The translations under genes were made by a program, and so were the position numbers. A DNA stretch of 64,000 nucleotides. It comes from Holdemania sp. Marseille-P2844. GTDB taxonomy: Bacteria > Bacillota_I > Bacilli_A > Erysipelotrichales > Erysipelotrichaceae. Within the stretch, counting starts at the first letter, position 1; each line of letters starts with the position of its first letter. Under the pieces are notes generated by a model. The model saw only the letters and a program-made list of their open reading frames with translations, was not told where the DNA came from and did not search any database. The stretch is from positions 62,001-126,000 of the forward strand of contig NZ_LT635448.1 of NCBI RefSeq assembly GCF_900120005.1, written 5' to 3'. Positions 1-64,000 of the stretch are shown here, piece by piece.

Positions 1-2
1 TG

Positions 3-281
3 AAATTTGTCAGCGCCAAGGCGCAGGCCCGCTTTTATGAACAGCTGCATGCCGCAGGAGCGCTGAACGAGGAGGAAGAAGAAATCTTCCGGCGCGGGCG
101 CAACTTTAAAAGCGGCAGTGTTCCGAAAAACACCGACGTGCAGATCTACCGGATTTCAACCGGGTTTGAAGCGCTGACCGGGTGGTGGCATCTGACCGGG
201 CAGGCGCAGCGGCTGCGTGAAGTGTGGGAACAGGTCAGAGAAACGGTCGCTCTTGATTTCAATCCGGCAGTGAAAAATTAA
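3..281 (+). CDS. mrnC: Mini-ribonuclease III, C-terminal part (5' end outside window)
   Basis: The open frame running in from the left edge encodes about 92 residues ending in TAA at 279-281. It contains KFVSAKAQA, then RRGRNFKSG, PKNTDV and a GFEAL(T)GWWHLTG segment, which match the C-terminal half of Mini-III, the RNase III-fold enzyme lacking a dsRNA-binding domain that matures 23S rRNA ends. Its position immediately upstream of rlmB is the same as in Bacillus subtilis (yazC-yacO), which supports the call. The N-terminal half with the catalytic acidic motif lies outside the window, so integrity cannot be judged. Confidence 0.9.
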   Translation, partial: KFVSAKAQARFYEQLHAAGALNEEEEEIFRRGRNFKSGSVPKNTDVQIYRISTGFEALTGWWHLTGQAQRLREVWEQVRETVALDFNPAVKN

Positions 282-300
282 GTCAGCAGAACAAAGTTCA

Positions 301-340
301 AAAACGTTCGTTTTCGATCCGGAGAACGGACGTTTTCTAA
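301..340 (+). terminator. Intrinsic terminator after mrnC
   Basis: Arms AAAACGTTCGTTTTC and GAGAACGGACGTTTT pair over 15 positions, two of them G-U, with a 6-nt loop, and the descending arm ends in a short T run. It separates mrnC from the rlmB promoter. Confidence 0.75.
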
Positions 341-457
341 TCAAATGAAACAATGCCGCGAGGAAATGAGATAAAAATACGGGAAAAGAAAATGGAACCA
401 ACAGACAGGGTGAACGGAACGCTTGAATATCTTTGTTGAAGCTTTGCCCTGATCCGA

Positions 458-486
458 TTGCATTTCCTGATAACTCATTGTATAAA
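458..486 (+). promoter_or_regulatory. Sigma-A type promoter for rlmB
   Basis: TTGCAT at 458-463 and TATAAA at 481-486 are separated by exactly 17 bp. The promoter lies 80 bp upstream of the chosen rlmB start and downstream of the mrnC terminator. Confidence 0.65.
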
Positions 487-564
487 TAAAGAAGCCGTTT
501 CAGGAGTATGAAACGATTTGGAATAAAATTGGGACAATTCCAGGACGAAACAGGAGGTCGAAGT

Positions 565-1293
565 ATGGCACAATGGATTTATGGGAAAAACGCAGCAATG
601 CAGATCCTGAAAAGCAAGAAAAAAATTGAAAAAGCGCTCGTTGCTGAAGGGACGAAGTTTCCGGAAGCGGAAGCGTTATTGAAAAGCCGCAGAATCCCTG
701 TTCAGCGGGTCAGCCGCCGGGAATTGGATAAGTGCTGCATGGATACGCACCATCAGGGGATCGCGCTGTATTGCGAGGATTACAAAACAGTCAGCGTGGA
801 CGAAATGCTGAACCGCATTCCAAGCGGCAAGCTGGGCACGATCGTCGTTCTGGACGAACTGGAAGATCCGCACAATCTGGGCGCGGTGCTGCGGACCTGC
901 GACGCGGTCGGCGCTGACGGCGTGATCCTGCGCAAGAACCGCTCGGTATCGCTGAACTCGACGGTCGCCAAAGTATCCACCGGCGCAATCGAAACGGTAC
1001 CGGTGGCGATGGTCGCCAATCTGACCCAGACGCTCAGGCAGCTGAAAGAAAAGGGCTATTGGGTTTACGGTACGGATATGCGCAATGCCCAGGATTACCG
1101 CCAGCCGGCTTTTGATACGTCCGTGGCGCTGGTGATCGGCTCGGAGGGAAAAGGCATTTCCCGGCTGGTCAAAGAAGAATGTGACGTGATGCTGACGCTG
1201 CCGATGGAAGGCACGATTTCCTCATTGAACGCTTCGGTCGCCTGCGCTGTCTTGCTTTATCAGATCCATGCGAAACGTTTCCCTCTGAAATAA
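565..1293 (+). CDS. rlmB: 23S rRNA (guanosine-2'-O-)-methyltransferase RlmB / TrmH family
   Basis: SPOUT-class (TrmH/SpoU) RNA 2'-O-methyltransferase of 242 residues. An N-terminal substrate-binding domain (IYGKNAAMQIL) is followed by the SpoU catalytic domain with motif 1 DELEDPHNLGAVLRTCDAVG, motif 2 ALVIGSEGKGISRLV and motif 3 LPMEGTISSLNASVACAVLLY, the knotted SAM-binding region. I chose ATG 565 rather than the in-frame ATG 508 because AGGAGGT sits 6 nt upstream of it and the family alignment begins there. It is followed 14 nt later by the sigma factor gene. RlmB modifies G2251 of 23S rRNA; a close tRNA-modifying paralogue cannot be excluded. Confidence 0.92.
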   Translation: MAQWIYGKNAAMQILKSKKKIEKALVAEGTKFPEAEALLKSRRIPVQRVSRRELDKCCMDTHHQGIALYCEDYKTVSVDEMLNRIPSGKLGTIVVLDELEDPHNLGAVLRTCDAVGADGVILRKNRSVSLNSTVAKVSTGAIETVPVAMVANLTQTLRQLKEKGYWVYGTDMRNAQDYRQPAFDTSVALVIGSEGKGISRLVKEECDVMLTLPMEGTISSLNASVACAVLLYQIHAKRFPLK

Positions 1294-1307
1294 CAGGAGG
1301 ATAGACG

Positions 1308-1946
1308 ATGTGTGAGGAAGTGTCCACAGACAACGAACTGCTTTATATGATCCGCCAACAGGACGACTGGGCGGTGGAGAATCTGCTGAACAAATACAAG
1401 CCGATGATCTGCGGGATGATTTTCAAGCTCTCTCAGCTGGACAGCTGCTCGGTTTCCAGCGAGGCATACAAGGAAGATCTTGAGCAGGAAAGCCGGATGA
1501 TGCTGATCGGCGCCGCGGAGAATTACCGGGAAGATTATCCCTGCTCCTTTAAAACCTATTTGCAGAATTGTCTGCGGAAGCGCCTGCTGACGATTTACCG
1601 GCATTCTCAATGTTCCAGCGACGCCGCGTTTTATGCCTGCGATTCGCTGGATACGGTGGTCGGCGAGGACCGGGGAATGTATAAGGCGGACACGCTGGCC
1701 TCCAACGACCGGTTCTTTGACCCTGTCTATCGCTTCACCTTAAACGAAGCGGCGAAGCAGGTAAAACAGCTGCGGCGCTACTTCACGCCGAAGGAATGGC
1801 AGATTCTGTGTCTGTCGCTGGACAACACATCCTATCAGGAAGCTGCGGCGATTTTAAACATCTCCCGGAAAAGCTATGGCAATCAACTGGGGCGAATTCG
1901 CAGGAAACTCGAGCACATCCTCAGGAAATTTTCCGAAGAGGCTTGA
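1308..1946 (+). CDS. RNA polymerase sigma factor, sigma-70 family (SigH position)
   Basis: A 212-residue protein with a sigma region 2-like N-terminal half (residues about 5-95: DNELLYMIRQQDDWAVENLL, then LEQESRMMLIGAAENY) and a region 4 helix-turn-helix at about 165-205 (SYQEAAAILNISRKSYGNQL). It occupies the place of sigH in B. subtilis, between rlmB/yacP and rpmG-secE-nusG. The yacP gene is absent, with rlmB and this gene only 14 nt apart. Sequence drift is considerable, so it may direct a different regulon from sporulation SigH. ATG 1308 is preceded by CAGGAGGAT. Confidence 0.8.
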   Translation: MCEEVSTDNELLYMIRQQDDWAVENLLNKYKPMICGMIFKLSQLDSCSVSSEAYKEDLEQESRMMLIGAAENYREDYPCSFKTYLQNCLRKRLLTIYRHSQCSSDAAFYACDSLDTVVGEDRGMYKADTLASNDRFFDPVYRFTLNEAAKQVKQLRRYFTPKEWQILCLSLDNTSYQEAAAILNISRKSYGNQLGRIRRKLEHILRKFSEEA

Positions 1947-1971
1947 AAAGAGCACGGGATGGTGCTATAAT
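1943..1971 (+). promoter_or_regulatory. Promoter P1 upstream of rpmG
   Basis: TTGAAA at 1943-1948, 17-bp spacer, TATAAT at 1966-1971 with a TGC extension immediately upstream (extended -10). It overlaps the sigma factor stop codon and lies upstream of the terminator hairpin at 1983-2010. Confidence 0.65.
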
Positions 1972-1982
1972 CCGCTTAAGTT

Positions 1983-2010
1983 AAGGGTTATTTGACGAAC
2001 CCTTTTCTTT
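1983..2010 (+). terminator. Terminator hairpin between sigma factor gene and rpmG
   Basis: AAGGGTT (1983-1989) and AACCCTT (1998-2004) form a 7-bp stem with an 8-nt loop followed by TTCTTT. The loop contains the -35 box of promoter P2, so the terminator and promoter are nested. Confidence 0.6.
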
Positions 2011-2020
2011 ATGGTAAAGT
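1992..2020 (+). promoter_or_regulatory. Promoter P2 for rpmG-secE-nusG
   Basis: TTGACG at 1992-1997, 17-bp spacer and TAAAGT at 2015-2020, 27 bp before the rpmG start. Confidence 0.6.
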
Positions 2021-2047
2021 GGATAAGCACGGTAAGGAGGGACCTCG

Positions 2048-2203
2048 ATGGCGAAAGAAACAAAAGTGATTCTGACATGCACAGAGTGCCTTTCACGCAA
2101 CTATGTTACACACCGGAATCCCAAGACGCATAATCAACGTCTTGAACTGATGAAATATTGTAAAAAATGCGGCAAACATACACTTCATAAAGAAACGAAG
2201 TAG
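2048..2203 (+). CDS. rpmG: 50S ribosomal protein L33
   Basis: A 51-residue protein starting [14 protein letters not shown] and ending [16 protein letters not shown]. The two CxxC pairs (Cys11/14 and Cys38/41) make this the zinc-binding C+ form of L33. AAGGAGGG precedes ATG 2048. The stop codon TAG (2201-2203) is embedded in the secE Shine-Dalgarno site, consistent with tight co-translation. The order rpmG-secE-nusG is conserved across Firmicutes. Confidence 0.95.
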
Positions 2204-2215
2204 GAGGATACAGAT

Positions 2216-2401
2216 ATGTTAAAATGGTTTAGTTTCAGCGGTATCTCCAAAGAAGTCAAGCGAATTCGCTGGCCGAAGAAAGAAGAACTGGGCGGAAATT
2301 CAGTGGAAGTTTTGATTTTCTGCGCGTTTTTCGGCGTCTTCTTCGTCGCCTGTGAGTTTTTCGTTTCCTTCTTCCTCAAATTAATCGGGATCGGAGCGTA
2401 A
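2216..2401 (+). CDS. secE: Preprotein translocase subunit SecE
   Basis: 61 residues: a short amphipathic N-terminus with the SecE signature KEVKRIRWPKKEE, then one transmembrane helix (about residues 32-56, VEVLIFCAFFGVFFVACEFF). This is the single-spanning form typical of Gram-positives. SecE clamps SecY in the SecYEG channel. AGGAGG overlaps the rpmG stop, and nusG starts 3 nt after the stop codon. Confidence 0.95.
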   Translation: MLKWFSFSGISKEVKRIRWPKKEELGGNSVEVLIFCAFFGVFFVACEFFVSFFLKLIGIGA

Positions 2402-2404
2402 GTC

Positions 2405-2953
2405 ATGACAGAGTCCAAGAAAGAATGGTATGTCGTCAATACCTACGCCGGCCATGAGAACCGGGTTAAGGAAAACCTGCAGCGTCGTGTGGACACGATG
2501 GGCATTTCCGATTATCTGTTCCGCATCCTGGTCGCCGAGGAACCGGAGATTGAATACAAAAACGGAAAAAAAGTAGAAAAAATGCACAACCTGTTCCCAG
2601 GATATCTGTTCGTGGAAATGATTATGACGGATGAAGCCTGGTATATCGTTCGAAATACGCCGGGCGTCACCGGATTTATCGGATCCAGCGGCGGCGGCGC
2701 GAAGCCGTTCCCGGTCTCCCCGGAAGAAATTGATTCGATCCTGCGCCGGATTGGCATGAGCGACCGCAAGGTCAGCGTCAATTTCACGACGGGTGACCGC
2801 GTCAAGATTCTGACCGGACCGTTCAGCGGAATCGAAGGCTCGATCGACGCGATGAACGACGATACTCAGACCGCCACGGTTCTGTGCATCCTGTTCGGCC
2901 GTGAAACGCCGACCGAGATCGCGTATAACGATCTGGAAAAAGTTGAACTGTAA
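2405..2953 (+). CDS. nusG: Transcription termination/antitermination factor NusG
   Basis: 182 residues. The NGN domain (residues 8-115) contains KEWYVVNTYAGHENRVKENL and LFPGYLFVEM, followed by a KOW motif near 128-155 (TGDRVKILTGPFSGIEG). NusG binds the RNA polymerase clamp and modulates pausing and Rho function. In most Firmicutes rplK follows directly; here a strong terminator and about 13 kb of unrelated genes intervene. Confidence 0.97.
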   Translation: MTESKKEWYVVNTYAGHENRVKENLQRRVDTMGISDYLFRILVAEEPEIEYKNGKKVEKMHNLFPGYLFVEMIMTDEAWYIVRNTPGVTGFIGSSGGGAKPFPVSPEEIDSILRRIGMSDRKVSVNFTTGDRVKILTGPFSGIEGSIDAMNDDTQTATVLCILFGRETPTEIAYNDLEKVEL

Positions 2954-2965
2954 ATATCGAAAGAA

Positions 2966-2994
2966 GCAGGCCTGAATTCAGGGCTGTTTTTTTT
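2966..2994 (+). terminator. Intrinsic terminator after nusG
   Basis: A near-perfect palindrome centred on CCTGAATTCAGG, extended by outer pairs CAG/CTG, is followed by eight T residues. It closes the rpmG-secE-nusG transcript. Confidence 0.85.
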
Positions 2995-3041
2995 ATTGCC
3001 TGTCCCCCTTTCAAGCATTTCTTCGCGGCGAGGCGCGGAAG

Positions 3042-3068
3042 CCGGAAATTCGTTGTTTCCGGTTTTTA
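3042..3068 (+). terminator. Second hairpin terminator downstream of nusG
   Basis: CCGGAAA (3042-3048) and TTTCCGG (3056-3062) form a 7-bp stem followed by TTTTTATT. It may back up the nusG terminator. Confidence 0.6.
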
Positions 3069-3152
3069 TTATGCCTGCGAAGAGGGTTAACGCCTGAATG
3101 GAAACCGCAAGGAAAACGTTTGACGCTTGCAGGAAACACCCTCGTTTTTTTC

Positions 3153-3201
3153 TGCACGGTATTTCGTGCAAAACCTCAAAAACCAGATTGCACGAATCAA
3201 C
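3153..3201 (+). promoter_or_regulatory. Cluster of TGCACG half-sites upstream of the PRD regulator
   Basis: TGCACG-6-CGTGCA at 3153-3170 forms one inverted repeat, and TTCGTGCAA (3163-3171) with TTGCACGAA (3188-3196) a second. The 15-mer ATTGCACGAATCAAC at 3187-3201 recurs with one mismatch at 5267-5281 before the PTS operon. This suggests a shared operator, most simply for the regulator encoded at 3364-5265. Confidence 0.55.
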
Positions 3202-3219
3202 GATTCCGCAGCCCGCTTA

Positions 3220-3228
3220 TGCTAAGAT
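3220..3228 (+). promoter_or_regulatory. Extended -10 promoter element
   Basis: TGCTAAGAT (TGn plus TAAGAT) lies 23 bp upstream of the leader ORF start and just downstream of the TGCACG cluster. No good -35 box is visible, which would fit activator dependence. Confidence 0.4.
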
Positions 3229-3250
3229 GAAGCCGGAAAGGAGAACGCTT

Positions 3251-3370
3251 ATGACACTACTTTATTTCATCGTTTCTCCCCGGGGCTTAAATCCATGGCC
3301 GCAAAAAAGCCGCTGCTGGAATGACCCCGGTCAGCTTGCGGTCCCGGCGCCGTCGGTCCGCTTATGTTAA
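3251..3370 (+). CDS. 39-codon leader ORF overlapping the PRD regulator start
   Basis: ATG 3251 is preceded by a strong GGAAAGGAG at 7-nt spacing and opens a 39-residue frame (begins MTLLYFIVSPRGLNPW, ends APSVRLC). Its stop TAA (3368-3370) lies 1 nt after the regulator start codon ATG 3364, so the two overlap. The regulator itself has no Shine-Dalgarno site, so its translation probably depends on ribosomes terminating here. No family is recognised. It could be an attenuation-type leader or simply a coupling device. Confidence 0.5.
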   Translation: MTLLYFIVSPRGLNPWPQKSRCWNDPGQLAVPAPSVRLC

Positions 3371-5265
3371 CGCAGCGGCAGCAGGGAATCGTGCGCTGGC
3401 TGGCGGATAACTGCGGTCAGTTTCACTCCGCCGCCGCGCTGGCACAAATCAGCGGCGTCAGCGTGCGCACTGTGAAAAGCGAGATCGCGGCGATCCGTCA
3501 GGAAATTAATTCGTCAGCCGTGATGGAATTGATCGCGGTACCTTCCAAGGGCTACCAGCTTTTAATTCATGATCCGCAGCAGGCCGCACTCTTACTGAAA
3601 CACATTCAGAACCCGCCGCAAAGCGCTTCGCTGAACGAACAGCCGATGCGGATTAAAATCATTTTGCTGAAGCTGCTCGATCACACCGGCTATGTGCGCA
3701 AGCGCTGGCTTCTGCAGCAGCTGAACATCTCGGACTCCACGCTGTATCTTGACTTGAAAGCCGTTCGGAAAATCCTTGTCCAATACAATCTGGAACTGAC
3801 CTATCGCTCCGGCAGCGGATATCGGATTGAAGGACTGGAACAGGACAAGCGAACCTGTCTGGCCCGCGAAGATATTTATTCGCTGACGGAAGAGACCCAT
3901 GAAACAAAAGCCAATCTGAAACGAATCACGGAGCTGAAAGAATTGCTTGTGGAAATCTTCCTTGAAAATGAATATAAAATCAGCGAAGTGCTGCTGGAAA
4001 GTCTGATCATCCATCTGCTTCTGACGCTGCAGCGGATTGAAAAAGGCTATTTCATTGAAGTCGGATCGACTAAGCGCAGCGTGACGGAAAAGGAAACGAA
4101 GATCGCCCGCGATATCCTGCGCCGCTGCACAACGGTGCCCGGCAGCCGGTTAGGCGAGGAGATCAATTATCTGGCCATCAATCTGCGCGGCAAGCGGGAT
4201 TACGACGACTTTGCGGGCGTTTCGGAAGAGATCAATGTGTTCATCATGGATTCGCTGGAGAAAATCCACGTCGAATACGGCGTTGACTTCACCCGCAGCA
4301 TTGATCTGAAAATCGCGCTGGCGCTCCATTTTGTGCCGCTGCTTTCGCGCATGCAGAACAACCGTCAGCTGAAAAATGTGCTGTTGACGGAAATCAAGCA
4401 GACCTTCCCGTTTGCCTTTGACATTGCCAATTATTTCAGCCTGTTGATCGACGATCATTATCACGTGCGCATCAGCGAGGATGAAGCGGCGTATTTCACG
4501 CTGTATTTCAATTACGGGCTGGAAAACATCACGATGAATTCGGAAGGCAAGAAAATTCTGGTCATCAGCAGTCTCAAGCCGAGCGAAACGATTCTGCTGC
4601 GGCAGAAGATCGATCAATGGTTCCGCAGGCAGCTGCTTCAGCTTGATTTCGTGAATCCGCTGGATCTGAGCCGGATTGATCCGGCCAGCTACGACGCGAT
4701 GTTTACAACGGAAACCAAGGACACCGTTACCCGCGGAGCCGCCGTGCGGATCAGCCTGTTTCCGACGGAGAAAGATTTTGCCAAGATGAATCTGGCGATC
4801 AACGGCTACGACAGTGTCGATTCCATCCTGTCCCGCTTTTCTTTGGATCTGTTCTGGCATGGGGAAGCGCAAACACGCCGGGAAATCGTGGGGCGGCTGA
4901 TCACGATGGCGTCCCGCTCCTGCCGTCTGCCGAAGAAATTTGAGGAACTGGTGCGGGAACGAGAGAAGCTCAGCTCGACCTATTTCGGCAATCAGGTTGC
5001 GATGCCTCATCCGCTGTATCCGATCACGGCGCAGACGTTCATTGCCGTGGCGGTGCTGGATAAACCGATCGTCTGGGATACCGGTCAGAAAGTGCGGATC
5101 GTCATGCTGGTTTCCACGGAGATGAACAACCCCAAGGCGTTTCAGCTGTGGCCGTATCTATCGTCGTTAGTTTGCGAACCGCAGCGGGTGACGGAAATCC
5201 TGCGCGAAGGATCGTATGAAAACTTCATCGCCGTTTTCCGGGCTGCGCTGCTTGATAAATTTTGA
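3364..5265 (+). CDS. PRD-containing PTS regulator (MtlR/LicR-type) with EIIA domain
   Basis: A 633-residue transcriptional regulator controlled by PTS phosphorylation. Order: HTH (1-50, AALAQISGVSVRTVKSEI), second HTH (about 95-150), PRD1 and PRD2 (about 185-395), an EIIB-like domain (about 400-485) and a fructose/mannitol-type EIIA domain (about 500-630). The EIIA phospho-histidine is in QVAMPHP (His549). The EIIB-like domain reads KILVISSLKPSE where a phosphorylatable Cys is expected, so this site looks lost. It precedes the mannose-family PTS operon by 111 bp and probably activates it. It lacks its own ribosome-binding site. Confidence 0.85.
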   Translation: MLTQRQQGIVRWLADNCGQFHSAAALAQISGVSVRTVKSEIAAIRQEINSSAVMELIAVPSKGYQLLIHDPQQAALLLKHIQNPPQSASLNEQPMRIKIILLKLLDHTGYVRKRWLLQQLNISDSTLYLDLKAVRKILVQYNLELTYRSGSGYRIEGLEQDKRTCLAREDIYSLTEETHETKANLKRITELKELLVEIFLENEYKISEVLLESLIIHLLLTLQRIEKGYFIEVGSTKRSVTEKETKIARDILRRCTTVPGSRLGEEINYLAINLRGKRDYDDFAGVSEEINVFIMDSLEKIHVEYGVDFTRSIDLKIALALHFVPLLSRMQNNRQLKNVLLTEIKQTFPFAFDIANYFSLLIDDHYHVRISEDEAAYFTLYFNYGLENITMNSEGKKILVISSLKPSETILLRQKIDQWFRRQLLQLDFVNPLDLSRIDPASYDAMFTTETKDTVTRGAAVRISLFPTEKDFAKMNLAINGYDSVDSILSRFSLDLFWHGEAQTRREIVGRLITMASRSCRLPKKFEELVREREKLSSTYFGNQVAMPHPLYPITAQTFIAVAVLDKPIVWDTGQKVRIVMLVSTEMNNPKAFQLWPYLSSLVCEPQRVTEILREGSYENFIAVFRAALLDKF

Positions 5266-5266
5266 C

Positions 5267-5288
5267 ATTGCACGAAGCAACCGTGTAA
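5267..5288 (+). promoter_or_regulatory. Inverted-repeat operator before mannose-family PTS operon
   Basis: TTGCACG-7-CGTGTAA (5268-5288) is an imperfect inverted repeat whose left part repeats the 15-mer found at 3187-3201. A TGATAGAAT -10 element lies at 5317-5325, about 50 bp before the IIA start, without a clear -35 box. Confidence 0.55.
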
Positions 5289-5376
5289 AGGATAAAACGA
5301 CGTAGGGAATTAAGAATGATAGAATGCAGATACAACCGATGATCTGCATTTCCTCATAAAAGAAAGGAGGGACATT

Positions 5377-5799
5377 GTGACAGGCATTCTCATAGCGACG
5401 CATCACAATTTAGCCGGGGCTTTCCTCGAAACCGTGGAAATGATCGCCGGCAAGCATGACTTTGTGGAAAGCGTGGGTCTTTGCGCAGGGCAGGATCCGG
5501 AGGACTTCGGCCGATTGATTGCCGGCAAGATCGAACAGTTTCATCAGCGTGGTTATCAAGAGGTAGTGGTGATGCTGGATTTGTTCGGCGGCACGCCGTG
5601 CAACCAGACGATCCGGCTCTTGCGGACATATCCTTTGCAGGTGGTGGTCGGCGTCAATCTGCCGATGATCCTGCAGGCGGTATTGTCCAATCGTGAAGAC
5701 GTAACCGCGCAGCAGCTGATTGCCATGGCGGTGGAAAACGGCCGCAGCGGCATCTTCGACGCCGGTGCGCGGATTCAGAGTTTGACAGAGGAGGAATAA
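5377..5799 (+). CDS. PTS mannose-family EIIA
   Basis: 140-residue cytoplasmic phosphocarrier. The N-terminus GILIATHHNLAGAFL carries the phospho-histidine, by alignment His9, and VVVMLDLFGGTPCNQ is the conserved EIIA-Man core. It accepts phosphate from HPr and passes it to the IIB product downstream. The start is GTG 5377, with AAAGGAGG 7 nt upstream. It heads a five-gene run (IIA-IIB-IIC-IID-murQ-like) with gaps of at most 18 nt. The substrate is unknown. Confidence 0.92.
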   Translation: MTGILIATHHNLAGAFLETVEMIAGKHDFVESVGLCAGQDPEDFGRLIAGKIEQFHQRGYQEVVVMLDLFGGTPCNQTIRLLRTYPLQVVVGVNLPMILQAVLSNREDVTAQQLIAMAVENGRSGIFDAGARIQSLTEEE

Positions 5800-5802
5800 C
5801 AG

Positions 5803-6273
5803 ATGAGTATCGTATTGGCACGCATCGACGACCGTCTGATTCACGGACAGGTCATGACGTCCTGGCTGAATTATACCGGGGCTAACAAAATTATTGTCAT
5901 CGACGATGTTACGGCGAAGGATTCGTTTCTGACGATGATCATTAAAACGTTGGTTCCGGCCAACATTGTCACGCAGGTGACGACGGTGGCGGACAGCCCT
6001 GCGGTGATCAAGGGGCTGCAGGATCACGACAAGGCGATCATTCTGGCGAAAACCCCGGAAGCCTATGTGCGTCTGGCACAAAACGGCGTGACTTTGACCC
6101 GGGTCAATCTTGGCGGGATGGGGATCAAGCCGGGCCGTAAAACCATCTACAAGAATATCTCTGCCAGCGAAGCGGAAATCAGCCAACTGAAGCAGCTGAT
6201 CGATCAGGGGATTCCGGTCGAGATTCAGATGGTGGCAGAAGATCCGGCGATCGATTTCAAACGGTTTATTTAA
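5803..6273 (+). CDS. PTS mannose/sorbose-family EIIB
   Basis: 156 residues beginning MSIVLARIDDRLIHGQV, in which His14 of RLIHGQV is the phosphorylated residue typical of this family (rather than Cys). The later NLGGMGIKPGR and PVEIQMVAEDP segments also match. It transfers phosphate from EIIA to the incoming sugar. It starts 3 nt after the IIA stop. Confidence 0.93.
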   Translation: MSIVLARIDDRLIHGQVMTSWLNYTGANKIIVIDDVTAKDSFLTMIIKTLVPANIVTQVTTVADSPAVIKGLQDHDKAIILAKTPEAYVRLAQNGVTLTRVNLGGMGIKPGRKTIYKNISASEAEISQLKQLIDQGIPVEIQMVAEDPAIDFKRFI

Positions 6274-6291
6274 TTAGAAGAGGTGATTGAT

Positions 6292-7047
6292 GTGAGTATT
6301 TCGTTGTTTCAAGCCTTTCTGATGGGCGTTGTTTATTATCTGGGCATCATCGGAACGCCGTGGACAACCGTCCTCGGTTCAGCCAGCTTGTTTCAGAAGC
6401 CGCTGGTCGCGGGCACCCTCGTCGGTTTGATCTTAGGGCATCCGACCGAAGGCGTCATCATCGGTGCGGCGATCCAGCTGCCGTATATCGCGTTTATTTC
6501 AGCCGGCGGTACGATTCCATCCGATCCGGGTCTGGCCGGGGTGCTGGGCACGGCGTTTGCGATTGTCGGTCATGTCGATCCGGCGACCGCGATCACGATT
6601 GCGATTCCGTTCGGCTTGTTGGGCACCGTGGTCTGGGTGCTGCATATGACGATTGACGTCGCGTTTGTCCACATGGCGGATAAAGCGGCCGAACAGGGCG
6701 ATCTGAAAAAGGTCTGCTTCCTGCACGTCGTCCCGCCGCAGATCGTGGCGTTTGCGATCAGCGTCATTCCGGTCATGCTCGGCGCGTATTTCGGTGCGGA
6801 TTACATGGCGTGCCTGGTCGCAATGTTAAGCAACGACGTGCTGCATGTCCTGCAGGTCATCGGCGGCGTGCTGCCGGCTTTGGGCGTAGCGATGAATCTG
6901 CGTTCGATCAGCCGTCCCAACAGCATGGCGTTCTACATGATTGGCTTCATCTTGAGCGTGTATCTCGGTTTGGATACGATCGTCATCGCCGTGCTGGGCT
7001 TCATCATCGCCTGGTTCTACACCCAGCTGCAGAAAGAGAACGGTTAG
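6292..7047 (+). CDS. PTS mannose/sorbose-family EIIC
   Basis: About 251-residue polytopic membrane protein. Conserved features include PLVAGTLVGLILGHPTEGVIIGAA-type sequence near residue 40 and several long hydrophobic helices. It forms the sugar channel together with EIID. I prefer GTG 6292 because AGAAGAGG lies 8 nt upstream of it; the upstream in-frame GTG 6283 overlaps that ribosome-binding site. Confidence 0.9.
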   Translation: MSISLFQAFLMGVVYYLGIIGTPWTTVLGSASLFQKPLVAGTLVGLILGHPTEGVIIGAAIQLPYIAFISAGGTIPSDPGLAGVLGTAFAIVGHVDPATAITIAIPFGLLGTVVWVLHMTIDVAFVHMADKAAEQGDLKKVCFLHVVPPQIVAFAISVIPVMLGAYFGADYMACLVAMLSNDVLHVLQVIGGVLPALGVAMNLRSISRPNSMAFYMIGFILSVYLGLDTIVIAVLGFIIAWFYTQLQKENG

Positions 7048-7059
7048 GAGGAAATAATT

Positions 7060-7890
7060 ATGGAACAGAATAAAGAACGGAAAACACTGAGCAAAAAGGA
7101 CGTTGTGAAGTCCTTCTGGCGCTGGACCTTTTTCTCCCACGCCAATTACAATTATGAACGGCTGGCCGGGACGGGCTTCTGTCATGCGATGGCGCCGATC
7201 ATTGAAAAGCTGTACAAGGACAACCCGGAAGAATACAAGGCGGCGGTTCAGCGGCATATCGAGTTCTATAATACGGAACCGCACTTCGGCGGCGTGATCA
7301 ACGGCATGGTCATTGCGATGGAAGAAGAACGGGCCAACGGCGCGCCGATTTCCGACGAAGCGATCAACGGCATTAAAACCGGCCTGATGGGACCGTTTGC
7401 CGGAATCGGGGATACGCTGTGGCAGGGAACCTTGACGCCGATCCTGCTTTCGATCGGAATCTCGCTGGCGTCCTCCGGCAGTCTGGCCGGACCGCTGGTC
7501 TATGCCGTCTTGATGATGGGGATCATGTTAAGCATCGCGTATTATGTCTGGATGACCGGCTACAAGCTGGGCAAGGAAGGCTTGCAGCGGATTCTGGAAA
7601 GCAATCTGATCAAAAAGGTCATCACCGGGGCCAGCGCTCTGGGCGCGATTGTCATGGGTGCGCTGACGGCGGGATTTGTCAGCGTATCGACGCCGCTTTT
7701 GATCAACATTCAGGGTGCCGGCATGAGCGTGCAGACAGATATTCTCGACAAGCTGTTCCGCGGCCTGCTTCCGCTGGCGCTGACACTGGGCACGCTGTAT
7801 TTATTGAAGAATAAGAAAGTCAAGGCGACGAAAGTCATGGCGCTGCTGATCGTCATTGCGGCCGTCGGGGCGATTATCGGGTTGTTCTGA
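7060..7890 (+). CDS. PTS mannose-family EIID
   Basis: 276 residues. The N-terminal cytoplasmic part KKDVVKSFWRWTFFSHANYN-YERL and the GLMGPFAGIGDTLWQGTLTP motif are diagnostic of EIID, followed by C-terminal membrane helices. It pairs with EIIC to form the translocation unit. Its TGA stop shares its last A with the ATG of the MurQ-like gene (7890), implying translational coupling. Confidence 0.93.
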   Translation: MEQNKERKTLSKKDVVKSFWRWTFFSHANYNYERLAGTGFCHAMAPIIEKLYKDNPEEYKAAVQRHIEFYNTEPHFGGVINGMVIAMEEERANGAPISDEAINGIKTGLMGPFAGIGDTLWQGTLTPILLSIGISLASSGSLAGPLVYAVLMMGIMLSIAYYVWMTGYKLGKEGLQRILESNLIKKVITGASALGAIVMGALTAGFVSVSTPLLINIQGAGMSVQTDILDKLFRGLLPLALTLGTLYLLKNKKVKATKVMALLIVIAAVGAIIGLF

Positions 7891-8780
7891 TGCGTGATAA
7901 TTTAATGACCTTGACCAGCGAGGAGCGCAATCCCGCTTCAGTGAATCTGCCGCACATGAGCGTCGCGGAATCCACGGCGCTGATGAACCGGGAAGACCAA
8001 GCCTGTACAAAAGCGGTCAGGGAGGTGCTGCCCGAAGTCAACGAGACGATCGAACAGTGCATCGCCGCTTTGCGGCGCGGGGGACGGATCATCTTCACCG
8101 GCGCGGCGCATTCCGGCTATCTGGGCATGCTGGACGCCTACGAGGCCAACGCGACCTTCGGCACCCACGGCGAATTTGTTTCCATCGTGGCAGGCAATTT
8201 CACCGATATCATGAAGACTGACGGCAGCGCGGAGGACAGCGCGGAAAACGGCGCGCTGGATTTGCAGGCCCGGGAGGTTACGGCTAAGGACTTTGTGATC
8301 GGAATCAGCTCATCCGGCCGGACGCCGTATGTCATCGGCGCGCTATCCTGGTGCCAAAAACAGGGGATCCCCTGCGCCGGACTGGTCAATAACAAGCATT
8401 CGCTGGTCAGCGAGGTCTGCGATCGGGTCATGGCGCCGGTGCCGGGGCCGGAGGTCATCACGGGATCGACGCGATTGAAAGCGGGAACCTGCCAGAAGAT
8501 GATTCTGAACATGATCACGACGGTGACGATGGCGCAGCTGGGCAATGTGTATGAGAATCTGATGATCAACGTGCCGCCGGTCAGCGACAAGATGCGCACC
8601 CGTCTGGCGTATATTCTGACTCAGGCGACCAGCTGTACGCTGGATAGAGCACGGCAGTTGTTAACAGAATGCGAATATCAGATTAAACCGGCCCTGATCA
8701 TGGAGCTGAAGCACGTCAGCCGGGAAGAAGCGCAGACACAGCTGAACGCCGCAGGCGGCAACCTCAATCAGATTTTATAG
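7890..8780 (+). CDS. murQ: MurQ-like N-acetylmuramic acid 6-phosphate etherase
   Basis: 296-residue SIS-domain lyase. The MurQ opening LTSEERNPASVNLPHMSV is clear. Glu85 (LDAYEANATFG) and Glu115 (AEDSAENGALDL) match the two catalytic glutamates of MurQ, and GISSSGRTPYVIGAL is the phosphosugar-binding loop. The usual GAGTSGRLG loop is GAAHSGYLG here and ECPPTFG is EANATFG, so substrate contacts differ. MurQ removes D-lactate from MurNAc-6-P to give GlcNAc-6-P. Coupling to a mannose-family PTS rather than a MurP-type permease suggests a MurNAc-like or another ether- or acid-substituted amino sugar. The family call is firm; the exact substrate is open. Confidence 0.8.
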   Translation: MRDNLMTLTSEERNPASVNLPHMSVAESTALMNREDQACTKAVREVLPEVNETIEQCIAALRRGGRIIFTGAAHSGYLGMLDAYEANATFGTHGEFVSIVAGNFTDIMKTDGSAEDSAENGALDLQAREVTAKDFVIGISSSGRTPYVIGALSWCQKQGIPCAGLVNNKHSLVSEVCDRVMAPVPGPEVITGSTRLKAGTCQKMILNMITTVTMAQLGNVYENLMINVPPVSDKMRTRLAYILTQATSCTLDRARQLLTECEYQIKPALIMELKHVSREEAQTQLNAAGGNLNQIL

Positions 8781-8868
8781 AAAAGCGCAGCGATCTGAGG
8801 CGAAAGGCAGGAACGGAAAAAAAGGAAAACAACCAAATCAGGTAAAATAAACAAGCAAATCTGAACCA

Positions 8869-8911
8869 TAAAAAAGCGAGGCTGACATTTCGATCGGCTT
8901 CGCTTTTTTTG
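8869..8911. terminator. Bidirectional terminator between murQ-like gene and tetR-type gene
   Basis: AAAAAAGCGA and TCGCTTTTTTT arms with additional partial pairing enclose a loop. A and T tracts on both sides serve the two convergent genes. Confidence 0.8.
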
Positions 8912-8924
8912 CGTTATCATTGCT

Positions 8925-9518
8925 TCAAATCAAGATTTTTTCCACCATCCGGTACAGTGTCGGTTTCAGGTGATCAATCGGCGCCGGCTGTTCCTCGATG
9001 ATCGAGGTGTAGCAGACCGAGCCGACCAGCTCGACGATCATGTAGATCATCCGGAACGCTTCGTCCCGGTCAAACCGCCGCAGCTGCGGATAATTTAACA
9101 ATTCCTCCAGAATCTGCGTGATTTCCGCCTGATTGCCTTCGCTGAGAACCTCCATCACCAACGGCCATGAGAAATTCCGCTCGATCAGTTTCAGCACCGC
9201 TTTATTCGCTTTGAAATACTCGATGATCATGTCGATAAAGCACAAGACTGACGGCAGGAAATCCTGAATGCCCCGCTCCTTCGTTTTGGTATATGCGCGG
9301 ATGACGATCTGCGAGCTGATCTGGATGACGAGATGCTTCATGATATCCTCTTTATCATGAAAGTACAAATAAAACGTTCCCTTGGCGACCTTGGCCCGAT
9401 TCACGATATCGTCAATCGTGGTTTTGGCAAATCCCTTGGTCAGAAAACACTGATAGGCCGAGCTTAGTAAATCACCCTGTTTCTGTTCTTTCTGTTGTTT
9501 TAATGTACGCCGGGCCAT
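8925..9518 (-). CDS. TetR family transcriptional regulator
   Basis: 197 residues with the TetR N-terminal HTH at about 12-60 (GFAKTTIDDIVNRAKVAKGTFYLYFHDKEDI) and a divergent ligand-binding C-terminal half. It is transcribed away from the MMPL transporter gene at 9693. The 174-bp gap holds three copies of TGAC-N5-GTCA that overlap or flank both promoters, so it most likely represses the transporter operon and itself. The inducer is unknown. Confidence 0.9.
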   Translation of the reverse strand: MARRTLKQQKEQKQGDLLSSAYQCFLTKGFAKTTIDDIVNRAKVAKGTFYLYFHDKEDIMKHLVIQISSQIVIRAYTKTKERGIQDFLPSVLCFIDMIIEYFKANKAVLKLIERNFSWPLVMEVLSEGNQAEITQILEELLNYPQLRRFDRDEAFRMIYMIVELVGSVCYTSIIEEQPAPIDHLKPTLYRMVEKILI

Positions 9519-9538
9519 ATTCTCACTTCCTCAGCCTC

Positions 9539-9566
9539 ATTGTAACATACCTTAAATCAGAGTCAA
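9539..9566 (-). promoter_or_regulatory. Promoter of the TetR-type gene
   Basis: On the minus strand TTGACT (9561-9566), 16-bp spacer, TACAAT (9539-9544). Operator O1 begins 8 bp upstream of this -35 box. Confidence 0.6.
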
Positions 9567-9573
9567 ATCAAAA

Positions 9574-9669
9574 TGACTAAAAGTCAATCTGATAGACAAA
9601 TTCGCCGATCCGTCTATTGACCATCAGTCATTTCGGAGGTATTCTGTCTGACGTAATGACTGATAGTCA
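9574..9669. promoter_or_regulatory. Three TetR-type operators, TGAC-N5-GTCA
   Basis: Sites at 9574-9586 (TGACTAAAAGTCA), 9618-9630 (TGACCATCAGTCA) and 9657-9669 (TGACTGATAGTCA). The last extends to the 17-bp perfect palindrome at 9655-9671. Start-to-start spacings are 44 and 39 bp. The middle site covers the -35 box of the transporter promoter, and the third lies just after its expected start point. Confidence 0.7.
9617..9645 (+). promoter_or_regulatory. Promoter of the MMPL transporter operon
   Basis: TTGACC (9617-9622), 17-bp spacer and TATTCT (9640-9645). The -35 box overlaps operator O2. Confidence 0.55.
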
Positions 9670-9692
9670 TTTGAAAGGGAGAGTGATCTGCA

Positions 9693-11771
9693 GTGAGGAA
9701 AATTGCAGAACAGATCGTAAAAAAACGAATTCTGATTCTGGCGCTGGCGACGGTGCTGTTGGTTCCGTCGTTGATCGGCTATATCAACACCCGCATCAAT
9801 TATGATATTTTGAGCTATTTGCCGGATCAGCTGGATTCCATCGAGGGCCAGGACATCCTGGATCAGGAATTCCATTCCGCCAGTATGGCGATTGTTACCG
9901 TTGAAAACATGGAAAAGAAACAGGTCGATCGGATCGCGGACAAAATCCGCGCGATCGACGGCGTCCGCGACGCGATGGGGCTGGGGGATTTCTTACAGAC
10001 CATGCCTTCGGAAATGATTCCGGAAGACTTGCGGAAAATGCTGGATAACGGCGACTGCCAGCTGATGATGGTCACGTTTGAAGAAGGCAACGGATCCGAC
10101 CGGACGCTGAAGGCCGTCGACGAGATTAAATCGCTGATGAATTCCCAGATGTTCTTAGGCGGTCTGGCGGCCGTCATCAACGACACGAAAATGTTGATCG
10201 AACAGGAACTGCCGCTGTATGTGGCGGTTGCGGTCGGATTATCCTTAGTCGTTTTATTTCTGGGCTTACGTTACAGCGTGGCGCCGTTCATCTTCTTATT
10301 GGGGATCCTGTACGCCGTGCTGTATAACTTCGGAACCAATATTTTCTTAGGCGAGGTTTCCTATATCACCTCCGCTCTGGCGGCGATCCTGCAGCTGGCG
10401 GTGTCGATGGACTTCTCGATCTTCTTGTTGGAACGCTATGACGAGGAACTGCACAAGGGATTGAAAAGTCAGGAAGCGATGACCGAAGCAGTCGTCAACA
10501 CCTTTACCGCGATCAGCGCCAGTTCGCTGACCACAATCGCCGGATTCCTGGCGATGTGCATCATGGATTTGAAGCTGGGCACCGATATGGGCGTCGTCAT
10601 GGCGAAGGGTGTTGTGCTGGGCGTGTTCTCCGCGGTGGTGATTCTGCCGGCTCTGATTCTGGTCTTCGATAAACCGATTCACAAACATAAGCACAAGGTT
10701 TTAATTCCCAAGCTGCAAGGCGTTGCCAACTTTACGACAACCCACTATAAAGGCATTCTGATCGCTGCCGTCGCGCTGTTGATTCCGTTTGCGGCGGCGC
10801 AGAAAAAAACCGACGTGTACTACAACCTGCTGGACTCGCTGCCGCAGGATCTGACGTCCACCGCCGGCACACAGAAGCTGCGCGATGAATTCGACATGCC
10901 GACGACCAACTTCATCCTCGTCAGCGATCAGCTCAGCAGCACGCAGATGGACGCGGTGCTGGAGGCGATTGAAACGACGGATGGGATCAATTCCGTTGCG
11001 ACATTAGATCGGTTTTTAGGCGCCGGGATTCCGGAAGAGATGCTTCCGGAAGGGATTCGTTCTGTCTTTAATGCCGGCGGATGGAAGATGATCATGGCGA
11101 ATTCCAGCTACACCTCGGCGACGCATGAACAAAACGCGCAGATCACCGAGCTGGAAAACCGTGTCAAGGCGATCGATCCGACAGCGTTAGTTACCGGCGA
11201 GGGCGCGCTGAACCGCGATCTGGTGCTGATCGCCGATCACGATATTCAGATGGTCAACATCGTTTCCATTCTGGCGGTCTTCCTGATCATCGCGATTTCA
11301 TTTAAGTCGCTGAGCGTGCCGATTGTGCTGGTTGCGGCGATTGAAATGGCGATTACGATCAACATGGGCATTCCTTATTTTCAAGGGGAAACGATACCGT
11401 TTATCGCCAGCATCGTCATCGGGACGATCCAGCTGGGCGCAACGATCGACTACGCGATTCTGACGATGACGCGCTACCAGGAGGAACGCCGGCGGGGCAA
11501 GGATCGGAAAGCGGCCGTACAGACGGCGGTCTATGCGTGCAGTTCGTCGATCCTGACCAGCGGTTTGAGCTTCTTCGCGGCCACTGTGGGCGTGTCGCTG
11601 GTTTCCAAAATCGATTTGATTCGCTCGCTGTGCGGCATGTTGGCGCGGGGCGCGCTGATCAGCATGGCGGTCATTCTGCTCGTGCTGCCGGCCTTGTTGA
11701 TGGTCTTCGGCGGCGTTATCGAAAAAACATCATTTCAATTTCTGAATAAAAAAGGAGAGAAATCACGATGA
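9693..11771 (+). CDS. MMPL/RND superfamily transporter (YdfJ-like)
   Basis: 692-residue membrane protein with the two-fold RND layout: TM1 at about 12-32, an extracytoplasmic loop to about 165, TM2-6 (about 168-335), TM7 near 355, a second loop, then TM8-12 (about 525-685). The core helices read LAAILQLAVSMDFSIFLLERY and GTIQLGATIDYAILTMTRYQEE, both with the intramembrane Asp of proton-driven RND proteins. It probably exports a lipid, peptide or toxic amphiphile. Start is GTG 9693, with GGGAGAG upstream. Its stop overlaps the next gene by ATGA. Confidence 0.88.
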   Translation: MRKIAEQIVKKRILILALATVLLVPSLIGYINTRINYDILSYLPDQLDSIEGQDILDQEFHSASMAIVTVENMEKKQVDRIADKIRAIDGVRDAMGLGDFLQTMPSEMIPEDLRKMLDNGDCQLMMVTFEEGNGSDRTLKAVDEIKSLMNSQMFLGGLAAVINDTKMLIEQELPLYVAVAVGLSLVVLFLGLRYSVAPFIFLLGILYAVLYNFGTNIFLGEVSYITSALAAILQLAVSMDFSIFLLERYDEELHKGLKSQEAMTEAVVNTFTAISASSLTTIAGFLAMCIMDLKLGTDMGVVMAKGVVLGVFSAVVILPALILVFDKPIHKHKHKVLIPKLQGVANFTTTHYKGILIAAVALLIPFAAAQKKTDVYYNLLDSLPQDLTSTAGTQKLRDEFDMPTTNFILVSDQLSSTQMDAVLEAIETTDGINSVATLDRFLGAGIPEEMLPEGIRSVFNAGGWKMIMANSSYTSATHEQNAQITELENRVKAIDPTALVTGEGALNRDLVLIADHDIQMVNIVSILAVFLIIAISFKSLSVPIVLVAAIEMAITINMGIPYFQGETIPFIASIVIGTIQLGATIDYAILTMTRYQEERRRGKDRKAAVQTAVYACSSSILTSGLSFFAATVGVSLVSKIDLIRSLCGMLARGALISMAVILLVLPALLMVFGGVIEKTSFQFLNKKGEKSR

Positions 11772-13930
11772 ATAAAAAAGGAAGTTGGCTGACGCTGGCC
11801 CTTTCCGGGGTGCTGGCGCTGAATCTGTGCACGCCGGTCCGGGCAGAGGACAAGCCGGATGAAGGCACGAAAAAGGAAGAAACCGTCTATGCCTTCCTGG
11901 ATTGGCAGGGACAGCTGAAATCCGCGACAGTCAGCGAATGGCTGCATAACGAACAGGGCTTCCGCCAGACGGCGGATCAGAGTATCCTGGAAAATATCAA
12001 GAATATCAAAGGCGATGATCTGCCTGAACAAAACGGCACGTCGCTAATGTGGAATTCCGACGAGCATGACCTGTACTACCAGGGCACGACGACGGCGGAG
12101 CTGCCGTTAACGATGGAGGTCAGCTACCAATTCAATGGCAAGCGTGTGGATCCGCATGAGATCGTCGGCCAGAGCGGCTCCCTGACGATCACGATCAAGC
12201 TGATCAATCATCTGGAAATAACGGAAACGATCAACGGGAAGACGAAGTATATTTCCACGCTGTTCCCCTGCGCGATTGTCACCGATCTGCCGACGGAAAC
12301 ATTTAAGGATGTAAAGGCGGAAGATGGCTTGATTTTGAATGAATCAAAGAATCAGATCGTCGCCCTGGCCACGGTGTCGGGGATGAGCCAGATGCTGAAG
12401 GACTCCGACGTCAGCGCCCTGGATGACATCAAGGATAAGCTGAAAGATGAATTCGTGATCACGGCGAATGTGGAAAACTTTGAAATGCCGTCGATCATTC
12501 TGGCTGCGGCCGGGACTTCCAATCTGGAAGACAAGGAGATCGACCGCAGTGATCTCGATAAGCTGACTGACGGCGTCGATGATCTGAAGGACGCCACGGC
12601 GAAGATTTTAGACGGCACGGTGCAGCTGCATGACGCGAATATCGAACTGAATGATAAGATGGGAGAATTCCAGTCAAAATACAAGGAATTCTCAGATGGG
12701 TTAAATACTGCCGTGACTTCGTCGAAGGAGCTGAAGGAAGGGGCGCAGAAGCTGTCGGATGGCGTTGGTCAGATTCAGACGCAGTTAACGGCGATGCTGC
12801 AGAAATACAACCTGACGGACGAACAGCTGATGGGACTGCTTCAACAGCTGAACGGCAGCCTGACACAGCTGCAGGGCGCTTCGGCGTTAATGGAACAGCT
12901 GGCCGGCAGCATGCAGGCGCTGGCAACGATGCCGCAGGCAACCGGCGACGCGATTCGGGCGGCCGGTCAGAGCGATGAATTTAACAATACCTGGGCTGCC
13001 GTGACCGAGCAGGTCAGAGCGGGCGTTAAGCAGAACTTGCCGGCGGTGAACGTGGAAATGGATCAGAACGCGTTAGTCTCCGCGATTGGCTCTGCGCTGG
13101 CGGAACAGGGGGTGGCCGAGGAAGAAATTCCGGGCTTAACCCAGGCGATTGCGGGAAAAGTCGGCGAACAGCTGAATGCCCAGCTGGGCAGCGCGCAGGA
13201 AAGGATCGCGGCCGGCTTGGGTCAGGCGGTAGATGCCGGCGTCGATACGATGAGTGGTTATGGCAAGCAGGCGGCGGTGGGAACGGTTGATCAGATCGCT
13301 CAAACCGTGCAGGATACAATGAGCGCCAAGGTTCAGGAAATGGCAGGCTTGATGAGCCAGGCGCAGCAGCTGACGACGGAAATGACGGCGATGATCGACA
13401 AGATCAACGGCATGATCGAACAGATCGGCGGCGTTGATGAACTGAAAAATGCGCTGGCTGGCTTGCAGCAGCTGCCGGAAGGCTTAAATGACTTGAAGGA
13501 AGGCACAGATCAGCTGGCGGCAGGAACCGTGGCGATGAATGCCGGATTGGATAAGCTGAACGGCGCGTCCGGGGACATTACCGACGCCATCAACAAGTTT
13601 AAAGGCGCGACGCAGGAGCTGGCGGAGAAAACCGGCGAATTGAACGACGGCGTTGATGAATTCAGCCGTGAGGGAATCGACGAGTTAAGTGGGAAAGTCA
13701 CCGATGCGATGGACGATCTGAACGATGTGCTCGATACCGCGAAAGCGGCGCTGGATCAGTCGAAGGAATACCGCAGCTACGCCGGCGCCGCGGACACGAT
13801 GGAAACTTCGGTGAAGTTCATCATGAAGACGGATGAAATCAAGTTGCCGGAGGAAAAAACAACGGTGGTGGAAACAAAGACGGAAGTGAAGACTTCTTTC
13901 TGGGATCGGGTAAAGAATTTATTCCATTAA
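11768..13930 (+). CDS. Secreted heptad-repeat protein (YhgE/Pip-associated type)
   Basis: 720 residues. The N-terminus (KKGSWLTLALSGVLALNLCTPVRAED) is a Sec signal peptide cleaved near VRA-ED. A beta-rich region (about 30-260) is followed by long helical segments rich in xxxLxxG heptads (LKEGAQKLSDGVGQI, LNDLKEGTDQLAAGTVAMNAG). It ends FWDRVKNLFH with no C-terminal membrane helix or sortase motif, so it is probably released or held by other factors. Translational coupling to the MMPL transporter suggests that it is a periplasmic-equivalent partner of the exporter. No enzymatic motif is visible. Confidence 0.72.
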   Translation: MNKKGSWLTLALSGVLALNLCTPVRAEDKPDEGTKKEETVYAFLDWQGQLKSATVSEWLHNEQGFRQTADQSILENIKNIKGDDLPEQNGTSLMWNSDEHDLYYQGTTTAELPLTMEVSYQFNGKRVDPHEIVGQSGSLTITIKLINHLEITETINGKTKYISTLFPCAIVTDLPTETFKDVKAEDGLILNESKNQIVALATVSGMSQMLKDSDVSALDDIKDKLKDEFVITANVENFEMPSIILAAAGTSNLEDKEIDRSDLDKLTDGVDDLKDATAKILDGTVQLHDANIELNDKMGEFQSKYKEFSDGLNTAVTSSKELKEGAQKLSDGVGQIQTQLTAMLQKYNLTDEQLMGLLQQLNGSLTQLQGASALMEQLAGSMQALATMPQATGDAIRAAGQSDEFNNTWAAVTEQVRAGVKQNLPAVNVEMDQNALVSAIGSALAEQGVAEEEIPGLTQAIAGKVGEQLNAQLGSAQERIAAGLGQAVDAGVDTMSGYGKQAAVGTVDQIAQTVQDTMSAKVQEMAGLMSQAQQLTTEMTAMIDKINGMIEQIGGVDELKNALAGLQQLPEGLNDLKEGTDQLAAGTVAMNAGLDKLNGASGDITDAINKFKGATQELAEKTGELNDGVDEFSREGIDELSGKVTDAMDDLNDVLDTAKAALDQSKEYRSYAGAADTMETSVKFIMKTDEIKLPEEKTTVVETKTEVKTSFWDRVKNLFH

Positions 13931-13957
13931 TAGATATGAAAGCTTAAGGAAATACAC

Positions 13958-13994
13958 AAGGAAATCGGACAGCCATGTTCAATTTCCTTTTTTC
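13958..13994 (+). terminator. Terminator of the MMPL operon
   Basis: AAGGAAAT (13958-13965) pairs with ATTTCCTT (13982-13989), with an inner GGACA/TGTTC helix, followed by a T-rich tail. Confidence 0.8.
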
Positions 13995-14260
13995 TTTTCT
14001 GTGAGGATTAAGGGGGAGGTCTTAAGGGAGAAATTGTTCTTCGTTTACTATGAAATCTGAGGGAACCTGTTTAAAAGTCGTTCTTCTATAGAAAGGGGAA
14101 GCGAAGGAAGGGGATTGATAACGCCGGCAGAGTCTCGAAAAATCCTGAACTGAATGAAACACTTTTCATAAAAATTTTTAATTTATAGCAATTTATGTCA
14201 AATTTCATCAAAATAAACAAGGCTTTTTCAAAAAAACCGCAATATTAGAAGTGATGGGAG
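13995..14260. other. AT-rich intergenic stretch before Rpn gene
   Basis: No supported ORF. The last 100 bp are very AT-rich and probably contain the Rpn promoter, but no convincing -35/-10 pair could be singled out. Confidence 0.4.
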
Positions 14261-15322
14261 ATGAAAGAAATGATCGTTGAAGCCAATCAGATTCATGAAG
14301 ACAAAGCGGGGTACAGACCAACGAGATGGCGTACCGAAGAAAAGGGAGATCAAAATATCGGAATACAGCCGTCTGTATCGAAGTCGTCCATTCTCACCGA
14401 CTGGATCCTGAAGTCTGTCTTGGGCAATTCTGATGATACCGAAGCACTGACTTGTTTTTTGTCGCAATGGAATTACTGCACGATTCGCTCGCTGACCGTT
14501 GAGGCGCAGGAAGCCCGTGTAGATCATGCGGACCAGAAAGCGATCCGTTACGATATCCATGGGATCATCAATGACGAAATCTTCTTTGTGATCGAATCGC
14601 AACGGCATGGCGATTTTAAAACGATCATGAAGCGGATGCAGTATTACCTGGCCCGGCTTTTAGCGGGACAGAAGCTGCGGGGGAAGGAATATGAACAGAT
14701 GAAAGCGGCGTGGCTGATCCTGATCGCGGATTATCCGTTTTTCCCCCGATCCGGGATTGTGACGGATGAGACGGAAATGAGTTTAAGAACAATGCAGATC
14801 CCCTTGACACAAATGACTCATTTGAGTATTGTGGAGACAGGAAGAACCGATTATCTGACGGCGAAGCCGGTTTGGAAACTGAGCGGACTGGAGCGGTGGG
14901 CAATCCTGTATGGAAACCTGGCGAAACCGGAAAAGCGGGAATGGATCGAACAGATTTGTAAACAAGATGAGAATCTCAGAAAGGTGGTCAGGAAGATGAG
15001 TGAGATGACGATGGACTTTGAAGCTTATTTCAGAGAAACAAAGGCGATCATGGCGGAATTGGAAAGAGCGGATCGTCAGCGGGAATGGCTGGAACAGGGC
15101 AAACGGATGGGTAAGCAGGAAGGTTTGGAACAAGGTTTAGAACGAGGCGAATTATGCAAAGTCATTAAACAGGTGCTGAAAAATATGAAAAAAGGCAAGC
15201 CCATTTCAGAGATCGCGGAGATTTTAGATGAAGATGAAACTGTAATCCGTCAGATATTTTCCTGTCATGAAGAACATCCTGAATGGACTGCAGATCAGAT
15301 TGCAACGAGAATAAGAAGCTAG
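14261..15322 (+). CDS. Rpn family PD-(D/E)XK nuclease / recombination-promoting protein
   Basis: 353 residues. The N-terminal half has the Rpn/transposase_31-like nuclease core: Asp in IRYDIHGIIND and the ExQ motif in FFVIESQRHGDF, followed by MKRMQYYLARLL. The C-terminal part is charged and contains the repeated glycine spacing EQGKRMGKQEGLEQGLERGE common to Rpn tails, then a helix-turn-helix-like end (KPISEIAEILDEDETVIRQI). These proteins promote RecA-independent recombination in E. coli and are often multi-copy and horizontally spread. No terminal repeats were seen. GGGAG upstream of ATG 14261 is a modest ribosome-binding site. Confidence 0.8.
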   Translation: MKEMIVEANQIHEDKAGYRPTRWRTEEKGDQNIGIQPSVSKSSILTDWILKSVLGNSDDTEALTCFLSQWNYCTIRSLTVEAQEARVDHADQKAIRYDIHGIINDEIFFVIESQRHGDFKTIMKRMQYYLARLLAGQKLRGKEYEQMKAAWLILIADYPFFPRSGIVTDETEMSLRTMQIPLTQMTHLSIVETGRTDYLTAKPVWKLSGLERWAILYGNLAKPEKREWIEQICKQDENLRKVVRKMSEMTMDFEAYFRETKAIMAELERADRQREWLEQGKRMGKQEGLEQGLERGELCKVIKQVLKNMKKGKPISEIAEILDEDETVIRQIFSCHEEHPEWTADQIATRIRS

Positions 15323-15442
15323 AATTGAGTTTCCTTTTCTGATTTCTATTTATGAAAATTGTTGATGAAATTGATCGGCGGAATAGACGAGGCAGCTGGA
15401 TTACTTTTGTTGCTTAAGCTGAGCGTTGCTTATGTATGCCAG

Positions 15443-15483
15443 GCCGGAATACGTCCCAAGGAAGGCATAGATTCCGGCTTTTT
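15443..15483 (+). terminator. Intrinsic terminator
   Basis: GCCGGAAT (15443-15450) pairs with ATTCCGGC (15471-15478) and is followed by TTTTT. It lies 120 bp beyond the Rpn stop. Confidence 0.75.
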
Positions 15484-15647
15484 GTAATTTAGGCCGAAGA
15501 CATCGGCAACACTGCCAATACAAAGCGGCTGATTATCTAAAAGGCATCGCTTAAGAATTTGAGATCAGGAAAGGTTTCTGAGACAAGAGAAAATCAGCAG
15601 AAAGAACAGAGAAAAATGAAGGAATCCTTAAACCACAGGATTAACCG

Positions 15648-15676
15648 TTGCGAATTAGAACGGTATTCTTTAAAAT
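15648..15676 (+). promoter_or_regulatory. Promoter for EIIA-Glc gene
   Basis: TTGCGA (15648-15653), 17-bp spacer, TAAAAT (15671-15676). Confidence 0.55.
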
Positions 15677-15766
15677 GAGAACAATGAAACATCGCAAATC
15701 ATCCGAATCTTTCTCGCTTATCAAATCTAAGCAGAACTTTGGATGAGCTTGCGCAAGGAGGCTGCC

Positions 15767-16243
15767 ATGTTTAATTTATTTAAGAAACCTGTGTATTGCG
15801 ACATCCTGTCGCCGGTTGACGGTGTCAGTTTGCCCTTGGAAGAAGTGCCGGATCCGGTATTTGCGCAGAAGATGATGGGCGAAGGAATTGCGTTTCGTTT
15901 TGAAGGCGAAAAGATTCTGTCGCCGCTGACCGGCACAGTGCTGCTTGTAGCGGCAACGCGTCATGCGGTCGGATTAAAAGGCGCCAATGGCGTTGAGGTG
16001 CTGCTGCATGTCGGCATGGACACGGTGGAGCTTCAGGGCCGAGGCTTGGAGGTTTACGTTCAGCCCGGTGCAAAAGTTCGAGCGGGAGAGCCGCTGATCC
16101 GAATTGATCGGGGCATTATGGAAAAAAATCATATTGATCTGACGACGATGCTGGTCGTAACCAACGGCAGCGGGTATCAGCTGGAAATTGCCAAGCCCGG
16201 GGTGGTTAAGACCGGCGATCCTGTCATTCGTGTGACGCGTTGA
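15767..16243 (+). CDS. PTS glucose-family EIIA (Crr-like)
   Basis: 158-residue stand-alone EIIA-Glc domain. LLHVGMDTV holds the phospho-histidine His81, and RHAVGL holds the second conserved His66. The opening ILSPVDGVSLPLEEVPDPVF is typical. It takes phosphate from HPr and can serve glucose-type permeases lacking their own EIIA, none of which is in this window. Start ATG 15767 is chosen for AAGGAGG 5 nt upstream; the in-frame ATG 15743 lacks a ribosome-binding site. It is monocistronic, between its own promoter and the rplK promoter. Confidence 0.93.
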   Translation: MFNLFKKPVYCDILSPVDGVSLPLEEVPDPVFAQKMMGEGIAFRFEGEKILSPLTGTVLLVAATRHAVGLKGANGVEVLLHVGMDTVELQGRGLEVYVQPGAKVRAGEPLIRIDRGIMEKNHIDLTTMLVVTNGSGYQLEIAKPGVVKTGDPVIRVTR

Positions 16244-16271
16244 TAAATCCGGTCAAAATCGAAAATATCCC

Positions 16272-16300
16272 TTGACTAAAGGGTTAAATCCGCTTAGAAT
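16272..16300 (+). promoter_or_regulatory. Strong promoter for rplK-rplA
   Basis: TTGACT (16272-16277), 17-bp spacer, TAGAAT (16295-16300). Confidence 0.8.
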
Positions 16301-16332
16301 AGTAATGCTGTCGAAAGCAGCAAGTTTTATTA

Positions 16333-16373
16333 TGCGTGGGAGGACGGTGTTGCACCTGTCCACTAACCACAGC
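16333..16373 (+). promoter_or_regulatory. rplK leader hairpin, probable L1 autoregulatory site
   Basis: A leader RNA hairpin with outer stem GTGG/CCAC (16336-16339, 16367-16370) and inner stem GGACGGTG/CACC-t-GTCC closing on a 3-nt loop. The GTGGGAGG opening and ACCAC closing are conserved in rplK leaders, where ribosomal protein L1 binds a mimic of its 23S rRNA site and represses L11-L1 translation. The assignment is by pattern and position. Confidence 0.6.
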
Positions 16374-16404
16374 ACAGACAATCAATTTTAAGGAGGAATG
16401 TCTT

Positions 16405-16824
16405 GTGAGCAAGAAAGTTGCAAAGATTTGTAAGCTCCAGTTCCAGGCCGGCGGAGCCCGTCCGGGACCGGCGCTGGCCTCTGCAGGCATCAACATGCCG
16501 CAGTTCTGCAACGCATTTAACGATGCGACCAAGGATCGTGCAGGCGATATCGTCCCTGTCATCATCACTGCGTATGAAGACAAGAGCTTTGATTTCGTTC
16601 TGAAAACGACACCAGCCTCAGTTCTGATCAAGAAGGCTGCCGGTATCAAGTCCGGATCGGGCAGTGCCAAAGCCAACATCGTCGGAAAGATCTCTCTGGA
16701 AAAGTGCAGAGAAATCGCTGAGTACAAGATGCCGGATCTGAACGCCAATGATGTAGAAGCAGCAATGCGGATTATCGCCGGGACAGCGCGCAATATGGGC
16801 GTTACTGTCGAAGGCATGGAATAA
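16405..16824 (+). CDS. rplK: 50S ribosomal protein L11
   Basis: 139 residues. The N-terminal domain carries [18 protein letters not shown], and the C-terminal RNA-binding domain ends [18 protein letters not shown]11 builds the GTPase-associated centre with 23S rRNA. The start is GTG 16405 after AAGGAGGAAT; upstream in-frame codons are leader sequence containing the L1-site hairpin. Followed by rplA after 15 nt. Confidence 0.97.
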
Positions 16825-16839
16825 GAGAGGGACATCACG

Positions 16840-17523
16840 ATGGCAAAAAGAGGTAAGAAATACACAGAGGCCCTGAAGCAGGTCGACGCAGCGAAGCTGT
16901 ACAGCCTGACGGAAGCGGTAGCTCTGGCGAAGAAAATCAACACAACAAAGTTCGACGCATCTGTCGAAATTTCCTTCAACCTGAACGTTGACCCACGTCA
17001 CGCTGATCAGCAGATCCGCGGCGCGATGGTTCTGCCAAACGGCACAGGCCGTTCCCAGAAGGTCTTAGTTGTGACTCAGGGCGCGAAGGAACAGGAAGCC
17101 AAGGATGCCGGCGCAGATTTTGTCGGCGGCAAGGAAATCCTGGAAGATATCAAAAAGGGCTGGTTCGGATTTGACGTGATCGTCGCAACTCCGGATATGA
17201 TGGGCGAACTCGGTAAGCTGGGTAAGATCCTGGGCCCTAAGGGCTTGATGCCGAACCCGAAGACGGGCACCGTCACGATGAACATCGCCAATGCCGTCAA
17301 CGAAATCAAGAAAGGTAAGGTTACTTACCGTGTTGACAAAGAAGGCAACATCAACGTTATGATCGGCAAGTGCTCCTTCACTGACGAACAGCTGGCGGAA
17401 AACGCGAAAGCGCTGTACAACGTGATCGCGAAGGCACGTCCGGCGGCAGTCAAGGGTAACTACATGAAGAGCATCACGGTTTCCACAACGATGGGACCGG
17501 CGATTCGTGTCGCTGCTGAGTAA
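16840..17523 (+). CDS. rplA: 50S ribosomal protein L1
   Basis: 227 residues with the L1 signatures: N-terminal [30 protein letters not shown] in the second domain and [18 protein letters not shown] at the C-terminus. It forms the mobile L1 stalk and is the likely translational repressor of this operon. GAGAGGG precedes ATG 16840. Confidence 0.97.
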
Positions 17524-17527
17524 TTGC

Positions 17528-17555
17528 TTGACAATTACGCAAACCCTGTTAAAAT
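17528..17555 (+). promoter_or_regulatory. Promoter for rplJ-rplL
   Basis: TTGACA (17528-17533), 16-bp spacer, TAAAAT (17550-17555), directly after the rplA stop. Confidence 0.75.
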
Positions 17556-17570
17556 TAGTTTGTTATCAAT

Positions 17571-17673
17571 ATACCATAGACAGCAACGGCCTAACGGCTT
17601 AATCAGGTTGCCGAGGTAGGAAGATCAACTTTGAACTTTCAAAACCCGTGCTGTCTTGAGTGCGGGTTTTTAT
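17571..17673 (+). promoter_or_regulatory. L10 leader (ribosomal protein L10-L12 autoregulatory RNA)
   Basis: The leader contains ATAGACAGCAACGG, GGCTTAATC and TTGCCGAGGTA, the conserved blocks of the Firmicute L10 leader bound by L10(L12)4. AGACAGCA (17578-17585) is perfectly complementary to TGCTGTCT (17649-17656). That second element lies in the loop of a terminator-like hairpin AAAACCCG/CGGGTTTT (17641-17670) with a T run, so alternative pairing could switch transcription. It lies between its promoter and rplJ. Confidence 0.8.
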
Positions 17674-17714
17674 ATTCAGGTATATTGTGACAGTATAAAA
17701 TGGAGGTGTACGGA

Positions 17715-18236
17715 ATGAAAGATGCGGTATTAGAATCGAAAAAGGCAGTCGTTTCCGAAATTCAGGAAAAAATGACCGCCAGCCAGTCAACAGTCGTTGT
17801 TGAATACCGTGGTCTGACAGTTGCCGAAGTCACTGAGTTGAGAAGAAGCCTGCGGGCTGAAGGCATTGAATTCAAGGTTTACAAGAATTCCATGTCCCAG
17901 CGTGCCGCTGAGGCTGCCGGATTCAACGAACTGACAGAACAGCTGACCGGACCAAACGCAATCGCATTCTCTGATGATGCTGTTGCGCCAAGCCGCGTGC
18001 TGGCGAAGTTCGCCAAGAAGCACGACAAACTGGTTCTGAAAGGTGCGATCGTCGAAGGTAAAGTCGTCGGCGTCGATACGATTAAAGAACTTTCCAGCCT
18101 GCCGAACCGTGAAGGCATGCTGTCGATGCTGCTGAGCTGCCTGCAGGCGCCTGTCCGCAGCTTCGCTTGCGCTGTGAAAGCAGTCGCTGACAAAGACGGA
18201 GAAGCTGCTCCTGCTGAAGAAGCAGCTGCTGAATAA
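17715..18236 (+). CDS. rplJ: 50S ribosomal protein L10
   Basis: 173 residues: the N-terminal RNA-binding domain (VVVEYRGLTVAEVTELRRSL, FKVYKNSMSQRAA) and a C-terminal L12-binding helix. It anchors L7/L12 dimers and with them binds its own leader. The chosen start is ATG 17715, 7 nt after GGAGG; the ATG at 17700 precedes that site. rplL follows after 27 nt. Confidence 0.96.
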   Translation: MKDAVLESKKAVVSEIQEKMTASQSTVVVEYRGLTVAEVTELRRSLRAEGIEFKVYKNSMSQRAAEAAGFNELTEQLTGPNAIAFSDDAVAPSRVLAKFAKKHDKLVLKGAIVEGKVVGVDTIKELSSLPNREGMLSMLLSCLQAPVRSFACAVKAVADKDGEAAPAEEAAAE

Positions 18237-18263
18237 CAAAACTGACCAAGGAGGAATAAGAAC

Positions 18264-18635
18264 ATGGCAAAGTTAACAAATGCTGAAATCATCGAATCTC
18301 TGAAAGAGATGACAATTCTGGAACTGAACGAACTGGTAAAAGCGATCGAAGAAGAATTCGGCGTAACGGCTGCGGCTCCGGTTGCAGTTGCGGCTCCGAC
18401 TGAAGCTGCAGCGCCTACAGGACCGACTGAAGTTTCCGTATTCCTGAAGGAAGTCGGCGCTTCGAAGGTTGGCGTCATCAAGGTTGTTCGTGAAATCACT
18501 GGCTTAGGCCTGGTTGAAGCGAAGGGCTTAGTTGACAAGTGCCCAAGCGCAATCAAGGAAAACATCAAGCCGGAAGAAGCGGAAGAAATCAAGAAGAAAC
18601 TGATGGATGCCGGCGCTTCTGTCGAAATTAAATAA
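18264..18635 (+). CDS. rplL: 50S ribosomal protein L7/L12
   Basis: 123 residues: N-terminal dimerisation domain ([20 protein letters not shown]), Ala/Pro-rich hinge (about 38-55) and C-terminal factor-binding domain ([20 protein letters not shown]). It recruits translation GTPases. AAGGAGG precedes ATG 18264. Confidence 0.98.
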
Positions 18636-18709
18636 GTTTCGCACAATCCGACAACAGAACAATTCCGTCATTGAGCGCGGAATGCAATTAGCCCATGGGA
18701 GGCGATCGA

Positions 18710-19306
18710 ATGAGTCATTACTTTACTGACAATCGTCAACTACCACAAAACCGGAAGGAGATTTCTTTCCGGTTTTCGGGCTTTATTATCCCTTTGATCA
18801 CGGATAACGGCGTGTTCTGTAAAAGTGAAGTGGATTTTGGATCGTATGTCCTGTTGAAAACGATCAAGGAAGAACCGCTGGGAGATCACATATTAGATCT
18901 GGGCTGCGGCTACGGCGTGATCGGCGTCACCGTGAAAAAAATGTTTCCGGACGCTGAAATGCTGATGGTGGATGTCAATCCCCGGGCGGTTGAGCTGGCT
19001 GTTCTTAATGCGCAGAAGAACGGCGTGGAGGCTGAAGTTCGGGTATCGGATATCTTTGGGAATGTCACTGAAACGTTGAGCGATATTCTGACCAATCCGC
19101 CGATCCGGGCGGGCAAAAAAGTAATCTATGCGATGTTTGAGCAGGCGTATGATCATTTGCGTCCGCAGGGACATCTGTATGTAGTGATCCGCAAGCAGCA
19201 GGGCGCGCTCAGCGCTAAAGCTAAAATTGAGGAAATGTTTGGCAACTGTGAAGTGATCAACAAGGAAAAGGGATATTACATTTTAAAATCGACAAAAACA
19301 GATTGA
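18710..19306 (+). CDS. Class I SAM-dependent methyltransferase, RsmC-like (YbxB)
   Basis: 198 residues. Motif I ILDLGCGYGVIGV (about residue 65), MLMVDVNPRAVELA and the DILTNPPIRAGK NPP catalytic motif indicate an N6/N2 base methyltransferase of the RsmC/RlmG type. It sits between rplL and rpoB, the position of ybxB in B. subtilis. GGGAGGCGATC precedes ATG 18710; the upstream ATG 18695 would swallow that site. The rRNA target is unproven. Confidence 0.9.
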   Translation: MSHYFTDNRQLPQNRKEISFRFSGFIIPLITDNGVFCKSEVDFGSYVLLKTIKEEPLGDHILDLGCGYGVIGVTVKKMFPDAEMLMVDVNPRAVELAVLNAQKNGVEAEVRVSDIFGNVTETLSDILTNPPIRAGKKVIYAMFEQAYDHLRPQGHLYVVIRKQQGALSAKAKIEEMFGNCEVINKEKGYYILKSTKTD

Positions 19307-19331
19307 CAACTTGTGTTAAGTTTGGTACTAT
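19303..19331 (+). promoter_or_regulatory. Promoter for rpoB-rpoC
   Basis: TTGACA (19303-19308), 17-bp spacer, TACTAT (19326-19331). The -35 box overlaps the stop codon of the methyltransferase gene. Confidence 0.75.
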
Positions 19332-19356
19332 ATTAAATTGCAAAAATGTATAAAAG

Positions 19357-19380
19357 TTAAGGGGGTTTCACGCCCTTTTA
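19357..19380 (+). promoter_or_regulatory. Attenuator-like hairpin in the rpoB leader
   Basis: TAAGGG and CCCTTTTA arms enclose GGTTTCACG, with a T-rich 3' side, between the rpoB promoter and start codon. It could attenuate rpoBC transcription, but the stem is short. Confidence 0.4.
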
Positions 19381-19415
19381 GCCGTTGTTAACACTGTTAT
19401 GAAAGGATGGCGTAC

Positions 19416-22400
19416 ATGGAAAAAATGCAGAACTACCGTATTGAAAAACTGGGTAAAAAGGCAGAACGCCGGAATTATTCCAAGGTCAGCGGCAACCTCG
19501 ATCTTCCTGATCTGGTTGAAGTGCAGACTCAGTCTTTTGAATGGTTTATCAGAGAAGGCATCAGGGAAGTTTTTGAAGATATTTACCCGATTCAGAACTA
19601 CGGTGGAAATATTCGCCTGAAATTCGTAGATTACGAATTCGGCACGCCAAAGTATACCGTCAACGAGTGCAAATACCGGGAGGCGAATTTCGCCGCGCCA
19701 TTGAAAGCGAAAATGGAGCTGGAAATGGTCGACAATACAACCGGTGAAGTACTGACAAAGTGGGAAGACGTTTTCCTGGGCGAATTCCCGATGATGACGG
19801 AAACCGGAACTTTCATTATCAACGGCGCTGAACGTGTTATCGTTTCTCAGATTGTACGTTCGCCAGGCGCTTATTTTGATATTGCTTCCGAAGACAAAAC
19901 TGGCAAAGATAGCTACAACTGTGAACTGATCCCAAGCCGCGGCACGTGGCTGGAGTTCATGACCGACGGCAAGAAGGCGGCGTTAGGCCGGATTGTCAAC
20001 ATGTCGGTCGACCGCAAACGTAAAATTTTATCCACAATCCTGTTCAAGGCGATCGGGATGTCCTTGAACCTGGAAAAGAGCGAAGACGGTTTTGATACGG
20101 CGGAAATCCGCCGGTTCTTAAAAGCGTTGGGACTGGAAGTGTTCGAAGAGAACATCGTTGAGGGCGAACCGCGCGAATTCCTGAACCTGTATATGCTTTT
20201 ATATACCTCGTTCTTCGGCAACTATGAAGAAATCCGCAACACGCTGGCCGCCGATAAGATCAAGACGAGCAACGAAGCGCTGCTGGCGATCTATGAAAAC
20301 CAGCGCTCTGATGAAGTTCCGACGATCGACGGTTCGATCAACTTGATGAACGCCAAGTTCTTCGATCACCGCCGGTATGACCTGACCAAGGCCGGCCGGT
20401 ATAAATTAAATAAGAAACTGTCGCTGACGGACCGGATGGAAGGCACTTATCTGGCTGAAGACGTCCTGAGCGGCGAGGGCAAAGTGTTGTTTGAAAAAGG
20501 CACGTTTGTCACGAAGAAGGAAAGAAACGTCCTGCGTGTGGAAATGCTCAAGGGCAGCCATGTCACAGCTTTCCCATTCGTGCATGAATTCTCACATCCA
20601 GATACTTCCATGATGGATACGTCCTGGAGCCTGGGGCTGATCGGCCGGATTCTGGCCAATGACGTCGAGTGCGGTGACCGCCTGTTTGAAAAGGGCACCG
20701 TTCTGACGGAAAAAGATATTGAAGCCCTGGCGAAGGAAGTCAAAGAAGTCCGCGTCTATTCCGGACTGGTGGCCAAGCCGGTCGCACTGACGGCAGAAAA
20801 CGCCTCCGCGGTCCTGAATTACGGTCATCGTTTCTTCGTGATCGGCCGGTTGACGGCGAATAACGAAGACATGACCAACAACGGCGAGCTGGTGGTTGAC
20901 CGCTACATCCCGGATGAGGATTACTCGAAGCTGAGCGCTTCCGAGCAGCAGGTCATCATCGAACGTGCGCATCAGAATCAGGCGATCACAGCCTGGCTGG
21001 TCGGCGCGGCTGTGCAGACGATTCAGGTTTCGACATCTGCGGACTGCAGCAATCCGATCAAGATCGTGGCGATCGACCCGATCAACCAGAAAAAGACGAT
21101 CACGATTTCCGACATGTATGCCTTCTACAGCTATGAGCTGAACATGATGGACGGCGTCGGCAGCGTCGATGATATTGATATGCTGGGCAACCGCCGGATC
21201 CGTACGGTCGGCGAACTGATCCAGAATCAGTTCCGGATCGGTTTAAGCCGGATGGAACGAGTCGTTAAAGAAAGAATGTCGATTGCCGAGGCCGCAGGTC
21301 TGACGCCGAAGCAGTTAACGAATATCCGTCCGCTGACGGCGGCGATCAAGGAGTTCTTCTCCTCCTCGCAGCTGTCGCAGTTTATGGATCAGCAGAATCC
21401 GCTGGCCGAGCTGACCAACAAGCGCCGTATTTCCGCGCTGGGTCCAGGCGGCTTAACGCGTGAGCGCGCCGGCTTTGAAGTCCGTGACGTTCACAACAGC
21501 CATTACGGCCGGATCTGTCCGATCGAGACGCCGGAAGGCCCGAACATCGGTCTGATCTCCAACTTGACAACGTATGCCAAGATCAACGAATATGGCTTTA
21601 TCGAAACACCGTACCGTCTGGTCAAAGAAGGCGGCGAGGTTACTGAGGAATATGTTTATCTGTCAGCCGATGAAGAAAACGACTACATCATCGCGCAGGC
21701 GAACGAAGTGCACGAAGGTCGTCTGATCAACGACATGGTCGTTGCCCGAAAAGCGGGAGAAACAATCATGGCTCACCGCGATCAGGTCGAACTGGCGGAC
21801 GTTTCGCCGAAACAGATCGTTTCGGTTGCGACCGCATGTATTCCATTCCTGGAAAATGACGATGCTTCCCGTGCCCTGATGGGCGCGAACATGCAGCGTC
21901 AGGCCGTACCGCTGCTGAATCCGCATTCTCCATATGTCGGAACCGGCATGGAGCACCGCATAGCGCGGGACTCCGGCAGCGCGTGCATCTGCACCGGCAA
22001 CGGGGTCGTCACCTATGTCGATGCCAATAAGATCGTCGTTACGGAAGATGAAGGCGAACAGCGCGTTTACGAGCTGCAGAAATTCCGCCGTTCCAACGCC
22101 GGCACCTGCATCAACCAGCGGCCGATCGTCAAGCATGGCGAACGCGTGGAACGCGGCGATATTCTGGCCGATGGTCCTTCGATGGAAAAAGGCGAGCTGG
22201 CGTTAGGCCAGAACGTGACGATCGCGTTCATGACCTGGCACGGTTACAACTACGAAGACGCGATCATCATGTCCGAGCGGATGGTCCGCGACGATGTCTA
22301 CACTTCTATTCATATTGAGGAATATGACATTGAATGCCGCGAAACGAAGCTGGGACCTGAAGAAATTACCCGCGATATTCCAAACGTCAGTGAAAATGCC

Positions 22401-23555
22401 TGCCGTCACCTCGACGGCCGCGGCATCGTCATGATCGGCGCGGAAGTCAAGGAAGGCGACATCCTGGTCGGTAAGGTTACCCCGAAGGGCCAGAGCGAAA
22501 TCTCCCCGGAAGAAAAGCTGTTACTGGCGATCTTCGGCGAAAAGTCCAGAGAAGTCCGCGACAATTCGCTGAAAGTTCCGCATGGCGGCGCCGGCATCGT
22601 CCATTCGATCCGCATTTTCAAGCGCAACGAGGGTCACGATCTGCCGCCGGGAGTCAATGAAGTCGTTAAAGTCTATATCGTTCAGAAACGTAAGATTTCT
22701 GAAGGTGATAAAATGGCCGGCCGTCATGGCAACAAGGGCGTTATCTCCAAGATCCTGCCGATCGAGGATATGCCGTATCTGCCGGATGGCACACCAATCG
22801 ACATCATGCTGAACCCATTCGGCGTTCCATCTCGTATGAATATCGGACAGGTTCTGGAAATCCATCTGGGCATGGCCGCGAAGACGTTAGGCGTGAAGTT
22901 TGCGACACCGGTCTTCGACGGTATTTCCAATGACGAATTGAAAGCGATCATGGAAGAAGCGCAGACCTCGCCGGATGGCAAGCTTGTGCTGCACGATGGC
23001 AAGACCGGCGAGCCGTACGATGAACGGATCTCTGTCGGCGTCATGTACATGATCAAGCTGGCGCACATGGTCGACGATAAACTGCACGCCCGTGCAACCG
23101 GCCCATACAGCTTAGTCACGCAGCAGCCGTTAGGCGGTAAGGCGCAGAACGGCGGCCAGCGTTTCGGTGAAATGGAAGTCTGGGCGCTGGAAGCTTACGG
23201 CGCCGCGCATACGCTGCAGGAAATCCTGACCGTGAAGTCTGACGATATCGTTGGACGCACCAAGACCTACGAAGCCATCATCAAGGGCAAGGATCTGCCG
23301 GAACCGGGCATTCCTGAATCGTTCCGCGTCTTAAAGCATGAGCTGCAGGCGCTGGCGATCGACGTCAAGATGCTGGATGAAGAAGGTCTGGAAGTCGATA
23401 TGAAGAAGATGGAAGCGGACGAGATTAACGAAGTTGCAGCCCTGGAGAACGTCGTATCCGAAACCTCGGCAGAGATTCCGGCCCAGGTCATCGACGAGGA
23501 GGATCTGCCGGAAGAAGCGGCTGTAATCGGATTTGATGACGAAGACGTTGAGTAA
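19416..23555 (+). CDS. rpoB: DNA-directed RNA polymerase subunit beta
   Basis: About 1379 residues. Core motifs are intact: [34 protein letters not shown], the [13 protein letters not shown] block and [13 protein letters not shown]. It is roughly 185 residues longer than the B. subtilis protein; the excess lies mainly between residues 340 and 570 (lobe 2), where a GTYLAEDV...LFEKGT unit appears twice. Asn668 replaces the His at E. coli position 526 in the rifampicin pocket. I chose ATG 19416 because GAAAGG is well spaced for it; ATG 19407 is too close. rpoC follows after 14 nt. Confidence 0.97.
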
Positions 23556-23569
23556 AGGAGGCGTAAGCG

Positions 23570-27367
<3,798 letters not shown>

Positions 27368-27376
27368 AATGAACGA

Positions 27377-27413
27377 GAGAGGGAATATCCGAAAGGAATG
27401 TCCCTCTTTTTTT
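27377..27413 (+). terminator. Intrinsic terminator after rpoC
   Basis: AGAGGGA (27378-27384) pairs with TCCCTCT (27401-27407), followed by a run of seven or more T. Confidence 0.85.
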
Positions 27414-27415
27414 CA

Positions 27416-27444
27416 TTGAATTTTCAGGCCGAGTAGCATATCAT
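27416..27444 (+). promoter_or_regulatory. Promoter for gdhA
   Basis: TTGAAT (27416-27421), 17-bp spacer, TATCAT (27439-27444), immediately after the rpoC terminator. Confidence 0.55.
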
Positions 27445-27465
27445 AATAAAAAAGGTGGGATAACA

Positions 27466-28806
27466 ATGAATTCATATTGTGAACGTGTTTTACATCAGCT
27501 GAAACAAAAAGACGCCTCGCAGCCCGAGTTTCTGCAGGCGGTGGAAGAAGTGCTGACGTCGGTCAGCCTGATTTTTGATCATCATCCGGAATATGAGAAA
27601 ATGGCGATTCTGGAACGCTTGACGGAGCCGGAGCGGATCATCCAGTTTAAAGTACCGTGGACAGACGACCAGGGCCAGATGCATGTCAACCGCGGCTACC
27701 GCGTCCAGTACAGCAGCGTCTTGGGCCCTTATAAAGGCGGTCTGCGGTTTCATCCGGCGGTCACGCTGGGCATGATGAAATTCCTGGCGTTTGAACAGAT
27801 CTTCAAGAATGCGCTGACGACGCTGCCGATCGGCGGCGGCAAGGGCGGCAGCGATTTCGATCCGAAAGGGAAGAGCGACGCGGAAGTAATGCGCTTCTGT
27901 CAGAGCTTTATGATTGAATTGTCCAAGCATATCGGACCGGATGTCGACGTGCCAGCGGGCGATATGGGCGTCGGCGCACGGGAAATCGGTTATTTATACG
28001 GTCAGTACCGGCGTTTAAAAGGTGTCAGCGAGCGCGGTGTGCTAACCGGCAAGGGCGTAGGCTATGGCGGCAGTCTGGCACGCAAGGAGGCGACCGGCTA
28101 CGGGTTGATCTACTTCGTCTTGGAAATGATGAAAGCGGCGCAGATGGATCCGCAGGGGAAGAAAGCGATTGTCAGCGGCAGCGGCAACGTCGCGATCTAT
28201 GCCGCGGAAAAAGCGCTGCAGAATGGAATTCAGGTCATCGCGATGAGCGATTCCAAAGGCTATATCGTCGATGAACAGCTGGATCTGAATACGGTGAAGA
28301 AAATCAAGGAACAGCTGCGCACCTCGCTTTCGGCATATCCGGAAATGGCGGGCCATGGCGAATATCATGAAGGTTCGGTCTATGACGCCAACCTGAAGGT
28401 TGATCTGGCTTTCCCATGCGCGACACAGAACGAGATCAACAAGGAACGTGCCCGGCGCTTAATCGAAGCGGGCTGCCAACTCGTTGCCGAGGGCGCGAAC
28501 ATGCCGAACGATAACGAAGCGATCGCTTTGTTTCGTCAGCAGGGAATCCTGTTCTCCCCGGGTAAGGCGTCCAACGCCGGCGGCGTTGCGACTTCCGCGT
28601 TGGAAATGAGCCAGAACAGCATGCGTCTGGCCTGGTCGTTTGAAGAAGTCGACGACAAGCTGCGCGGGATTATGATCTCTATTCATAAGCAATGCCAGGA
28701 GGCAATCCGGCAGTATGCGCTGGATCCGAAGGATTATGTGACGGCCGCCAACATCGCCGGTGTTCAGAAGGTGATTGACGGAATGATCGCGATGGGCGAT
28801 TATTAA
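27466..28806 (+). CDS. gdhA: Glutamate dehydrogenase
   Basis: 446 residues, the length of the hexameric small GDH (GdhA) class. Residues seen: PYKGGLRFHPAV (catalytic Lys region), PIGGGKGGSDFDPKGKSD, PAGDMGVGAREIGYLYGQYR and the Rossmann segment VSGSGNVAIYAAEKA. It interconverts 2-oxoglutarate plus ammonia and glutamate. Ser in VSGSGNV and DSKG after the second strand are compatible with NADP, but coenzyme choice is not certain. Confidence 0.95.
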   Translation: MNSYCERVLHQLKQKDASQPEFLQAVEEVLTSVSLIFDHHPEYEKMAILERLTEPERIIQFKVPWTDDQGQMHVNRGYRVQYSSVLGPYKGGLRFHPAVTLGMMKFLAFEQIFKNALTTLPIGGGKGGSDFDPKGKSDAEVMRFCQSFMIELSKHIGPDVDVPAGDMGVGAREIGYLYGQYRRLKGVSERGVLTGKGVGYGGSLARKEATGYGLIYFVLEMMKAAQMDPQGKKAIVSGSGNVAIYAAEKALQNGIQVIAMSDSKGYIVDEQLDLNTVKKIKEQLRTSLSAYPEMAGHGEYHEGSVYDANLKVDLAFPCATQNEINKERARRLIEAGCQLVAEGANMPNDNEAIALFRQQGILFSPGKASNAGGVATSALEMSQNSMRLAWSFEEVDDKLRGIMISIHKQCQEAIRQYALDPKDYVTAANIAGVQKVIDGMIAMGDY

Positions 28807-28867
28807 AAAGCAAATCGCCGCCGTGTTTTTAAGGCCAACGCGAATCCAACATAAAAGGAGAATCACA

Positions 28868-28921
28868 ATGAAACAACCGGTTTACTATACCATCAGGGTT
28901 ACTGAGGGAGGCTGGCGATGA
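28868..28921 (+). CDS. 17-codon small ORF coupled to phosphoesterase gene
   Basis: ATG 28868 follows AAAAGGAG at 7-nt spacing and encodes MKQPVYYTIRVTEGGWR, ending in a TGA (28919-28921) that overlaps the ATG of the downstream gene (28918) as ATGA. The downstream gene also has its own GGGAGG. It may be a leader peptide or a coupling ORF; no homologue is recognised. Confidence 0.4.
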   Translation: MKQPVYYTIRVTEGGWR

Positions 28922-29757
28922 AGCTGGCCCTTCTCTTTTTCGGCCTGATCGCCGCCTATCTGTTGATCGGCTGGCTCATCAGTTTTCCAATTCAATTACG
29001 ATCCTATACACTGTCCAGTCCGAAGATCAAAACGCTGGTCAGACTGGCGGTCGTCTCCGATCTGCACAGCACGGTCTACGGTCCGAATCAAAAGCGGCTG
29101 TTGGATAAACTGCGGCAATCCCGGTGCGATCTCATTCTCATGCCGGGAGATATCATCGACGATATCAAACCGCTGCGGGGCGCGGAATTATTCCTTGATC
29201 AGGCTGCGGCGATAGCGCCGTGTTATTATTGCACAGGCAACCATGAAAATATTGATACTCTGATCACGCTCCCGGAGGTCAAAGCACGGGTGCGTCAGGC
29301 GGGAATTACCGTTTTGGACAGCAGGAAAGAAACCATCACGATCCGCGGAACACGATTTACGTTGTGCGGAATTGACGACCCCCGCAAATATGCGTATATT
29401 GATCGGGATTCACAAGAGGAAATTGAACTGATGAAGGCGCTGGGGTCGGTGCAGACCTGCCCGGAATATACGATACTCTTAGCGCACCGGCCGGAACGTT
29501 CGCCGATCTACGCGCAGTTCGGGTTTGATCTGATCGTGTCCGGCCATGCCCATGGCGGACAGGTTCGAATTCCCGGTTTGATCAACGGTTTGTTTGCGCC
29601 CCGGCAAGGCTGGTTCCCGAAGCGGGCAGGCGGTTTGTATCAGGAACAGAACTCGGATTTAATCGTTTCCCGGGGATTATGCCGGCGATGGTATCTGCCG
29701 CGAATCTTCAATCCGGTTGAAATTCCCGTAATTGAACTCACTCACAATGACGGATAA
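28918..29757 (+). CDS. Membrane-anchored metallophosphoesterase (YkuE/YaeI-like)
   Basis: 279 residues. One N-terminal transmembrane helix (about 2-24), then calcineurin-like phosphoesterase motifs: AVVSDLHS (metal ligands Asp/His), MPGDIIDD, CTGNHEN and SGHAHGGQVRIPG. It has the layout of YkuE/YaeI enzymes, which act on UDP-diacylglucosamine or cell-envelope substrates. It is the last gene before a terminator. The substrate here is unknown. Confidence 0.88.
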   Translation: MKLALLFFGLIAAYLLIGWLISFPIQLRSYTLSSPKIKTLVRLAVVSDLHSTVYGPNQKRLLDKLRQSRCDLILMPGDIIDDIKPLRGAELFLDQAAAIAPCYYCTGNHENIDTLITLPEVKARVRQAGITVLDSRKETITIRGTRFTLCGIDDPRKYAYIDRDSQEEIELMKALGSVQTCPEYTILLAHRPERSPIYAQFGFDLIVSGHAHGGQVRIPGLINGLFAPRQGWFPKRAGGLYQEQNSDLIVSRGLCRRWYLPRIFNPVEIPVIELTHNDG

Positions 29758-29790
29758 AAGAACGAAACGCTTCGTTCTTTTCTTTTTAAT
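29756..29790 (+). terminator. Intrinsic terminator after phosphoesterase gene
   Basis: AAAAGAACGAA and TTCGTTCTTTT form an 11-bp stem with a 4-nt ACGC loop, followed by CTTTTT. Confidence 0.85.
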
Positions 29791-29800
29791 CAGCGTGAAA

Positions 29801-29873
29801 TGTGAAGTAAAACGTTTAATTCACATTGAATTCGGTAAAATTGTAACGTTTAACTGGACTTTTGATTTATAAT
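29801..29873 (+). promoter_or_regulatory. MarR-gene promoter region with inverted and direct repeats
   Basis: TGTGAA-13-TTCACA (29801-29825) is a perfect inverted repeat. AACGTTTAA occurs at 29811-29819 and again at 29845-29853. A TATAAT -10 box lies at 29868-29873, so the repeats are placed as for MarR autoregulation. Confidence 0.5.
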
Positions 29874-29897
29874 AAGAAAAAAGAAAGGAGTGAGTTC

Positions 29898-30344
29898 ATG
29901 AATCAAATTCGGGACGTTGTGAATTTGGACACCAAAGCGTTTATTATGTTTTCAGATTTAATCAAACAGTTTTATGAAGTAAAATCCGATACGCTTAAAG
30001 TTTTGAATCTCAAGTTATCCCATCTAAAAATCCTGCATCTGTTGTCTGACCACAATGGAATTAATCAGCAGGAAATTGCGGTCATTTCCGCCAGTAAGCG
30101 CTCTACAATTTCAGAAATCATTTCAGAAATGGAGAGTGAGGATCTGGTGATGCGAATCGGCAACGATAAAGACCGCCGAGTAATGAACATCTTCCTGACG
30201 GAGAGAGGGAAAACCGCTTCGGATCTTATTCAGTCGGAATTCAGAAAATATTGTATGCAATGTATGGACAGTTTCTCAGACGCTGAAGTTTTGCTTTTCC
30301 AGCAGCTGCTCAACCGGTTTCAATTTCAAAACGAAAAAAAATAA
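29898..30344 (+). CDS. MarR family transcriptional regulator
   Basis: 148 residues with a winged helix at about 45-110: LSHLKILHLLSDHNGINQQE, ISASKRSTISEIISEME and the wing RIGNDKDRRVMNIFLTERG. It has the dimerisation helices at both ends. ATG 29898 is preceded by GAAAGGAG. It is monocistronic, ending at the terminator at 30368. No obvious target gene is adjacent, so it may act on its own promoter or elsewhere. Confidence 0.9.
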   Translation: MNQIRDVVNLDTKAFIMFSDLIKQFYEVKSDTLKVLNLKLSHLKILHLLSDHNGINQQEIAVISASKRSTISEIISEMESEDLVMRIGNDKDRRVMNIFLTERGKTASDLIQSEFRKYCMQCMDSFSDAEVLLFQQLLNRFQFQNEKK

Positions 30345-30367
30345 ACGCTGCGAATCGAAGCTCATTG

Positions 30368-30400
30368 GAAGTTTTCCTCTTCTGGAAGACTTCTTTTTTT
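30368..30400 (+). terminator. Intrinsic terminator after MarR gene
   Basis: GAAGTTTTC (30368-30376) and GAAGACTTC (30385-30393) form a 9-bp stem with one G-U pair, followed by seven T. Confidence 0.8.
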
Positions 30401-30479
30401 AGTGTTGGTAAGAATGAAGATCAGGATCAAAAAAGGAAAATAACGAAGATGCGGCTTGTCAGACATCGGGGGTGTTTGC

Positions 30480-30508
30480 TTGTTTCCTGACGGGATTGGC
30501 CGTATAAT
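30480..30508 (+). promoter_or_regulatory. Promoter for epimerase gene
   Basis: TTGTTT (30480-30485), 17-bp spacer, TATAAT (30503-30508). Confidence 0.55.
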
Positions 30509-30555
30509 AAAAACAGAAAGGTTCTGCTTACAGAGAGCGGAAACAGGAGGGAAAC

Positions 30556-31458
30556 ATGCGGGAATGTTCACTGCACTTTGATTTTGTCAACGCCGAGGGC
30601 AAGCTGGATCTCAACAAGGCGGACACGCTCATGGAAATGGCGTTGAAATTAGGCATTCATACGTTCAATACCTATTGGGATCAGGAGGTGTATCCGGAAA
30701 AGGATGCCGAAGATCAGGAATTTGCCGATCAGATTCATGCGCTGGCTGTCCAAAAAGGGATGAAGCTGTCGTCTTATCATTTCGTCGGTTCCGTGTTGGA
30801 CGAGGACGATCCTGAACAGAAACGGGTCCGTCATTATATGCAGAAAAGTCTGGATATTTACAGTGTATTGGAACCGGGGGTGTTCGTTGTGCATCCGGGG
30901 ACTTTTTCAGACGGGGGATTTAAGAAAAATAAAATCGTTCATCAAGCTTCGTTAGAAAAATGGGGTGCAGAAGAAACGCACCGGCGGGTTGTGGAAAACC
31001 TGCGCTGGTTTGGTCAGCGGGCTGCTGAAAAAGGAATCCGGCTGGCAATCGAGAATATCTATGGCGGGCGTTTTTACAGTCAGATCGACGAATTGATTGC
31101 GCTGGTAGAAGAAGTGAATCTGGAGAATGTCGGTTTCTGTCTGGACGTCGGCCACGCGAATGTGGACGGCGTGGATATCCCGGCCACGATCCAGCGCATG
31201 GGAAAGAAGCTGTACGAAGTGCATCTGCATGACAACAACGGGAAAAAGGATCAGCATCTGCCAATCGGTTTTGGTACGGTGAACTGGATTGAAGTTATTG
31301 AAGCGCTCAATGCGATCAATTATCCAGGCACTGCGACCTTTGAGTTCTTCCGCTGGCCGCTGCCGGATTACGAACAAGGATTAACCCGCGCGGTGGAAAT
31401 GTGGCGCACGTTGGAGTTCATTCAGGAAAACGGATATTTCACGACCAACTGGAATTAA
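30556..31458 (+). CDS. Sugar phosphate isomerase/epimerase (xylose isomerase-like TIM barrel)
   Basis: 300 residues of the AP-endonuclease 2/xylose isomerase-like fold. Metal ligands expected in the barrel are visible: VVHPGT, LAIENIYG, FCLDVGHANVDG, EVHLHDNNGKKDQHLPIGFG and TATFEFF. Such enzymes epimerise ketoses or inositol derivatives. The gene stands alone between its own promoter and a terminator, so context gives no substrate. AGGAGGG precedes ATG 30556. Confidence 0.82.
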   Translation: MRECSLHFDFVNAEGKLDLNKADTLMEMALKLGIHTFNTYWDQEVYPEKDAEDQEFADQIHALAVQKGMKLSSYHFVGSVLDEDDPEQKRVRHYMQKSLDIYSVLEPGVFVVHPGTFSDGGFKKNKIVHQASLEKWGAEETHRRVVENLRWFGQRAAEKGIRLAIENIYGGRFYSQIDELIALVEEVNLENVGFCLDVGHANVDGVDIPATIQRMGKKLYEVHLHDNNGKKDQHLPIGFGTVNWIEVIEALNAINYPGTATFEFFRWPLPDYEQGLTRAVEMWRTLEFIQENGYFTTNWN

Positions 31459-31504
31459 CGGGAGTCAGAAAAAAAGTTGGTTTTCAAAAAACATGAAGAA
31501 GACA

Positions 31505-31551
31505 AAAAAAGCCGGAGCCCAGAGTGTTTACTCGGGGTGTTCCGGCTTTCG
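31505..31551 (-). terminator. Terminator of the cca transcript
   Basis: AAAGCCGGA (31508-31516) pairs with TCCGGCTTT (31541-31549). The T run is on the minus strand, so it mainly serves cca, whose last codons lie inside the hairpin. The plus-strand tail is poor. Confidence 0.65.
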
Positions 31552-32778
31552 TTGTTGATGGACAAAGCTCAGAAGTGCTTCTTTTTGATTCGGAATCTGA
31601 TCTTCCATCACCGCTTTCAGCGTTTGCGTTAAAAGTGCGGAGATCTGGGGGCGGGGACAGCCGGCGGCGATCAAGTCGGCGCCGTTGACCGCCAGTTGCT
31701 TGAGGGTCAGGCAGTCCTGGCCGCGAATTTCTTCACTGGCGGCGATCAGGCGAGCGGCTTGTTGCGGCGTAAGCCGGTTTAAGCCCTGTTGAAGCTGGAT
31801 CCATTCCACGACCAAATCCGGAAGTTCGCTGATCAGAAGCCGCAAACCAATCCGATCCTGGGGAAGCAGGCGATTTTGATATTGGACAAGCTGGATCAGA
31901 TTCTTCTTGTTTCGATTGGAAAACCTCAGCTGCCCAGCCCAATGATGAGCCTGATCAATGCAATAGGTCAACGGCGCTTGCGGCAATTCCAGAAAGAAAC
32001 AGGCCAGCCGGGGCAGCGTCACCGGCGGACAGAATCGGAATGCGTCGAACGCTTTTTGAATCGCCTGCGGTGATTGCAGGGCGGGAAGCTGAGGAAACAG
32101 AACCGCCAGAATTTCATGATTGCCGGCGAAGATTTCCGGCCAGCGAAGTCCGACGACCATCTTTTCCATTTCCCGGGCAATGCGCTCGGCAGACAACACC
32201 CGCAGCAGTTCTTTCTGATGAAAGAGCGCGGAACGCGTGTCAGGATGGATTGTAAATCCCAGGGTGGAAGCGAACCGCAGCGCCCTGAGAATCCGCAGCG
32301 CATCTTCGTCAAATCGCTGCACCGGATCGCCAATGCAGGCAATGATTTTGTTTTTCAGGTCTTGCTGGCCATCGAAATAATCCCGCAGTCCGAGATCCGG
32401 ATGCCAGCACAGCGCGTTGATCGTAAAATCCCGCCGCGCGCAGTCTTCCTGTAAAGATCGTGAAAAGTGAACGGATTCGGGATGCCGGTGATCGTGGCAG
32501 CCGGCATCAGATCGGTAAGTCGTGACTTCGATCGGGAAATCGTGAATCATGACCGTCACTGTGCCGTGCTTCAACCCCGTCGGAATCACCAGGTATCCAG
32601 CATTGCGGAAGCAGGCGATCGTCTGTTCAGGCAAAGCGGAGGTCGTTACGTCGATATCCTGCACCGGCCGTTCCAACAATGCGTCGCGAACGCAGCCGCC
32701 CACCCACCAGGCTTCATAACCCGCTTCGTTAAGGCACTTCAGGCCGGTCAATCCGGCGCTGCGCAGCGTGGGATTCAT
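31528..32778 (-). CDS. cca: CCA tRNA nucleotidyltransferase
   Basis: 416 residues of the class II poly(A) polymerase/CCA-adding family. The N-terminus has VGGCVRDALLERPVQDIDVTT with the two catalytic Asp residues, then RRDFTINAL and RFDEDALRILRALRFASTLGF, followed by the RNA-binding head and tail. It adds or repairs the 3' CCA of tRNA. Its start overlaps the stop of the upstream regulator as ATGA. CCA-adding versus A-adding specificity cannot be decided by eye. Confidence 0.95.
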   Translation of the reverse strand: MNPTLRSAGLTGLKCLNEAGYEAWWVGGCVRDALLERPVQDIDVTTSALPEQTIACFRNAGYLVIPTGLKHGTVTVMIHDFPIEVTTYRSDAGCHDHRHPESVHFSRSLQEDCARRDFTINALCWHPDLGLRDYFDGQQDLKNKIIACIGDPVQRFDEDALRILRALRFASTLGFTIHPDTRSALFHQKELLRVLSAERIAREMEKMVVGLRWPEIFAGNHEILAVLFPQLPALQSPQAIQKAFDAFRFCPPVTLPRLACFFLELPQAPLTYCIDQAHHWAGQLRFSNRNKKNLIQLVQYQNRLLPQDRIGLRLLISELPDLVVEWIQLQQGLNRLTPQQAARLIAASEEIRGQDCLTLKQLAVNGADLIAAGCPRPQISALLTQTLKAVMEDQIPNQKEALLSFVHQQRKPEHPE

Positions 32779-33428
32779 TCCTTATCTTCCTTGCGGATGG
32801 TATCCAGATAGCTGTAAAGCGTAAACTTGGAAATGTCGAGGAAGGCGCAGATCTTATCACCGCTCTTTGTGATCAGGAAAGCGCCCTTGTGATCAAGGAA
32901 TCGAACGATTTCCATCTTTTCTTCCTTATTCATTTCCCTGGCAGGCTTGTCCATGCGCTTGCGGCATTCCTGCAGAAGCAGCTCCAGAATCTGATTGACG
33001 TCGTTGGTAAACGGTTCCTCGCCGATCTTTTTTTCTTCCTGCGGAAGCAGGGTAAATGCGTCCAGATTTTTTCGAGCTTCCACCAGCGGCGTGATGTCGG
33101 TATTCAGACACAGTGAACCGATATTCTTCCCTTCGCTGTCCTGAAAGAAAATTGAGCTGTTGCGGATGATCCGGCCATCGTCGGTCACCATGACTTTATT
33201 ATAGCGGTGAGTGTCGGTTTGTTCGCTGGAGAGAACCTCCAGTCCCCAGGCGCCGCCGCCGTCGCCAATCTTTCTTCCGCTGATCTGGCCGTTGCGGATA
33301 TCAATGATCGTGTGCGCATAATCCTTCGTGTTGTCATGCAGCACGATTTCGCATTGCGGTCCGAAATGATGTTCCAGCAGATCCAGAATCTGGGAAAAAA
33401 GCAGACGTTGTTCTTCGATCGAATTCAC
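32775..33428 (-). CDS. YheO-type PAS/HTH transcriptional regulator
   Basis: 217 residues. An N-terminal YheO-like PAS domain (residues 8-118: FGPQCEIVLHD, IIRNSSIFFQDSEGKNIGSLCLNTDIT) is followed by a C-terminal HTH of the DauR/YheO type (about 165-212, KMEIVRFLDHKGAFLITKS then FLDISKFTLYSYLDTIRK). It starts with GTG 33428, preceded by GGAGG. It is divergent from the KDPG aldolase-kinase operon and separated from it by palindromes at 33505-33549, so it is the prime candidate for its regulator. It is co-transcribed with cca. Confidence 0.85.
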   Translation of the reverse strand: MNSIEEQRLLFSQILDLLEHHFGPQCEIVLHDNTKDYAHTIIDIRNGQISGRKIGDGGGAWGLEVLSSEQTDTHRYNKVMVTDDGRIIRNSSIFFQDSEGKNIGSLCLNTDITPLVEARKNLDAFTLLPQEEKKIGEEPFTNDVNQILELLLQECRKRMDKPAREMNKEEKMEIVRFLDHKGAFLITKSGDKICAFLDISKFTLYSYLDTIRKEDKE

Positions 33429-33504
33429 CTGCGAATTCCTCCTTTTTCTCTAATGAATATTGTTTCAGAGGAGTGGATAAATGTCAAGATAGTCCGGATG
33501 AAAC

Positions 33505-33549
33505 CTAAAATATTTTTAGCATATTACTAAATATCTAAAAAAAATTTAG
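33505..33549. promoter_or_regulatory. Paired CTAAA-N5-TTTAG palindromes
   Basis: CTAAAATATTTTTAG (33505-33519) and CTAAAAAAAATTTAG (33535-33549) are spaced 30 bp start to start, i.e. three helical turns, with a further CTAAA at 33527. They lie directly upstream of the aldolase promoter -35 box and are good candidates for binding by the divergent YheO-type regulator. Confidence 0.5.
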
Positions 33550-33557
33550 AACATCTC

Positions 33558-33585
33558 TTTACAAACCGGGGAAAGCATGTATACT
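33558..33585 (+). promoter_or_regulatory. Promoter for KDPG aldolase-kinase operon
   Basis: TTTACA (33558-33563), 16-bp spacer, TATACT (33580-33585). Confidence 0.65.
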
Positions 33586-33623
33586 AGAAGTGTATCAACT
33601 CATAAAAAAAAGGAGTGGAAATC

Positions 33624-34586
33624 ATGGATGCAATTTTAGAAAAAATCAGCCGGATCGGCATTGTGCCGGTCATCAAAATCGACCGGATCGAGGATGCTGA
33701 ACCGCTGGCCAGGGCGTTGTGCGAGGGTGGTCTGCCTGTCGCCGAGGTGACGTTCCGTACTGAACATGCCAGGCAGGCGATGCAGATCATCAATGAAAAG
33801 TTCCCGGAAATGATCCTGGGTGCAGGCACCGTTCTGACGACCAAGCAGGTCGACGATGCGATCGAAGCGGGAGCGAAGTTCATCGTTTCGCCGGGACTGA
33901 ATCCGGAGATCGTCCGTTACTGCCAGTCTAAAAACATCATGATTCTGCCAGGCTGCGCGAATGCCAGCGATATTGAAGCAGCGTTGTCATTTGGCTTAAC
34001 CACGGTGAAATTCTTCCCGGCTGAGCCGTTAGGCGGCCTGAAAATGATTAAGGCGCTGGCGGCTCCGTATGTGAACGTCAACTTCATGCCGACCGGCGGA
34101 ATTAAGGAAAATAATATCTGCGAATACCTGGCTTACGACCGGATCGTGGCCTGCGGCGGCACCTGGATGATCGATTCCAAGCTGATTGCCAACGGTGAAT
34201 TCGATAAGATTAAGGAACTGACGCAGAACGCAGTTAAGACGATGCTGGGTCTGAAGCTGGATCATGTCGGCATCAACGCTACGCCGTCAACCTCTGAAGG
34301 GATTGCGAACGAAATGGCAGGTCTGCTTCAGTGCGATGTCCGCGCCACATCCAAGAGCTTCTTTGCGGGCGAGACCGTGGAAGTGATGAATGAAAACGGC
34401 CGCGGAACGCATGGGCATATCTGTTATACCGTGAATTCTGTGGATCGCGCTGTCCGTTACTTTGAAGCACGGGGTTATAAATTCGTTGAAGAAACGAAAC
34501 AGTTCGATGCCAGGGGGCATCTGAAATTTGCTTACTTTGAAGGTGAAATCGGCGGCTTTGCGATTCATCTGAAAAATGCGGCATAA
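33624..34586 (+). CDS. KDPG/KHG aldolase fused to a C-terminal VOC-like domain
   Basis: 320 residues. Residues 1-205 form a complete class I KDPG aldolase: Glu41 and Arg45 in VAEVTFRTEHA, GAGTVL, and Schiff-base Lys129 in TTVKFFPAE. From about 210 a second domain begins (LDHVGINATPS, GHICYTVNSVDRAVRYFEARGY, GGFAIHLKN) that looks like a vicinal-oxygen-chelate/glyoxalase-type fold. It cleaves 2-keto-3-deoxy-6-phosphogluconate to pyruvate and glyceraldehyde-3-P; the role of the added domain is unknown. The kinase gene follows 21 nt later. ATG 33624 is preceded by AAAAGGAG. Confidence 0.88.
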   Translation: MDAILEKISRIGIVPVIKIDRIEDAEPLARALCEGGLPVAEVTFRTEHARQAMQIINEKFPEMILGAGTVLTTKQVDDAIEAGAKFIVSPGLNPEIVRYCQSKNIMILPGCANASDIEAALSFGLTTVKFFPAEPLGGLKMIKALAAPYVNVNFMPTGGIKENNICEYLAYDRIVACGGTWMIDSKLIANGEFDKIKELTQNAVKTMLGLKLDHVGINATPSTSEGIANEMAGLLQCDVRATSKSFFAGETVEVMNENGRGTHGHICYTVNSVDRAVRYFEARGYKFVEETKQFDARGHLKFAYFEGEIGGFAIHLKNAA

Positions 34587-34607
34587 GGAAAGGGGTAAAT
34601 CTCAATT

Positions 34608-35630
34608 ATGAAAATCATTACATTAGGCGAAATTATGCTTCGTTTGTCCACGCCGGGCAATACTCGTTTTGTTCAATCTGATTCCTTTGACGTCGTTTAC
34701 GGCGGCGGCGAAGCGAACGTCGCGGTTTCTTTGGCTAATTATGGTCATGACGCGTATTATGTCACCAAGCTGCCGAAGCATGAAATCGGTCAGTCGGCGG
34801 TCAACGCACTGCGCCGGTATGGCGTGCATACCGACTACATCGCCCGCGGCGGTAATCGGGTAGGCATCTATTATCTGGAAACCGGAGCTTCAATGCGGGC
34901 TTCCAAGGTTATTTATGATCGTGCGGGTTCCTCGATTGCCGAGGCTTCGGTCGATGATTTCGATTTCGATACGATCATGGAGGGGGCCGATTGGTTCCAC
35001 TGGTCGGGCATCACGCCGGCGATCAGCGCCAACGGCGCGGCTTTGACCAAAGCGGCCTGCATTGCGGCGAAGAAGCACGGCGTTACTGTTTCCTGCGATT
35101 TAAACTATCGTAAAAAGCTGTGGACACCAGCCGAAGCGCAGGCGGTCATGAAGGATCTGATGCAGTATGTCGATGTCTGCATCGGCAATGAAGAAGATGC
35201 GGAGCTGTGCCTGGGCTTTAAGCCGGAAGGAACGGATGTTTCCAGCGGCAAGCTGGATCTGAACGGCTACAAGACAATCTTTGAGCAGATGCGCGTCCAG
35301 TTCGGTTTCAAGACGGTCTGCACAACGCTGCGCGAAAGCTTCTCCGCCACGCATAACGGCTGGTCGGCGTTGATTTATGACGGCGAGGAATTCTATCAGT
35401 CCAAGCGGTATGAGATCAATCCGATTGTTGACCGGGTCGGCGGCGGCGATTCGTTCTCCGGCGGTCTGATTCACGGCCTGTTAACCAAGAAGACGCAGGG
35501 TGAAGCTCTGGAATTCGCGGTTGCGGCTTCGGCGTTGAAGCACACGATCAACGGCGATTTCAATCTGGTCAGCGCCGAGGAAGTCGAAGCGCTGGCAGGC
35601 GGTGACGGCTCTGGACGTGTTCAGCGCTAA
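34608..35630 (+). CDS. kdgK: 2-keto-3-deoxygluconate kinase (PfkB family)
   Basis: 340 residues. It opens ITLGEIMLRLSTPGNTRF, typical of KDG kinases, continues with YGGGEANVAVSLANYG, and ends with the PfkB signature DRVGGGDSFSGGLIHGLL, whose Asp is the catalytic base. Together with the upstream aldolase it converts KDG to pyruvate and glyceraldehyde-3-P, the lower part of hexuronate catabolism. No uronate isomerase or dehydratase is in the window. Confidence 0.9.
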   Translation: MKIITLGEIMLRLSTPGNTRFVQSDSFDVVYGGGEANVAVSLANYGHDAYYVTKLPKHEIGQSAVNALRRYGVHTDYIARGGNRVGIYYLETGASMRASKVIYDRAGSSIAEASVDDFDFDTIMEGADWFHWSGITPAISANGAALTKAACIAAKKHGVTVSCDLNYRKKLWTPAEAQAVMKDLMQYVDVCIGNEEDAELCLGFKPEGTDVSSGKLDLNGYKTIFEQMRVQFGFKTVCTTLRESFSATHNGWSALIYDGEEFYQSKRYEINPIVDRVGGGDSFSGGLIHGLLTKKTQGEALEFAVAASALKHTINGDFNLVSAEEVEALAGGDGSGRVQR

Positions 35631-35649
35631 TTTAGAACAATGAATTATC

Positions 35650-35687
35650 AATCCTTTGTTCCTCTAGGGAGCAGAGGATTTTTTTGT
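35650..35687 (+). terminator. Terminator after kdgK
   Basis: AATCCTTTGTTCC and GGAGCAGAGGATT pair over 13 positions with two G-U pairs and a 5-nt loop, followed by seven T. Confidence 0.85.
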
Positions 35688-36023
35688 GTTATTTTATTGA
35701 GTTGGAATAAAAGCAGATCAACGCTGAAATTAATTCAAGAAAGGCAAAAAGATTGTTTCATTCGTTATTCGATCGCAGGCTTAACTAACTATTTTAAATA
35801 TTCACGATAATACATGGGGATTAAGGTAGATCATGTTAATTTGGAAAAAGTGATGAGTCTATGAATTACGATGTACAGCTTCTCAAAATGGGATGTTTCT
35901 GACGTGAGAGTGCAGCTGATTTAATACATAGATTCGGATTGCCGACACGCTGCTTTATACAGATAAAAAGCGAGGTTTGATAACTGATATTCGTAAAAAT
36001 TACTCCGTTGCGGTCAATCTTGA

Positions 36024-36300
36024 AACAGTCGTGCCGGCCGCAATGTTTTTGAGATCGCCTCCGGGATAGCCGCAGATGCCTCTATTTCTCATCATTCCGC
36101 TTTTGTATATGACAAACAAAGGATGGAAATTCGCAAATAAATTGAAAATGAGCTGAAGAATATCATGACGACACAGGGATATACGCTTTCTGATCGCAGT
36201 AAAAAGGTTCAAAGTTTGGATTCATTTATAGATCAGTCTTTCATAAAAATAAGATCTAACAGATGGAAACGCTCGATATCCAAAGAACCCAGCGCCTGAT
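36024..36300 (+). pseudogene. Decayed ORF of unknown family
   Basis: Between kdgK and the cysteine-rich gene, the frame starting near 36024 reads protein-like sequence (SRAGRNVFEIASGIAADAS, VYDKQRMEIRK), is broken by TAA at 36138-36140 and continues IENELKNIMTTQGYTLSDR. An adjacent frame upstream (TDIRKNYSVAVNLETV) may join it by a frameshift. The remaining sequence of 35688-36023 shows no other gene. The family is not identified; the tail faintly recalls alarmone-synthetase-type sequence, but that is a guess. Confidence 0.35.
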
Positions 36301-36868
36301 AACAGCTGTTGCAATAGGCGACCACTCGTTTGTCAGGATAGTAACCAGCCTGAGCTTGCAAAAGCTTTTGCTGCTTGGCAAAATCCAGAATTTTAACCTG
36401 AGCCTGCAGCGCTTTGAAGTAAGTCGGGGCGCTTTGCAGATTTCGCTCGCTGATCGGATTCATCAAAAGGGTGCCGCAGGTGGGCGGCGCTGTCTCACCC
36501 ATTTCATGCACGGTATAATTCATTCTCGCCAGCAAGCTGCGAACCTGACGGCGCAGAGGGACATCTGCCCGGGCGCAGTCCTGCAGCGTGATGACCTGTC
36601 CGTGCACATCAGGCCAGAGAAACTCACAATCCTGCTCCAACAAGTCATAAAGTGTTATGACTGAACAAGAAGGAAATCGTTCTTTAAGAATCGCTGTGCA
36701 GCTGAGACAAACCGTGATCAGGGTATCGCCGGACTGAAACTTCAATCCCTCACTCCGGCAGCAGCCCGTCGTTTCAGCGTTCCAGCGACATTGAAGATAA
36801 TCCCTTATTTCAGCGGCAGTTTGCGGATGGGCAGCCTGAAACTGACAGCTGGGAAATGCAGTAAACAT
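36233..36868 (-). CDS. Tandem CCG-domain cysteine-rich protein (HdrB-like)
   Basis: 211 residues with two Cys blocks. Block 1 has Cys8, CC at about 36-37 (TGCCRSEG) and CxxC at about 54-57 (VCLSCTAIL). Block 2 has LQDC near 98, PPTCG near 133 and YCNSC near 187-190. This C...CC(G)...CxxC spacing in duplicate resembles the CCG domains of heterodisulfide reductase HdrB, GlpC and LutA, which hold unusual iron-sulfur clusters. ATG 36868 has AAAGGAGGG upstream. It lies 12 nt downstream of the PRD regulator gene in the same transcript. Function unknown. Confidence 0.6.
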   Translation of the reverse strand: MFTAFPSCQFQAAHPQTAAEIRDYLQCRWNAETTGCCRSEGLKFQSGDTLITVCLSCTAILKERFPSCSVITLYDLLEQDCEFLWPDVHGQVITLQDCARADVPLRRQVRSLLARMNYTVHEMGETAPPTCGTLLMNPISERNLQSAPTYFKALQAQVKILDFAKQQKLLQAQAGYYPDKRVVAYCNSCYQALGSLDIERFHLLDLIFMKD

Positions 36869-36880
36869 CAAATCCCTCCT

Positions 36881-38779
36881 TTAGAACTGACTGAACTTTG
36901 CCATGAATTCATCATAATTTCTCGTTTCCAACAATTCAAAAGCCAGATGACTATTTTGAATAATTTTGGAGATTTTATCAAAGAAAATCCGTGTCAATGC
37001 CTGATTCTCATTGATACAGACCAAGAAAATAATCTGAACCGGTTTCGCATTCCACGTCACCGGTTTTTTCAGCTTGCAGATGGAGATAAAATTCGGCAGC
37101 TGTTCCGGGTTTAACGGATGCGGAATCGCAATTTTATTATTATATTCGGTTGTCCCCATGCGCTCCCGGGCGGCGACGGAATCATAGAAATTCGCAGGCA
37201 GCGGCAAACTTTTTCGAATGTGTTCAATTTGTTTCATCAAGGCTTCCTGCCGTGAAGAAGCGCTGATTTCCAGATACAGCTCGGGACGGATCAGTTTGTC
37301 CAGATGAAACTTCTCATTCAGATTGTTCAGCAGCAGGCGCAGGATATGCAGATCATTCTCCGAAAGACTTGGCTGGATTTTTAACGTCGGTTTATCGAAA
37401 CGCAGATTCATTTCCGTGGCATTAAGAATCACGTCGAACTTTTTCAGTTCCTCTGCATCCAGCGATTTCGCATCGAACAGCTTGACCAGATTGATAAAAT
37501 CCGCCAGCGTTTTGTTTAGCCGGTAAGCGATCAGCTTAAACAAACTGGAAATATCGTTGGAGATCACGGCGATATTCACTTTTACCCGCGCTTCCGGGCC
37601 CCGCTCCAGAGCCAGCGCGATGTGCAGCGTGAAGTACATGATTTCTTCCTCGGACACGGCGATGCCATATTTTCTGGGAATAAACGACAGGCCGCAGACC
37701 GCCAGCTCGTTGGCGAACGGAAACTCGTCGCGGATCGACGACAGATTCGACTGCGTGACCTGCATGTTATTTTCCAGCCGGTGCAGAAACGGCACGATGT
37801 GCGTTAAGAGATTCGCCCGCAGATCCTTATCCTCAAACAAATCGATTTTGGACAGCTTCAAGATATTGCGCAGAAATAAATTATAAAAAACAACGGCGTC
37901 CTGCGGCAGATCCTCACCCAGACTTCCATGATCGGCGTTGATTTTCTTTTTCCCGTTGATATGGAAGGCAAAATAACACAGCTCCGCTTCCGGCAGCGAC
38001 ACATGGAAAATTTCCTCGATCGAGCGGTTGATATCAATCGCTGTTTTGTATTCCAGCGACTGCCGCATGGCTTCGCTGACTTCCTGATTGATGATATTGT
38101 TGGTTTCCACGCGGTTGATCGCGATCAGAATATGCAGCGACAGCGCGCTGCAGGAATCGGCGGTGATCGAAATGTTCGCGTTCATCAGTGATTCCGCGAT
38201 GACGTGCTGAATCAGGCTCAGCTGCTTCGATTTGTAACTGGTCTCCTGCGGCAGAAAGTCGATGATTCCGCTGATCGACGCTTCCTTGGACAGACATCGG
38301 CGGATATCCTTTTCCTTGCCGGTGATCCGATAGCCGTTGCTGTGACTGTGCTGCAGTGTCAGATGATAGCGTTCCAGCGTCGGCTTCAGCTCCTTGAGAT
38401 CCTTGCGCAGCGAGGAAGGAGAAATATAAATTTCATCGGCCAGATCGTATAAATTGAGATATTCATTTTCTGTGATCAGCCGGGCAAGCAGATATTTTTT
38501 GCGGTTTTCCGGAGAGCCGACGTCATTGACTTCCCCCACGCTTAAAGACTGGACATAATGATTGAATTTATCCGGATCGTAGACGATCAATACCGATCCT
38601 GATCCGCGCTTGATTAAAATATCAGCCCCGTTTTCCATCAATTCATCCTTGAGCTGATTGATGTATTTCAACAATGTCTTGACGCTGACGTTCAGCGTAA
38701 AAGCCAGCGCCGAGCTGGACAGCGGTTCCGAGGAAGCCATCAGCTTCTGAAGCAGAATCAGCCGGTCTTTTTCGTACAT
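36881..38779 (-). CDS. PRD-containing PTS regulator (LicR/MtlR-type) with EIIA domain
   Basis: 632 residues: HTH at 1-60 (SSSALAFTLNVSVKTLLKYI), second HTH region (about 85-150), PRD1/PRD2 (about 175-395), EIIB-like domain (about 400-480, NIAVISNDISSLFK, no Cys at the phosphorylation position) and EIIA domain (about 500-632) with His554 in KIAIPHPLNPEQ. It is divergent from a lactose/cellobiose-family PTS operon at 38961, with an inverted repeat between them, so it probably controls that operon according to its substrate. Confidence 0.88.
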   Translation of the reverse strand: MYEKDRLILLQKLMASSEPLSSSALAFTLNVSVKTLLKYINQLKDELMENGADILIKRGSGSVLIVYDPDKFNHYVQSLSVGEVNDVGSPENRKKYLLARLITENEYLNLYDLADEIYISPSSLRKDLKELKPTLERYHLTLQHSHSNGYRITGKEKDIRRCLSKEASISGIIDFLPQETSYKSKQLSLIQHVIAESLMNANISITADSCSALSLHILIAINRVETNNIINQEVSEAMRQSLEYKTAIDINRSIEEIFHVSLPEAELCYFAFHINGKKKINADHGSLGEDLPQDAVVFYNLFLRNILKLSKIDLFEDKDLRANLLTHIVPFLHRLENNMQVTQSNLSSIRDEFPFANELAVCGLSFIPRKYGIAVSEEEIMYFTLHIALALERGPEARVKVNIAVISNDISSLFKLIAYRLNKTLADFINLVKLFDAKSLDAEELKKFDVILNATEMNLRFDKPTLKIQPSLSENDLHILRLLLNNLNEKFHLDKLIRPELYLEISASSRQEALMKQIEHIRKSLPLPANFYDSVAARERMGTTEYNNKIAIPHPLNPEQLPNFISICKLKKPVTWNAKPVQIIFLVCINENQALTRIFFDKISKIIQNSHLAFELLETRNYDEFMAKFSQF

Positions 38780-38850
38780 AAAACGCCCCTCTTTTCTTTT
38801 TCATTATAAACAATTATAAAATTTGAAATTGCCTTTATCTTCTTTAACAC

Positions 38851-38882
38851 AAAGGTAAATTCTTCAAATAAAGTTTACCTTT
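38851..38882. promoter_or_regulatory. AAAGGTAAA/TTTACCTTT operator
   Basis: AAAGGTAAA (38851-38859) and TTTACCTTT (38874-38882) form a perfect 9-bp inverted repeat with a 14-nt spacer, midway between the PRD regulator and the PTS operon. Likely target of the regulator. Confidence 0.55.
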
Positions 38883-38904
38883 TCGATAGGGAACTCCTTT
38901 CCTG

Positions 38905-38930
38905 CACCGTTTTCTTTCCGGTGGTATAAA
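38905..38930 (+). promoter_or_regulatory. Extended -10 promoter and small palindrome for lactose-family PTS
   Basis: CACCG-9-CGGTG (38905-38923) runs into TGGTATAAA (38922-38930), an extended -10 element 30 bp before the IIB start. The -35 position is poor, consistent with an activated promoter. Confidence 0.45.
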
Positions 38931-38960
38931 TAAATCAGAAGCCAAGAGGAGGGTAATGCA

Positions 38961-39275
38961 ATGAACATTTTACTGGTCTGCGCCTGCGGTTCCAGCACCA
39001 GCGTCGTCTTGCAGAAAATGAAAGAAAACCTGACAAGCGACGAACCGTGGACAATCGAAGCAAAGTCGCTGTCGGAGGCGAAGAAGGTCATGGGGAAATA
39101 TGACTATGTCCTGCTGGCGCCGCAGATCCGCTATCAGATCAAAACGGTGCAGAGTCTGGCCGAGCCGTATGAGGGCTTAACGGTCATGAACATTGAACCG
39201 GCAGACTTCGGCCGCTGCAATGGCAAGGCGATTCTGGATCAGATTCGCCGCTGCGAACAGGCAAAACAAAAATAA
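38961..39275 (+). CDS. PTS lactose/cellobiose-family EIIB
   Basis: 104 residues. The P-loop reads LLVCACGSSTSVV, with the phospho-cysteine Cys7 and an extra Cys9 where most relatives have Gly. It transfers phosphate from EIIA (40679) to the sugar bound by EIIC (39300). AGAGGAGGG precedes ATG 38961. It is the first gene of a IIB-IIC-IIA set probably extended by the GH1 gene. Confidence 0.92.
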   Translation: MNILLVCACGSSTSVVLQKMKENLTSDEPWTIEAKSLSEAKKVMGKYDYVLLAPQIRYQIKTVQSLAEPYEGLTVMNIEPADFGRCNGKAILDQIRRCEQAKQK

Positions 39276-39299
39276 AAGGGAAAAGGGGGACTTTATTCC

Positions 39300-40655
39300 A
39301 TGGCGAAACAACAGCACGAAAAAAAGAAATTCCTCGACCGGTTTGAAGAATTATGTATGCCGATGGCGACCTTCTTCGGAACCGAACCGCACTTTCTGGC
39401 GCTGCGCGACGGCGTCGTCAGCGCGCTGCCGTTTACGTTTGTCGGCGGCATTGCTTTCTTAATCTACAAGTGTCCGTGGCAGGAAGGCTACGCGACCGGC
39501 GTCGGTTTCTTTGACGCCTTCATGAACGCCTGGTTCCAGATGTCGACGAACTTCAAGGACATCTGTTATGCGCCGTATGGAGCGACGCTGGGCATCATCT
39601 CGATTTTCATCTGTTTCACCGTAGCGTATTCGCTGGCCGAGCATTATAAAAAGAACGCCGTCAATTTCGCGGTGTGCGCAACCTCGATATATCTGTTGAT
39701 CGCCTCACCGGTTATTTCCGGCGCGATGTCGATTGCCTATTTAGGCTCCGTCGGCATTCTGGTCGCCTGTCTGGTCGCTCTGGGATCGGTGGAAATCATG
39801 CGGATTTCGATTGAGAAGGGCTGGACGATTCACATGCCGCCCAGCGTCCCGCAGGTCATTGAGAATACGTTCAGTACGATTTTCCCATATGTCTACGCGT
39901 TGATACTCTTCTATGCACTGAGCGTGATTTCCCAGCTGGCTTTCGGCAAGCTGCTGCCGGAGCTGTGGCAGTACATCTTCACGTTAATTACCGTGGCGGT
40001 GGAAAACCCGGTCGCCGTCACCGTGCTGACCGCGTTTGAAAACCTGTTGTTCTCGTTCGGCATTCATCCGACGACGGTCGTCGGGCCGCTTCTGGATCCG
40101 CTCCAGCTGGTCACGCTGACCGCCAATGCCGAAGCCTTCGCGGCCGGTACCGCGCTGAATGCTCTGCCGCACGTCTATACCCAGTCGTTCTGGGCGTATT
40201 ATTCCTGCATCGGCGGAGCGGGCTCCACGCTGGCCTTGTGCGCAATGTGCGTCAAGAGTAAGTCGAAACAGCTCAGCGCCGTCGGCAAGGTGGCGATCAT
40301 TCCATCGCTGTTCAATATCAACGAGCCGGTGATCTTCGGCCTGCCGATCTTCCTGAATCCGATTCTGGTCATTCCGTTCATGTTAGCGCCATCGGCCAAT
40401 ATCCTGCTGGGCTGGCTGTGTACCTCGCTGGGGCTGGTCAATCATTCGTTCCTGTTTTTGACCTCGACAACGCCGACCGTGCTGGGCGCGTTCATCTCGA
40501 CGCTGGACTGGCGTTCCTGCCTGTTAGTCGTCGTGATGTTTGCGATCGACTGGGTGATCTATTATCCGTTCTTCAAGATCTATGAAAAACGCTGCATCGA
40601 GCAGGAAAGCGGGGAAGCCGCTGAATTGGAAGCGTCCGCCAACGCATCCGCATAA
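39300..40655 (+). CDS. PTS lactose/cellobiose-family EIIC
   Basis: 451-residue polytopic permease. The cytoplasmic N-terminus FLDRFEELCMPMATFFGTEPH leads into about ten hydrophobic helices. The conserved loop SLFNINEPVIFGLPIFLNPILVIPF is diagnostic of the family and contributes to the sugar site. The substrate is likely a beta-linked glycoside, given the adjacent GH1 gene. Confidence 0.93.
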   Translation: MAKQQHEKKKFLDRFEELCMPMATFFGTEPHFLALRDGVVSALPFTFVGGIAFLIYKCPWQEGYATGVGFFDAFMNAWFQMSTNFKDICYAPYGATLGIISIFICFTVAYSLAEHYKKNAVNFAVCATSIYLLIASPVISGAMSIAYLGSVGILVACLVALGSVEIMRISIEKGWTIHMPPSVPQVIENTFSTIFPYVYALILFYALSVISQLAFGKLLPELWQYIFTLITVAVENPVAVTVLTAFENLLFSFGIHPTTVVGPLLDPLQLVTLTANAEAFAAGTALNALPHVYTQSFWAYYSCIGGAGSTLALCAMCVKSKSKQLSAVGKVAIIPSLFNINEPVIFGLPIFLNPILVIPFMLAPSANILLGWLCTSLGLVNHSFLFLTSTTPTVLGAFISTLDWRSCLLVVVMFAIDWVIYYPFFKIYEKRCIEQESGEAAELEASANASA

Positions 40656-40678
40656 GACAAAAGAAACGAGGCAGAAAC

Positions 40679-40993
40679 ATGACCGATATCAAAATGACAG
40701 CTTTTGAAATTATCTCGTATGCCGGGGACGCAAAAAGCTCTGCTTACGAAGCGCTGGAAGCGGCGAAACAGAACGATCATGCCGGCTATGAAGCGAAGAT
40801 GGAAGAAGCGGAAAATAAAATTAACGAGGCTCACAAAGCGCAGTACGCGATGCTTCAGGAGGAAGCCGCCGGACAGATGCACGCCGAGTTTTCGATCATC
40901 GTCGTGCATGCTCAGGATCATTTGATGACGACAATGGCGACGATCGATCTGATCAAAGAGCTCAGCGAACTGTATTTCCTGCGGCACGCATAA
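40679..40993 (+). CDS. PTS lactose/cellobiose-family EIIA
   Basis: 104-residue helical protein forming trimers in this family. IIVVHAQDHLMTTM contains the phospho-histidine His77 and the metal-binding Asp80. Preceded by GAGGC at a weak ribosome-binding site, 23 nt after EIIC, and followed by a terminator. Confidence 0.94.
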   Translation: MTDIKMTAFEIISYAGDAKSSAYEALEAAKQNDHAGYEAKMEEAENKINEAHKAQYAMLQEEAAGQMHAEFSIIVVHAQDHLMTTMATIDLIKELSELYFLRHA

Positions 40994-41002
40994 ACGACAG
41001 AC

Positions 41003-41030
41003 AGCTGCCTGCATTCCAGGCAGCTTCTTT
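41003..41030 (+). terminator. Terminator between EIIA and GH1 genes
   Basis: AGCTGCCTG (41003-41011) and CAGGCAGCT (41017-41025) form a 9-bp stem with a 5-nt loop and a TCTTTT tail. GH1 expression is therefore by readthrough or from an unseen promoter in 41030-41236. Confidence 0.75.
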
Positions 41031-41035
41031 TCCAA

Positions 41036-41064
41036 TCAGACTATTTCAGGTCAGACTATTTCAG
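41036..41064 (+). repeat. Tandem 15-bp direct repeat
   Basis: TCAGACTATTTCAG at 41036-41049 is repeated exactly at 41051-41064. The rest of 41065-41236 is A-rich with no supported gene. Confidence 0.6.
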
Positions 41065-41161
41065 ACTGAACAAGCAAGCCTCGGAAAGGCCGTCACGAAA
41101 GCGGGTAGAAATACACAAAACAAAAGGTGAAAGTAAAATGCAAAATTAAAAACGGAAGTAA

Positions 41162-43267
<2,106 letters not shown>

Positions 43268-43280
<13 letters not shown>

Positions 43281-43954
43281 TTTTGTTGTCAGTCCTGGGC
43301 GTTATGGGGCTGGCTCTGCCGCTCACGTTGATTCTCACGGCGAAAGAGAAACCGAAAATCCCAGGCGTCTTGTTTGGAGCCACATTTTACTTAACCGCCA
43401 ATCTGTTCTTGAATGTGTTTAAAAATGCCTGGTCGCTGAATCTGGATACGCCCACCTCCACGGTCTTTTATTTGATCACGGCGGTCTTGACCTGGACGCT
43501 GACCGCCGCGTTGTTTTTTCGCCGTTTTCGTCCGGCTTCGCTCGGCAGAATCAGTCTGATTTATGGCGGCTATGCGCTGATCAATACGTTTGTCGTGACG
43601 ATGGCCAGCTATTCTCCGCTGATTCAGTATGGTTTACTGGAGGTCAGCGGTCAGACTGCCCAGCTTCCTGCGGCATCGGCCGCGATATTGAGCGCCGCTT
43701 ATGCTTCTCTTGGTCCGCTGGAGCTAATTCTGGCATTAATTGAACTGGTGGTGGTTTTCCTGATTCTGGCCCAGCTGTTCCGGCGGTTATTCGCAGATGA
43801 TTCGGTGAAGCGGCTGGCGGAGTTTGGTCTGGGATTGTTCCTTTTGATGGTGATTCAATATGGAAAATGGGGAATGCTCGTCAGCTTCATCGCCTATGGA
43901 ATGGAGCTTGCGGGACTTCTGACACTTGGTAAACAAAAGAAGTTGAAACCATGA
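43268..43954 (+). CDS. Hypothetical polytopic membrane protein
   Basis: 228 residues with about seven hydrophobic helices (near 3-24, 32-52, 65-85, 100-118, 135-155, 160-180, 195-220). No catalytic or transporter motif is recognised. AAGGAGGA lies 7 nt before ATG 43268, within the end of the YczE-like gene. Its stop overlaps an interrupted ORF as ATGA. Confidence 0.65.
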
Positions 43955-44223
43955 ATGAAACAACATCTGCTTTTCCTTTCGATTTTATCTGAGGCGAAGT
44001 CTTTGCGGTAAATCAGAGGGAAGACGACAGGCAAGCTGAGGGCAAGGGCGTTTGTCTGGGGGATATCAATGAATGTGTTGAAAATCTGCCGCGGGATCAG
44101 AAATGCAATACCGAAATGATGATAATACGGATTCAGGAAGCGCTGGCGCGAAAAAACAGATTTTCCCCCAAAGCTGCGGCACATCTGTTTTTTATCTGGA
44201 TTGAAATGAGGGGAAGTGGCTGA
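43951..44223 (+). pseudogene. Interrupted ORF coupled to membrane protein gene
   Basis: ATG 43951 overlaps the preceding stop as ATGA and opens a 90-codon frame that ends at 44223 but has an in-frame TGA at codon 14 (43990-43992). Downstream the frame reads GDINECVENLPRDQK and RIQEALARKNRFSPKAA, which looks protein-like. Many genes here end in TGA, so recoding as Trp is unlikely and nonsense decay is the simplest reading. Family unknown. Confidence 0.35.
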
Positions 44224-44233
44224 ATCTAATGGT

Positions 44234-44273
44234 AAGCTGTGTGCTTGAATCATCAGGAACACAGCTTTTATTT
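44234..44273 (+). terminator. Intrinsic terminator
   Basis: AAGCTGTG (44234-44241) pairs with CACAGCTT (44260-44267), followed by TTATTTT. Confidence 0.65.
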
Positions 44274-44324
44274 TGGCATCGAATCCTCTTGATCACAAAG
44301 CATGAAGTATTGATAGATAATGCC

Positions 44325-44353
44325 TTGTTATACCTTGAAGAACTATGTATAAT
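44325..44353 (+). promoter_or_regulatory. Promoter of the PadR operon
   Basis: TTGTTA (44325-44330), 17-bp spacer, TATAAT (44348-44353). CTATG and CATAG flank the -10 box as an inverted repeat, suggesting autoregulation by the PadR protein. Confidence 0.6.
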
Positions 44354-44391
44354 AGAAGCATAGAAATTCTAGGTATGGAAGGAGGTTGTTT

Positions 44392-44730
44392 ATGAATTAT
44401 GATAAAGGCTTGATCGCCGGCAGTTCCGCTTTGTTGGTATTAAGTTTGTTGAAGGAACAGGAACGCTACGGCTATGAATTGATCAAGACGCTCAAAGACC
44501 GGTCGAATGACGCGTTTGATTTTAAGGAAGGCACATTGTATCCGATTCTGCACAAAATGGAAAATGAAGGCTGGATCCGTTCGGTAAGCAAAACGGTGAA
44601 CGGGCGGACGCGCCGGTACTATACCATTACGGCTCGGGGCGTCAAGCAGCTGGAAGCTCAGCAGGAACAGTGGGAAAGCTTTTCTTCCGCAGTCAATCAG
44701 GTGCTTTCGTTTCAGGGCAGCGGATCATGA
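44392..44730 (+). CDS. PadR family transcriptional regulator
   Basis: 112 residues. The winged helix spans about 10-85: ALLVLSLLKEQERYGYELIK, FKEGTLYPILHKMENEGWI and the wing RRYYTITARGVKQL. GGAAGGAGG lies upstream of ATG 44392. Its stop overlaps the next gene as ATGA. This PadR plus membrane-protein pairing is common in Firmicutes, where the regulator controls a coupled membrane sensor or transporter. Confidence 0.92.
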   Translation: MNYDKGLIAGSSALLVLSLLKEQERYGYELIKTLKDRSNDAFDFKEGTLYPILHKMENEGWIRSVSKTVNGRTRRYYTITARGVKQLEAQQEQWESFSSAVNQVLSFQGSGS

Positions 44731-45410
44731 ATCCGATTGAGACTTATGTCCAAGCCGTAACGGCGCAGGTTCATTTCTTTCTGGACCGCGGCAGAATCGG
44801 CGATGAATTGCGCGCTCATCTGCAGGACAGCGTTGAGGATCTGATGCAGGAAGAGGGCTTAACCCTGGAACAGGCGCAGGCGGAAGCGGCAGCGAGAATG
44901 GGGGATCCACAGGCCGTTGGGCGGGAACTGAACCGAATTCATCATCCGCTTTTAGGATGGCTCTGGCTGATCACGATGTCCTGTGCGGCGATTGCCGGGA
45001 TTGTCTTCGTTTATTTATTGCTTACTGCAGGATGGAATGAAATTCAATACCTTTTGCCTATGACCCCTGAACATGCCGAAAAGATCGCGACCGTAAATGA
45101 AAAGATTGAATTAGCCGGACATACCGTGACTTTGGACGCCCTTTGGAAATCTGATGAAGGCGAGTTGATCTTAACGTATCATATCCGCAATAAGCTGTCC
45201 TATTCTCGTTCCGGCTGGTCGGTGAACTTCTTCTCTATCCAAAATGGAGACGACAGCCTTCCAGTTTATCCTTATTTTGAAGCGACCTCTTTCTTCGGCT
45301 CGAAAGGGATGCTTACTTTTACAGCGCCGGCTTCCGATGTAATTGAGCTTTCCTTGATCGACGGACAGCGGGTGTCGTTAGACCTGAAGGAATGGGAGCT
45401 GAAAAAATGA
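44727..45410 (+). CDS. PadR-coupled membrane protein with permease-prefix-like N-terminus
   Basis: 227 residues. An N-terminal helical domain (IGDELRAHLQDSVEDLMQEE then AARMGDPQAVGREL) resembles the permease-prefix/DUF1700-like cytoplasmic domain found downstream of PadR regulators. One transmembrane helix follows (about 75-100), then an extracytoplasmic beta-rich domain ending VSLDLKEWELKK. Both ends overlap neighbouring genes as ATGA, so the three are translationally coupled. Function unknown. Confidence 0.7.
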   Translation: MNPIETYVQAVTAQVHFFLDRGRIGDELRAHLQDSVEDLMQEEGLTLEQAQAEAAARMGDPQAVGRELNRIHHPLLGWLWLITMSCAAIAGIVFVYLLLTAGWNEIQYLLPMTPEHAEKIATVNEKIELAGHTVTLDALWKSDEGELILTYHIRNKLSYSRSGWSVNFFSIQNGDDSLPVYPYFEATSFFGSKGMLTFTAPASDVIELSLIDGQRVSLDLKEWELKK

Positions 45411-45949
45411 AACGGAAAAGAGAGATTGTGGCAGGCATAGCCTTGATTCTGATCACACTTGTATTGTTGGGATGGATTAGCGGTTATTATCTATCACCCC
45501 AGGCATGTGTGGAAGATTCGCTGCGGGGACTGTATTTCAGCCCGGCTGAAAAGATCGACGAGGTTCAAATTGGGGATCGTTATTATTATCTGTATGCGAA
45601 CGATCATCAATATGCGCTGCATGGCGCTGAGAAGACGGCAGGTATCTTTTATATCACGACCGGAGGGAGCACACACAATGATTATGCGGATGCTGACGAA
45701 GCATTTCAAATCGACGGACTGAGTGATGGGAAAAATCAGTTGTTTGTCATCCATCGCAGCCAGCCTGAAATCATGAAGGTGGAAATGGATCCCGGTAAAG
45801 GCCGGCCAGTAATTGTTTTTGATCAATGGGAGCATGATTTTTCAATCAAGATCCAGCAACTGGAAAACTCTGAAGAGGCGACATGGGAGGGAACCTACCG
45901 GGCCTATGATGCGCAGGGAAACCTTGTTGAGGAACAGATCTATCCGTGA
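45407..45949 (+). CDS. Membrane-anchored protein, possibly truncated by an in-frame TGA
   Basis: 180 residues: an N-terminal transmembrane helix (IVAGIALILITLVLLGWISGYYL) and an extracytoplasmic domain ending WEGTYRAYDAQGNLVEEQIYP. The same frame reopens directly after the TGA stop and encodes a second segment ending with a related motif (45950-46258). The gene may therefore once have been longer. No enzymatic motif is seen. Confidence 0.6.
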   Translation: MKRKREIVAGIALILITLVLLGWISGYYLSPQACVEDSLRGLYFSPAEKIDEVQIGDRYYYLYANDHQYALHGAEKTAGIFYITTGGSTHNDYADADEAFQIDGLSDGKNQLFVIHRSQPEIMKVEMDPGKGRPVIVFDQWEHDFSIKIQQLENSEEATWEGTYRAYDAQGNLVEEQIYP

Positions 45950-46258
45950 TCCTCTGCAACAAAAGAAATCGAGGGAAACAAGATCAACCTTGTGATGAAT
46001 CCGGAGGAAGCCTGTGATCTTCAAAGGATGGAAAACGACGGAATTTATATGGCAGTGATCGTGCGCAGGGATCCGCGTGTAGATCGGGTGGAAGCCCAGC
46101 TGAATAACGGTTTGACGTGGACTGTGGAACAGGGACATGATGATTTTGCGCTGATCACCTTGGAAATTCCGGAGGCGTCTGTTTCCTGTTGGCCGGGGAT
46201 CTATCGAGCTTTAGATAAGGATAAGCAAGTTTTAATGGAAAGAACGATTCCTGGTTAG
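45950..46258 (+). pseudogene. In-frame continuation of the preceding gene after a TGA
   Basis: Directly after the TGA at 45947-45949 the frame continues for 102 codons (SSATKEIEGNKINLVMNPEE... to GIYRALDKDKQVLMERTIPG). Its end resembles the end of the upstream segment (WEGTYRAYDAQGNLVEEQIYP versus WPGIYRALDKDKQVLMERTI), suggesting a duplicated domain. Internal starts (ATG 45995, GTG 45992) lack a well-placed ribosome-binding site. Nonsense mutation or stop readthrough are both possible. Confidence 0.5.
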
Positions 46259-46371
46259 TTTCGTTATAAAATTCCCGGTTTGTCACCGGGATTGACAAAG
46301 CCGTGCGGTTGTCTAGTGGAAAGTATCGTAAAATCGTGTAGAATAAACCTGCCTGATAGGGAGGAATGTTT

Positions 46372-47079
46372 ATGTTCTACGCATTTTACGATATTTTTTA
46401 TTTGCTGGTTCTGGCGGCGATTGGATTTTCCATGTGGGCCAGCGCCCGGGTGAATTCGACGTTCCGCACATATAGCCAGCAGCGCACGCGCAACGGGATG
46501 ACCGGCTATGACGCGGCACGGGAAGTGCTGGATGCCAACGGTTTGTATGATGTCCGGATCGAGCGGATATCAGGAAATCTGACCGATCATTTCGATCCCC
46601 GCACGAATGTCATCCGGTTATCCGATTCAGTTTATGGTTCTGCTTCCACCGCCGCGGTCGGTGTGGCCGCGCATGAAGCTGGACATGCGATCCAGTATGC
46701 CCATGGATATGCACCGTTAAGGATTCGCAACGCGATCATTCCGCTGACGAATATCGGTTCCCGGATGTCCACGCCGTTGATTTTGATGGGATTGATTTTC
46801 TCCAATATGGGGCGCTCGGCGATCACGATCGCGTATATCGGCGTGGCTTGTTTTGCATTGAGCGTTGTGTTCCAGTTGGTCACACTGCCGACTGAATTTG
46901 ACGCCAGCCACCGGGCAGTGGCCGCGATTGAAAACTGCGGCTTATTGACAAGCGAGGAAGTAGGCTCAACCAAGAAAGTGCTGTCAGCGGCGGCGATGAC
47001 GTATGTTGCGGCGCTGGCGGTCGCGATTACACAATTTCTGCGTCTTTTGAATATCGTTCAGCGCAATGACCGGCGCTAA
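46372..47079 (+). CDS. YugP-type zinc metallopeptidase, membrane-bound
   Basis: 235 residues. N-terminal helix (FYDIFYLLVLAAIGFSMW), then VAAHEAGHAIQYAHGY with the HExxH-like zinc site HEAGH, followed by two more hydrophobic helices and FDASHRAVAAIE, the third-ligand region of the family (neutral zinc metallopeptidase, DUF2265). ATG 46372 is preferred over ATG 46366 because AGGGAGG needs the wider spacing. The role is unknown in most species. Confidence 0.9.
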   Translation: MFYAFYDIFYLLVLAAIGFSMWASARVNSTFRTYSQQRTRNGMTGYDAAREVLDANGLYDVRIERISGNLTDHFDPRTNVIRLSDSVYGSASTAAVGVAAHEAGHAIQYAHGYAPLRIRNAIIPLTNIGSRMSTPLILMGLIFSNMGRSAITIAYIGVACFALSVVFQLVTLPTEFDASHRAVAAIENCGLLTSEEVGSTKKVLSAAAMTYVAALAVAITQFLRLLNIVQRNDRR

Positions 47080-47085
47080 GCGGAC

Positions 47086-47448
47086 GTGCCGGTGAATCCA
47101 GAAAAGAAAAGAATCCGGCCGCAGAAACGAAAACTTCAGGCCAAACACAGGGGGCCGGAAACCTTTTTGGACTACCCGATTACCCGGGGCGGAGTTCTGG
47201 CCGACGCCTGGCTGATTCCGAGCGAGGAAGCAGAAGCCTGTGTCCGCCGGCGGGAAGCTTGCGCTGCCCAGCTGATGGCCGAAATAAAAACCTTCTGCAG
47301 CCGCGACTTTCGGGATTTAGCGCAAACGGAAGACGACGAAGTTGTGTGGGGCGAAGCGGTGTTCGGCGCCGAACGCAGCAGTCTGGTCTTTCTGAACCCG
47401 CAGATCGTGGAGAACGTGATGGAAGCGGCGAAGAAAAGGAACTGCTGA
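47086..47448 (+). CDS. Hypothetical basic/acidic protein, possible 3' frameshift
   Basis: 120 residues starting GTG 47086, 6 nt after the peptidase gene, with a Lys/Arg-rich N-terminus (KKRIRPQKRKLQAKHRG). No family is recognised and there is no strong ribosome-binding site. At the A-rich stretch near 47433-47441 a shift in frame would replace the ending KKRNC by a plausible extension (ELLKFILESSGLAEFAAQL) up to 47516, so the true or ancestral C-terminus may be longer. Confidence 0.45.
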   Translation: MPVNPEKKRIRPQKRKLQAKHRGPETFLDYPITRGGVLADAWLIPSEEAEACVRRREACAAQLMAEIKTFCSRDFRDLAQTEDDEVVWGEAVFGAERSSLVFLNPQIVENVMEAAKKRNC

Positions 47449-47565
47449 AATTTATTCTGGAAAGCAGTGGATTGGCGGAGTTCGCAGCCCAGCTCCACTC
47501 TAATTCTCAGTTGTAACTGGATCGACTCACTTATCATTTTCCCCAGCTTGGAAACAGAAATAAAA

Positions 47566-47610
47566 AAACAGCCTGAGATTTCCTGTTGCAGGAAGTTTCA
47601 GGCTGTTTCT
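47566..47610 (+). terminator. Strong terminator hairpin
   Basis: AAACAGCCTGA and TCAGGCTGTTT outer arms with inner TTCCTG/CAGGAA pairing and a T tail. A-rich sequence upstream could let it also stop minus-strand transcripts. Confidence 0.8.
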
Positions 47611-47667
47611 CGCCAGGCCAGCTGAGCTTGCTCAGATTAAGGCTCAGGGATGTGGAAAGAATCTTCT

Positions 47668-48009
47668 TTATTTAACCGTCTGGAATTCTTTTCGTTCAAT
47701 TTCCTGCGGTGCTTCGATTTCGCGGGCGAGGGTGTGCTCCGTCAATTCGGAAAGCAGCTTAAGCTTCTTGTTGATCAGCGGCCGCATGCAATTCGGCACA
47801 TGTTCCTGATGGGCGCGGTGAATGGCGACGCATTCCTTGCAGTTGCCATGATAGCGGCAAGCTTTCCGGCAAGGACAATGGTCCTTTTCCTTGTACTCTT
47901 CACGGAAAGCGGCGGCGAATTCTTCCTGAAGCGCCAACCCGGCCTGACGATTGCCGTTATGGAATTGCTCCATCGCGGCGAGTTCTTTTGGATTTCCTTC
48001 GATGATCAT
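47668..48009 (-). CDS. Small cysteine-rich protein
   Basis: 113 residues. The centre reads HCPCRKACRYHGNCKECVAI then HRAHQEHVPNC, giving the pattern CxCxxxCxxxGxCxxCxxxH...PxC, known from small Firmicute proteins of unknown function (similar to DUF6485) and suggestive of metal binding. A charged helical tail follows. ATG 48009 has GAGGGG upstream; the longer in-frame start lacks one. Confidence 0.6.
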   Translation of the reverse strand: MIIEGNPKELAAMEQFHNGNRQAGLALQEEFAAAFREEYKEKDHCPCRKACRYHGNCKECVAIHRAHQEHVPNCMRPLINKKLKLLSELTEHTLAREIEAPQEIERKEFQTVK

Positions 48010-48146
48010 CAACAAATCCCCTCTTTCTTTGTTTGCCTTCCGCGGCAAACAACGCCCCTATTTTAACACTGGAAAAAGGAGGACTTCAAGGGATTCCTTA
48101 TAAAAAGAGGAGGGAAGGGGAAGCATAACTTATTTTGCCGTGAAAC

Positions 48147-48190
48147 AGAGAAGAATGGACTTTGCGTTCTTCTCTATTTTGTTTTATGAT
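48147..48190 (+). promoter_or_regulatory. Barnase promoter with overlapping hairpin
   Basis: TTGCGT (48162-48167), 17-bp spacer, TATGAT (48185-48190). The inverted repeat AGAGAAGAA/TTCTTCTCT (48147-48175) spans the -35 box and is followed by ATTTTGTTTT, so it may be an operator or a terminator for incoming transcripts. The rest of 48010-48146 shows nothing. Confidence 0.5.
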
Positions 48191-48210
48191 GTTAAAAAAG
48201 GAGCGTGTTT

Positions 48211-48684
48211 ATGAAACTGCGATTTAAATTAGGCTTGGCGTTATGGGCGATGCTGAGCTTGTTGGGATGTGCTTCGACGTCGGTGCCGCAGATCCCGCCG
48301 GCCACTTCCCAGCCGATGGAAGAAACAATAACGGTTCAGGAGGACGGCTGGTATTCCACGAAGGAGGAAGTCGCGGAGTATCTGGAAACCTATGGACATC
48401 TGCCGGAGAATTACATCACGAAAAAAGAAGCTCAGGCGTTGGGCTGGGATAACGCGAAAGGAAATCTGTGGGACGTAGCCGAAGGCAAATCCATCGGCGG
48501 CGACCGCTTCGGCAACCGCGAAGGTTTGCTTCCCAACGCTCACGGCCGGACTTGGTATGAATGCGACATTGATTATCAAGGTGGTTATCGGGGAAAGGAA
48601 CGCCTTGTCTTTTCCGATGACGGTCTGATCTATTATTCGGATGATCATTACGCAAGCTTTGAAGCGGTGAGGGGAAACGAATGA
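48211..48684 (+). CDS. Barnase-type extracellular ribonuclease, probable lipoprotein
   Basis: 157 residues. The mature part aligns closely with barnase (LPENYITKKEAQALGW, GKSIGGDRFGNREG, DDHY). Catalytic residues correspond: Glu117 (WYEC) to Glu73, Arg127 and Arg131 to Arg83 and Arg87, His146 to His102. Unlike classical barnase, the signal peptide ends in a lipobox-like LSLLGC with Cys20, followed by a Ser/Pro/Thr linker, so the enzyme may be membrane-tethered outside the cell. Its stop overlaps the barstar gene as ATGA. RBS AAAAAAGGAG. Confidence 0.93.
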   Translation: MKLRFKLGLALWAMLSLLGCASTSVPQIPPATSQPMEETITVQEDGWYSTKEEVAEYLETYGHLPENYITKKEAQALGWDNAKGNLWDVAEGKSIGGDRFGNREGLLPNAHGRTWYECDIDYQGGYRGKERLVFSDDGLIYYSDDHYASFEAVRGNE

Positions 48685-49013
48685 AGCGTGCTTTGATTGA
48701 CGGACGCGAATGCCGGGATAAACAGACGCTGCATCGGCAGCTTAAAGACCAGCTTGCCTTTCCCGATTATTATGGAAATAATCTCGACGCTCTCTATGAT
48801 ATTTTAAGCACCGCGCAGGAACCTTTTGAAATTGAATTAATAAATAGGGAGGAACTGATCGGAAATTTAGGCGGCTATGCGGACGCGCTGCTTGCGACCT
48901 TACAGGACGCCGCCGCAAACAATGCTTTCCTTCATCTATCCGGCGTAATAACGTCGGCAGAGAATGTTGGTAATCAGGCAGAAAGTCAAAATCAAACCGA
49001 TCATGAATCGTGA
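48681..49013 (+). CDS. Barstar-type ribonuclease inhibitor
   Basis: 110 residues; the first 90 align with barstar (LKDQLAFPDYYGNNLDALYD). The barnase-contacting acids are present as Asp36 and Asp40, while the usual Trp between them is Tyr39. A 20-residue polar tail (GNQAESQNQTDHES) extends beyond barstar. It protects the cytoplasm from the coupled RNase. Translation begins within the RNase stop codon. Confidence 0.92.
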   Translation: MKRALIDGRECRDKQTLHRQLKDQLAFPDYYGNNLDALYDILSTAQEPFEIELINREELIGNLGGYADALLATLQDAAANNAFLHLSGVITSAENVGNQAESQNQTDHES

Positions 49014-49258
49014 AGAGCTTTCCGCTAATTGTGTCAGAAAGTTTGTGTACGACGGTACAGCATACCAGCTGATCAGCTCGATGAGGTCCAGAAGTGCATT
49101 AAGGCTGTTCAGGCAAGAAATGCGGATGAATGTCTGCACAACCCGATGAGGAAAGCGACTGAGAACGTCGATCAGATTGCGGTTCGCAAACGAATGCGAA
49201 ACATCAGCGTCGCGCAGCCTTGTTTCCCATTTTAAAACAGAGAGTACAGATTAGATCA

Positions 49259-49286
49259 GGGCAGCGCGTCACCGCTGTCCTTTTTC
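49259..49286 (+). terminator. Plus-strand terminator
   Basis: GGGCAGCG and CGCTGTCC pair over 8 positions with one G-U, 6-nt loop, then TTTTT. Confidence 0.7.
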
Positions 49287-49297
49287 CACAAAAAAAC

Positions 49298-49325
49298 TCA
49301 GCGCTGTGAGTGAAGCAGCGCTGAG
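49298..49325 (-). terminator. Terminator of the minus-strand mannose-family PTS operon
   Basis: CTCAGCGCT (49298-49306) and AGCGCTGAG (49317-49325) form a 9-bp stem. The seven-T run is on the minus strand. Confidence 0.8.
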
Positions 49326-49375
49326 AGTGTTTCCTCATCTGTCCAAAAGAGGATGGATGAATTCAGTTTACGGAT

Positions 49376-50242
49376 TTACGCGTAGAAACCGGTGGCATAA
49401 CCGATGAAGGTCAGGACACACGCCAGAACAAGGATCAGCCCCATCAATTTCAACGGCGACCATTTCTTCTTCGCATACAAACCATAGACGCCTAATGTCA
49501 GGCCCAGCGGCAGGATCTGCGGGAAGATGGAGTTCAGTACGGAATCGGCGTTGAACAGCACCTGGCTTTCCAGGATCGTGTTGGTCGTGGCGTCATAAAC
49601 GTCTTTGACGATCTGAATCGGCAGCGTGCAGGAAACGAAGGAAGCGGTCAGGGCGCCGACGACGATCAGGCCCAGCACGGTCATCGTGTCCGTCAGTAAA
49701 TTCAGCCGGCCTGTCGCCATAAACGTCTGCATCCCTTCCAGTCCGGACTTATAGCCCAGCTTGAACAGAAACCAGCTCAGCGCGCAGGTGCCGATCGGAT
49801 AGACAAGCATGTAGATGACCGGTCCCAGCCAAAGCATATTGGCGGAAGCCTGAGAGATCGACAGGCAGATTGTCAGCAGGATCGGGATGATCGTCGCAAC
49901 CCACAGCGAATCGCCGATGGCGGATGTCGGGCCGATCAAGGCAACTTTGACGCTGCTGATGAGTTCCGGAGTACACTGACCATTGGCATTGGCCTCTTCC
50001 AGACCGCAGACGATGCCGTTGCAGATGGAACCGACCTGTGCTTCAGTATTGAACAATGTGATATGACGCTGCAGCGCAGCTGCCCGTTCTTCTTTCGTGT
50101 CGTATAATTCTTCAATGACCGGGGCCATCGCCTGACCGAACGCCATGCCCAGCATTGATTCTGCCTGCTGGGAACAGCCGTTCCAGAAAAACCACGTCCG
50201 GAAGGATTTCTTTAATGTTTTTTCACTGATTTTCTTAGCCAT
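49376..50242 (-). CDS. PTS mannose-family EIID
   Basis: 288 residues. EIID hallmarks: KKSFRTWFFWNGCSQQAESM at the N-terminus and ALIGPTSAIGDSLWVATIIP, then C-terminal helices. It is the last gene of the operon, 2 nt after EIIC. The conserved GPFAGIGD block is GPTSAIGD here, a mild departure. Confidence 0.92.
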   Translation of the reverse strand: MAKKISEKTLKKSFRTWFFWNGCSQQAESMLGMAFGQAMAPVIEELYDTKEERAAALQRHITLFNTEAQVGSICNGIVCGLEEANANGQCTPELISSVKVALIGPTSAIGDSLWVATIIPILLTICLSISQASANMLWLGPVIYMLVYPIGTCALSWFLFKLGYKSGLEGMQTFMATGRLNLLTDTMTVLGLIVVGALTASFVSCTLPIQIVKDVYDATTNTILESQVLFNADSVLNSIFPQILPLGLTLGVYGLYAKKKWSPLKLMGLILVLACVLTFIGYATGFYA

Positions 50243-50244
50243 GA

Positions 50245-51033
50245 TTAAGCTCCTTTCCGATCAGCCAACGAGGAGGCTGCGACATAGTAGAGAACCGCGG
50301 TGATGATCGCGACAACCGCGACCGCCATCGTGCTTAAACCGAAATAAGTGACGAGAATGAATCCGGCTAAGAAGATGACGATGTGATATTTCTTCTTTAA
50401 TAAGAACGATAAGATGATGCCCATTCCCAACGAAGCCATCATGCCGCCGAAAATGCTCAGTGCGGTGGTGACCCAGCCCGGAATCAGCGTTGCGAAATCA
50501 GCCTGGCCGGAAGCTGCGGTCATCGACGTCAGAACGAGCACCGCCGGAACAAAACGGCATAAGAAACCGATTGCCTGACCCATGAAGACGTTTGGAACGA
50601 TCATTTTGCGGGTATCCCCGGCTTCCGCATATTTTGCGGCAACCCGGTTCAGCGGCAGGTTTAGGGCATACGACAAATTCCACATGACCTGGCCGACCAG
50701 TCCGCCGATCCCGGCGAAGACCACAGCCAGACCGATCGTTCCGGTCGCGTCCATCCCCTGACCGAAGACGATCGCCGCAGCGACGCCGATGTAGGTGGCA
50801 TACGATAAGTCCCAGGCAACCGCGCCGCCCGGCGTGACGTTGCCCATATACATGATCTGTAACGGAATTCCGACGACCATGGCGGTCTGAATATCCCCTA
50901 AAATGACGCCGACGACCAGCGCCGCGACTAACGGACGGCCTAAAGTGTACCAGCCGATAGTGTTGCCGACGATAGAACCGATGGATCCCAGATACACAAA
51001 GATTGCGATCAGGATGATTTGAATGATTGACAT
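50245..51033 (-). CDS. PTS mannose/sorbose-family EIIC
   Basis: 262-residue polytopic protein with RPLVAALVVGVILGDIQTAM near residue 33 and GIPLQIMYMGNVTPGGAVAWD, both typical EIIC-Man segments, then several helices. AGAGGGG precedes ATG 51033. Confidence 0.92.
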   Translation of the reverse strand: MSIIQIILIAIFVYLGSIGSIVGNTIGWYTLGRPLVAALVVGVILGDIQTAMVVGIPLQIMYMGNVTPGGAVAWDLSYATYIGVAAAIVFGQGMDATGTIGLAVVFAGIGGLVGQVMWNLSYALNLPLNRVAAKYAEAGDTRKMIVPNVFMGQAIGFLCRFVPAVLVLTSMTAASGQADFATLIPGWVTTALSIFGGMMASLGMGIILSFLLKKKYHIVIFLAGFILVTYFGLSTMAVAVVAIITAVLYYVAASSLADRKGA

Positions 51034-51051
51034 AATTACCCCTCTGACTTT

Positions 51052-51543
51052 CTATTCAATCGTTTTGCGGAAAGCGTCCCAGCTTGTCCGGGTAGTGTTC
51101 GGCAGCTGTTGGAAGCAGACGTCTGCGCCTTTGGCGCTCAAGGCGTCGATCACTTCCACGTCCTGCTGGCTGAGATAGAAGATGCCGGTCGCACCGGAAA
51201 CCTTATGCACGGAATCCGGACGTTTGGCAATGTTGCCCAGCATCACGAAGTCAGCTTTCAGAACGGTGTCTTCCAGTTCTTCCAGCTGCTTTGGGAAGCG
51301 CACGATGACCAGCCGGTTGGTGCCGCTGTCCTGGCTTAACAGGCTGCGGGCTTCCTCCGTGGTGACAATGTGCGTTTTATAAAGCGGCGGCACGCTCATC
51401 GTCATGATCGATTTCAGCATTGGATTTTTGGCGCTTTCATCGTCGATCGCAATGATTTCCTGGATCGCCAAGGTCGGACACCAGGCGACGATGGTCTGGC
51501 CGTGAATCAGCCGGTCATCGACGCGGACTACAATTTTACCCAT
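51052..51543 (-). CDS. PTS mannose/sorbose-family EIIB
   Basis: 163 residues beginning GKIVVRVDDRLIHGQTIVAW; His14 in RLIHGQT is the phosphorylation site. It follows the PIG-L-like gene after 19 nt. No EIIA gene belongs to this operon, so phosphate must come from an EIIA encoded elsewhere, for instance 5377-5799. Confidence 0.93.
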   Translation of the reverse strand: MGKIVVRVDDRLIHGQTIVAWCPTLAIQEIIAIDDESAKNPMLKSIMTMSVPPLYKTHIVTTEEARSLLSQDSGTNRLVIVRFPKQLEELEDTVLKADFVMLGNIAKRPDSVHKVSGATGIFYLSQQDVEVIDALSAKGADVCFQQLPNTTRTSWDAFRKTIE

Positions 51544-51562
51544 GGTTATTTCTCCTCTCTTT

Positions 51563-52243
51563 TTACCACAGCTGCGGTTCGATCAGACTGGCGTACATAT
51601 ACGCGACGGTATAGCCGCTGTTGTTGGATTCGATCTGGCGGACTTTGCCGATTGTCGGATAATACTGCTGGTAAGGAAAGTCGTTGACCTCGCCGCGGAA
51701 GACGGCGTATTCCTTCATTGCGTCGTACCACTGGGTCACTTCCTCTGGATTCAGCGTGAAGTAGGCCTGCGGAAGGAAGCCGACGAGATCCTCAAACGTT
51801 TCGCCGTAGACCAGGCGGATCGGATTGCCTTTTTCACGCAGCCGCTTGACGGCGGTGACGACGGCGTCGTGAGTGTTGATGTGCCGCGGATGCATTGAAC
51901 CGCGCCAATGGGTGATGACCAGGTCGACTTTCTCATCGACGAAATACTGCTCCATCCGCTGAGCGAAGTCCTCCAGCGAAGGCATATTGCTGGAAACGTA
52001 GCCAAGCCAGATCGTGTCGGCGCCCAGCTTTTCCGCAGCTTTCTGATTCATGGTCAAGAGATCTTTGAGATACTGCTGCTTCGCTTCCTCCGTCGCGGCC
52101 GGATCTTCCAGCCTTCCCTGAGTGACGTGGATCAGCGTGCAGTGCGCGCCTTGCCGGGCATATTTGAGGATCAGCGGTCCGCCCATCAGCTCGGCGTCCA
52201 GCGAATGTGCGCCGATGCTGACGACGCGTTGGATTGAGGTCAT
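51563..52243 (-). CDS. PIG-L/LmbE family deacetylase-like protein lacking the usual base
   Basis: 226 residues. The PIG-L zinc motif, normally AHPDDxE, reads IGAHSLDAELMGG: His13 and Asp16 (zinc ligands) remain, but the first Asp of the DD pair, the general base in MshB-type enzymes, is Leu15. The second block SMHPRHINTHDAVV keeps the C-terminal histidines. Family members remove N-acetyl groups from GlcNAc-containing molecules. Placement between a GNAT gene and a mannose-family PTS suggests action on an imported amino-sugar phosphate, or a changed or regulatory role. Confidence 0.8.
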   Translation of the reverse strand: MTSIQRVVSIGAHSLDAELMGGPLILKYARQGAHCTLIHVTQGRLEDPAATEEAKQQYLKDLLTMNQKAAEKLGADTIWLGYVSSNMPSLEDFAQRMEQYFVDEKVDLVITHWRGSMHPRHINTHDAVVTAVKRLREKGNPIRLVYGETFEDLVGFLPQAYFTLNPEEVTQWYDAMKEYAVFRGEVNDFPYQQYYPTIGKVRQIESNNSGYTVAYMYASLIEPQLW

Positions 52244-52293
52244 AATGTGTTCTTCCTTTCTTTAATAGAGCATGCTTTTTGTGCGGATTTCGG

Positions 52294-53235
52294 TTAATCC
52301 AAATTCTTGCGGTAATCGGTGAAGGTGCGGAAAACGGTGATTCCATGACGCTCGTAGAAACGGCGTCCCGGTGCGTCGGTGGAGACGAAATACATGTGAT
52401 AGATACCGCGCTTCTCCATTTCCAGCTGCATCAGATCGAGCAGAATACTGCCTAAGCCCCAGTTGCGTTGGCTGGCCATGACGCCGATCGGACCGAACCG
52501 CATCGGATTGCCGTCGATCTGACGCATGCAGAAGCCGGCGAGCTGATCGTTTTGATCAACGCACAGCAGCACGTTGTCTTCCGCCAGATTGTTCTGCATA
52601 CTGATCAGCAGGTTGCGCTTCCAGCCGCCGCCGAATTCCACCTTGGCAAATTCAAGCAGGTCGACGCAATATTTCCAGCTGAACGGAATGAACCGGAAAC
52701 CAGCGGCTTCGGCTTTCGCCTTGCGGGCCAGCGCCGCTTCATCGAGCTGGTAACCATGCAGATCCTTGCACATCGAGTAACTTTCCTCGCCGCTTTGATA
52801 GCCCATTGCATCAAAGAAGGCGGCCGATTCCGGATAGTTCTGCTTGTCGATGCCCGGGAAGAAATAATTCGGGCTGTACGCGGCGACCGTGACGTTTTTA
52901 GCGCCGCGCGCCTTCATGTCGGCTTCGGCTCTTTCGACTAAAGCCCGGCCGATTCCCTGACGGCGATGTCCGGCTTCGACGAATAAGACGTTGATCCAGC
53001 CCCGGTCCGGCTCCGTTCCCCGTTCCAGATAAGGAAACTTGCGGCGGGTGGCCAACAGGAAGCCGACGACTTTCTCATCCGCCATCGCCACATAGCACAG
53101 CGATGGATCGAAGTTGTCGTCCAGCAGCGCCTGCTTGCGGAATTTCTGTAAGGTCAGCGGATCGCAGGGCAGACAGGCGTTCCACAGATCAACAACCGCC
53201 TGTTCATAGCACTGGTTATAATTCTGAATTTCCAT
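52294..53235 (-). CDS. Tandem GNAT N-acetyltransferase
   Basis: 313 residues with two GNAT domains. The first (about 1-150) has the acetyl-CoA loop VEAGHRRQGIGRALVERAEA. The second (about 165-310) has MASQRNWGLGSILLDLMQLE and FYERHGITVF. It is the first gene of the operon GNAT-PIG-L-IIB-IIC-IID, behind a strong promoter with a palindromic operator. An acetyltransferase next to a deacetylase-like protein suggests handling of an amino group on the transported sugar or a related metabolite. Confidence 0.85.
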   Translation of the reverse strand: MEIQNYNQCYEQAVVDLWNACLPCDPLTLQKFRKQALLDDNFDPSLCYVAMADEKVVGFLLATRRKFPYLERGTEPDRGWINVLFVEAGHRRQGIGRALVERAEADMKARGAKNVTVAAYSPNYFFPGIDKQNYPESAAFFDAMGYQSGEESYSMCKDLHGYQLDEAALARKAKAEAAGFRFIPFSWKYCVDLLEFAKVEFGGGWKRNLLISMQNNLAEDNVLLCVDQNDQLAGFCMRQIDGNPMRFGPIGVMASQRNWGLGSILLDLMQLEMEKRGIYHMYFVSTDAPGRRFYERHGITVFRTFTDYRKNLD

Positions 53236-53296
53236 AGATCTTCATTCCTCCTCAGTCAGTATATTAACGAACAATCTCAATTATCTTATAATATTG

Positions 53297-53310
53297 ATAT
53301 GTTAACATAT
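53297..53310. promoter_or_regulatory. GntR-type operator ATATGTTAACATAT
   Basis: A perfect 14-bp palindrome just downstream of the operon -10 box on the minus strand, where bound repressor would block transcription. A related ATATGTTAAC occurs at 54129-54138 before the GntR gene, and ATATTAAC at 53261-53268. Confidence 0.65.
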
Positions 53311-53321
53311 TAACTGATTCC

Positions 53322-53350
53322 ATTATACGGTGCAGCCTCGCAATATGCAA
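53322..53350 (-). promoter_or_regulatory. Promoter of the GNAT-PIG-L-PTS operon
   Basis: Minus strand: TTGCAT (53345-53350), 17-bp spacer, TATAAT (53322-53327), near consensus. Confidence 0.75.
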
Positions 53351-53393
53351 GCCCTTTCAGTCAAAAAAAGAACATTCTGTCGAAGAATGTCCT

Positions 53394-54107
53394 TTACATT
53401 TTAATATTGACGGTGACGGAATACCAATCTTTGTTGAAATACGTTTCCGCATATTCGATGATTTCATCGCGCTGATCAAAGGTCAGCCGCTTAACGAAGA
53501 ACGTCGCGGCATTCTTGCGGATGTTCATGAGCCGGGCGATCTCGGTGTTGCCGATCTCGCGCACTGAGTAATTTTCATTTACCCAGACCGGCGTGACATT
53601 GACCTGAGCCAGCGTTTTATAGAAGGATCTGGTTTCGTAGACAGTCTGTGCCTGTTCCAGCGAAAGCAGACGGCTGTCGACAAACGAACTTTGATAGGCG
53701 ATCGGCTCGTCGTTAGCCAGGCGGATTCGCCGGACGCAGACGATCGGCTGATCGGGATCAATCGTCAGTTTCTCAGCGATCTGAGCGTTGGTGATCAGTT
53801 CGATTTTATCCACATGCATGTCAATCTGGTATCCCTGCTGAAGCAGTTCGTCGCTGAAACTGAGCGAAGTCAGTCCGCGGATCATCTGCTTCTTGGCGAC
53901 AAAGGTGCCCAACCCTTGAATACCGGTGAGATAACCCTCGTTGATCAGATCGGTAAATGCCTTGCGGACCGTGATCGTCGAGACATTATATTTTTTTTTC
54001 AGCACGGATTCACTGTCGACCTTATCGCCCGGTTTCAGCTGGCCGGATTTGATGGCGGCGATGATATCCTGTTCGATTTGGAAATACTTGGCGACCTTGT
54101 ATTCCAT
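53394..54107 (-). CDS. GntR family regulator (HutC/UTRA subfamily)
   Basis: 237 residues. The winged HTH at 5-75 contains GQLKPGDKVDSESVLKKKYN, STITVRKAFTDLINEGYL and GLGTFVAKK. The UTRA effector domain (about 90-235) ends EYAETYFNKDWYSVTVNIK. UTRA regulators usually sense a phosphorylated sugar. It lies upstream of and in the same direction as the PTS operon, with shared operator motifs at both promoters. Confidence 0.92.
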   Translation of the reverse strand: MEYKVAKYFQIEQDIIAAIKSGQLKPGDKVDSESVLKKKYNVSTITVRKAFTDLINEGYLTGIQGLGTFVAKKQMIRGLTSLSFSDELLQQGYQIDMHVDKIELITNAQIAEKLTIDPDQPIVCVRRIRLANDEPIAYQSSFVDSRLLSLEQAQTVYETRSFYKTLAQVNVTPVWVNENYSVREIGNTEIARLMNIRKNAATFFVKRLTFDQRDEIIEYAETYFNKDWYSVTVNIKM

Positions 54108-54128
54108 TTCTCTTCACTCCTTAACTTA

Positions 54129-54152
54129 ATATGTTAACTTATCTGGATTATA
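54129..54152 (-). promoter_or_regulatory. GntR gene promoter and operator
   Basis: Minus strand extended -10 TGCTATAAT (54147-54155) followed downstream by ATATGTTAAC (plus-strand 54129-54138). The arrangement matches that at 53297-53327 and implies autoregulation. Confidence 0.55.
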
Positions 54153-54178
54153 GCAGATTCCGATTTTAAAAGATAGAG

Positions 54179-54526
54179 TCATTCCCCGGAAAACAGGATT
54201 TCGACTAATCCCCAGCCGCTAAGGACCATCGCGGCGTCACTGATCAGGAACAGGTGGAAGGCGATAAACCGCGGGCCTGTTAATGAAATCAGGAAAGTCA
54301 GGATCAGCCCGGCGATCAGGGCGGCGATCAGAGAAGTCCCGGAAATTTTGCGGAAATCTTTGCGGTGAAAAACAAGCCCGCAAAGCAATCCAAAACAGAA
54401 ATAGGCCCCGATCACGGCCTTTGGATTAAACAGAAGCAAAGCTTTGCGGTGTTGATTGAGCGCCAACATCAGCGCAGACAGCCCTGCGGCGGCAAGCAGG
54501 GTAAAAGCTGAATTCTTGATCTTCAT
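54179..54526 (-). CDS. Small hypothetical membrane protein
   Basis: 115 residues with four hydrophobic helices (about 5-22, 33-52, 62-82, 88-108). No family recognised. AAGGAAGGATTAAG upstream of the start gives a reasonable ribosome-binding site. Monocistronic. Confidence 0.6.
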   Translation of the reverse strand: MKIKNSAFTLLAAAGLSALMLALNQHRKALLLFNPKAVIGAYFCFGLLCGLVFHRKDFRKISGTSLIAALIAGLILTFLISLTGPRFIAFHLFLISDAAMVLSGWGLVEILFSGE

Positions 54527-54910
54527 CTTAATCCTTCCTTTCTTTGTATTGGATGAAAGGGATCTCGTCTTTGCCTGTTAAACTGAGGCATCCGAAAACT
54601 TGGAAACAGGAGTTACTGGAAGAATCTGATGATTAAGGCTGGTCAGTTTCTCCATGAGGATTTTATGGAGAGAAACAGAAGCAACAATTTTAAAATTAAG
54701 GTGGAATAGTTTTATTCTGACACGCTGCACGATTGAACGAACGTAAAGATTAAACGAAAACAAATTATTTTATAGCCTTATTATACCATTTCCAGAGGGG
54801 ATGGGAAGCAAAGGAAACGCAGAGATTTTGAAACAGGAGAAATCCGGCGTTTTATTTATGACCGCTGCGATTTTATGGGGGAAAACGGGATTTTTACCGG
54901 TATAAGAAGT
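54527..54910. other. Intergenic region
   Basis: No supported gene. It is AT-rich in the middle, and a 61-codon minus-strand frame at 54578-54763 has no ribosome-binding site or recognisable content. Confidence 0.4.
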
Positions 54911-54939
54911 TTGCTTTTCCTGCCCGTTAGGACTATGAT
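54911..54939 (+). promoter_or_regulatory. Promoter for C39-like gene
   Basis: TTGCTT (54911-54916), 17-bp spacer, TATGAT (54934-54939). Confidence 0.6.
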
Positions 54940-54983
54940 AAGGGGTATTGAAAAGCGGATGCAGGGCGAAAGGGGCGGTAAGG

Positions 54984-55634
54984 ATGACGGCGATTTTATT
55001 TCCGGAAGCGATGTGTTTGGTGGATCCTGCCAGCGGTCAGGTGAGTTGGGGCGCGAATCAGGAATGGTATGGTGATTTGTGGCAGCGCAAAGCAGGCTGC
55101 GGACCAACGGCTGCGGCTTCGCTCCTCTTTTATCAAAAACAGAAACAGCGGTTGATGCACAGGCAGCCGCTGTTATCCAGCCGGCAGAATTTACTGGATC
55201 AGATGAATGAGCTGTGGAATTATATCACGCCCGGTCATGGCGGGGTAAACCGGGTCTCGATGTTTACCGAAGGATTGGAGAAGTACCGTGCTGAAGTCAA
55301 AGAAAACTTTGAAGTTCAGGCGCTGGAGGTCGCGGAGGATCCGGCCCAAAGACCGCAGTGGACGGCGGTCAGCCAGTTTCTGGAGGAAGCCTTGAAGCGG
55401 GATGAACCGGCGGCGTTCCTCAACCTGTGCGCGGGGGAGGAAAAGCGGATCGACGACTGGCACTGGGTGATGATCAGTGCACTGGACCCGCAAACCGGCG
55501 TGATCACCTTTTTTGACGAAAGTCAGATCAAGGAAGCGGATCTTTCGCTGTGGTTAAGAACAACGACGAAACGAGGCGGATTCGTGACGTTGCGCTGGCC
55601 TGCGCCGGGAATGGAAATGGCCGGGAAGGATTAA
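54984..55634 (+). CDS. Putative C39-like papain-fold protein
   Basis: 216 residues. KAGCGPTAAASLLFY with Cys39 has the Cys-Gly-Pro-(T/A) nucleophile context of C39-like peptidases, and DDWHWVMISALDPQTG with His160 followed by ITFFDES gives the matching His and acidic parts of a papain-like triad. There is no signal peptide or membrane helix, so it acts in the cytoplasm. Substrate unknown; an amidase or inactive binding role is possible. ATG 54984 follows GGTAAGG. The MATE gene starts 64 nt later with its own promoter. Confidence 0.55.
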   Translation: MTAILFPEAMCLVDPASGQVSWGANQEWYGDLWQRKAGCGPTAAASLLFYQKQKQRLMHRQPLLSSRQNLLDQMNELWNYITPGHGGVNRVSMFTEGLEKYRAEVKENFEVQALEVAEDPAQRPQWTAVSQFLEEALKRDEPAAFLNLCAGEEKRIDDWHWVMISALDPQTGVITFFDESQIKEADLSLWLRTTTKRGGFVTLRWPAPGMEMAGKD

Positions 55635-55659
55635 CAATTTTCACAAAGTGGATTATAAT
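55631..55659 (+). promoter_or_regulatory. Promoter for MATE gene
   Basis: TTAACA (55631-55636, overlapping the previous stop), 17-bp spacer, TATAAT (55654-55659). Confidence 0.6.
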
Positions 55660-55698
55660 TACTCTTAATAAATAGAAAAGCAAACAAGGGGGAAAGGC

Positions 55699-57051
55699 AT
55701 GGCATCGAAACAACGTGGACTCATGACTTCCGGCGTGATCTGGAAAGAACTTTTATTATTCTCAATTCCGTTATTGCTGGGAAATTTATTCCAGCTGCTC
55801 TACAACACGGTCGACTCGATTGTCGTCGGCAACTTTGTCGGACATCAGGCGCTGGCTGCCGTCGGTGCGAGCACGCCGCTGATCAACATGTTGATCGGAT
55901 TTTTTATGGGCGTCGCCGCCGGCGCGGGTGTTCTGGTTTCGCGGTTCTTCGGCGCGCGGAAGCTGGAAGAGCTGCATATTGCGGTGCATACGTTTGTGGC
56001 GTTTACATTTTTGTTCGGCGTGCTGATGATGGTGGCCGGGATTACGCTGACGCCGCTGTTTCTGCAATGGATGGGGACGCCGGCGGATATCATGGACATG
56101 GCGGTGCTGTATCTGCGGATTTATTTTCTGGGGATCATCCCGACGATGTTGTATAACTCCGGGGCCGGCATCCTGCAGGCTGTCGGCGATTCGCGCCGGC
56201 CGCTGTGCTTTCTGACGATTGCCAGCGTGCTGAATATCATTCTGGACCTGGTGTTTGTCATCCAGCTGAACATGGGCGTGGCCGGGGTGGCCTGGGCAAC
56301 GCTGATCGCGCAGACGGTGTCCTGCATTCTGGTGGCGGTCACGCTGCTGCGGTCAAAGGAAAGCTACCAGATCATCCCGAAGAAAATCCGGATTGACAAG
56401 CCGATGTTGATGCAGATTGTGCGGCTGGGAATTCCCAGCGGTCTGCAGCAGATGATCGTTTCCTTCTCCAACGTGCTCGTCATGTCATATGTCAACCGGT
56501 TTGGCTCGGCGGCGATCGCCGGTTTCAGCTCGGCGAACAAGTTTGATAATTTCCTCGGTCTGCCGGTCAACAGCTTCATGCTGGCAATCACGACGTTTGT
56601 CGGACAGAACATGGGCGCGAATCAGATTGAACGGGTTAAAAAGGGCATTACCACCTGTATCTTTATGGGAATCGGCATTGTCATCGCGATCGGAATTCCG
56701 GCCTATCTGTTCTCGGATCTGTGCATTCGGATGTTCTCACAGGAAGCGGACGTGATTTATTATGGATCGTGGATGATGCGCACACTGGTGCCGTTCTATT
56801 CGATTCTCAATGTGGCGCAGGTGCTGACCGGCGCGGTGCGCGGAACGGGCAATACGACTGTGCCGATGCTGGTCAACGTCTTCTATTACTGCATCATCCG
56901 GCAGGTATTCCTGGCGGTGGCGATGATGTTTGTCAATTCGATCGTCGTCGTGTTCTGGAGCTATCCGCTGACCTGGACATTGTCGGCCGTGACGTTGTTT
57001 CTTTATTATCAGCGGGGAACCTGGCTGAAACACAGCGGAGTCCGCGGCTGA
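55699..57051 (+). CDS. MATE family efflux transporter
   Basis: 450 residues, about 12 transmembrane helices. MATE features: LLFSIPLLLGNLFQLLYNTVD and VVGNFVGHQALAAVGAS at the N-terminus, and the second-half repeat LRLGIPSGLQQ-like and FDNFLGLPVNSFMLAITTFVGQNMGAN. Cation-coupled exporter of drugs or metabolites. Its TGA overlaps the ATG of the downstream phosphatase gene, implying co-translation. Confidence 0.93.
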   Translation: MASKQRGLMTSGVIWKELLLFSIPLLLGNLFQLLYNTVDSIVVGNFVGHQALAAVGASTPLINMLIGFFMGVAAGAGVLVSRFFGARKLEELHIAVHTFVAFTFLFGVLMMVAGITLTPLFLQWMGTPADIMDMAVLYLRIYFLGIIPTMLYNSGAGILQAVGDSRRPLCFLTIASVLNIILDLVFVIQLNMGVAGVAWATLIAQTVSCILVAVTLLRSKESYQIIPKKIRIDKPMLMQIVRLGIPSGLQQMIVSFSNVLVMSYVNRFGSAAIAGFSSANKFDNFLGLPVNSFMLAITTFVGQNMGANQIERVKKGITTCIFMGIGIVIAIGIPAYLFSDLCIRMFSQEADVIYYGSWMMRTLVPFYSILNVAQVLTGAVRGTGNTTVPMLVNVFYYCIIRQVFLAVAMMFVNSIVVVFWSYPLTWTLSAVTLFLYYQRGTWLKHSGVRG

Positions 57052-58154
57052 TGCTGGATCGTTCACAGCTTCGAATTCAGGATCTTCATTCCTATCGGGC
57101 GCTTTTCATTTCGGATATCCATGGTGAAAAAGACTTGCTGGAAGCTTTGTTGAAAAAGGCTGACTATGTTCCGGGGAAAGATTTCCTGTTTCTGTTGGGG
57201 GATCTGATTGAGAAAGGCAGCGCCAGTCTGGAAACGCTGCGGCTGGTGATGACACTGGCCCGCAACGAACGGGTTATCGTGTTAAAGGGAAATAATGATG
57301 AAGCGGAACAACTGCTGGAAGATAAAATACCGCTGCCGATGAAGTTGAGTTATCTGCGGACGCGGCGGTCGCTGATCAGCGAGATGGCTCGAAAACAGGG
57401 CGTGACAATGGATGAAAAGACCGATTTTCAGGCTCTGCGTCAGCGCTTGACAGGCGCGTATGCCGCGGAATTTGCGTTTTTGCAAGAGTTGCCGCTGATC
57501 GCCGCGGGTTCGGGTTATGCTGCGGTGCATTCCAGTATTCAGGACCTTCAGCATTTGTTAAATAACGATCCGCGCCTGATTTTAAAAGATAATGATTTTT
57601 TGTTGAAGTCTGCCGTGGGATTTCCGTTCCCGGTGATCGTGGGCCACATGCCGACAGTGGCGCTGAGTGACAGACAGGGAAATTGCGGCGTGCATTTTCT
57701 GAAAGATCGGAATATCCTGGCGATCGACGGCGGATGCGGAATGCATGCGCATGGTCAGCTGAATGCCCTGATCGTTCACAACGGCGACTTTCAGCAGTTT
57801 CAGACGGTCAGCGTGGATCGTTTGCCGCGGCGGCGGGTTGTTGCCGATCAAGCGGGCACGCCGAAGGATCAGCAGGTATTCGTGCGGTATTTTGAAAGTG
57901 AAATCGAAGTGCTGGAGGAAGCTGGCGAATTTCTGCGCGTGCGGCATCAACGAACTCACCGTCTGTTGGAAATCCCCCGAAGTGCGCTGCGGATGATCGA
58001 CGGCAAGCCGCATTGTTTTAACAGCACAAGCTGTTGGCTCTCTTTGCGTCAAGGGCAGGAAGTGGCGGTTATTCAAACCTTTGCCGATCGGTCGTTCTGC
58101 AAAAGAAACGGTCAGCTGGGCTGGGTCGCAAATGCCGTGCTGGACATCCGGTAA
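57051..58154 (+). CDS. PPP-type serine/threonine phosphatase-like protein with C-terminal extension
   Basis: 367 residues. Metallophosphatase motifs of the PPP/ApaH type: FISDIHGEKDLLEALL, LLGDLIEKGSASLETL, LKGNNDE (GN(H/N)E region), VGHMPTV and DGGCGMHAHGQ. Residues about 290-367 form an extra beta-rich, SH3-like module (EVAVIQTFADRSFCKRNGQLGWV). The long upstream open frame overlaps the MATE gene out of frame; ATG 57051, coupled to the MATE stop, is the sensible start. It may be a protein or dinucleotide phosphatase. Confidence 0.82.
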   Translation: MLDRSQLRIQDLHSYRALFISDIHGEKDLLEALLKKADYVPGKDFLFLLGDLIEKGSASLETLRLVMTLARNERVIVLKGNNDEAEQLLEDKIPLPMKLSYLRTRRSLISEMARKQGVTMDEKTDFQALRQRLTGAYAAEFAFLQELPLIAAGSGYAAVHSSIQDLQHLLNNDPRLILKDNDFLLKSAVGFPFPVIVGHMPTVALSDRQGNCGVHFLKDRNILAIDGGCGMHAHGQLNALIVHNGDFQQFQTVSVDRLPRRRVVADQAGTPKDQQVFVRYFESEIEVLEEAGEFLRVRHQRTHRLLEIPRSALRMIDGKPHCFNSTSCWLSLRQGQEVAVIQTFADRSFCKRNGQLGWVANAVLDIR

Positions 58155-58171
58155 AGCAGGAATAATGCGGG

Positions 58172-58200
58172 CAGACGGCGGAGAAAACCGTCTGTTTTTT
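58172..58200 (+). terminator. Intrinsic terminator
   Basis: CAGACGG (58172-58178) pairs with CCGTCTG (58188-58194), followed by six T. Confidence 0.85.
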
Positions 58201-58305
58201 GGAGGTCAATTAAAAAGTCAGCCGGAGAGCTGACTCAAAATTTATTTCATTCCCATTATTCGATGCTTTTTTGTTTTGTTTCTTTAAACGATGATCGTTT
58301 TATGT

Positions 58306-59409
58306 TTACGCTTGTCTGCGCAGGATCATCGCCAGCTGTGTCAGTATCGCTTCATGTTTCTGAATGAACGCCTGATAACCACAGAATTCCTCGTCGAAGT
58401 AACAAATATTCAGGCGCTTGCACTGACCGTGGCAGATTTGTGCATAGCGGCAGGTTTCGCAAAGCTTTGTTGATCGGCGCGGCCCCTGCAGGAAGCCGGA
58501 CAGGATCTTTGATTTCGATAAATCCGCCAGGCTGCAATCCCGCAGATTGCCCAGTTTGTATTCGTCCAGCACATAGAAATCGCATGGATAGACGCTGCCG
58601 TCGCTCTCTACGACAAACTGCATGCTGCAGAAGCCCAGAAAACCGCATTGCTGCGGCGGGACACCGTCGAACAGCGGGATCAGATTATCAAACAAGGTCA
58701 CGCTGATGTAGTGATCTTGTTTTAATTCTTCCAGCCACAGCTGGAAAAATTCATCATAAAACCGGAAGAAGGTCTGCGGCGTCAGGGAATAAGGATCGTT
58801 CTGATCCTCCAGCGGCGGCAGACAGGGAATGAGCTGGATATAATCGAGATGCTGTCTCAGATAGAAATCAAATAATTCTTTCGGATGCTCCGCCAGCTGA
58901 CGGGTTAATACCGTCAGAATGTTGAAATTAATCTTTGCCTGACGCAGCTTTTCAATGTTTTCCAAAATGCGGGCAAACGTTCCCTGACCTTTGGCATCCG
59001 GGCGCATCGCATCGTGATGCGCGGCGTAGCCGTCCAGCGATACCCCGACTAAAAAACGATTCTGTTTCAAAAAGCGGACCCATTCGTCATCGAGCAGTGT
59101 CGCGTTGGTTTGCAGCGCGTATTGGATTTGGTGGTAGCTCTTCTTCTTCAGGTTGACCCGGCGGATAAACCGGCGGAAATAGTCCAGCCCCGCCACAGTG
59201 GGTTCCCCACCCTGAAAGGCGAAGGTGATCGTCACTTCTTCACGGAAGAAGCCCAGCGTCTTGTCGATCAGAATATTCATCGTTTCTTCGCTCATCACGC
59301 CGTAGGAAGGAATCTTTCGGTTTTCCGCGACGTCGCAGTAAAAACAATAACGGCAGCGCAGGTTGCATAAGCTGGACGCCGGTTTGATTAACATCGAAAA
59401 GTATTTCAT
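58306..59409 (-). CDS. Anaerobic sulfatase-maturating enzyme, radical SAM/SPASM
   Basis: 367 residues. The radical SAM cluster motif CNLRCRYCFYC (Cys15, 19, 22) and FAFQGGEPT are followed by the SPASM region CGFLGFC, SDGSVYPCDFYVLDEYKLGNL and CETCRYAQICHGQCKRLNIC, binding two auxiliary clusters. These blocks match anSME enzymes that convert an active-site Ser or Cys of sulfatases to formylglycine. No sulfatase gene is in the window, so the client lies elsewhere or differs. Confidence 0.88.
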   Translation of the reverse strand: MKYFSMLIKPASSLCNLRCRYCFYCDVAENRKIPSYGVMSEETMNILIDKTLGFFREEVTITFAFQGGEPTVAGLDYFRRFIRRVNLKKKSYHQIQYALQTNATLLDDEWVRFLKQNRFLVGVSLDGYAAHHDAMRPDAKGQGTFARILENIEKLRQAKINFNILTVLTRQLAEHPKELFDFYLRQHLDYIQLIPCLPPLEDQNDPYSLTPQTFFRFYDEFFQLWLEELKQDHYISVTLFDNLIPLFDGVPPQQCGFLGFCSMQFVVESDGSVYPCDFYVLDEYKLGNLRDCSLADLSKSKILSGFLQGPRRSTKLCETCRYAQICHGQCKRLNICYFDEEFCGYQAFIQKHEAILTQLAMILRRQA

Positions 59410-59461
59410 AGAGTGACCTCATTTCTACTTGCTTTTTCTTTTAGAGCGATCAATATTCCGC

Positions 59462-60058
59462 TTAGTTTTCTTCCCGGCGCTGAGCCAGATACAGTCCCCA
59501 ATCTTTTAATTGCTCAGGGATGGAATAGATGTCCTTCCCCTCAACCGTGACGGTTTTACTGACGCCGGGATGCTGCGGATCAAAGAGATCCCAGGCCGTA
59601 AGCAGATTAGGATTTTCGCGCATTTGATGCGCTGCGAAGAACTCGGCGTAACTTTGAAGATTCTGGCTGAAGATCGTTACTATGTTATATTTGCTGAACA
59701 AAATTTCATCGCCGCTCTGCAAACCGCCAAAGCCAAAGGTCGAGAGTCCGTCTTCAAACAAAAGCGGCCCCGTTTGCTTTAAAAGGGCGAGCGCCGCAGC
59801 TTGCGAACAGCCGTCGAGATAATACACATCAACATGCAGCTTTTCCACGACGCCCGGTCGGATTTCCTGTTCATTTCTGGCCTGAGTGGGCAGCTCCAGG
59901 ATAAAGAAAAGGGGTTCTTCGTGGACCGCGATGAAATGCTGCATTACGGATTCGATCTTATCGGTTCCGACGTTGGCTGTAATTTGATCGCCATTGATTT
60001 TATATTCTTCCTGCAAACGTTCGGCAAAGGGAACATGGCAGCCCGCTTTCAGCTTCAT
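59462..60058 (-). CDS. Hypothetical protein
   Basis: 198 residues, soluble, acidic, no signal peptide. Contains FFILELPTQARNEQE, STFGFGGLQSGDEILFSKYN and FAAHQM; no family recognised. Its start overlaps the stop of the DUF1801 gene upstream (60055-60058), so the two are co-translated, and it precedes the radical SAM gene by 52 nt on the same strand. Confidence 0.65.
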   Translation of the reverse strand: MKLKAGCHVPFAERLQEEYKINGDQITANVGTDKIESVMQHFIAVHEEPLFFILELPTQARNEQEIRPGVVEKLHVDVYYLDGCSQAAALALLKQTGPLLFEDGLSTFGFGGLQSGDEILFSKYNIVTIFSQNLQSYAEFFAAHQMRENPNLLTAWDLFDPQHPGVSKTVTVEGKDIYSIPEQLKDWGLYLAQRREEN

Positions 60059-60426
60059 TTCAGAGCCTCCTGCCGGACTTCTTCCGCGCGGAACTGGATC
60101 ATCTTGATCAGTAAATCTTCAGGAAGCGGCTGATCCCAGCTCAGCTGCAGCGTGTTTTTTTCGTTGGTTTTATAGGCGGTTAAATCAGTCCGAAACTGTC
60201 TGATCGTTGTTGGACTCGTATAGAAACCCAGGTGCTTTTGATTCCCGGCAAATTGCAGGCAATAACGGCCTTCCAGCATATATGTCGGTGCACCCCAGGA
60301 CAACTTTTCCTCACACTGAGGTATCGTTTTTTTGATCAGTGCCCGCAGCTGATTTAACAGATTTCGCTGTTTATCCGGGAATGAACTGAGGTAATCTTCA
60401 ACGGATTTCCGTTTTTCTGTATTCAT
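60055..60426 (-). CDS. DUF1801 family protein (YdhG-like)
   Basis: 123 residues with the DUF1801 pattern: VEDYLSSFPDKQRNLLNQLR, PQCEEKLSWGAPTYML and LGFYTSPTTI, an iron-chaperone-like/YdhG fold of uncertain role. ATG 60426 fits the family N-terminus; the ribosome-binding site is weak (GGGACG). A longer in-frame start at 60561 has no family support. Confidence 0.82.
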   Translation of the reverse strand: MNTEKRKSVEDYLSSFPDKQRNLLNQLRALIKKTIPQCEEKLSWGAPTYMLEGRYCLQFAGNQKHLGFYTSPTTIRQFRTDLTAYKTNEKNTLQLSWDQPLPEDLLIKMIQFRAEEVRQEALK

Positions 60427-61000
60427 ATTTACGTCGTCCCTTTCATTTGCGATTCCCTGTCCGCACCGCTGTTTCCCGGTCATCAAAGGAAGCTCAGCCA
60501 CTGCGGTCTTCAATTTGCTAAGAGAATCAGGCTGTATAGCCTGCGGTGGTTTCTTAATCATTATAGCATGTTTTCACCCAATTCCCGAGGAAGGCGAAAT
60601 ATCGCAAAAGGAAAAATTGGGCTGAAGTGAAAAGGGCTGAAAGTGCCGAGGCAAAGAGAAAATTGGAAGGCAGCTGCTAATCAGATCACATCGCCGCAGC
60701 CTTTCGTTTATAAAATCCGCTAAAAGATAAAGAACGAGACTGATAACAAGAAAAGCTTGAGCTAGGGGAAATTCAGAAGACGCTGTTTTTTCTAAAGCCG
60801 CTGATTCGGAAATATAAAAAACCCCCGTTTGAGAAATACGGGAGTTTCGTCGTTTCAACAAGAAAGAGATCTGAAATCAGAAAGAACTGGAATGTTCCTG
60901 GCTTTTTAACGTTGATATGCCAATCCTGAAGCTTTATTGAAACAGTAAATTACATTGTAAAGCTGAAGATGACATTGGTAAATTCCTCAAAGGTCTTGCA
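60427..61000. other. Intergenic region
   Basis: 574 bp without a supported gene. It includes a minus-strand terminator (60816-60847). A 95-codon minus-strand frame (60574-60861) overlaps that terminator and shows no family features. Confidence 0.45.
60816..60847 (-). terminator. Terminator for the PRD regulator transcript
   Basis: On the minus strand AACTCCCGT pairs with ACGGGGGTT and is followed by a TTTTTT tail, about 150 nt past the regulator stop. Confidence 0.7.
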
Positions 61001-62833
61001 TTAGCGCAGGACCTCAAGAATGGACGGATCGGAGAAAAGCAGGATTAACGCTTCGTAGAGTTCCTTAAACAAGTGCGAGTCTTTCTCATTGATCGCGATC
61101 AATAAAACGATATGCACGCGCTGTGCTCCCCATTGGATGCCGCCGGGAGAAATGGCGATGGCCAGTCCGGTTTTTTCACAGTCCATTTTCATCGAATGGG
61201 GAATTGCGATTTGTCCGAAAGCGGTGGAGGCTGCCTGCTCCCGCTTCAGCACTTCATCCAGAAAGTGAGAAGAAACAAATTGTTCATTATGCAGCTTCCG
61301 GCATAAAATTTTCAGGATGTCTTCGCGCCGGCTGTCCGCTTGTTTGTCAAGATAAAATAAGGCAGGCGAGAAAAACTGCGGATAATATTCCGTCAGAATC
61401 TGCATTTTTTTGCGGTCCAGAACAGTCTGAATTTGACTGTAAATCTCTTTGAGATTCATCGCGCTGATCATCGGCGGAAGCAGGATCGTAAAGCCCCGGT
61501 TCGCATGGACCGGCACGGTGGTAAACAGAAGCTCGTAGCTTTTATCCTCCAACTCCTCCTCAAACGAAACTACCGTCGGAATAATGATATCTGAATCAAA
61601 ATGGATTAACAAACAGTTGTAAATCTGTTGCTGATTCTGCTGATAATCCGGACAGAGCAGCGCGCATTTCAACTTCTTGATGTCCTTCTGCTGCCGTTCC
61701 AGATCCGCGCCGATGTGCATTGCCAGATAGGCCGTTTCATCGGGACTGATCTGAATGTTGAAATGTTCGTCGAGATAATCCGTAATGCAGATCGCGCAGT
61801 CGTAAAGCAGCGGACAGGAGGATTGAATCGTTTCCAATAATGGATTTTTCAGGCTGGTCTGCTGCTGAGAACGGTAGAACAGATTCTTGAAATGCAAAGA
61901 CAACGGCACCAATAATGTCTCCTTGTTGAGCTGCAGGTGATAACGGCGGTTGATCTCGTCGATAATTTCATGCGTCAGCGTGAAAATCTGCGGTCCGACG
62001 ATTGTTTTTAATGTTTCATCATCTTTGCGCTGCATAAAATTGATGTTTGCGGTGATCAGCTCGTTCATATTCTGCCGCTCCAGCGGATTAAATTGTACGC
62101 TGAAGTGGATGGAAAAAGTAGCGATCAATTCCTCACAGATCGGATGGACTGTTTCCTGCCGGCCGTCGGTTTCGCTGAAGGCGTTGCCGTTGAGGATCCG
62201 GTCAAGAATAACCGTGATATGTAAAAGCAGGTTGGTATACCCGAAGTCGTTGATATAACAATTATATTTCATGAAGATATCGTGCATCGTCGTCTGCAGA
62301 TACGCGATATCAATTTCCGGGAAATGCGTTTTCAGCATCGCGGCGTCGACAAAGTGTCCAGCGGCCTCCTTATATAAGGTCTGCGTCAGAAAGCGGCGTT
62401 TGTTGCGCTCAGTGCCGATGAGAAAAATCGCATCGTTCTTGCATTTTAAAGACAAATCGTAAGCAGCATATTGTTGATTGACTTTGGAAATCAGCTGTTT
62501 CATCGAAGAATAGCTCAAATACAGCTCATCGCACAAATCGTAAAGATTCAGCGAGGACGCATGATCGACAAAAAACAGATGCGTGATGTAGGAAAACCGC
62601 TCCTCATAGGACTGCGCCGGTGTTTCTTCCGGAACCGGCAGCGGCATTTGTTTATTTAAGATGTACCCTTTCGCCGTCGCCTGGATTAAATTGGGCTGTT
62701 CCTGATTGATCCCCTTGATGTGATTCTTGATCGTCCGGCTGCTGACATGAAGCTGCTCCGCCAGACTGGTCGAGCTTATCGGCTCCGGCTGCTTCTGCAG
62801 CTGCTGGATGATTTTCTCTTTGATTGGATCCAT
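61001..62833 (-). CDS. PRD-containing PTS regulator with EIIB and EIIA domains
   Basis: 610 residues: HTH (ISSTSLAEQLHVSSRTIKNH), second HTH region (LYDLCDELYLSYSSMKQLI), PRD1/PRD2 (about 170-385), EIIB-like domain (KCALLCPDYQQNQQ, with a Cys at the phosphorylation position, unlike the two other PRD regulators here) and EIIA (about 475-610) with His546 in QIAIPHS. GGAAGGAGGG precedes ATG 62833; the longer frame to 63010 covers the divergent promoter region. It likely controls the lactose-family PTS at 63170. Confidence 0.88.
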   Translation of the reverse strand: MDPIKEKIIQQLQKQPEPISSTSLAEQLHVSSRTIKNHIKGINQEQPNLIQATAKGYILNKQMPLPVPEETPAQSYEERFSYITHLFFVDHASSLNLYDLCDELYLSYSSMKQLISKVNQQYAAYDLSLKCKNDAIFLIGTERNKRRFLTQTLYKEAAGHFVDAAMLKTHFPEIDIAYLQTTMHDIFMKYNCYINDFGYTNLLLHITVILDRILNGNAFSETDGRQETVHPICEELIATFSIHFSVQFNPLERQNMNELITANINFMQRKDDETLKTIVGPQIFTLTHEIIDEINRRYHLQLNKETLLVPLSLHFKNLFYRSQQQTSLKNPLLETIQSSCPLLYDCAICITDYLDEHFNIQISPDETAYLAMHIGADLERQQKDIKKLKCALLCPDYQQNQQQIYNCLLIHFDSDIIIPTVVSFEEELEDKSYELLFTTVPVHANRGFTILLPPMISAMNLKEIYSQIQTVLDRKKMQILTEYYPQFFSPALFYLDKQADSRREDILKILCRKLHNEQFVSSHFLDEVLKREQAASTAFGQIAIPHSMKMDCEKTGLAIAISPGGIQWGAQRVHIVLLIAINEKDSHLFKELYEALILLFSDPSILEVLR

Positions 62834-63065
62834 TCGGTTTCCCTCCTTCCGATTGGATAAAATGAGAATTACGGTATTTTTGGATGGCTGTCGTGTATCG
62901 GTTTGCTTATTCGGCAGACACTGAATACCGGATCTTTTATCCGGCAGCCGCCTGTTTTGAGAACAAATCCCGGTTGAACACGGACGCTTTGTTGATTTTA
63001 TTATACGCATGAGTTCCCGCCGGGTTCAATCAATGAAATTCACCGCAGGCATGAAATTGTTGGAG

Positions 63066-63146
63066 TTTTCACACCAGTGGTGAAAAAAGCGAGTGGAAAG
63101 GAATCCCTTTATCGACAATAATGAGAGCGTAAGAACCGGTTCTCAT
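63066..63146. promoter_or_regulatory. Palindromes between PRD regulator and lactose-family PTS
   Basis: TTTTCAC-7-GTGAAAA (63066-63086) and AGAACCGGTTCT (63132-63143), the latter flanked by ATGAGA/TCTCAT (63121-63146). Both lie in the divergent gap. The first is placed as an operator; the second lies in the leader just before the IIB ribosome-binding site. Confidence 0.5.
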
Positions 63147-63169
63147 ACGAAAAGGAAGGGAAAATCAAG

Positions 63170-63508
63170 ATGGATAAAATCAGAATTCTGCTGTGCTGCG
63201 GCGCGGGCATGTCGAGCGGATTCCTCGCTCAGCAAATGCGGATCGCCGCTAAGAAAATGAATGTCGTCGCCAAGATCGAAGCTAAAAACAAGAACAGCGT
63301 TCAGGATGATGTGAACGCGATCGACCTGCTTCTGTTAGGTCCGCATCTGGAATATGTAAAAGCGGAGATGACGCAGCTGTGCGAGCCGTATCATGTGCCG
63401 GTGATCGTCATTCCCAAGGAAATGTACGCCGGACTGGATGGCAAAGGGTTGATGGAATTAAGCATGGAAGCAATTAAGAAGAATAAGGGAGAATTCAATC
63501 ATGGATAA
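63170..63508 (+). CDS. PTS lactose/cellobiose-family EIIB
   Basis: 112 residues. IRILLCCGAGMSSGFLA contains the phospho-cysteine loop CGAGMSS. The remainder (LLLGPHLEYVKAEM, PVIVIPKEMYAGLDGKGLME) matches the family. AAGGAAGGG precedes ATG 63170. It overlaps the EIIC start by 8 nt. Confidence 0.9.
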   Translation: MDKIRILLCCGAGMSSGFLAQQMRIAAKKMNVVAKIEAKNKNSVQDDVNAIDLLLLGPHLEYVKAEMTQLCEPYHVPVIVIPKEMYAGLDGKGLMELSMEAIKKNKGEFNHG

Positions 63509-64000
63509 GTTGATTCAATGGCTGGGCAGCGATTTTGCCCCGAAAGTTGCCAAGTTTATGGACAAAAAAATCATCAAGGCACTCTCCAGCGCACTGATGG
63601 CGAACGTTCCGATCCTGTTGCTGGGATCGTTGATCTCCATCTACAATCTGATCGCCGGTTATCTGCCGTTCTTGCCGGATTTATCGCCGGTATACACGTT
63701 TAGCTTCGGCATTATGTCGCTGACGCTGGTCTTCTTAGTCGGCTATCATGGCGCGAAGGAATATGGCTTCGGCGAATATGGCGTTTCAACAGGTCTGATC
63801 TCGTTGATGATGTTCATGATGATCATCCGTCCGTCAATCGAAAATTTCCAGTTCCAGGTGGCTTTCGGCCGCTTTGGCGGGACCGGTATGATTCCGGCGT
63901 TCTTCGCGGGGATCGTTACGATTGTTATCAGTAATCTTTACTTCAAGCTGCATTGGTTTGAGGATTCGGAAGCGATTCCTGATTTCTTAGTCCGCTGGCT
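63501..64000 (+). CDS. PTS lactose/cellobiose-family EIIC, N-terminal part (cut by window edge)
   Basis: ATG 63501 opens a frame of 166 codons running off the window: DKLIQWLGSDFAPKVAKFMD at the N-terminus, then hydrophobic helices (ALMANVPILLLGSLISIYNL, GIMSLTLVFLVGYHGAKEYG). This is the standard start of a cellobiose-type EIIC. Whether EIIA or a glycosidase follows cannot be seen. Confidence 0.88.
   Translation, partial: MDKLIQWLGSDFAPKVAKFMDKKIIKALSSALMANVPILLLGSLISIYNLIAGYLPFLPDLSPVYTFSFGIMSLTLVFLVGYHGAKEYGFGEYGVSTGLISLMMFMMIIRPSIENFQFQVAFGRFGGTGMIPAFFAGIVTIVISNLYFKLHWFEDSEAIPDFLVRW

Follow-up and report, generated by a model that had tools for sequence, protein, structure and literature searches.

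A protein of 211 residues (P0001), encoded in Holdemania sp. Marseille-P2844 between a sugar-type regulator gene and what looks like a decayed gene, is, judging from its sequence, a two-domain protein related to the HdrB-type dicluster module but standing alone. Across its family we observe a link to sugar utilization genes that is real, though not exclusive. This recurrent pairing in related gut bacteria suggests that a redox step connected with sugar use has been overlooked.

The relevant features of the 64,000-nucleotide stretch of DNA that was analysed (hereafter, the window) are as follows.

36233..36868 (-): 211-aa predicted HdrB-like (CCG-superfamily) protein P0001, with site 1 at C8/C36/C37/C54/C57 and a remodelled site 2 at C98/C131/C186/C189
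36881..38779 (-): PRD transcription regulator, with HTH_11, Mga HTH, PRD (two stretches matched) and C-terminal EIIA_2 (Pfam)
38851..38882 (no strand): 9-nt perfect inverted repeat, AAAGGTAAA / TTTACCTTT, arms 14 nt apart, in the PRD/IIB divergent intergenic region
38961..39275 (+): PTS IIB, lactose/cellobiose type (PF02302, 1.5e-10)
39300..40655 (+): PTS IIC, lactose/cellobiose family (TIGR00410, exceeds its cut-off)
40679..40993 (+): PTS IIA, lactose/cellobiose type (PF02255, 1.4e-30)
41171..42679 (+): GH1 glycosidase, 6-phospho-beta-glucosidase-like (nearest models are 6-phospho-beta-glucosidases; the ATG at 41234 is the likelier start)
42654..43280 (+): YczE-type membrane protein (NF052291 7e-20, under cut-off)
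43268..43954 (+): membrane protein with no Pfam or NCBIfam match (relative in locus L115: 29.7% identity, E 8e-10)

The gene order given in the preliminary description holds. The 211-aa gene starts with an ATG 12 nt past the stop codon of the PRD regulator gene, on the same strand, with a Shine-Dalgarno-like AAGGAGGG within this gap, and the IIB-IIC-IIA-GH1 operon starts at 38961 on the (+) strand, divergent from the pair. LicR/CelR-type beta-glucoside PTS operons combine a PRD activator carrying EIIA_2 with IIB-IIC-IIA and a 6-phospho-beta-glucosidase-like enzyme. The Holdemania locus has each of these elements: its regulator shows the HTH, the PRDs and the EIIA domain of the LicR/CelR type (a Pfam scan detected no EIIB-like domain), and it stands beside IIB-IIC-IIA and a 6-phospho-beta-glucosidase-like GH1. 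The locus differs in adding the dicluster protein and the YczE-type membrane protein, the latter a repeated neighbour of P0001 relatives; we know of neither in LicR/CelR-type operons of Bacillus. The inverted repeat, a possible operator of the PRD regulator, is also present in H. filiformis, where the whole intergenic region is 98% identical. No cre-like site was found in the window. At about 35860-36200 of the window lies what looks like a decayed gene: an ORF start similar to that of H. filiformis runs into a stop codon about 13 codons on. The H. filiformis counterpart is an intact 261-aa ORF (L021:10417-11202) with no Pfam match, the start of which is reminiscent of AbiEi-type antitoxins.

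Kinship of the 211-aa protein with CCG proteins, as put forward in the preliminary description, is supported by sequence comparison, through a model other than the one originally proposed. A Pfam scan of P0001 matched nothing, the gathering score of PF02754 (CCG) not being reached, and PF02754 gave weak matches in 3 of 11 relatives (best E 0.032). NCBIfam model NF045663 (pyridine nucleotide-disulfide oxidoreductase/dicluster-binding protein), in contrast, matched P0001 with an E-value of 4.4e-12, as well as all 11 relatives. With P0001 the match covers the C-terminal part of the model only, and its 44.9 bits lie far below the full-length cut-off of 530 bits, so that P0001 is not assigned to the equivalog. 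We then aligned three full-length NF045663 proteins from genomes of the same family as an hhalign target; the P0001 family profile (A1) matched them along its whole length (97.8%, E 6.5e-13; A1 2-213 on 449-660). The C-terminal dicluster domain of NF045663 is homologous end to end with the P0001 family over 186 columns. The cysteine blocks match, and so does a conserved histidine towards the C terminus, H202 in P0001; P0001 differs in being this domain alone, without the N-terminal part of about 430 residues, and in having four rather than five ligands at site 2.

LutA and YkgE, which consist of two CCG-type halves, are kin to this type of protein. They are of similar size and likewise carry a conserved His shortly before the C terminus, whereas neither LutB nor LutC adjoins the window gene. 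Comparison of the P0001 family profile with the single E. coli YkgE sequence gave no match (hhalign, 0.4%). A PDB sequence search with P0001 or its alignment returned nothing usable, the single match (E 4.4) being attributable to chance, and an AlphaFold model built on two alignment rows was unusable (mean pLDDT 33.5).

The preliminary description read two C...CC...CxxC blocks in the protein. The first stands (C8, C36-C37, C54xxC57) and is canonical in all 63 rows of our alignment of relatives; the second reads C98...TC131G...C186xxC189, without a CC pair. P0001 thus departs from the two five-cysteine noncubane sites of HdrB, its site 2 holding four cysteines. In 59 of the 63 rows, P0001 included, one Cys of the pair is gone, and in 13 of these 59 Asp substitutes for the remaining one (pair position: xC(G/P) in 46 rows, xDG in 13, CCG in 4). 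The first cysteine of site 2 is shifted by one in 58 rows and lost in one. Seven cysteines, C8, C36, C37, C54, C57, C186 and C189, are invariant in 63/63, so the conserved pattern expected of homologues is found despite the lack of a PF02754 match for P0001. The H. filiformis DSM 12042 homologue is 87% identical to the window protein; since relatives outside Holdemania are only 26-32% identical, this invariance goes beyond chance.

Both sites are canonical in the full-length NF045663 proteins (GCC...CxxC; DAC...CCG...CxxC). In a tree, the four rows with a canonical site 2 (L045-L047 and L118) group with the NF045663 rows, separate from the others, which are remodelled; on this branching, a dicluster domain with two sites was probably inherited by the P0001 lineage, which then rebuilt site 2. 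The 63 rows exclude eight matches covering at least half of the profile (G467, G476:C4, G492:C230, G493:C122, G496:C33, G500, G502 and G521:C33) as well as the relatives at L081, L082, L098 and L111, which were missed by an overlap-resolving gene caller and recovered afterwards; all four of the latter have a remodelled site 2, and none has an adjoining GH1.

Family members were sought within the phylum. Within the order, 60 of 315 genomes give matches at a threshold of 1e-6, a small number of which are fragments or full-length NF045663 proteins; so do 11 of 395 genomes drawn from the class and 10 of 392 drawn from the phylum, these last positives being mostly common to the class sample. Nearly all class and phylum positives belong to the Erysipelotrichales, the order of Holdemania. 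No relative was found in the plasmid collection or by a scan of viral_contigs, and our literature search found no paper on the P0001 family or on its link to GH1/PTS operons, although such work may be in print beyond that search.

The absence of a partner subunit, reported in the preliminary description, holds for the neighbours scanned: no Hdr (HdrA and HdrC included), Lut (LutB and LutC included) or Glp subunit is found among them. A search of the whole Holdemania genome with PF02754 gave no match; of 14 control genomes, 12 gave one. A search of the genome with P0001 returned P0001 alone. Because of this genome-wide absence of PF02754, the 211-aa protein stands alone as the only CCG-type protein found in its genome. 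This sets it apart from HdrB and EtfD, as does the lack of a cubane-cluster domain. HdrB-type clusters serve electron transfer in methanogens, in sulfur and lactate metabolism and in beta-oxidation, and in all cases known to us they come with partner subunits or additional domains.

We then considered the genes surrounding family members at 61 loci. This set includes the fragmentary L048, which is outside the 63 rows, and leaves out L045-L047, which are among the rows, since it is confined to genomes with collected GH1 counts. GH1 is the immediate same-strand neighbour in 11 of the 61 loci, at distances from overlapping to 77 nt. Based on GH1 numbers per genome, for which the higher candidate counts were used in place of a set capped at 24 per genome, and presuming random gene placement at about one gene per kb, 1.15 such loci are expected (P 1.7e-8). 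The excess persists when counted by genus (6/17 versus 1.02 expected, P 7.9e-5), and adjacency amounts to 11/65 once L081, L082, L098 and L111 are included.

Several arrangements underlie this figure. PRD genes in relatives are labelled by their blastp clustering with the PRD protein of the window, and RpiR and LysR labels are our reading of the sequences rather than a profile search. Five loci (L022, L028, L074, L075 and L078) have an RpiR-like gene, GH1 and the dicluster gene in this order, and L100 has the same with the RpiR-like gene divergent. Three others (L083, L088 and L090) show PRD, IIA, GH1, dicluster gene and RidA, and L044 shows PRD, dicluster gene, YczE and GH1. A set of eight genes (IIB, IIC, IIA, GH1, membrane protein, YczE, PRD and dicluster protein) recurs in Holdemania, G610 and G413. 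It is split into two divergent units in the window, forms one run in L115 (IIB, IIC, IIA, GH1, membrane protein, PRD, dicluster gene, YczE; IIB from a separate match) and is spread in G413 over two contigs that seemingly abut inside the PRD gene. At L048:9423-9786, what is left of the dicluster gene is fused to the start of a GH1; the two genes have decayed together into a short ORF and a fragment. Conserved co-occurrence with a PRD regulator, which the preliminary description proposed to look for, is seen in the window's clade (the window itself, W, with L021, L044, L113 and L115; support 88/93), where PRD lies directly upstream in 5/5 members with gaps of 6-12 nt, but this tie is not kept across the family at large.

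We also considered a tie between the dicluster protein and a single GH1 subfamily. In a first tree, all 16 linked GH1s fell in a single clade with 1 of 22 unlinked GH1s, the latter being a biased sample made up mostly of top profile scorers. Once unlinked GH1s of the same subfamily were added (16 linked, 44 unlinked), the linkage label required 6 changes: eight linked GH1s form their own clade and the other eight are scattered among 20 unlinked ones. The linked GH1s thus do not form one clade, and this tie was rejected. In the Holdemania genome G002, GH1s of the window's subfamily are present and the dicluster protein is absent, which indicates that the pathway can do without it.

Other family members occupy different settings. 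At six loci (L025, L026, L027, L029, L030 and L119) the dicluster gene lies behind two half-size split chromate transporters, both of which match PF02417 in L025, and a divergent LysR-like gene is present in the five loci whose contig extends far enough. In g38, relatives in this setting overlap a gene of 203 aa, for which a weak biotin-ligase-like match is all that was found. At L110 and L121 the dicluster gene diverges from a gene for a CbiM-type cobalt transporter (identity tested by profile in L110), and a conserved gene of 172-174 aa is found downstream. Peptidases and MATE are among the further neighbours, and many loci have no telling neighbour. A divergent family member at L103:7937-8632 is located inside an array of near-identical genes of 262-278 aa, six in the cluster, which we read as esterases.

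Such variety raises the question of whether the sugar setting, real as it is, may be incidental. A generic redox or stress protein moving between operons would function alike in chromate-transporter, LysR and other settings, and would be expected to show the diverse neighbourhoods just listed, from GH1 and split ChrA (with its divergent LysR-like gene) to CbiM, peptidases, MATE and the esterase-like array, with 50 of 61 loci lacking an immediate GH1. We hold this to be rather unlikely, as GH1 adjacency is about ten times expectation and three genera retain the eight-gene set although it has been rearranged. The position of the gene might instead reflect an Fe-S or thiol-based sensor acting with the neighbouring transcription regulator and not in metabolism. 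A regulator is directly upstream in several architectures: PRD throughout the window's clade, a LysR-like gene in L023 (gap 15) and an RpiR-like gene in L107 and L116 (gaps 86 and 128). However, the type of regulator varies, the dicluster gene follows GH1 and not the regulator in the RpiR-GH1 group, and the LysR-like gene is on the opposite strand in the chromate-transporter loci, all of which makes a sensor distinctly improbable.

The cysteines themselves may be read otherwise. Four-Cys sites can hold zinc, site 2 tolerates a change from Cys to Asp (13/63) and no electron-transfer partner is encoded nearby, as might be expected if the protein bound zinc and had a structural or chaperone-like role instead of a redox one. 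Yet all 63 rows retain the five cysteines of site 1, CC pair included; this is one above the need of a zinc site and is the same set as in the noncubane site, so that we regard a zinc protein as improbable.

An asymmetric redox protein is favoured because an intact site 1 is combined with a four-Cys site 2. P0001 shares with HdrB and EtfD two tandem CCG-type sites, of which site 1 has the 1+2+2 Cys pattern of a noncubane [4Fe-4S] site. The two solvent-accessible noncubane clusters of HdrB cleave a disulfide, and EtfD sets a precedent for two unlike clusters: its ligand-depleted site binds a linear [3Fe-4S] cluster through four Cys, its other site a noncubane [4Fe-4S] cluster, both serving electron transfer (PMC13083937). 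The EtfD cluster type is not transferable to site 2 of P0001, since a different Cys of the pair is missing: the second is a Thr in EtfD, whereas the first is replaced in P0001.

We thus propose, with confidence evenly balanced, that the 211-aa protein is an asymmetric Fe-S redox protein of HdrB-like type that stands by itself and was co-opted to assist beta-glucoside use, with a putative cofactor and substrate; we infer this role in sugar use from linkage alone. The protein would be co-produced with the PRD regulator when a beta-glucoside is available. Site 1 would bind a noncubane [4Fe-4S] cluster and might be the active site; site 2 would hold a different, four-ligand cluster (C/C/C/C, or C/D/C/C in some relatives) and might act as an electron relay. 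Ferredoxin or flavodoxin, as an external donor of low potential, may supply the electrons for a redox step, thiol/disulfide or other, in support of the beta-glucoside pathway.

A bolder version, which we consider unlikely, is that the protein is an HdrB-type reductase specific to this lineage and dedicated to beta-glucoside use in gut Erysipelotrichales, asymmetric in that its active site is noncubane and its relay cluster remodelled. It would reduce a disulfide or aglycone released by GH1, or keep the phosphorylated Cys of the lactose/cellobiose-type IIB reduced, and sugar uptake would then be coupled to the low-potential electron pool of the cell. More broadly, the fact that a partner-less HdrB-type protein with a rebuilt site 2 occurs throughout the Erysipelotrichales, and repeatedly in sugar PTS operons, suggests that current annotation misses a redox step of carbohydrate use in the gut. 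Variation at site 2 between C/C/C/C and C/D/C/C may also provide a natural series on how a protein chooses its cluster type. Finally, two dicluster-family genes from different subclades are found in tandem at L095:7788-9331, with an overlap of 4 nt.
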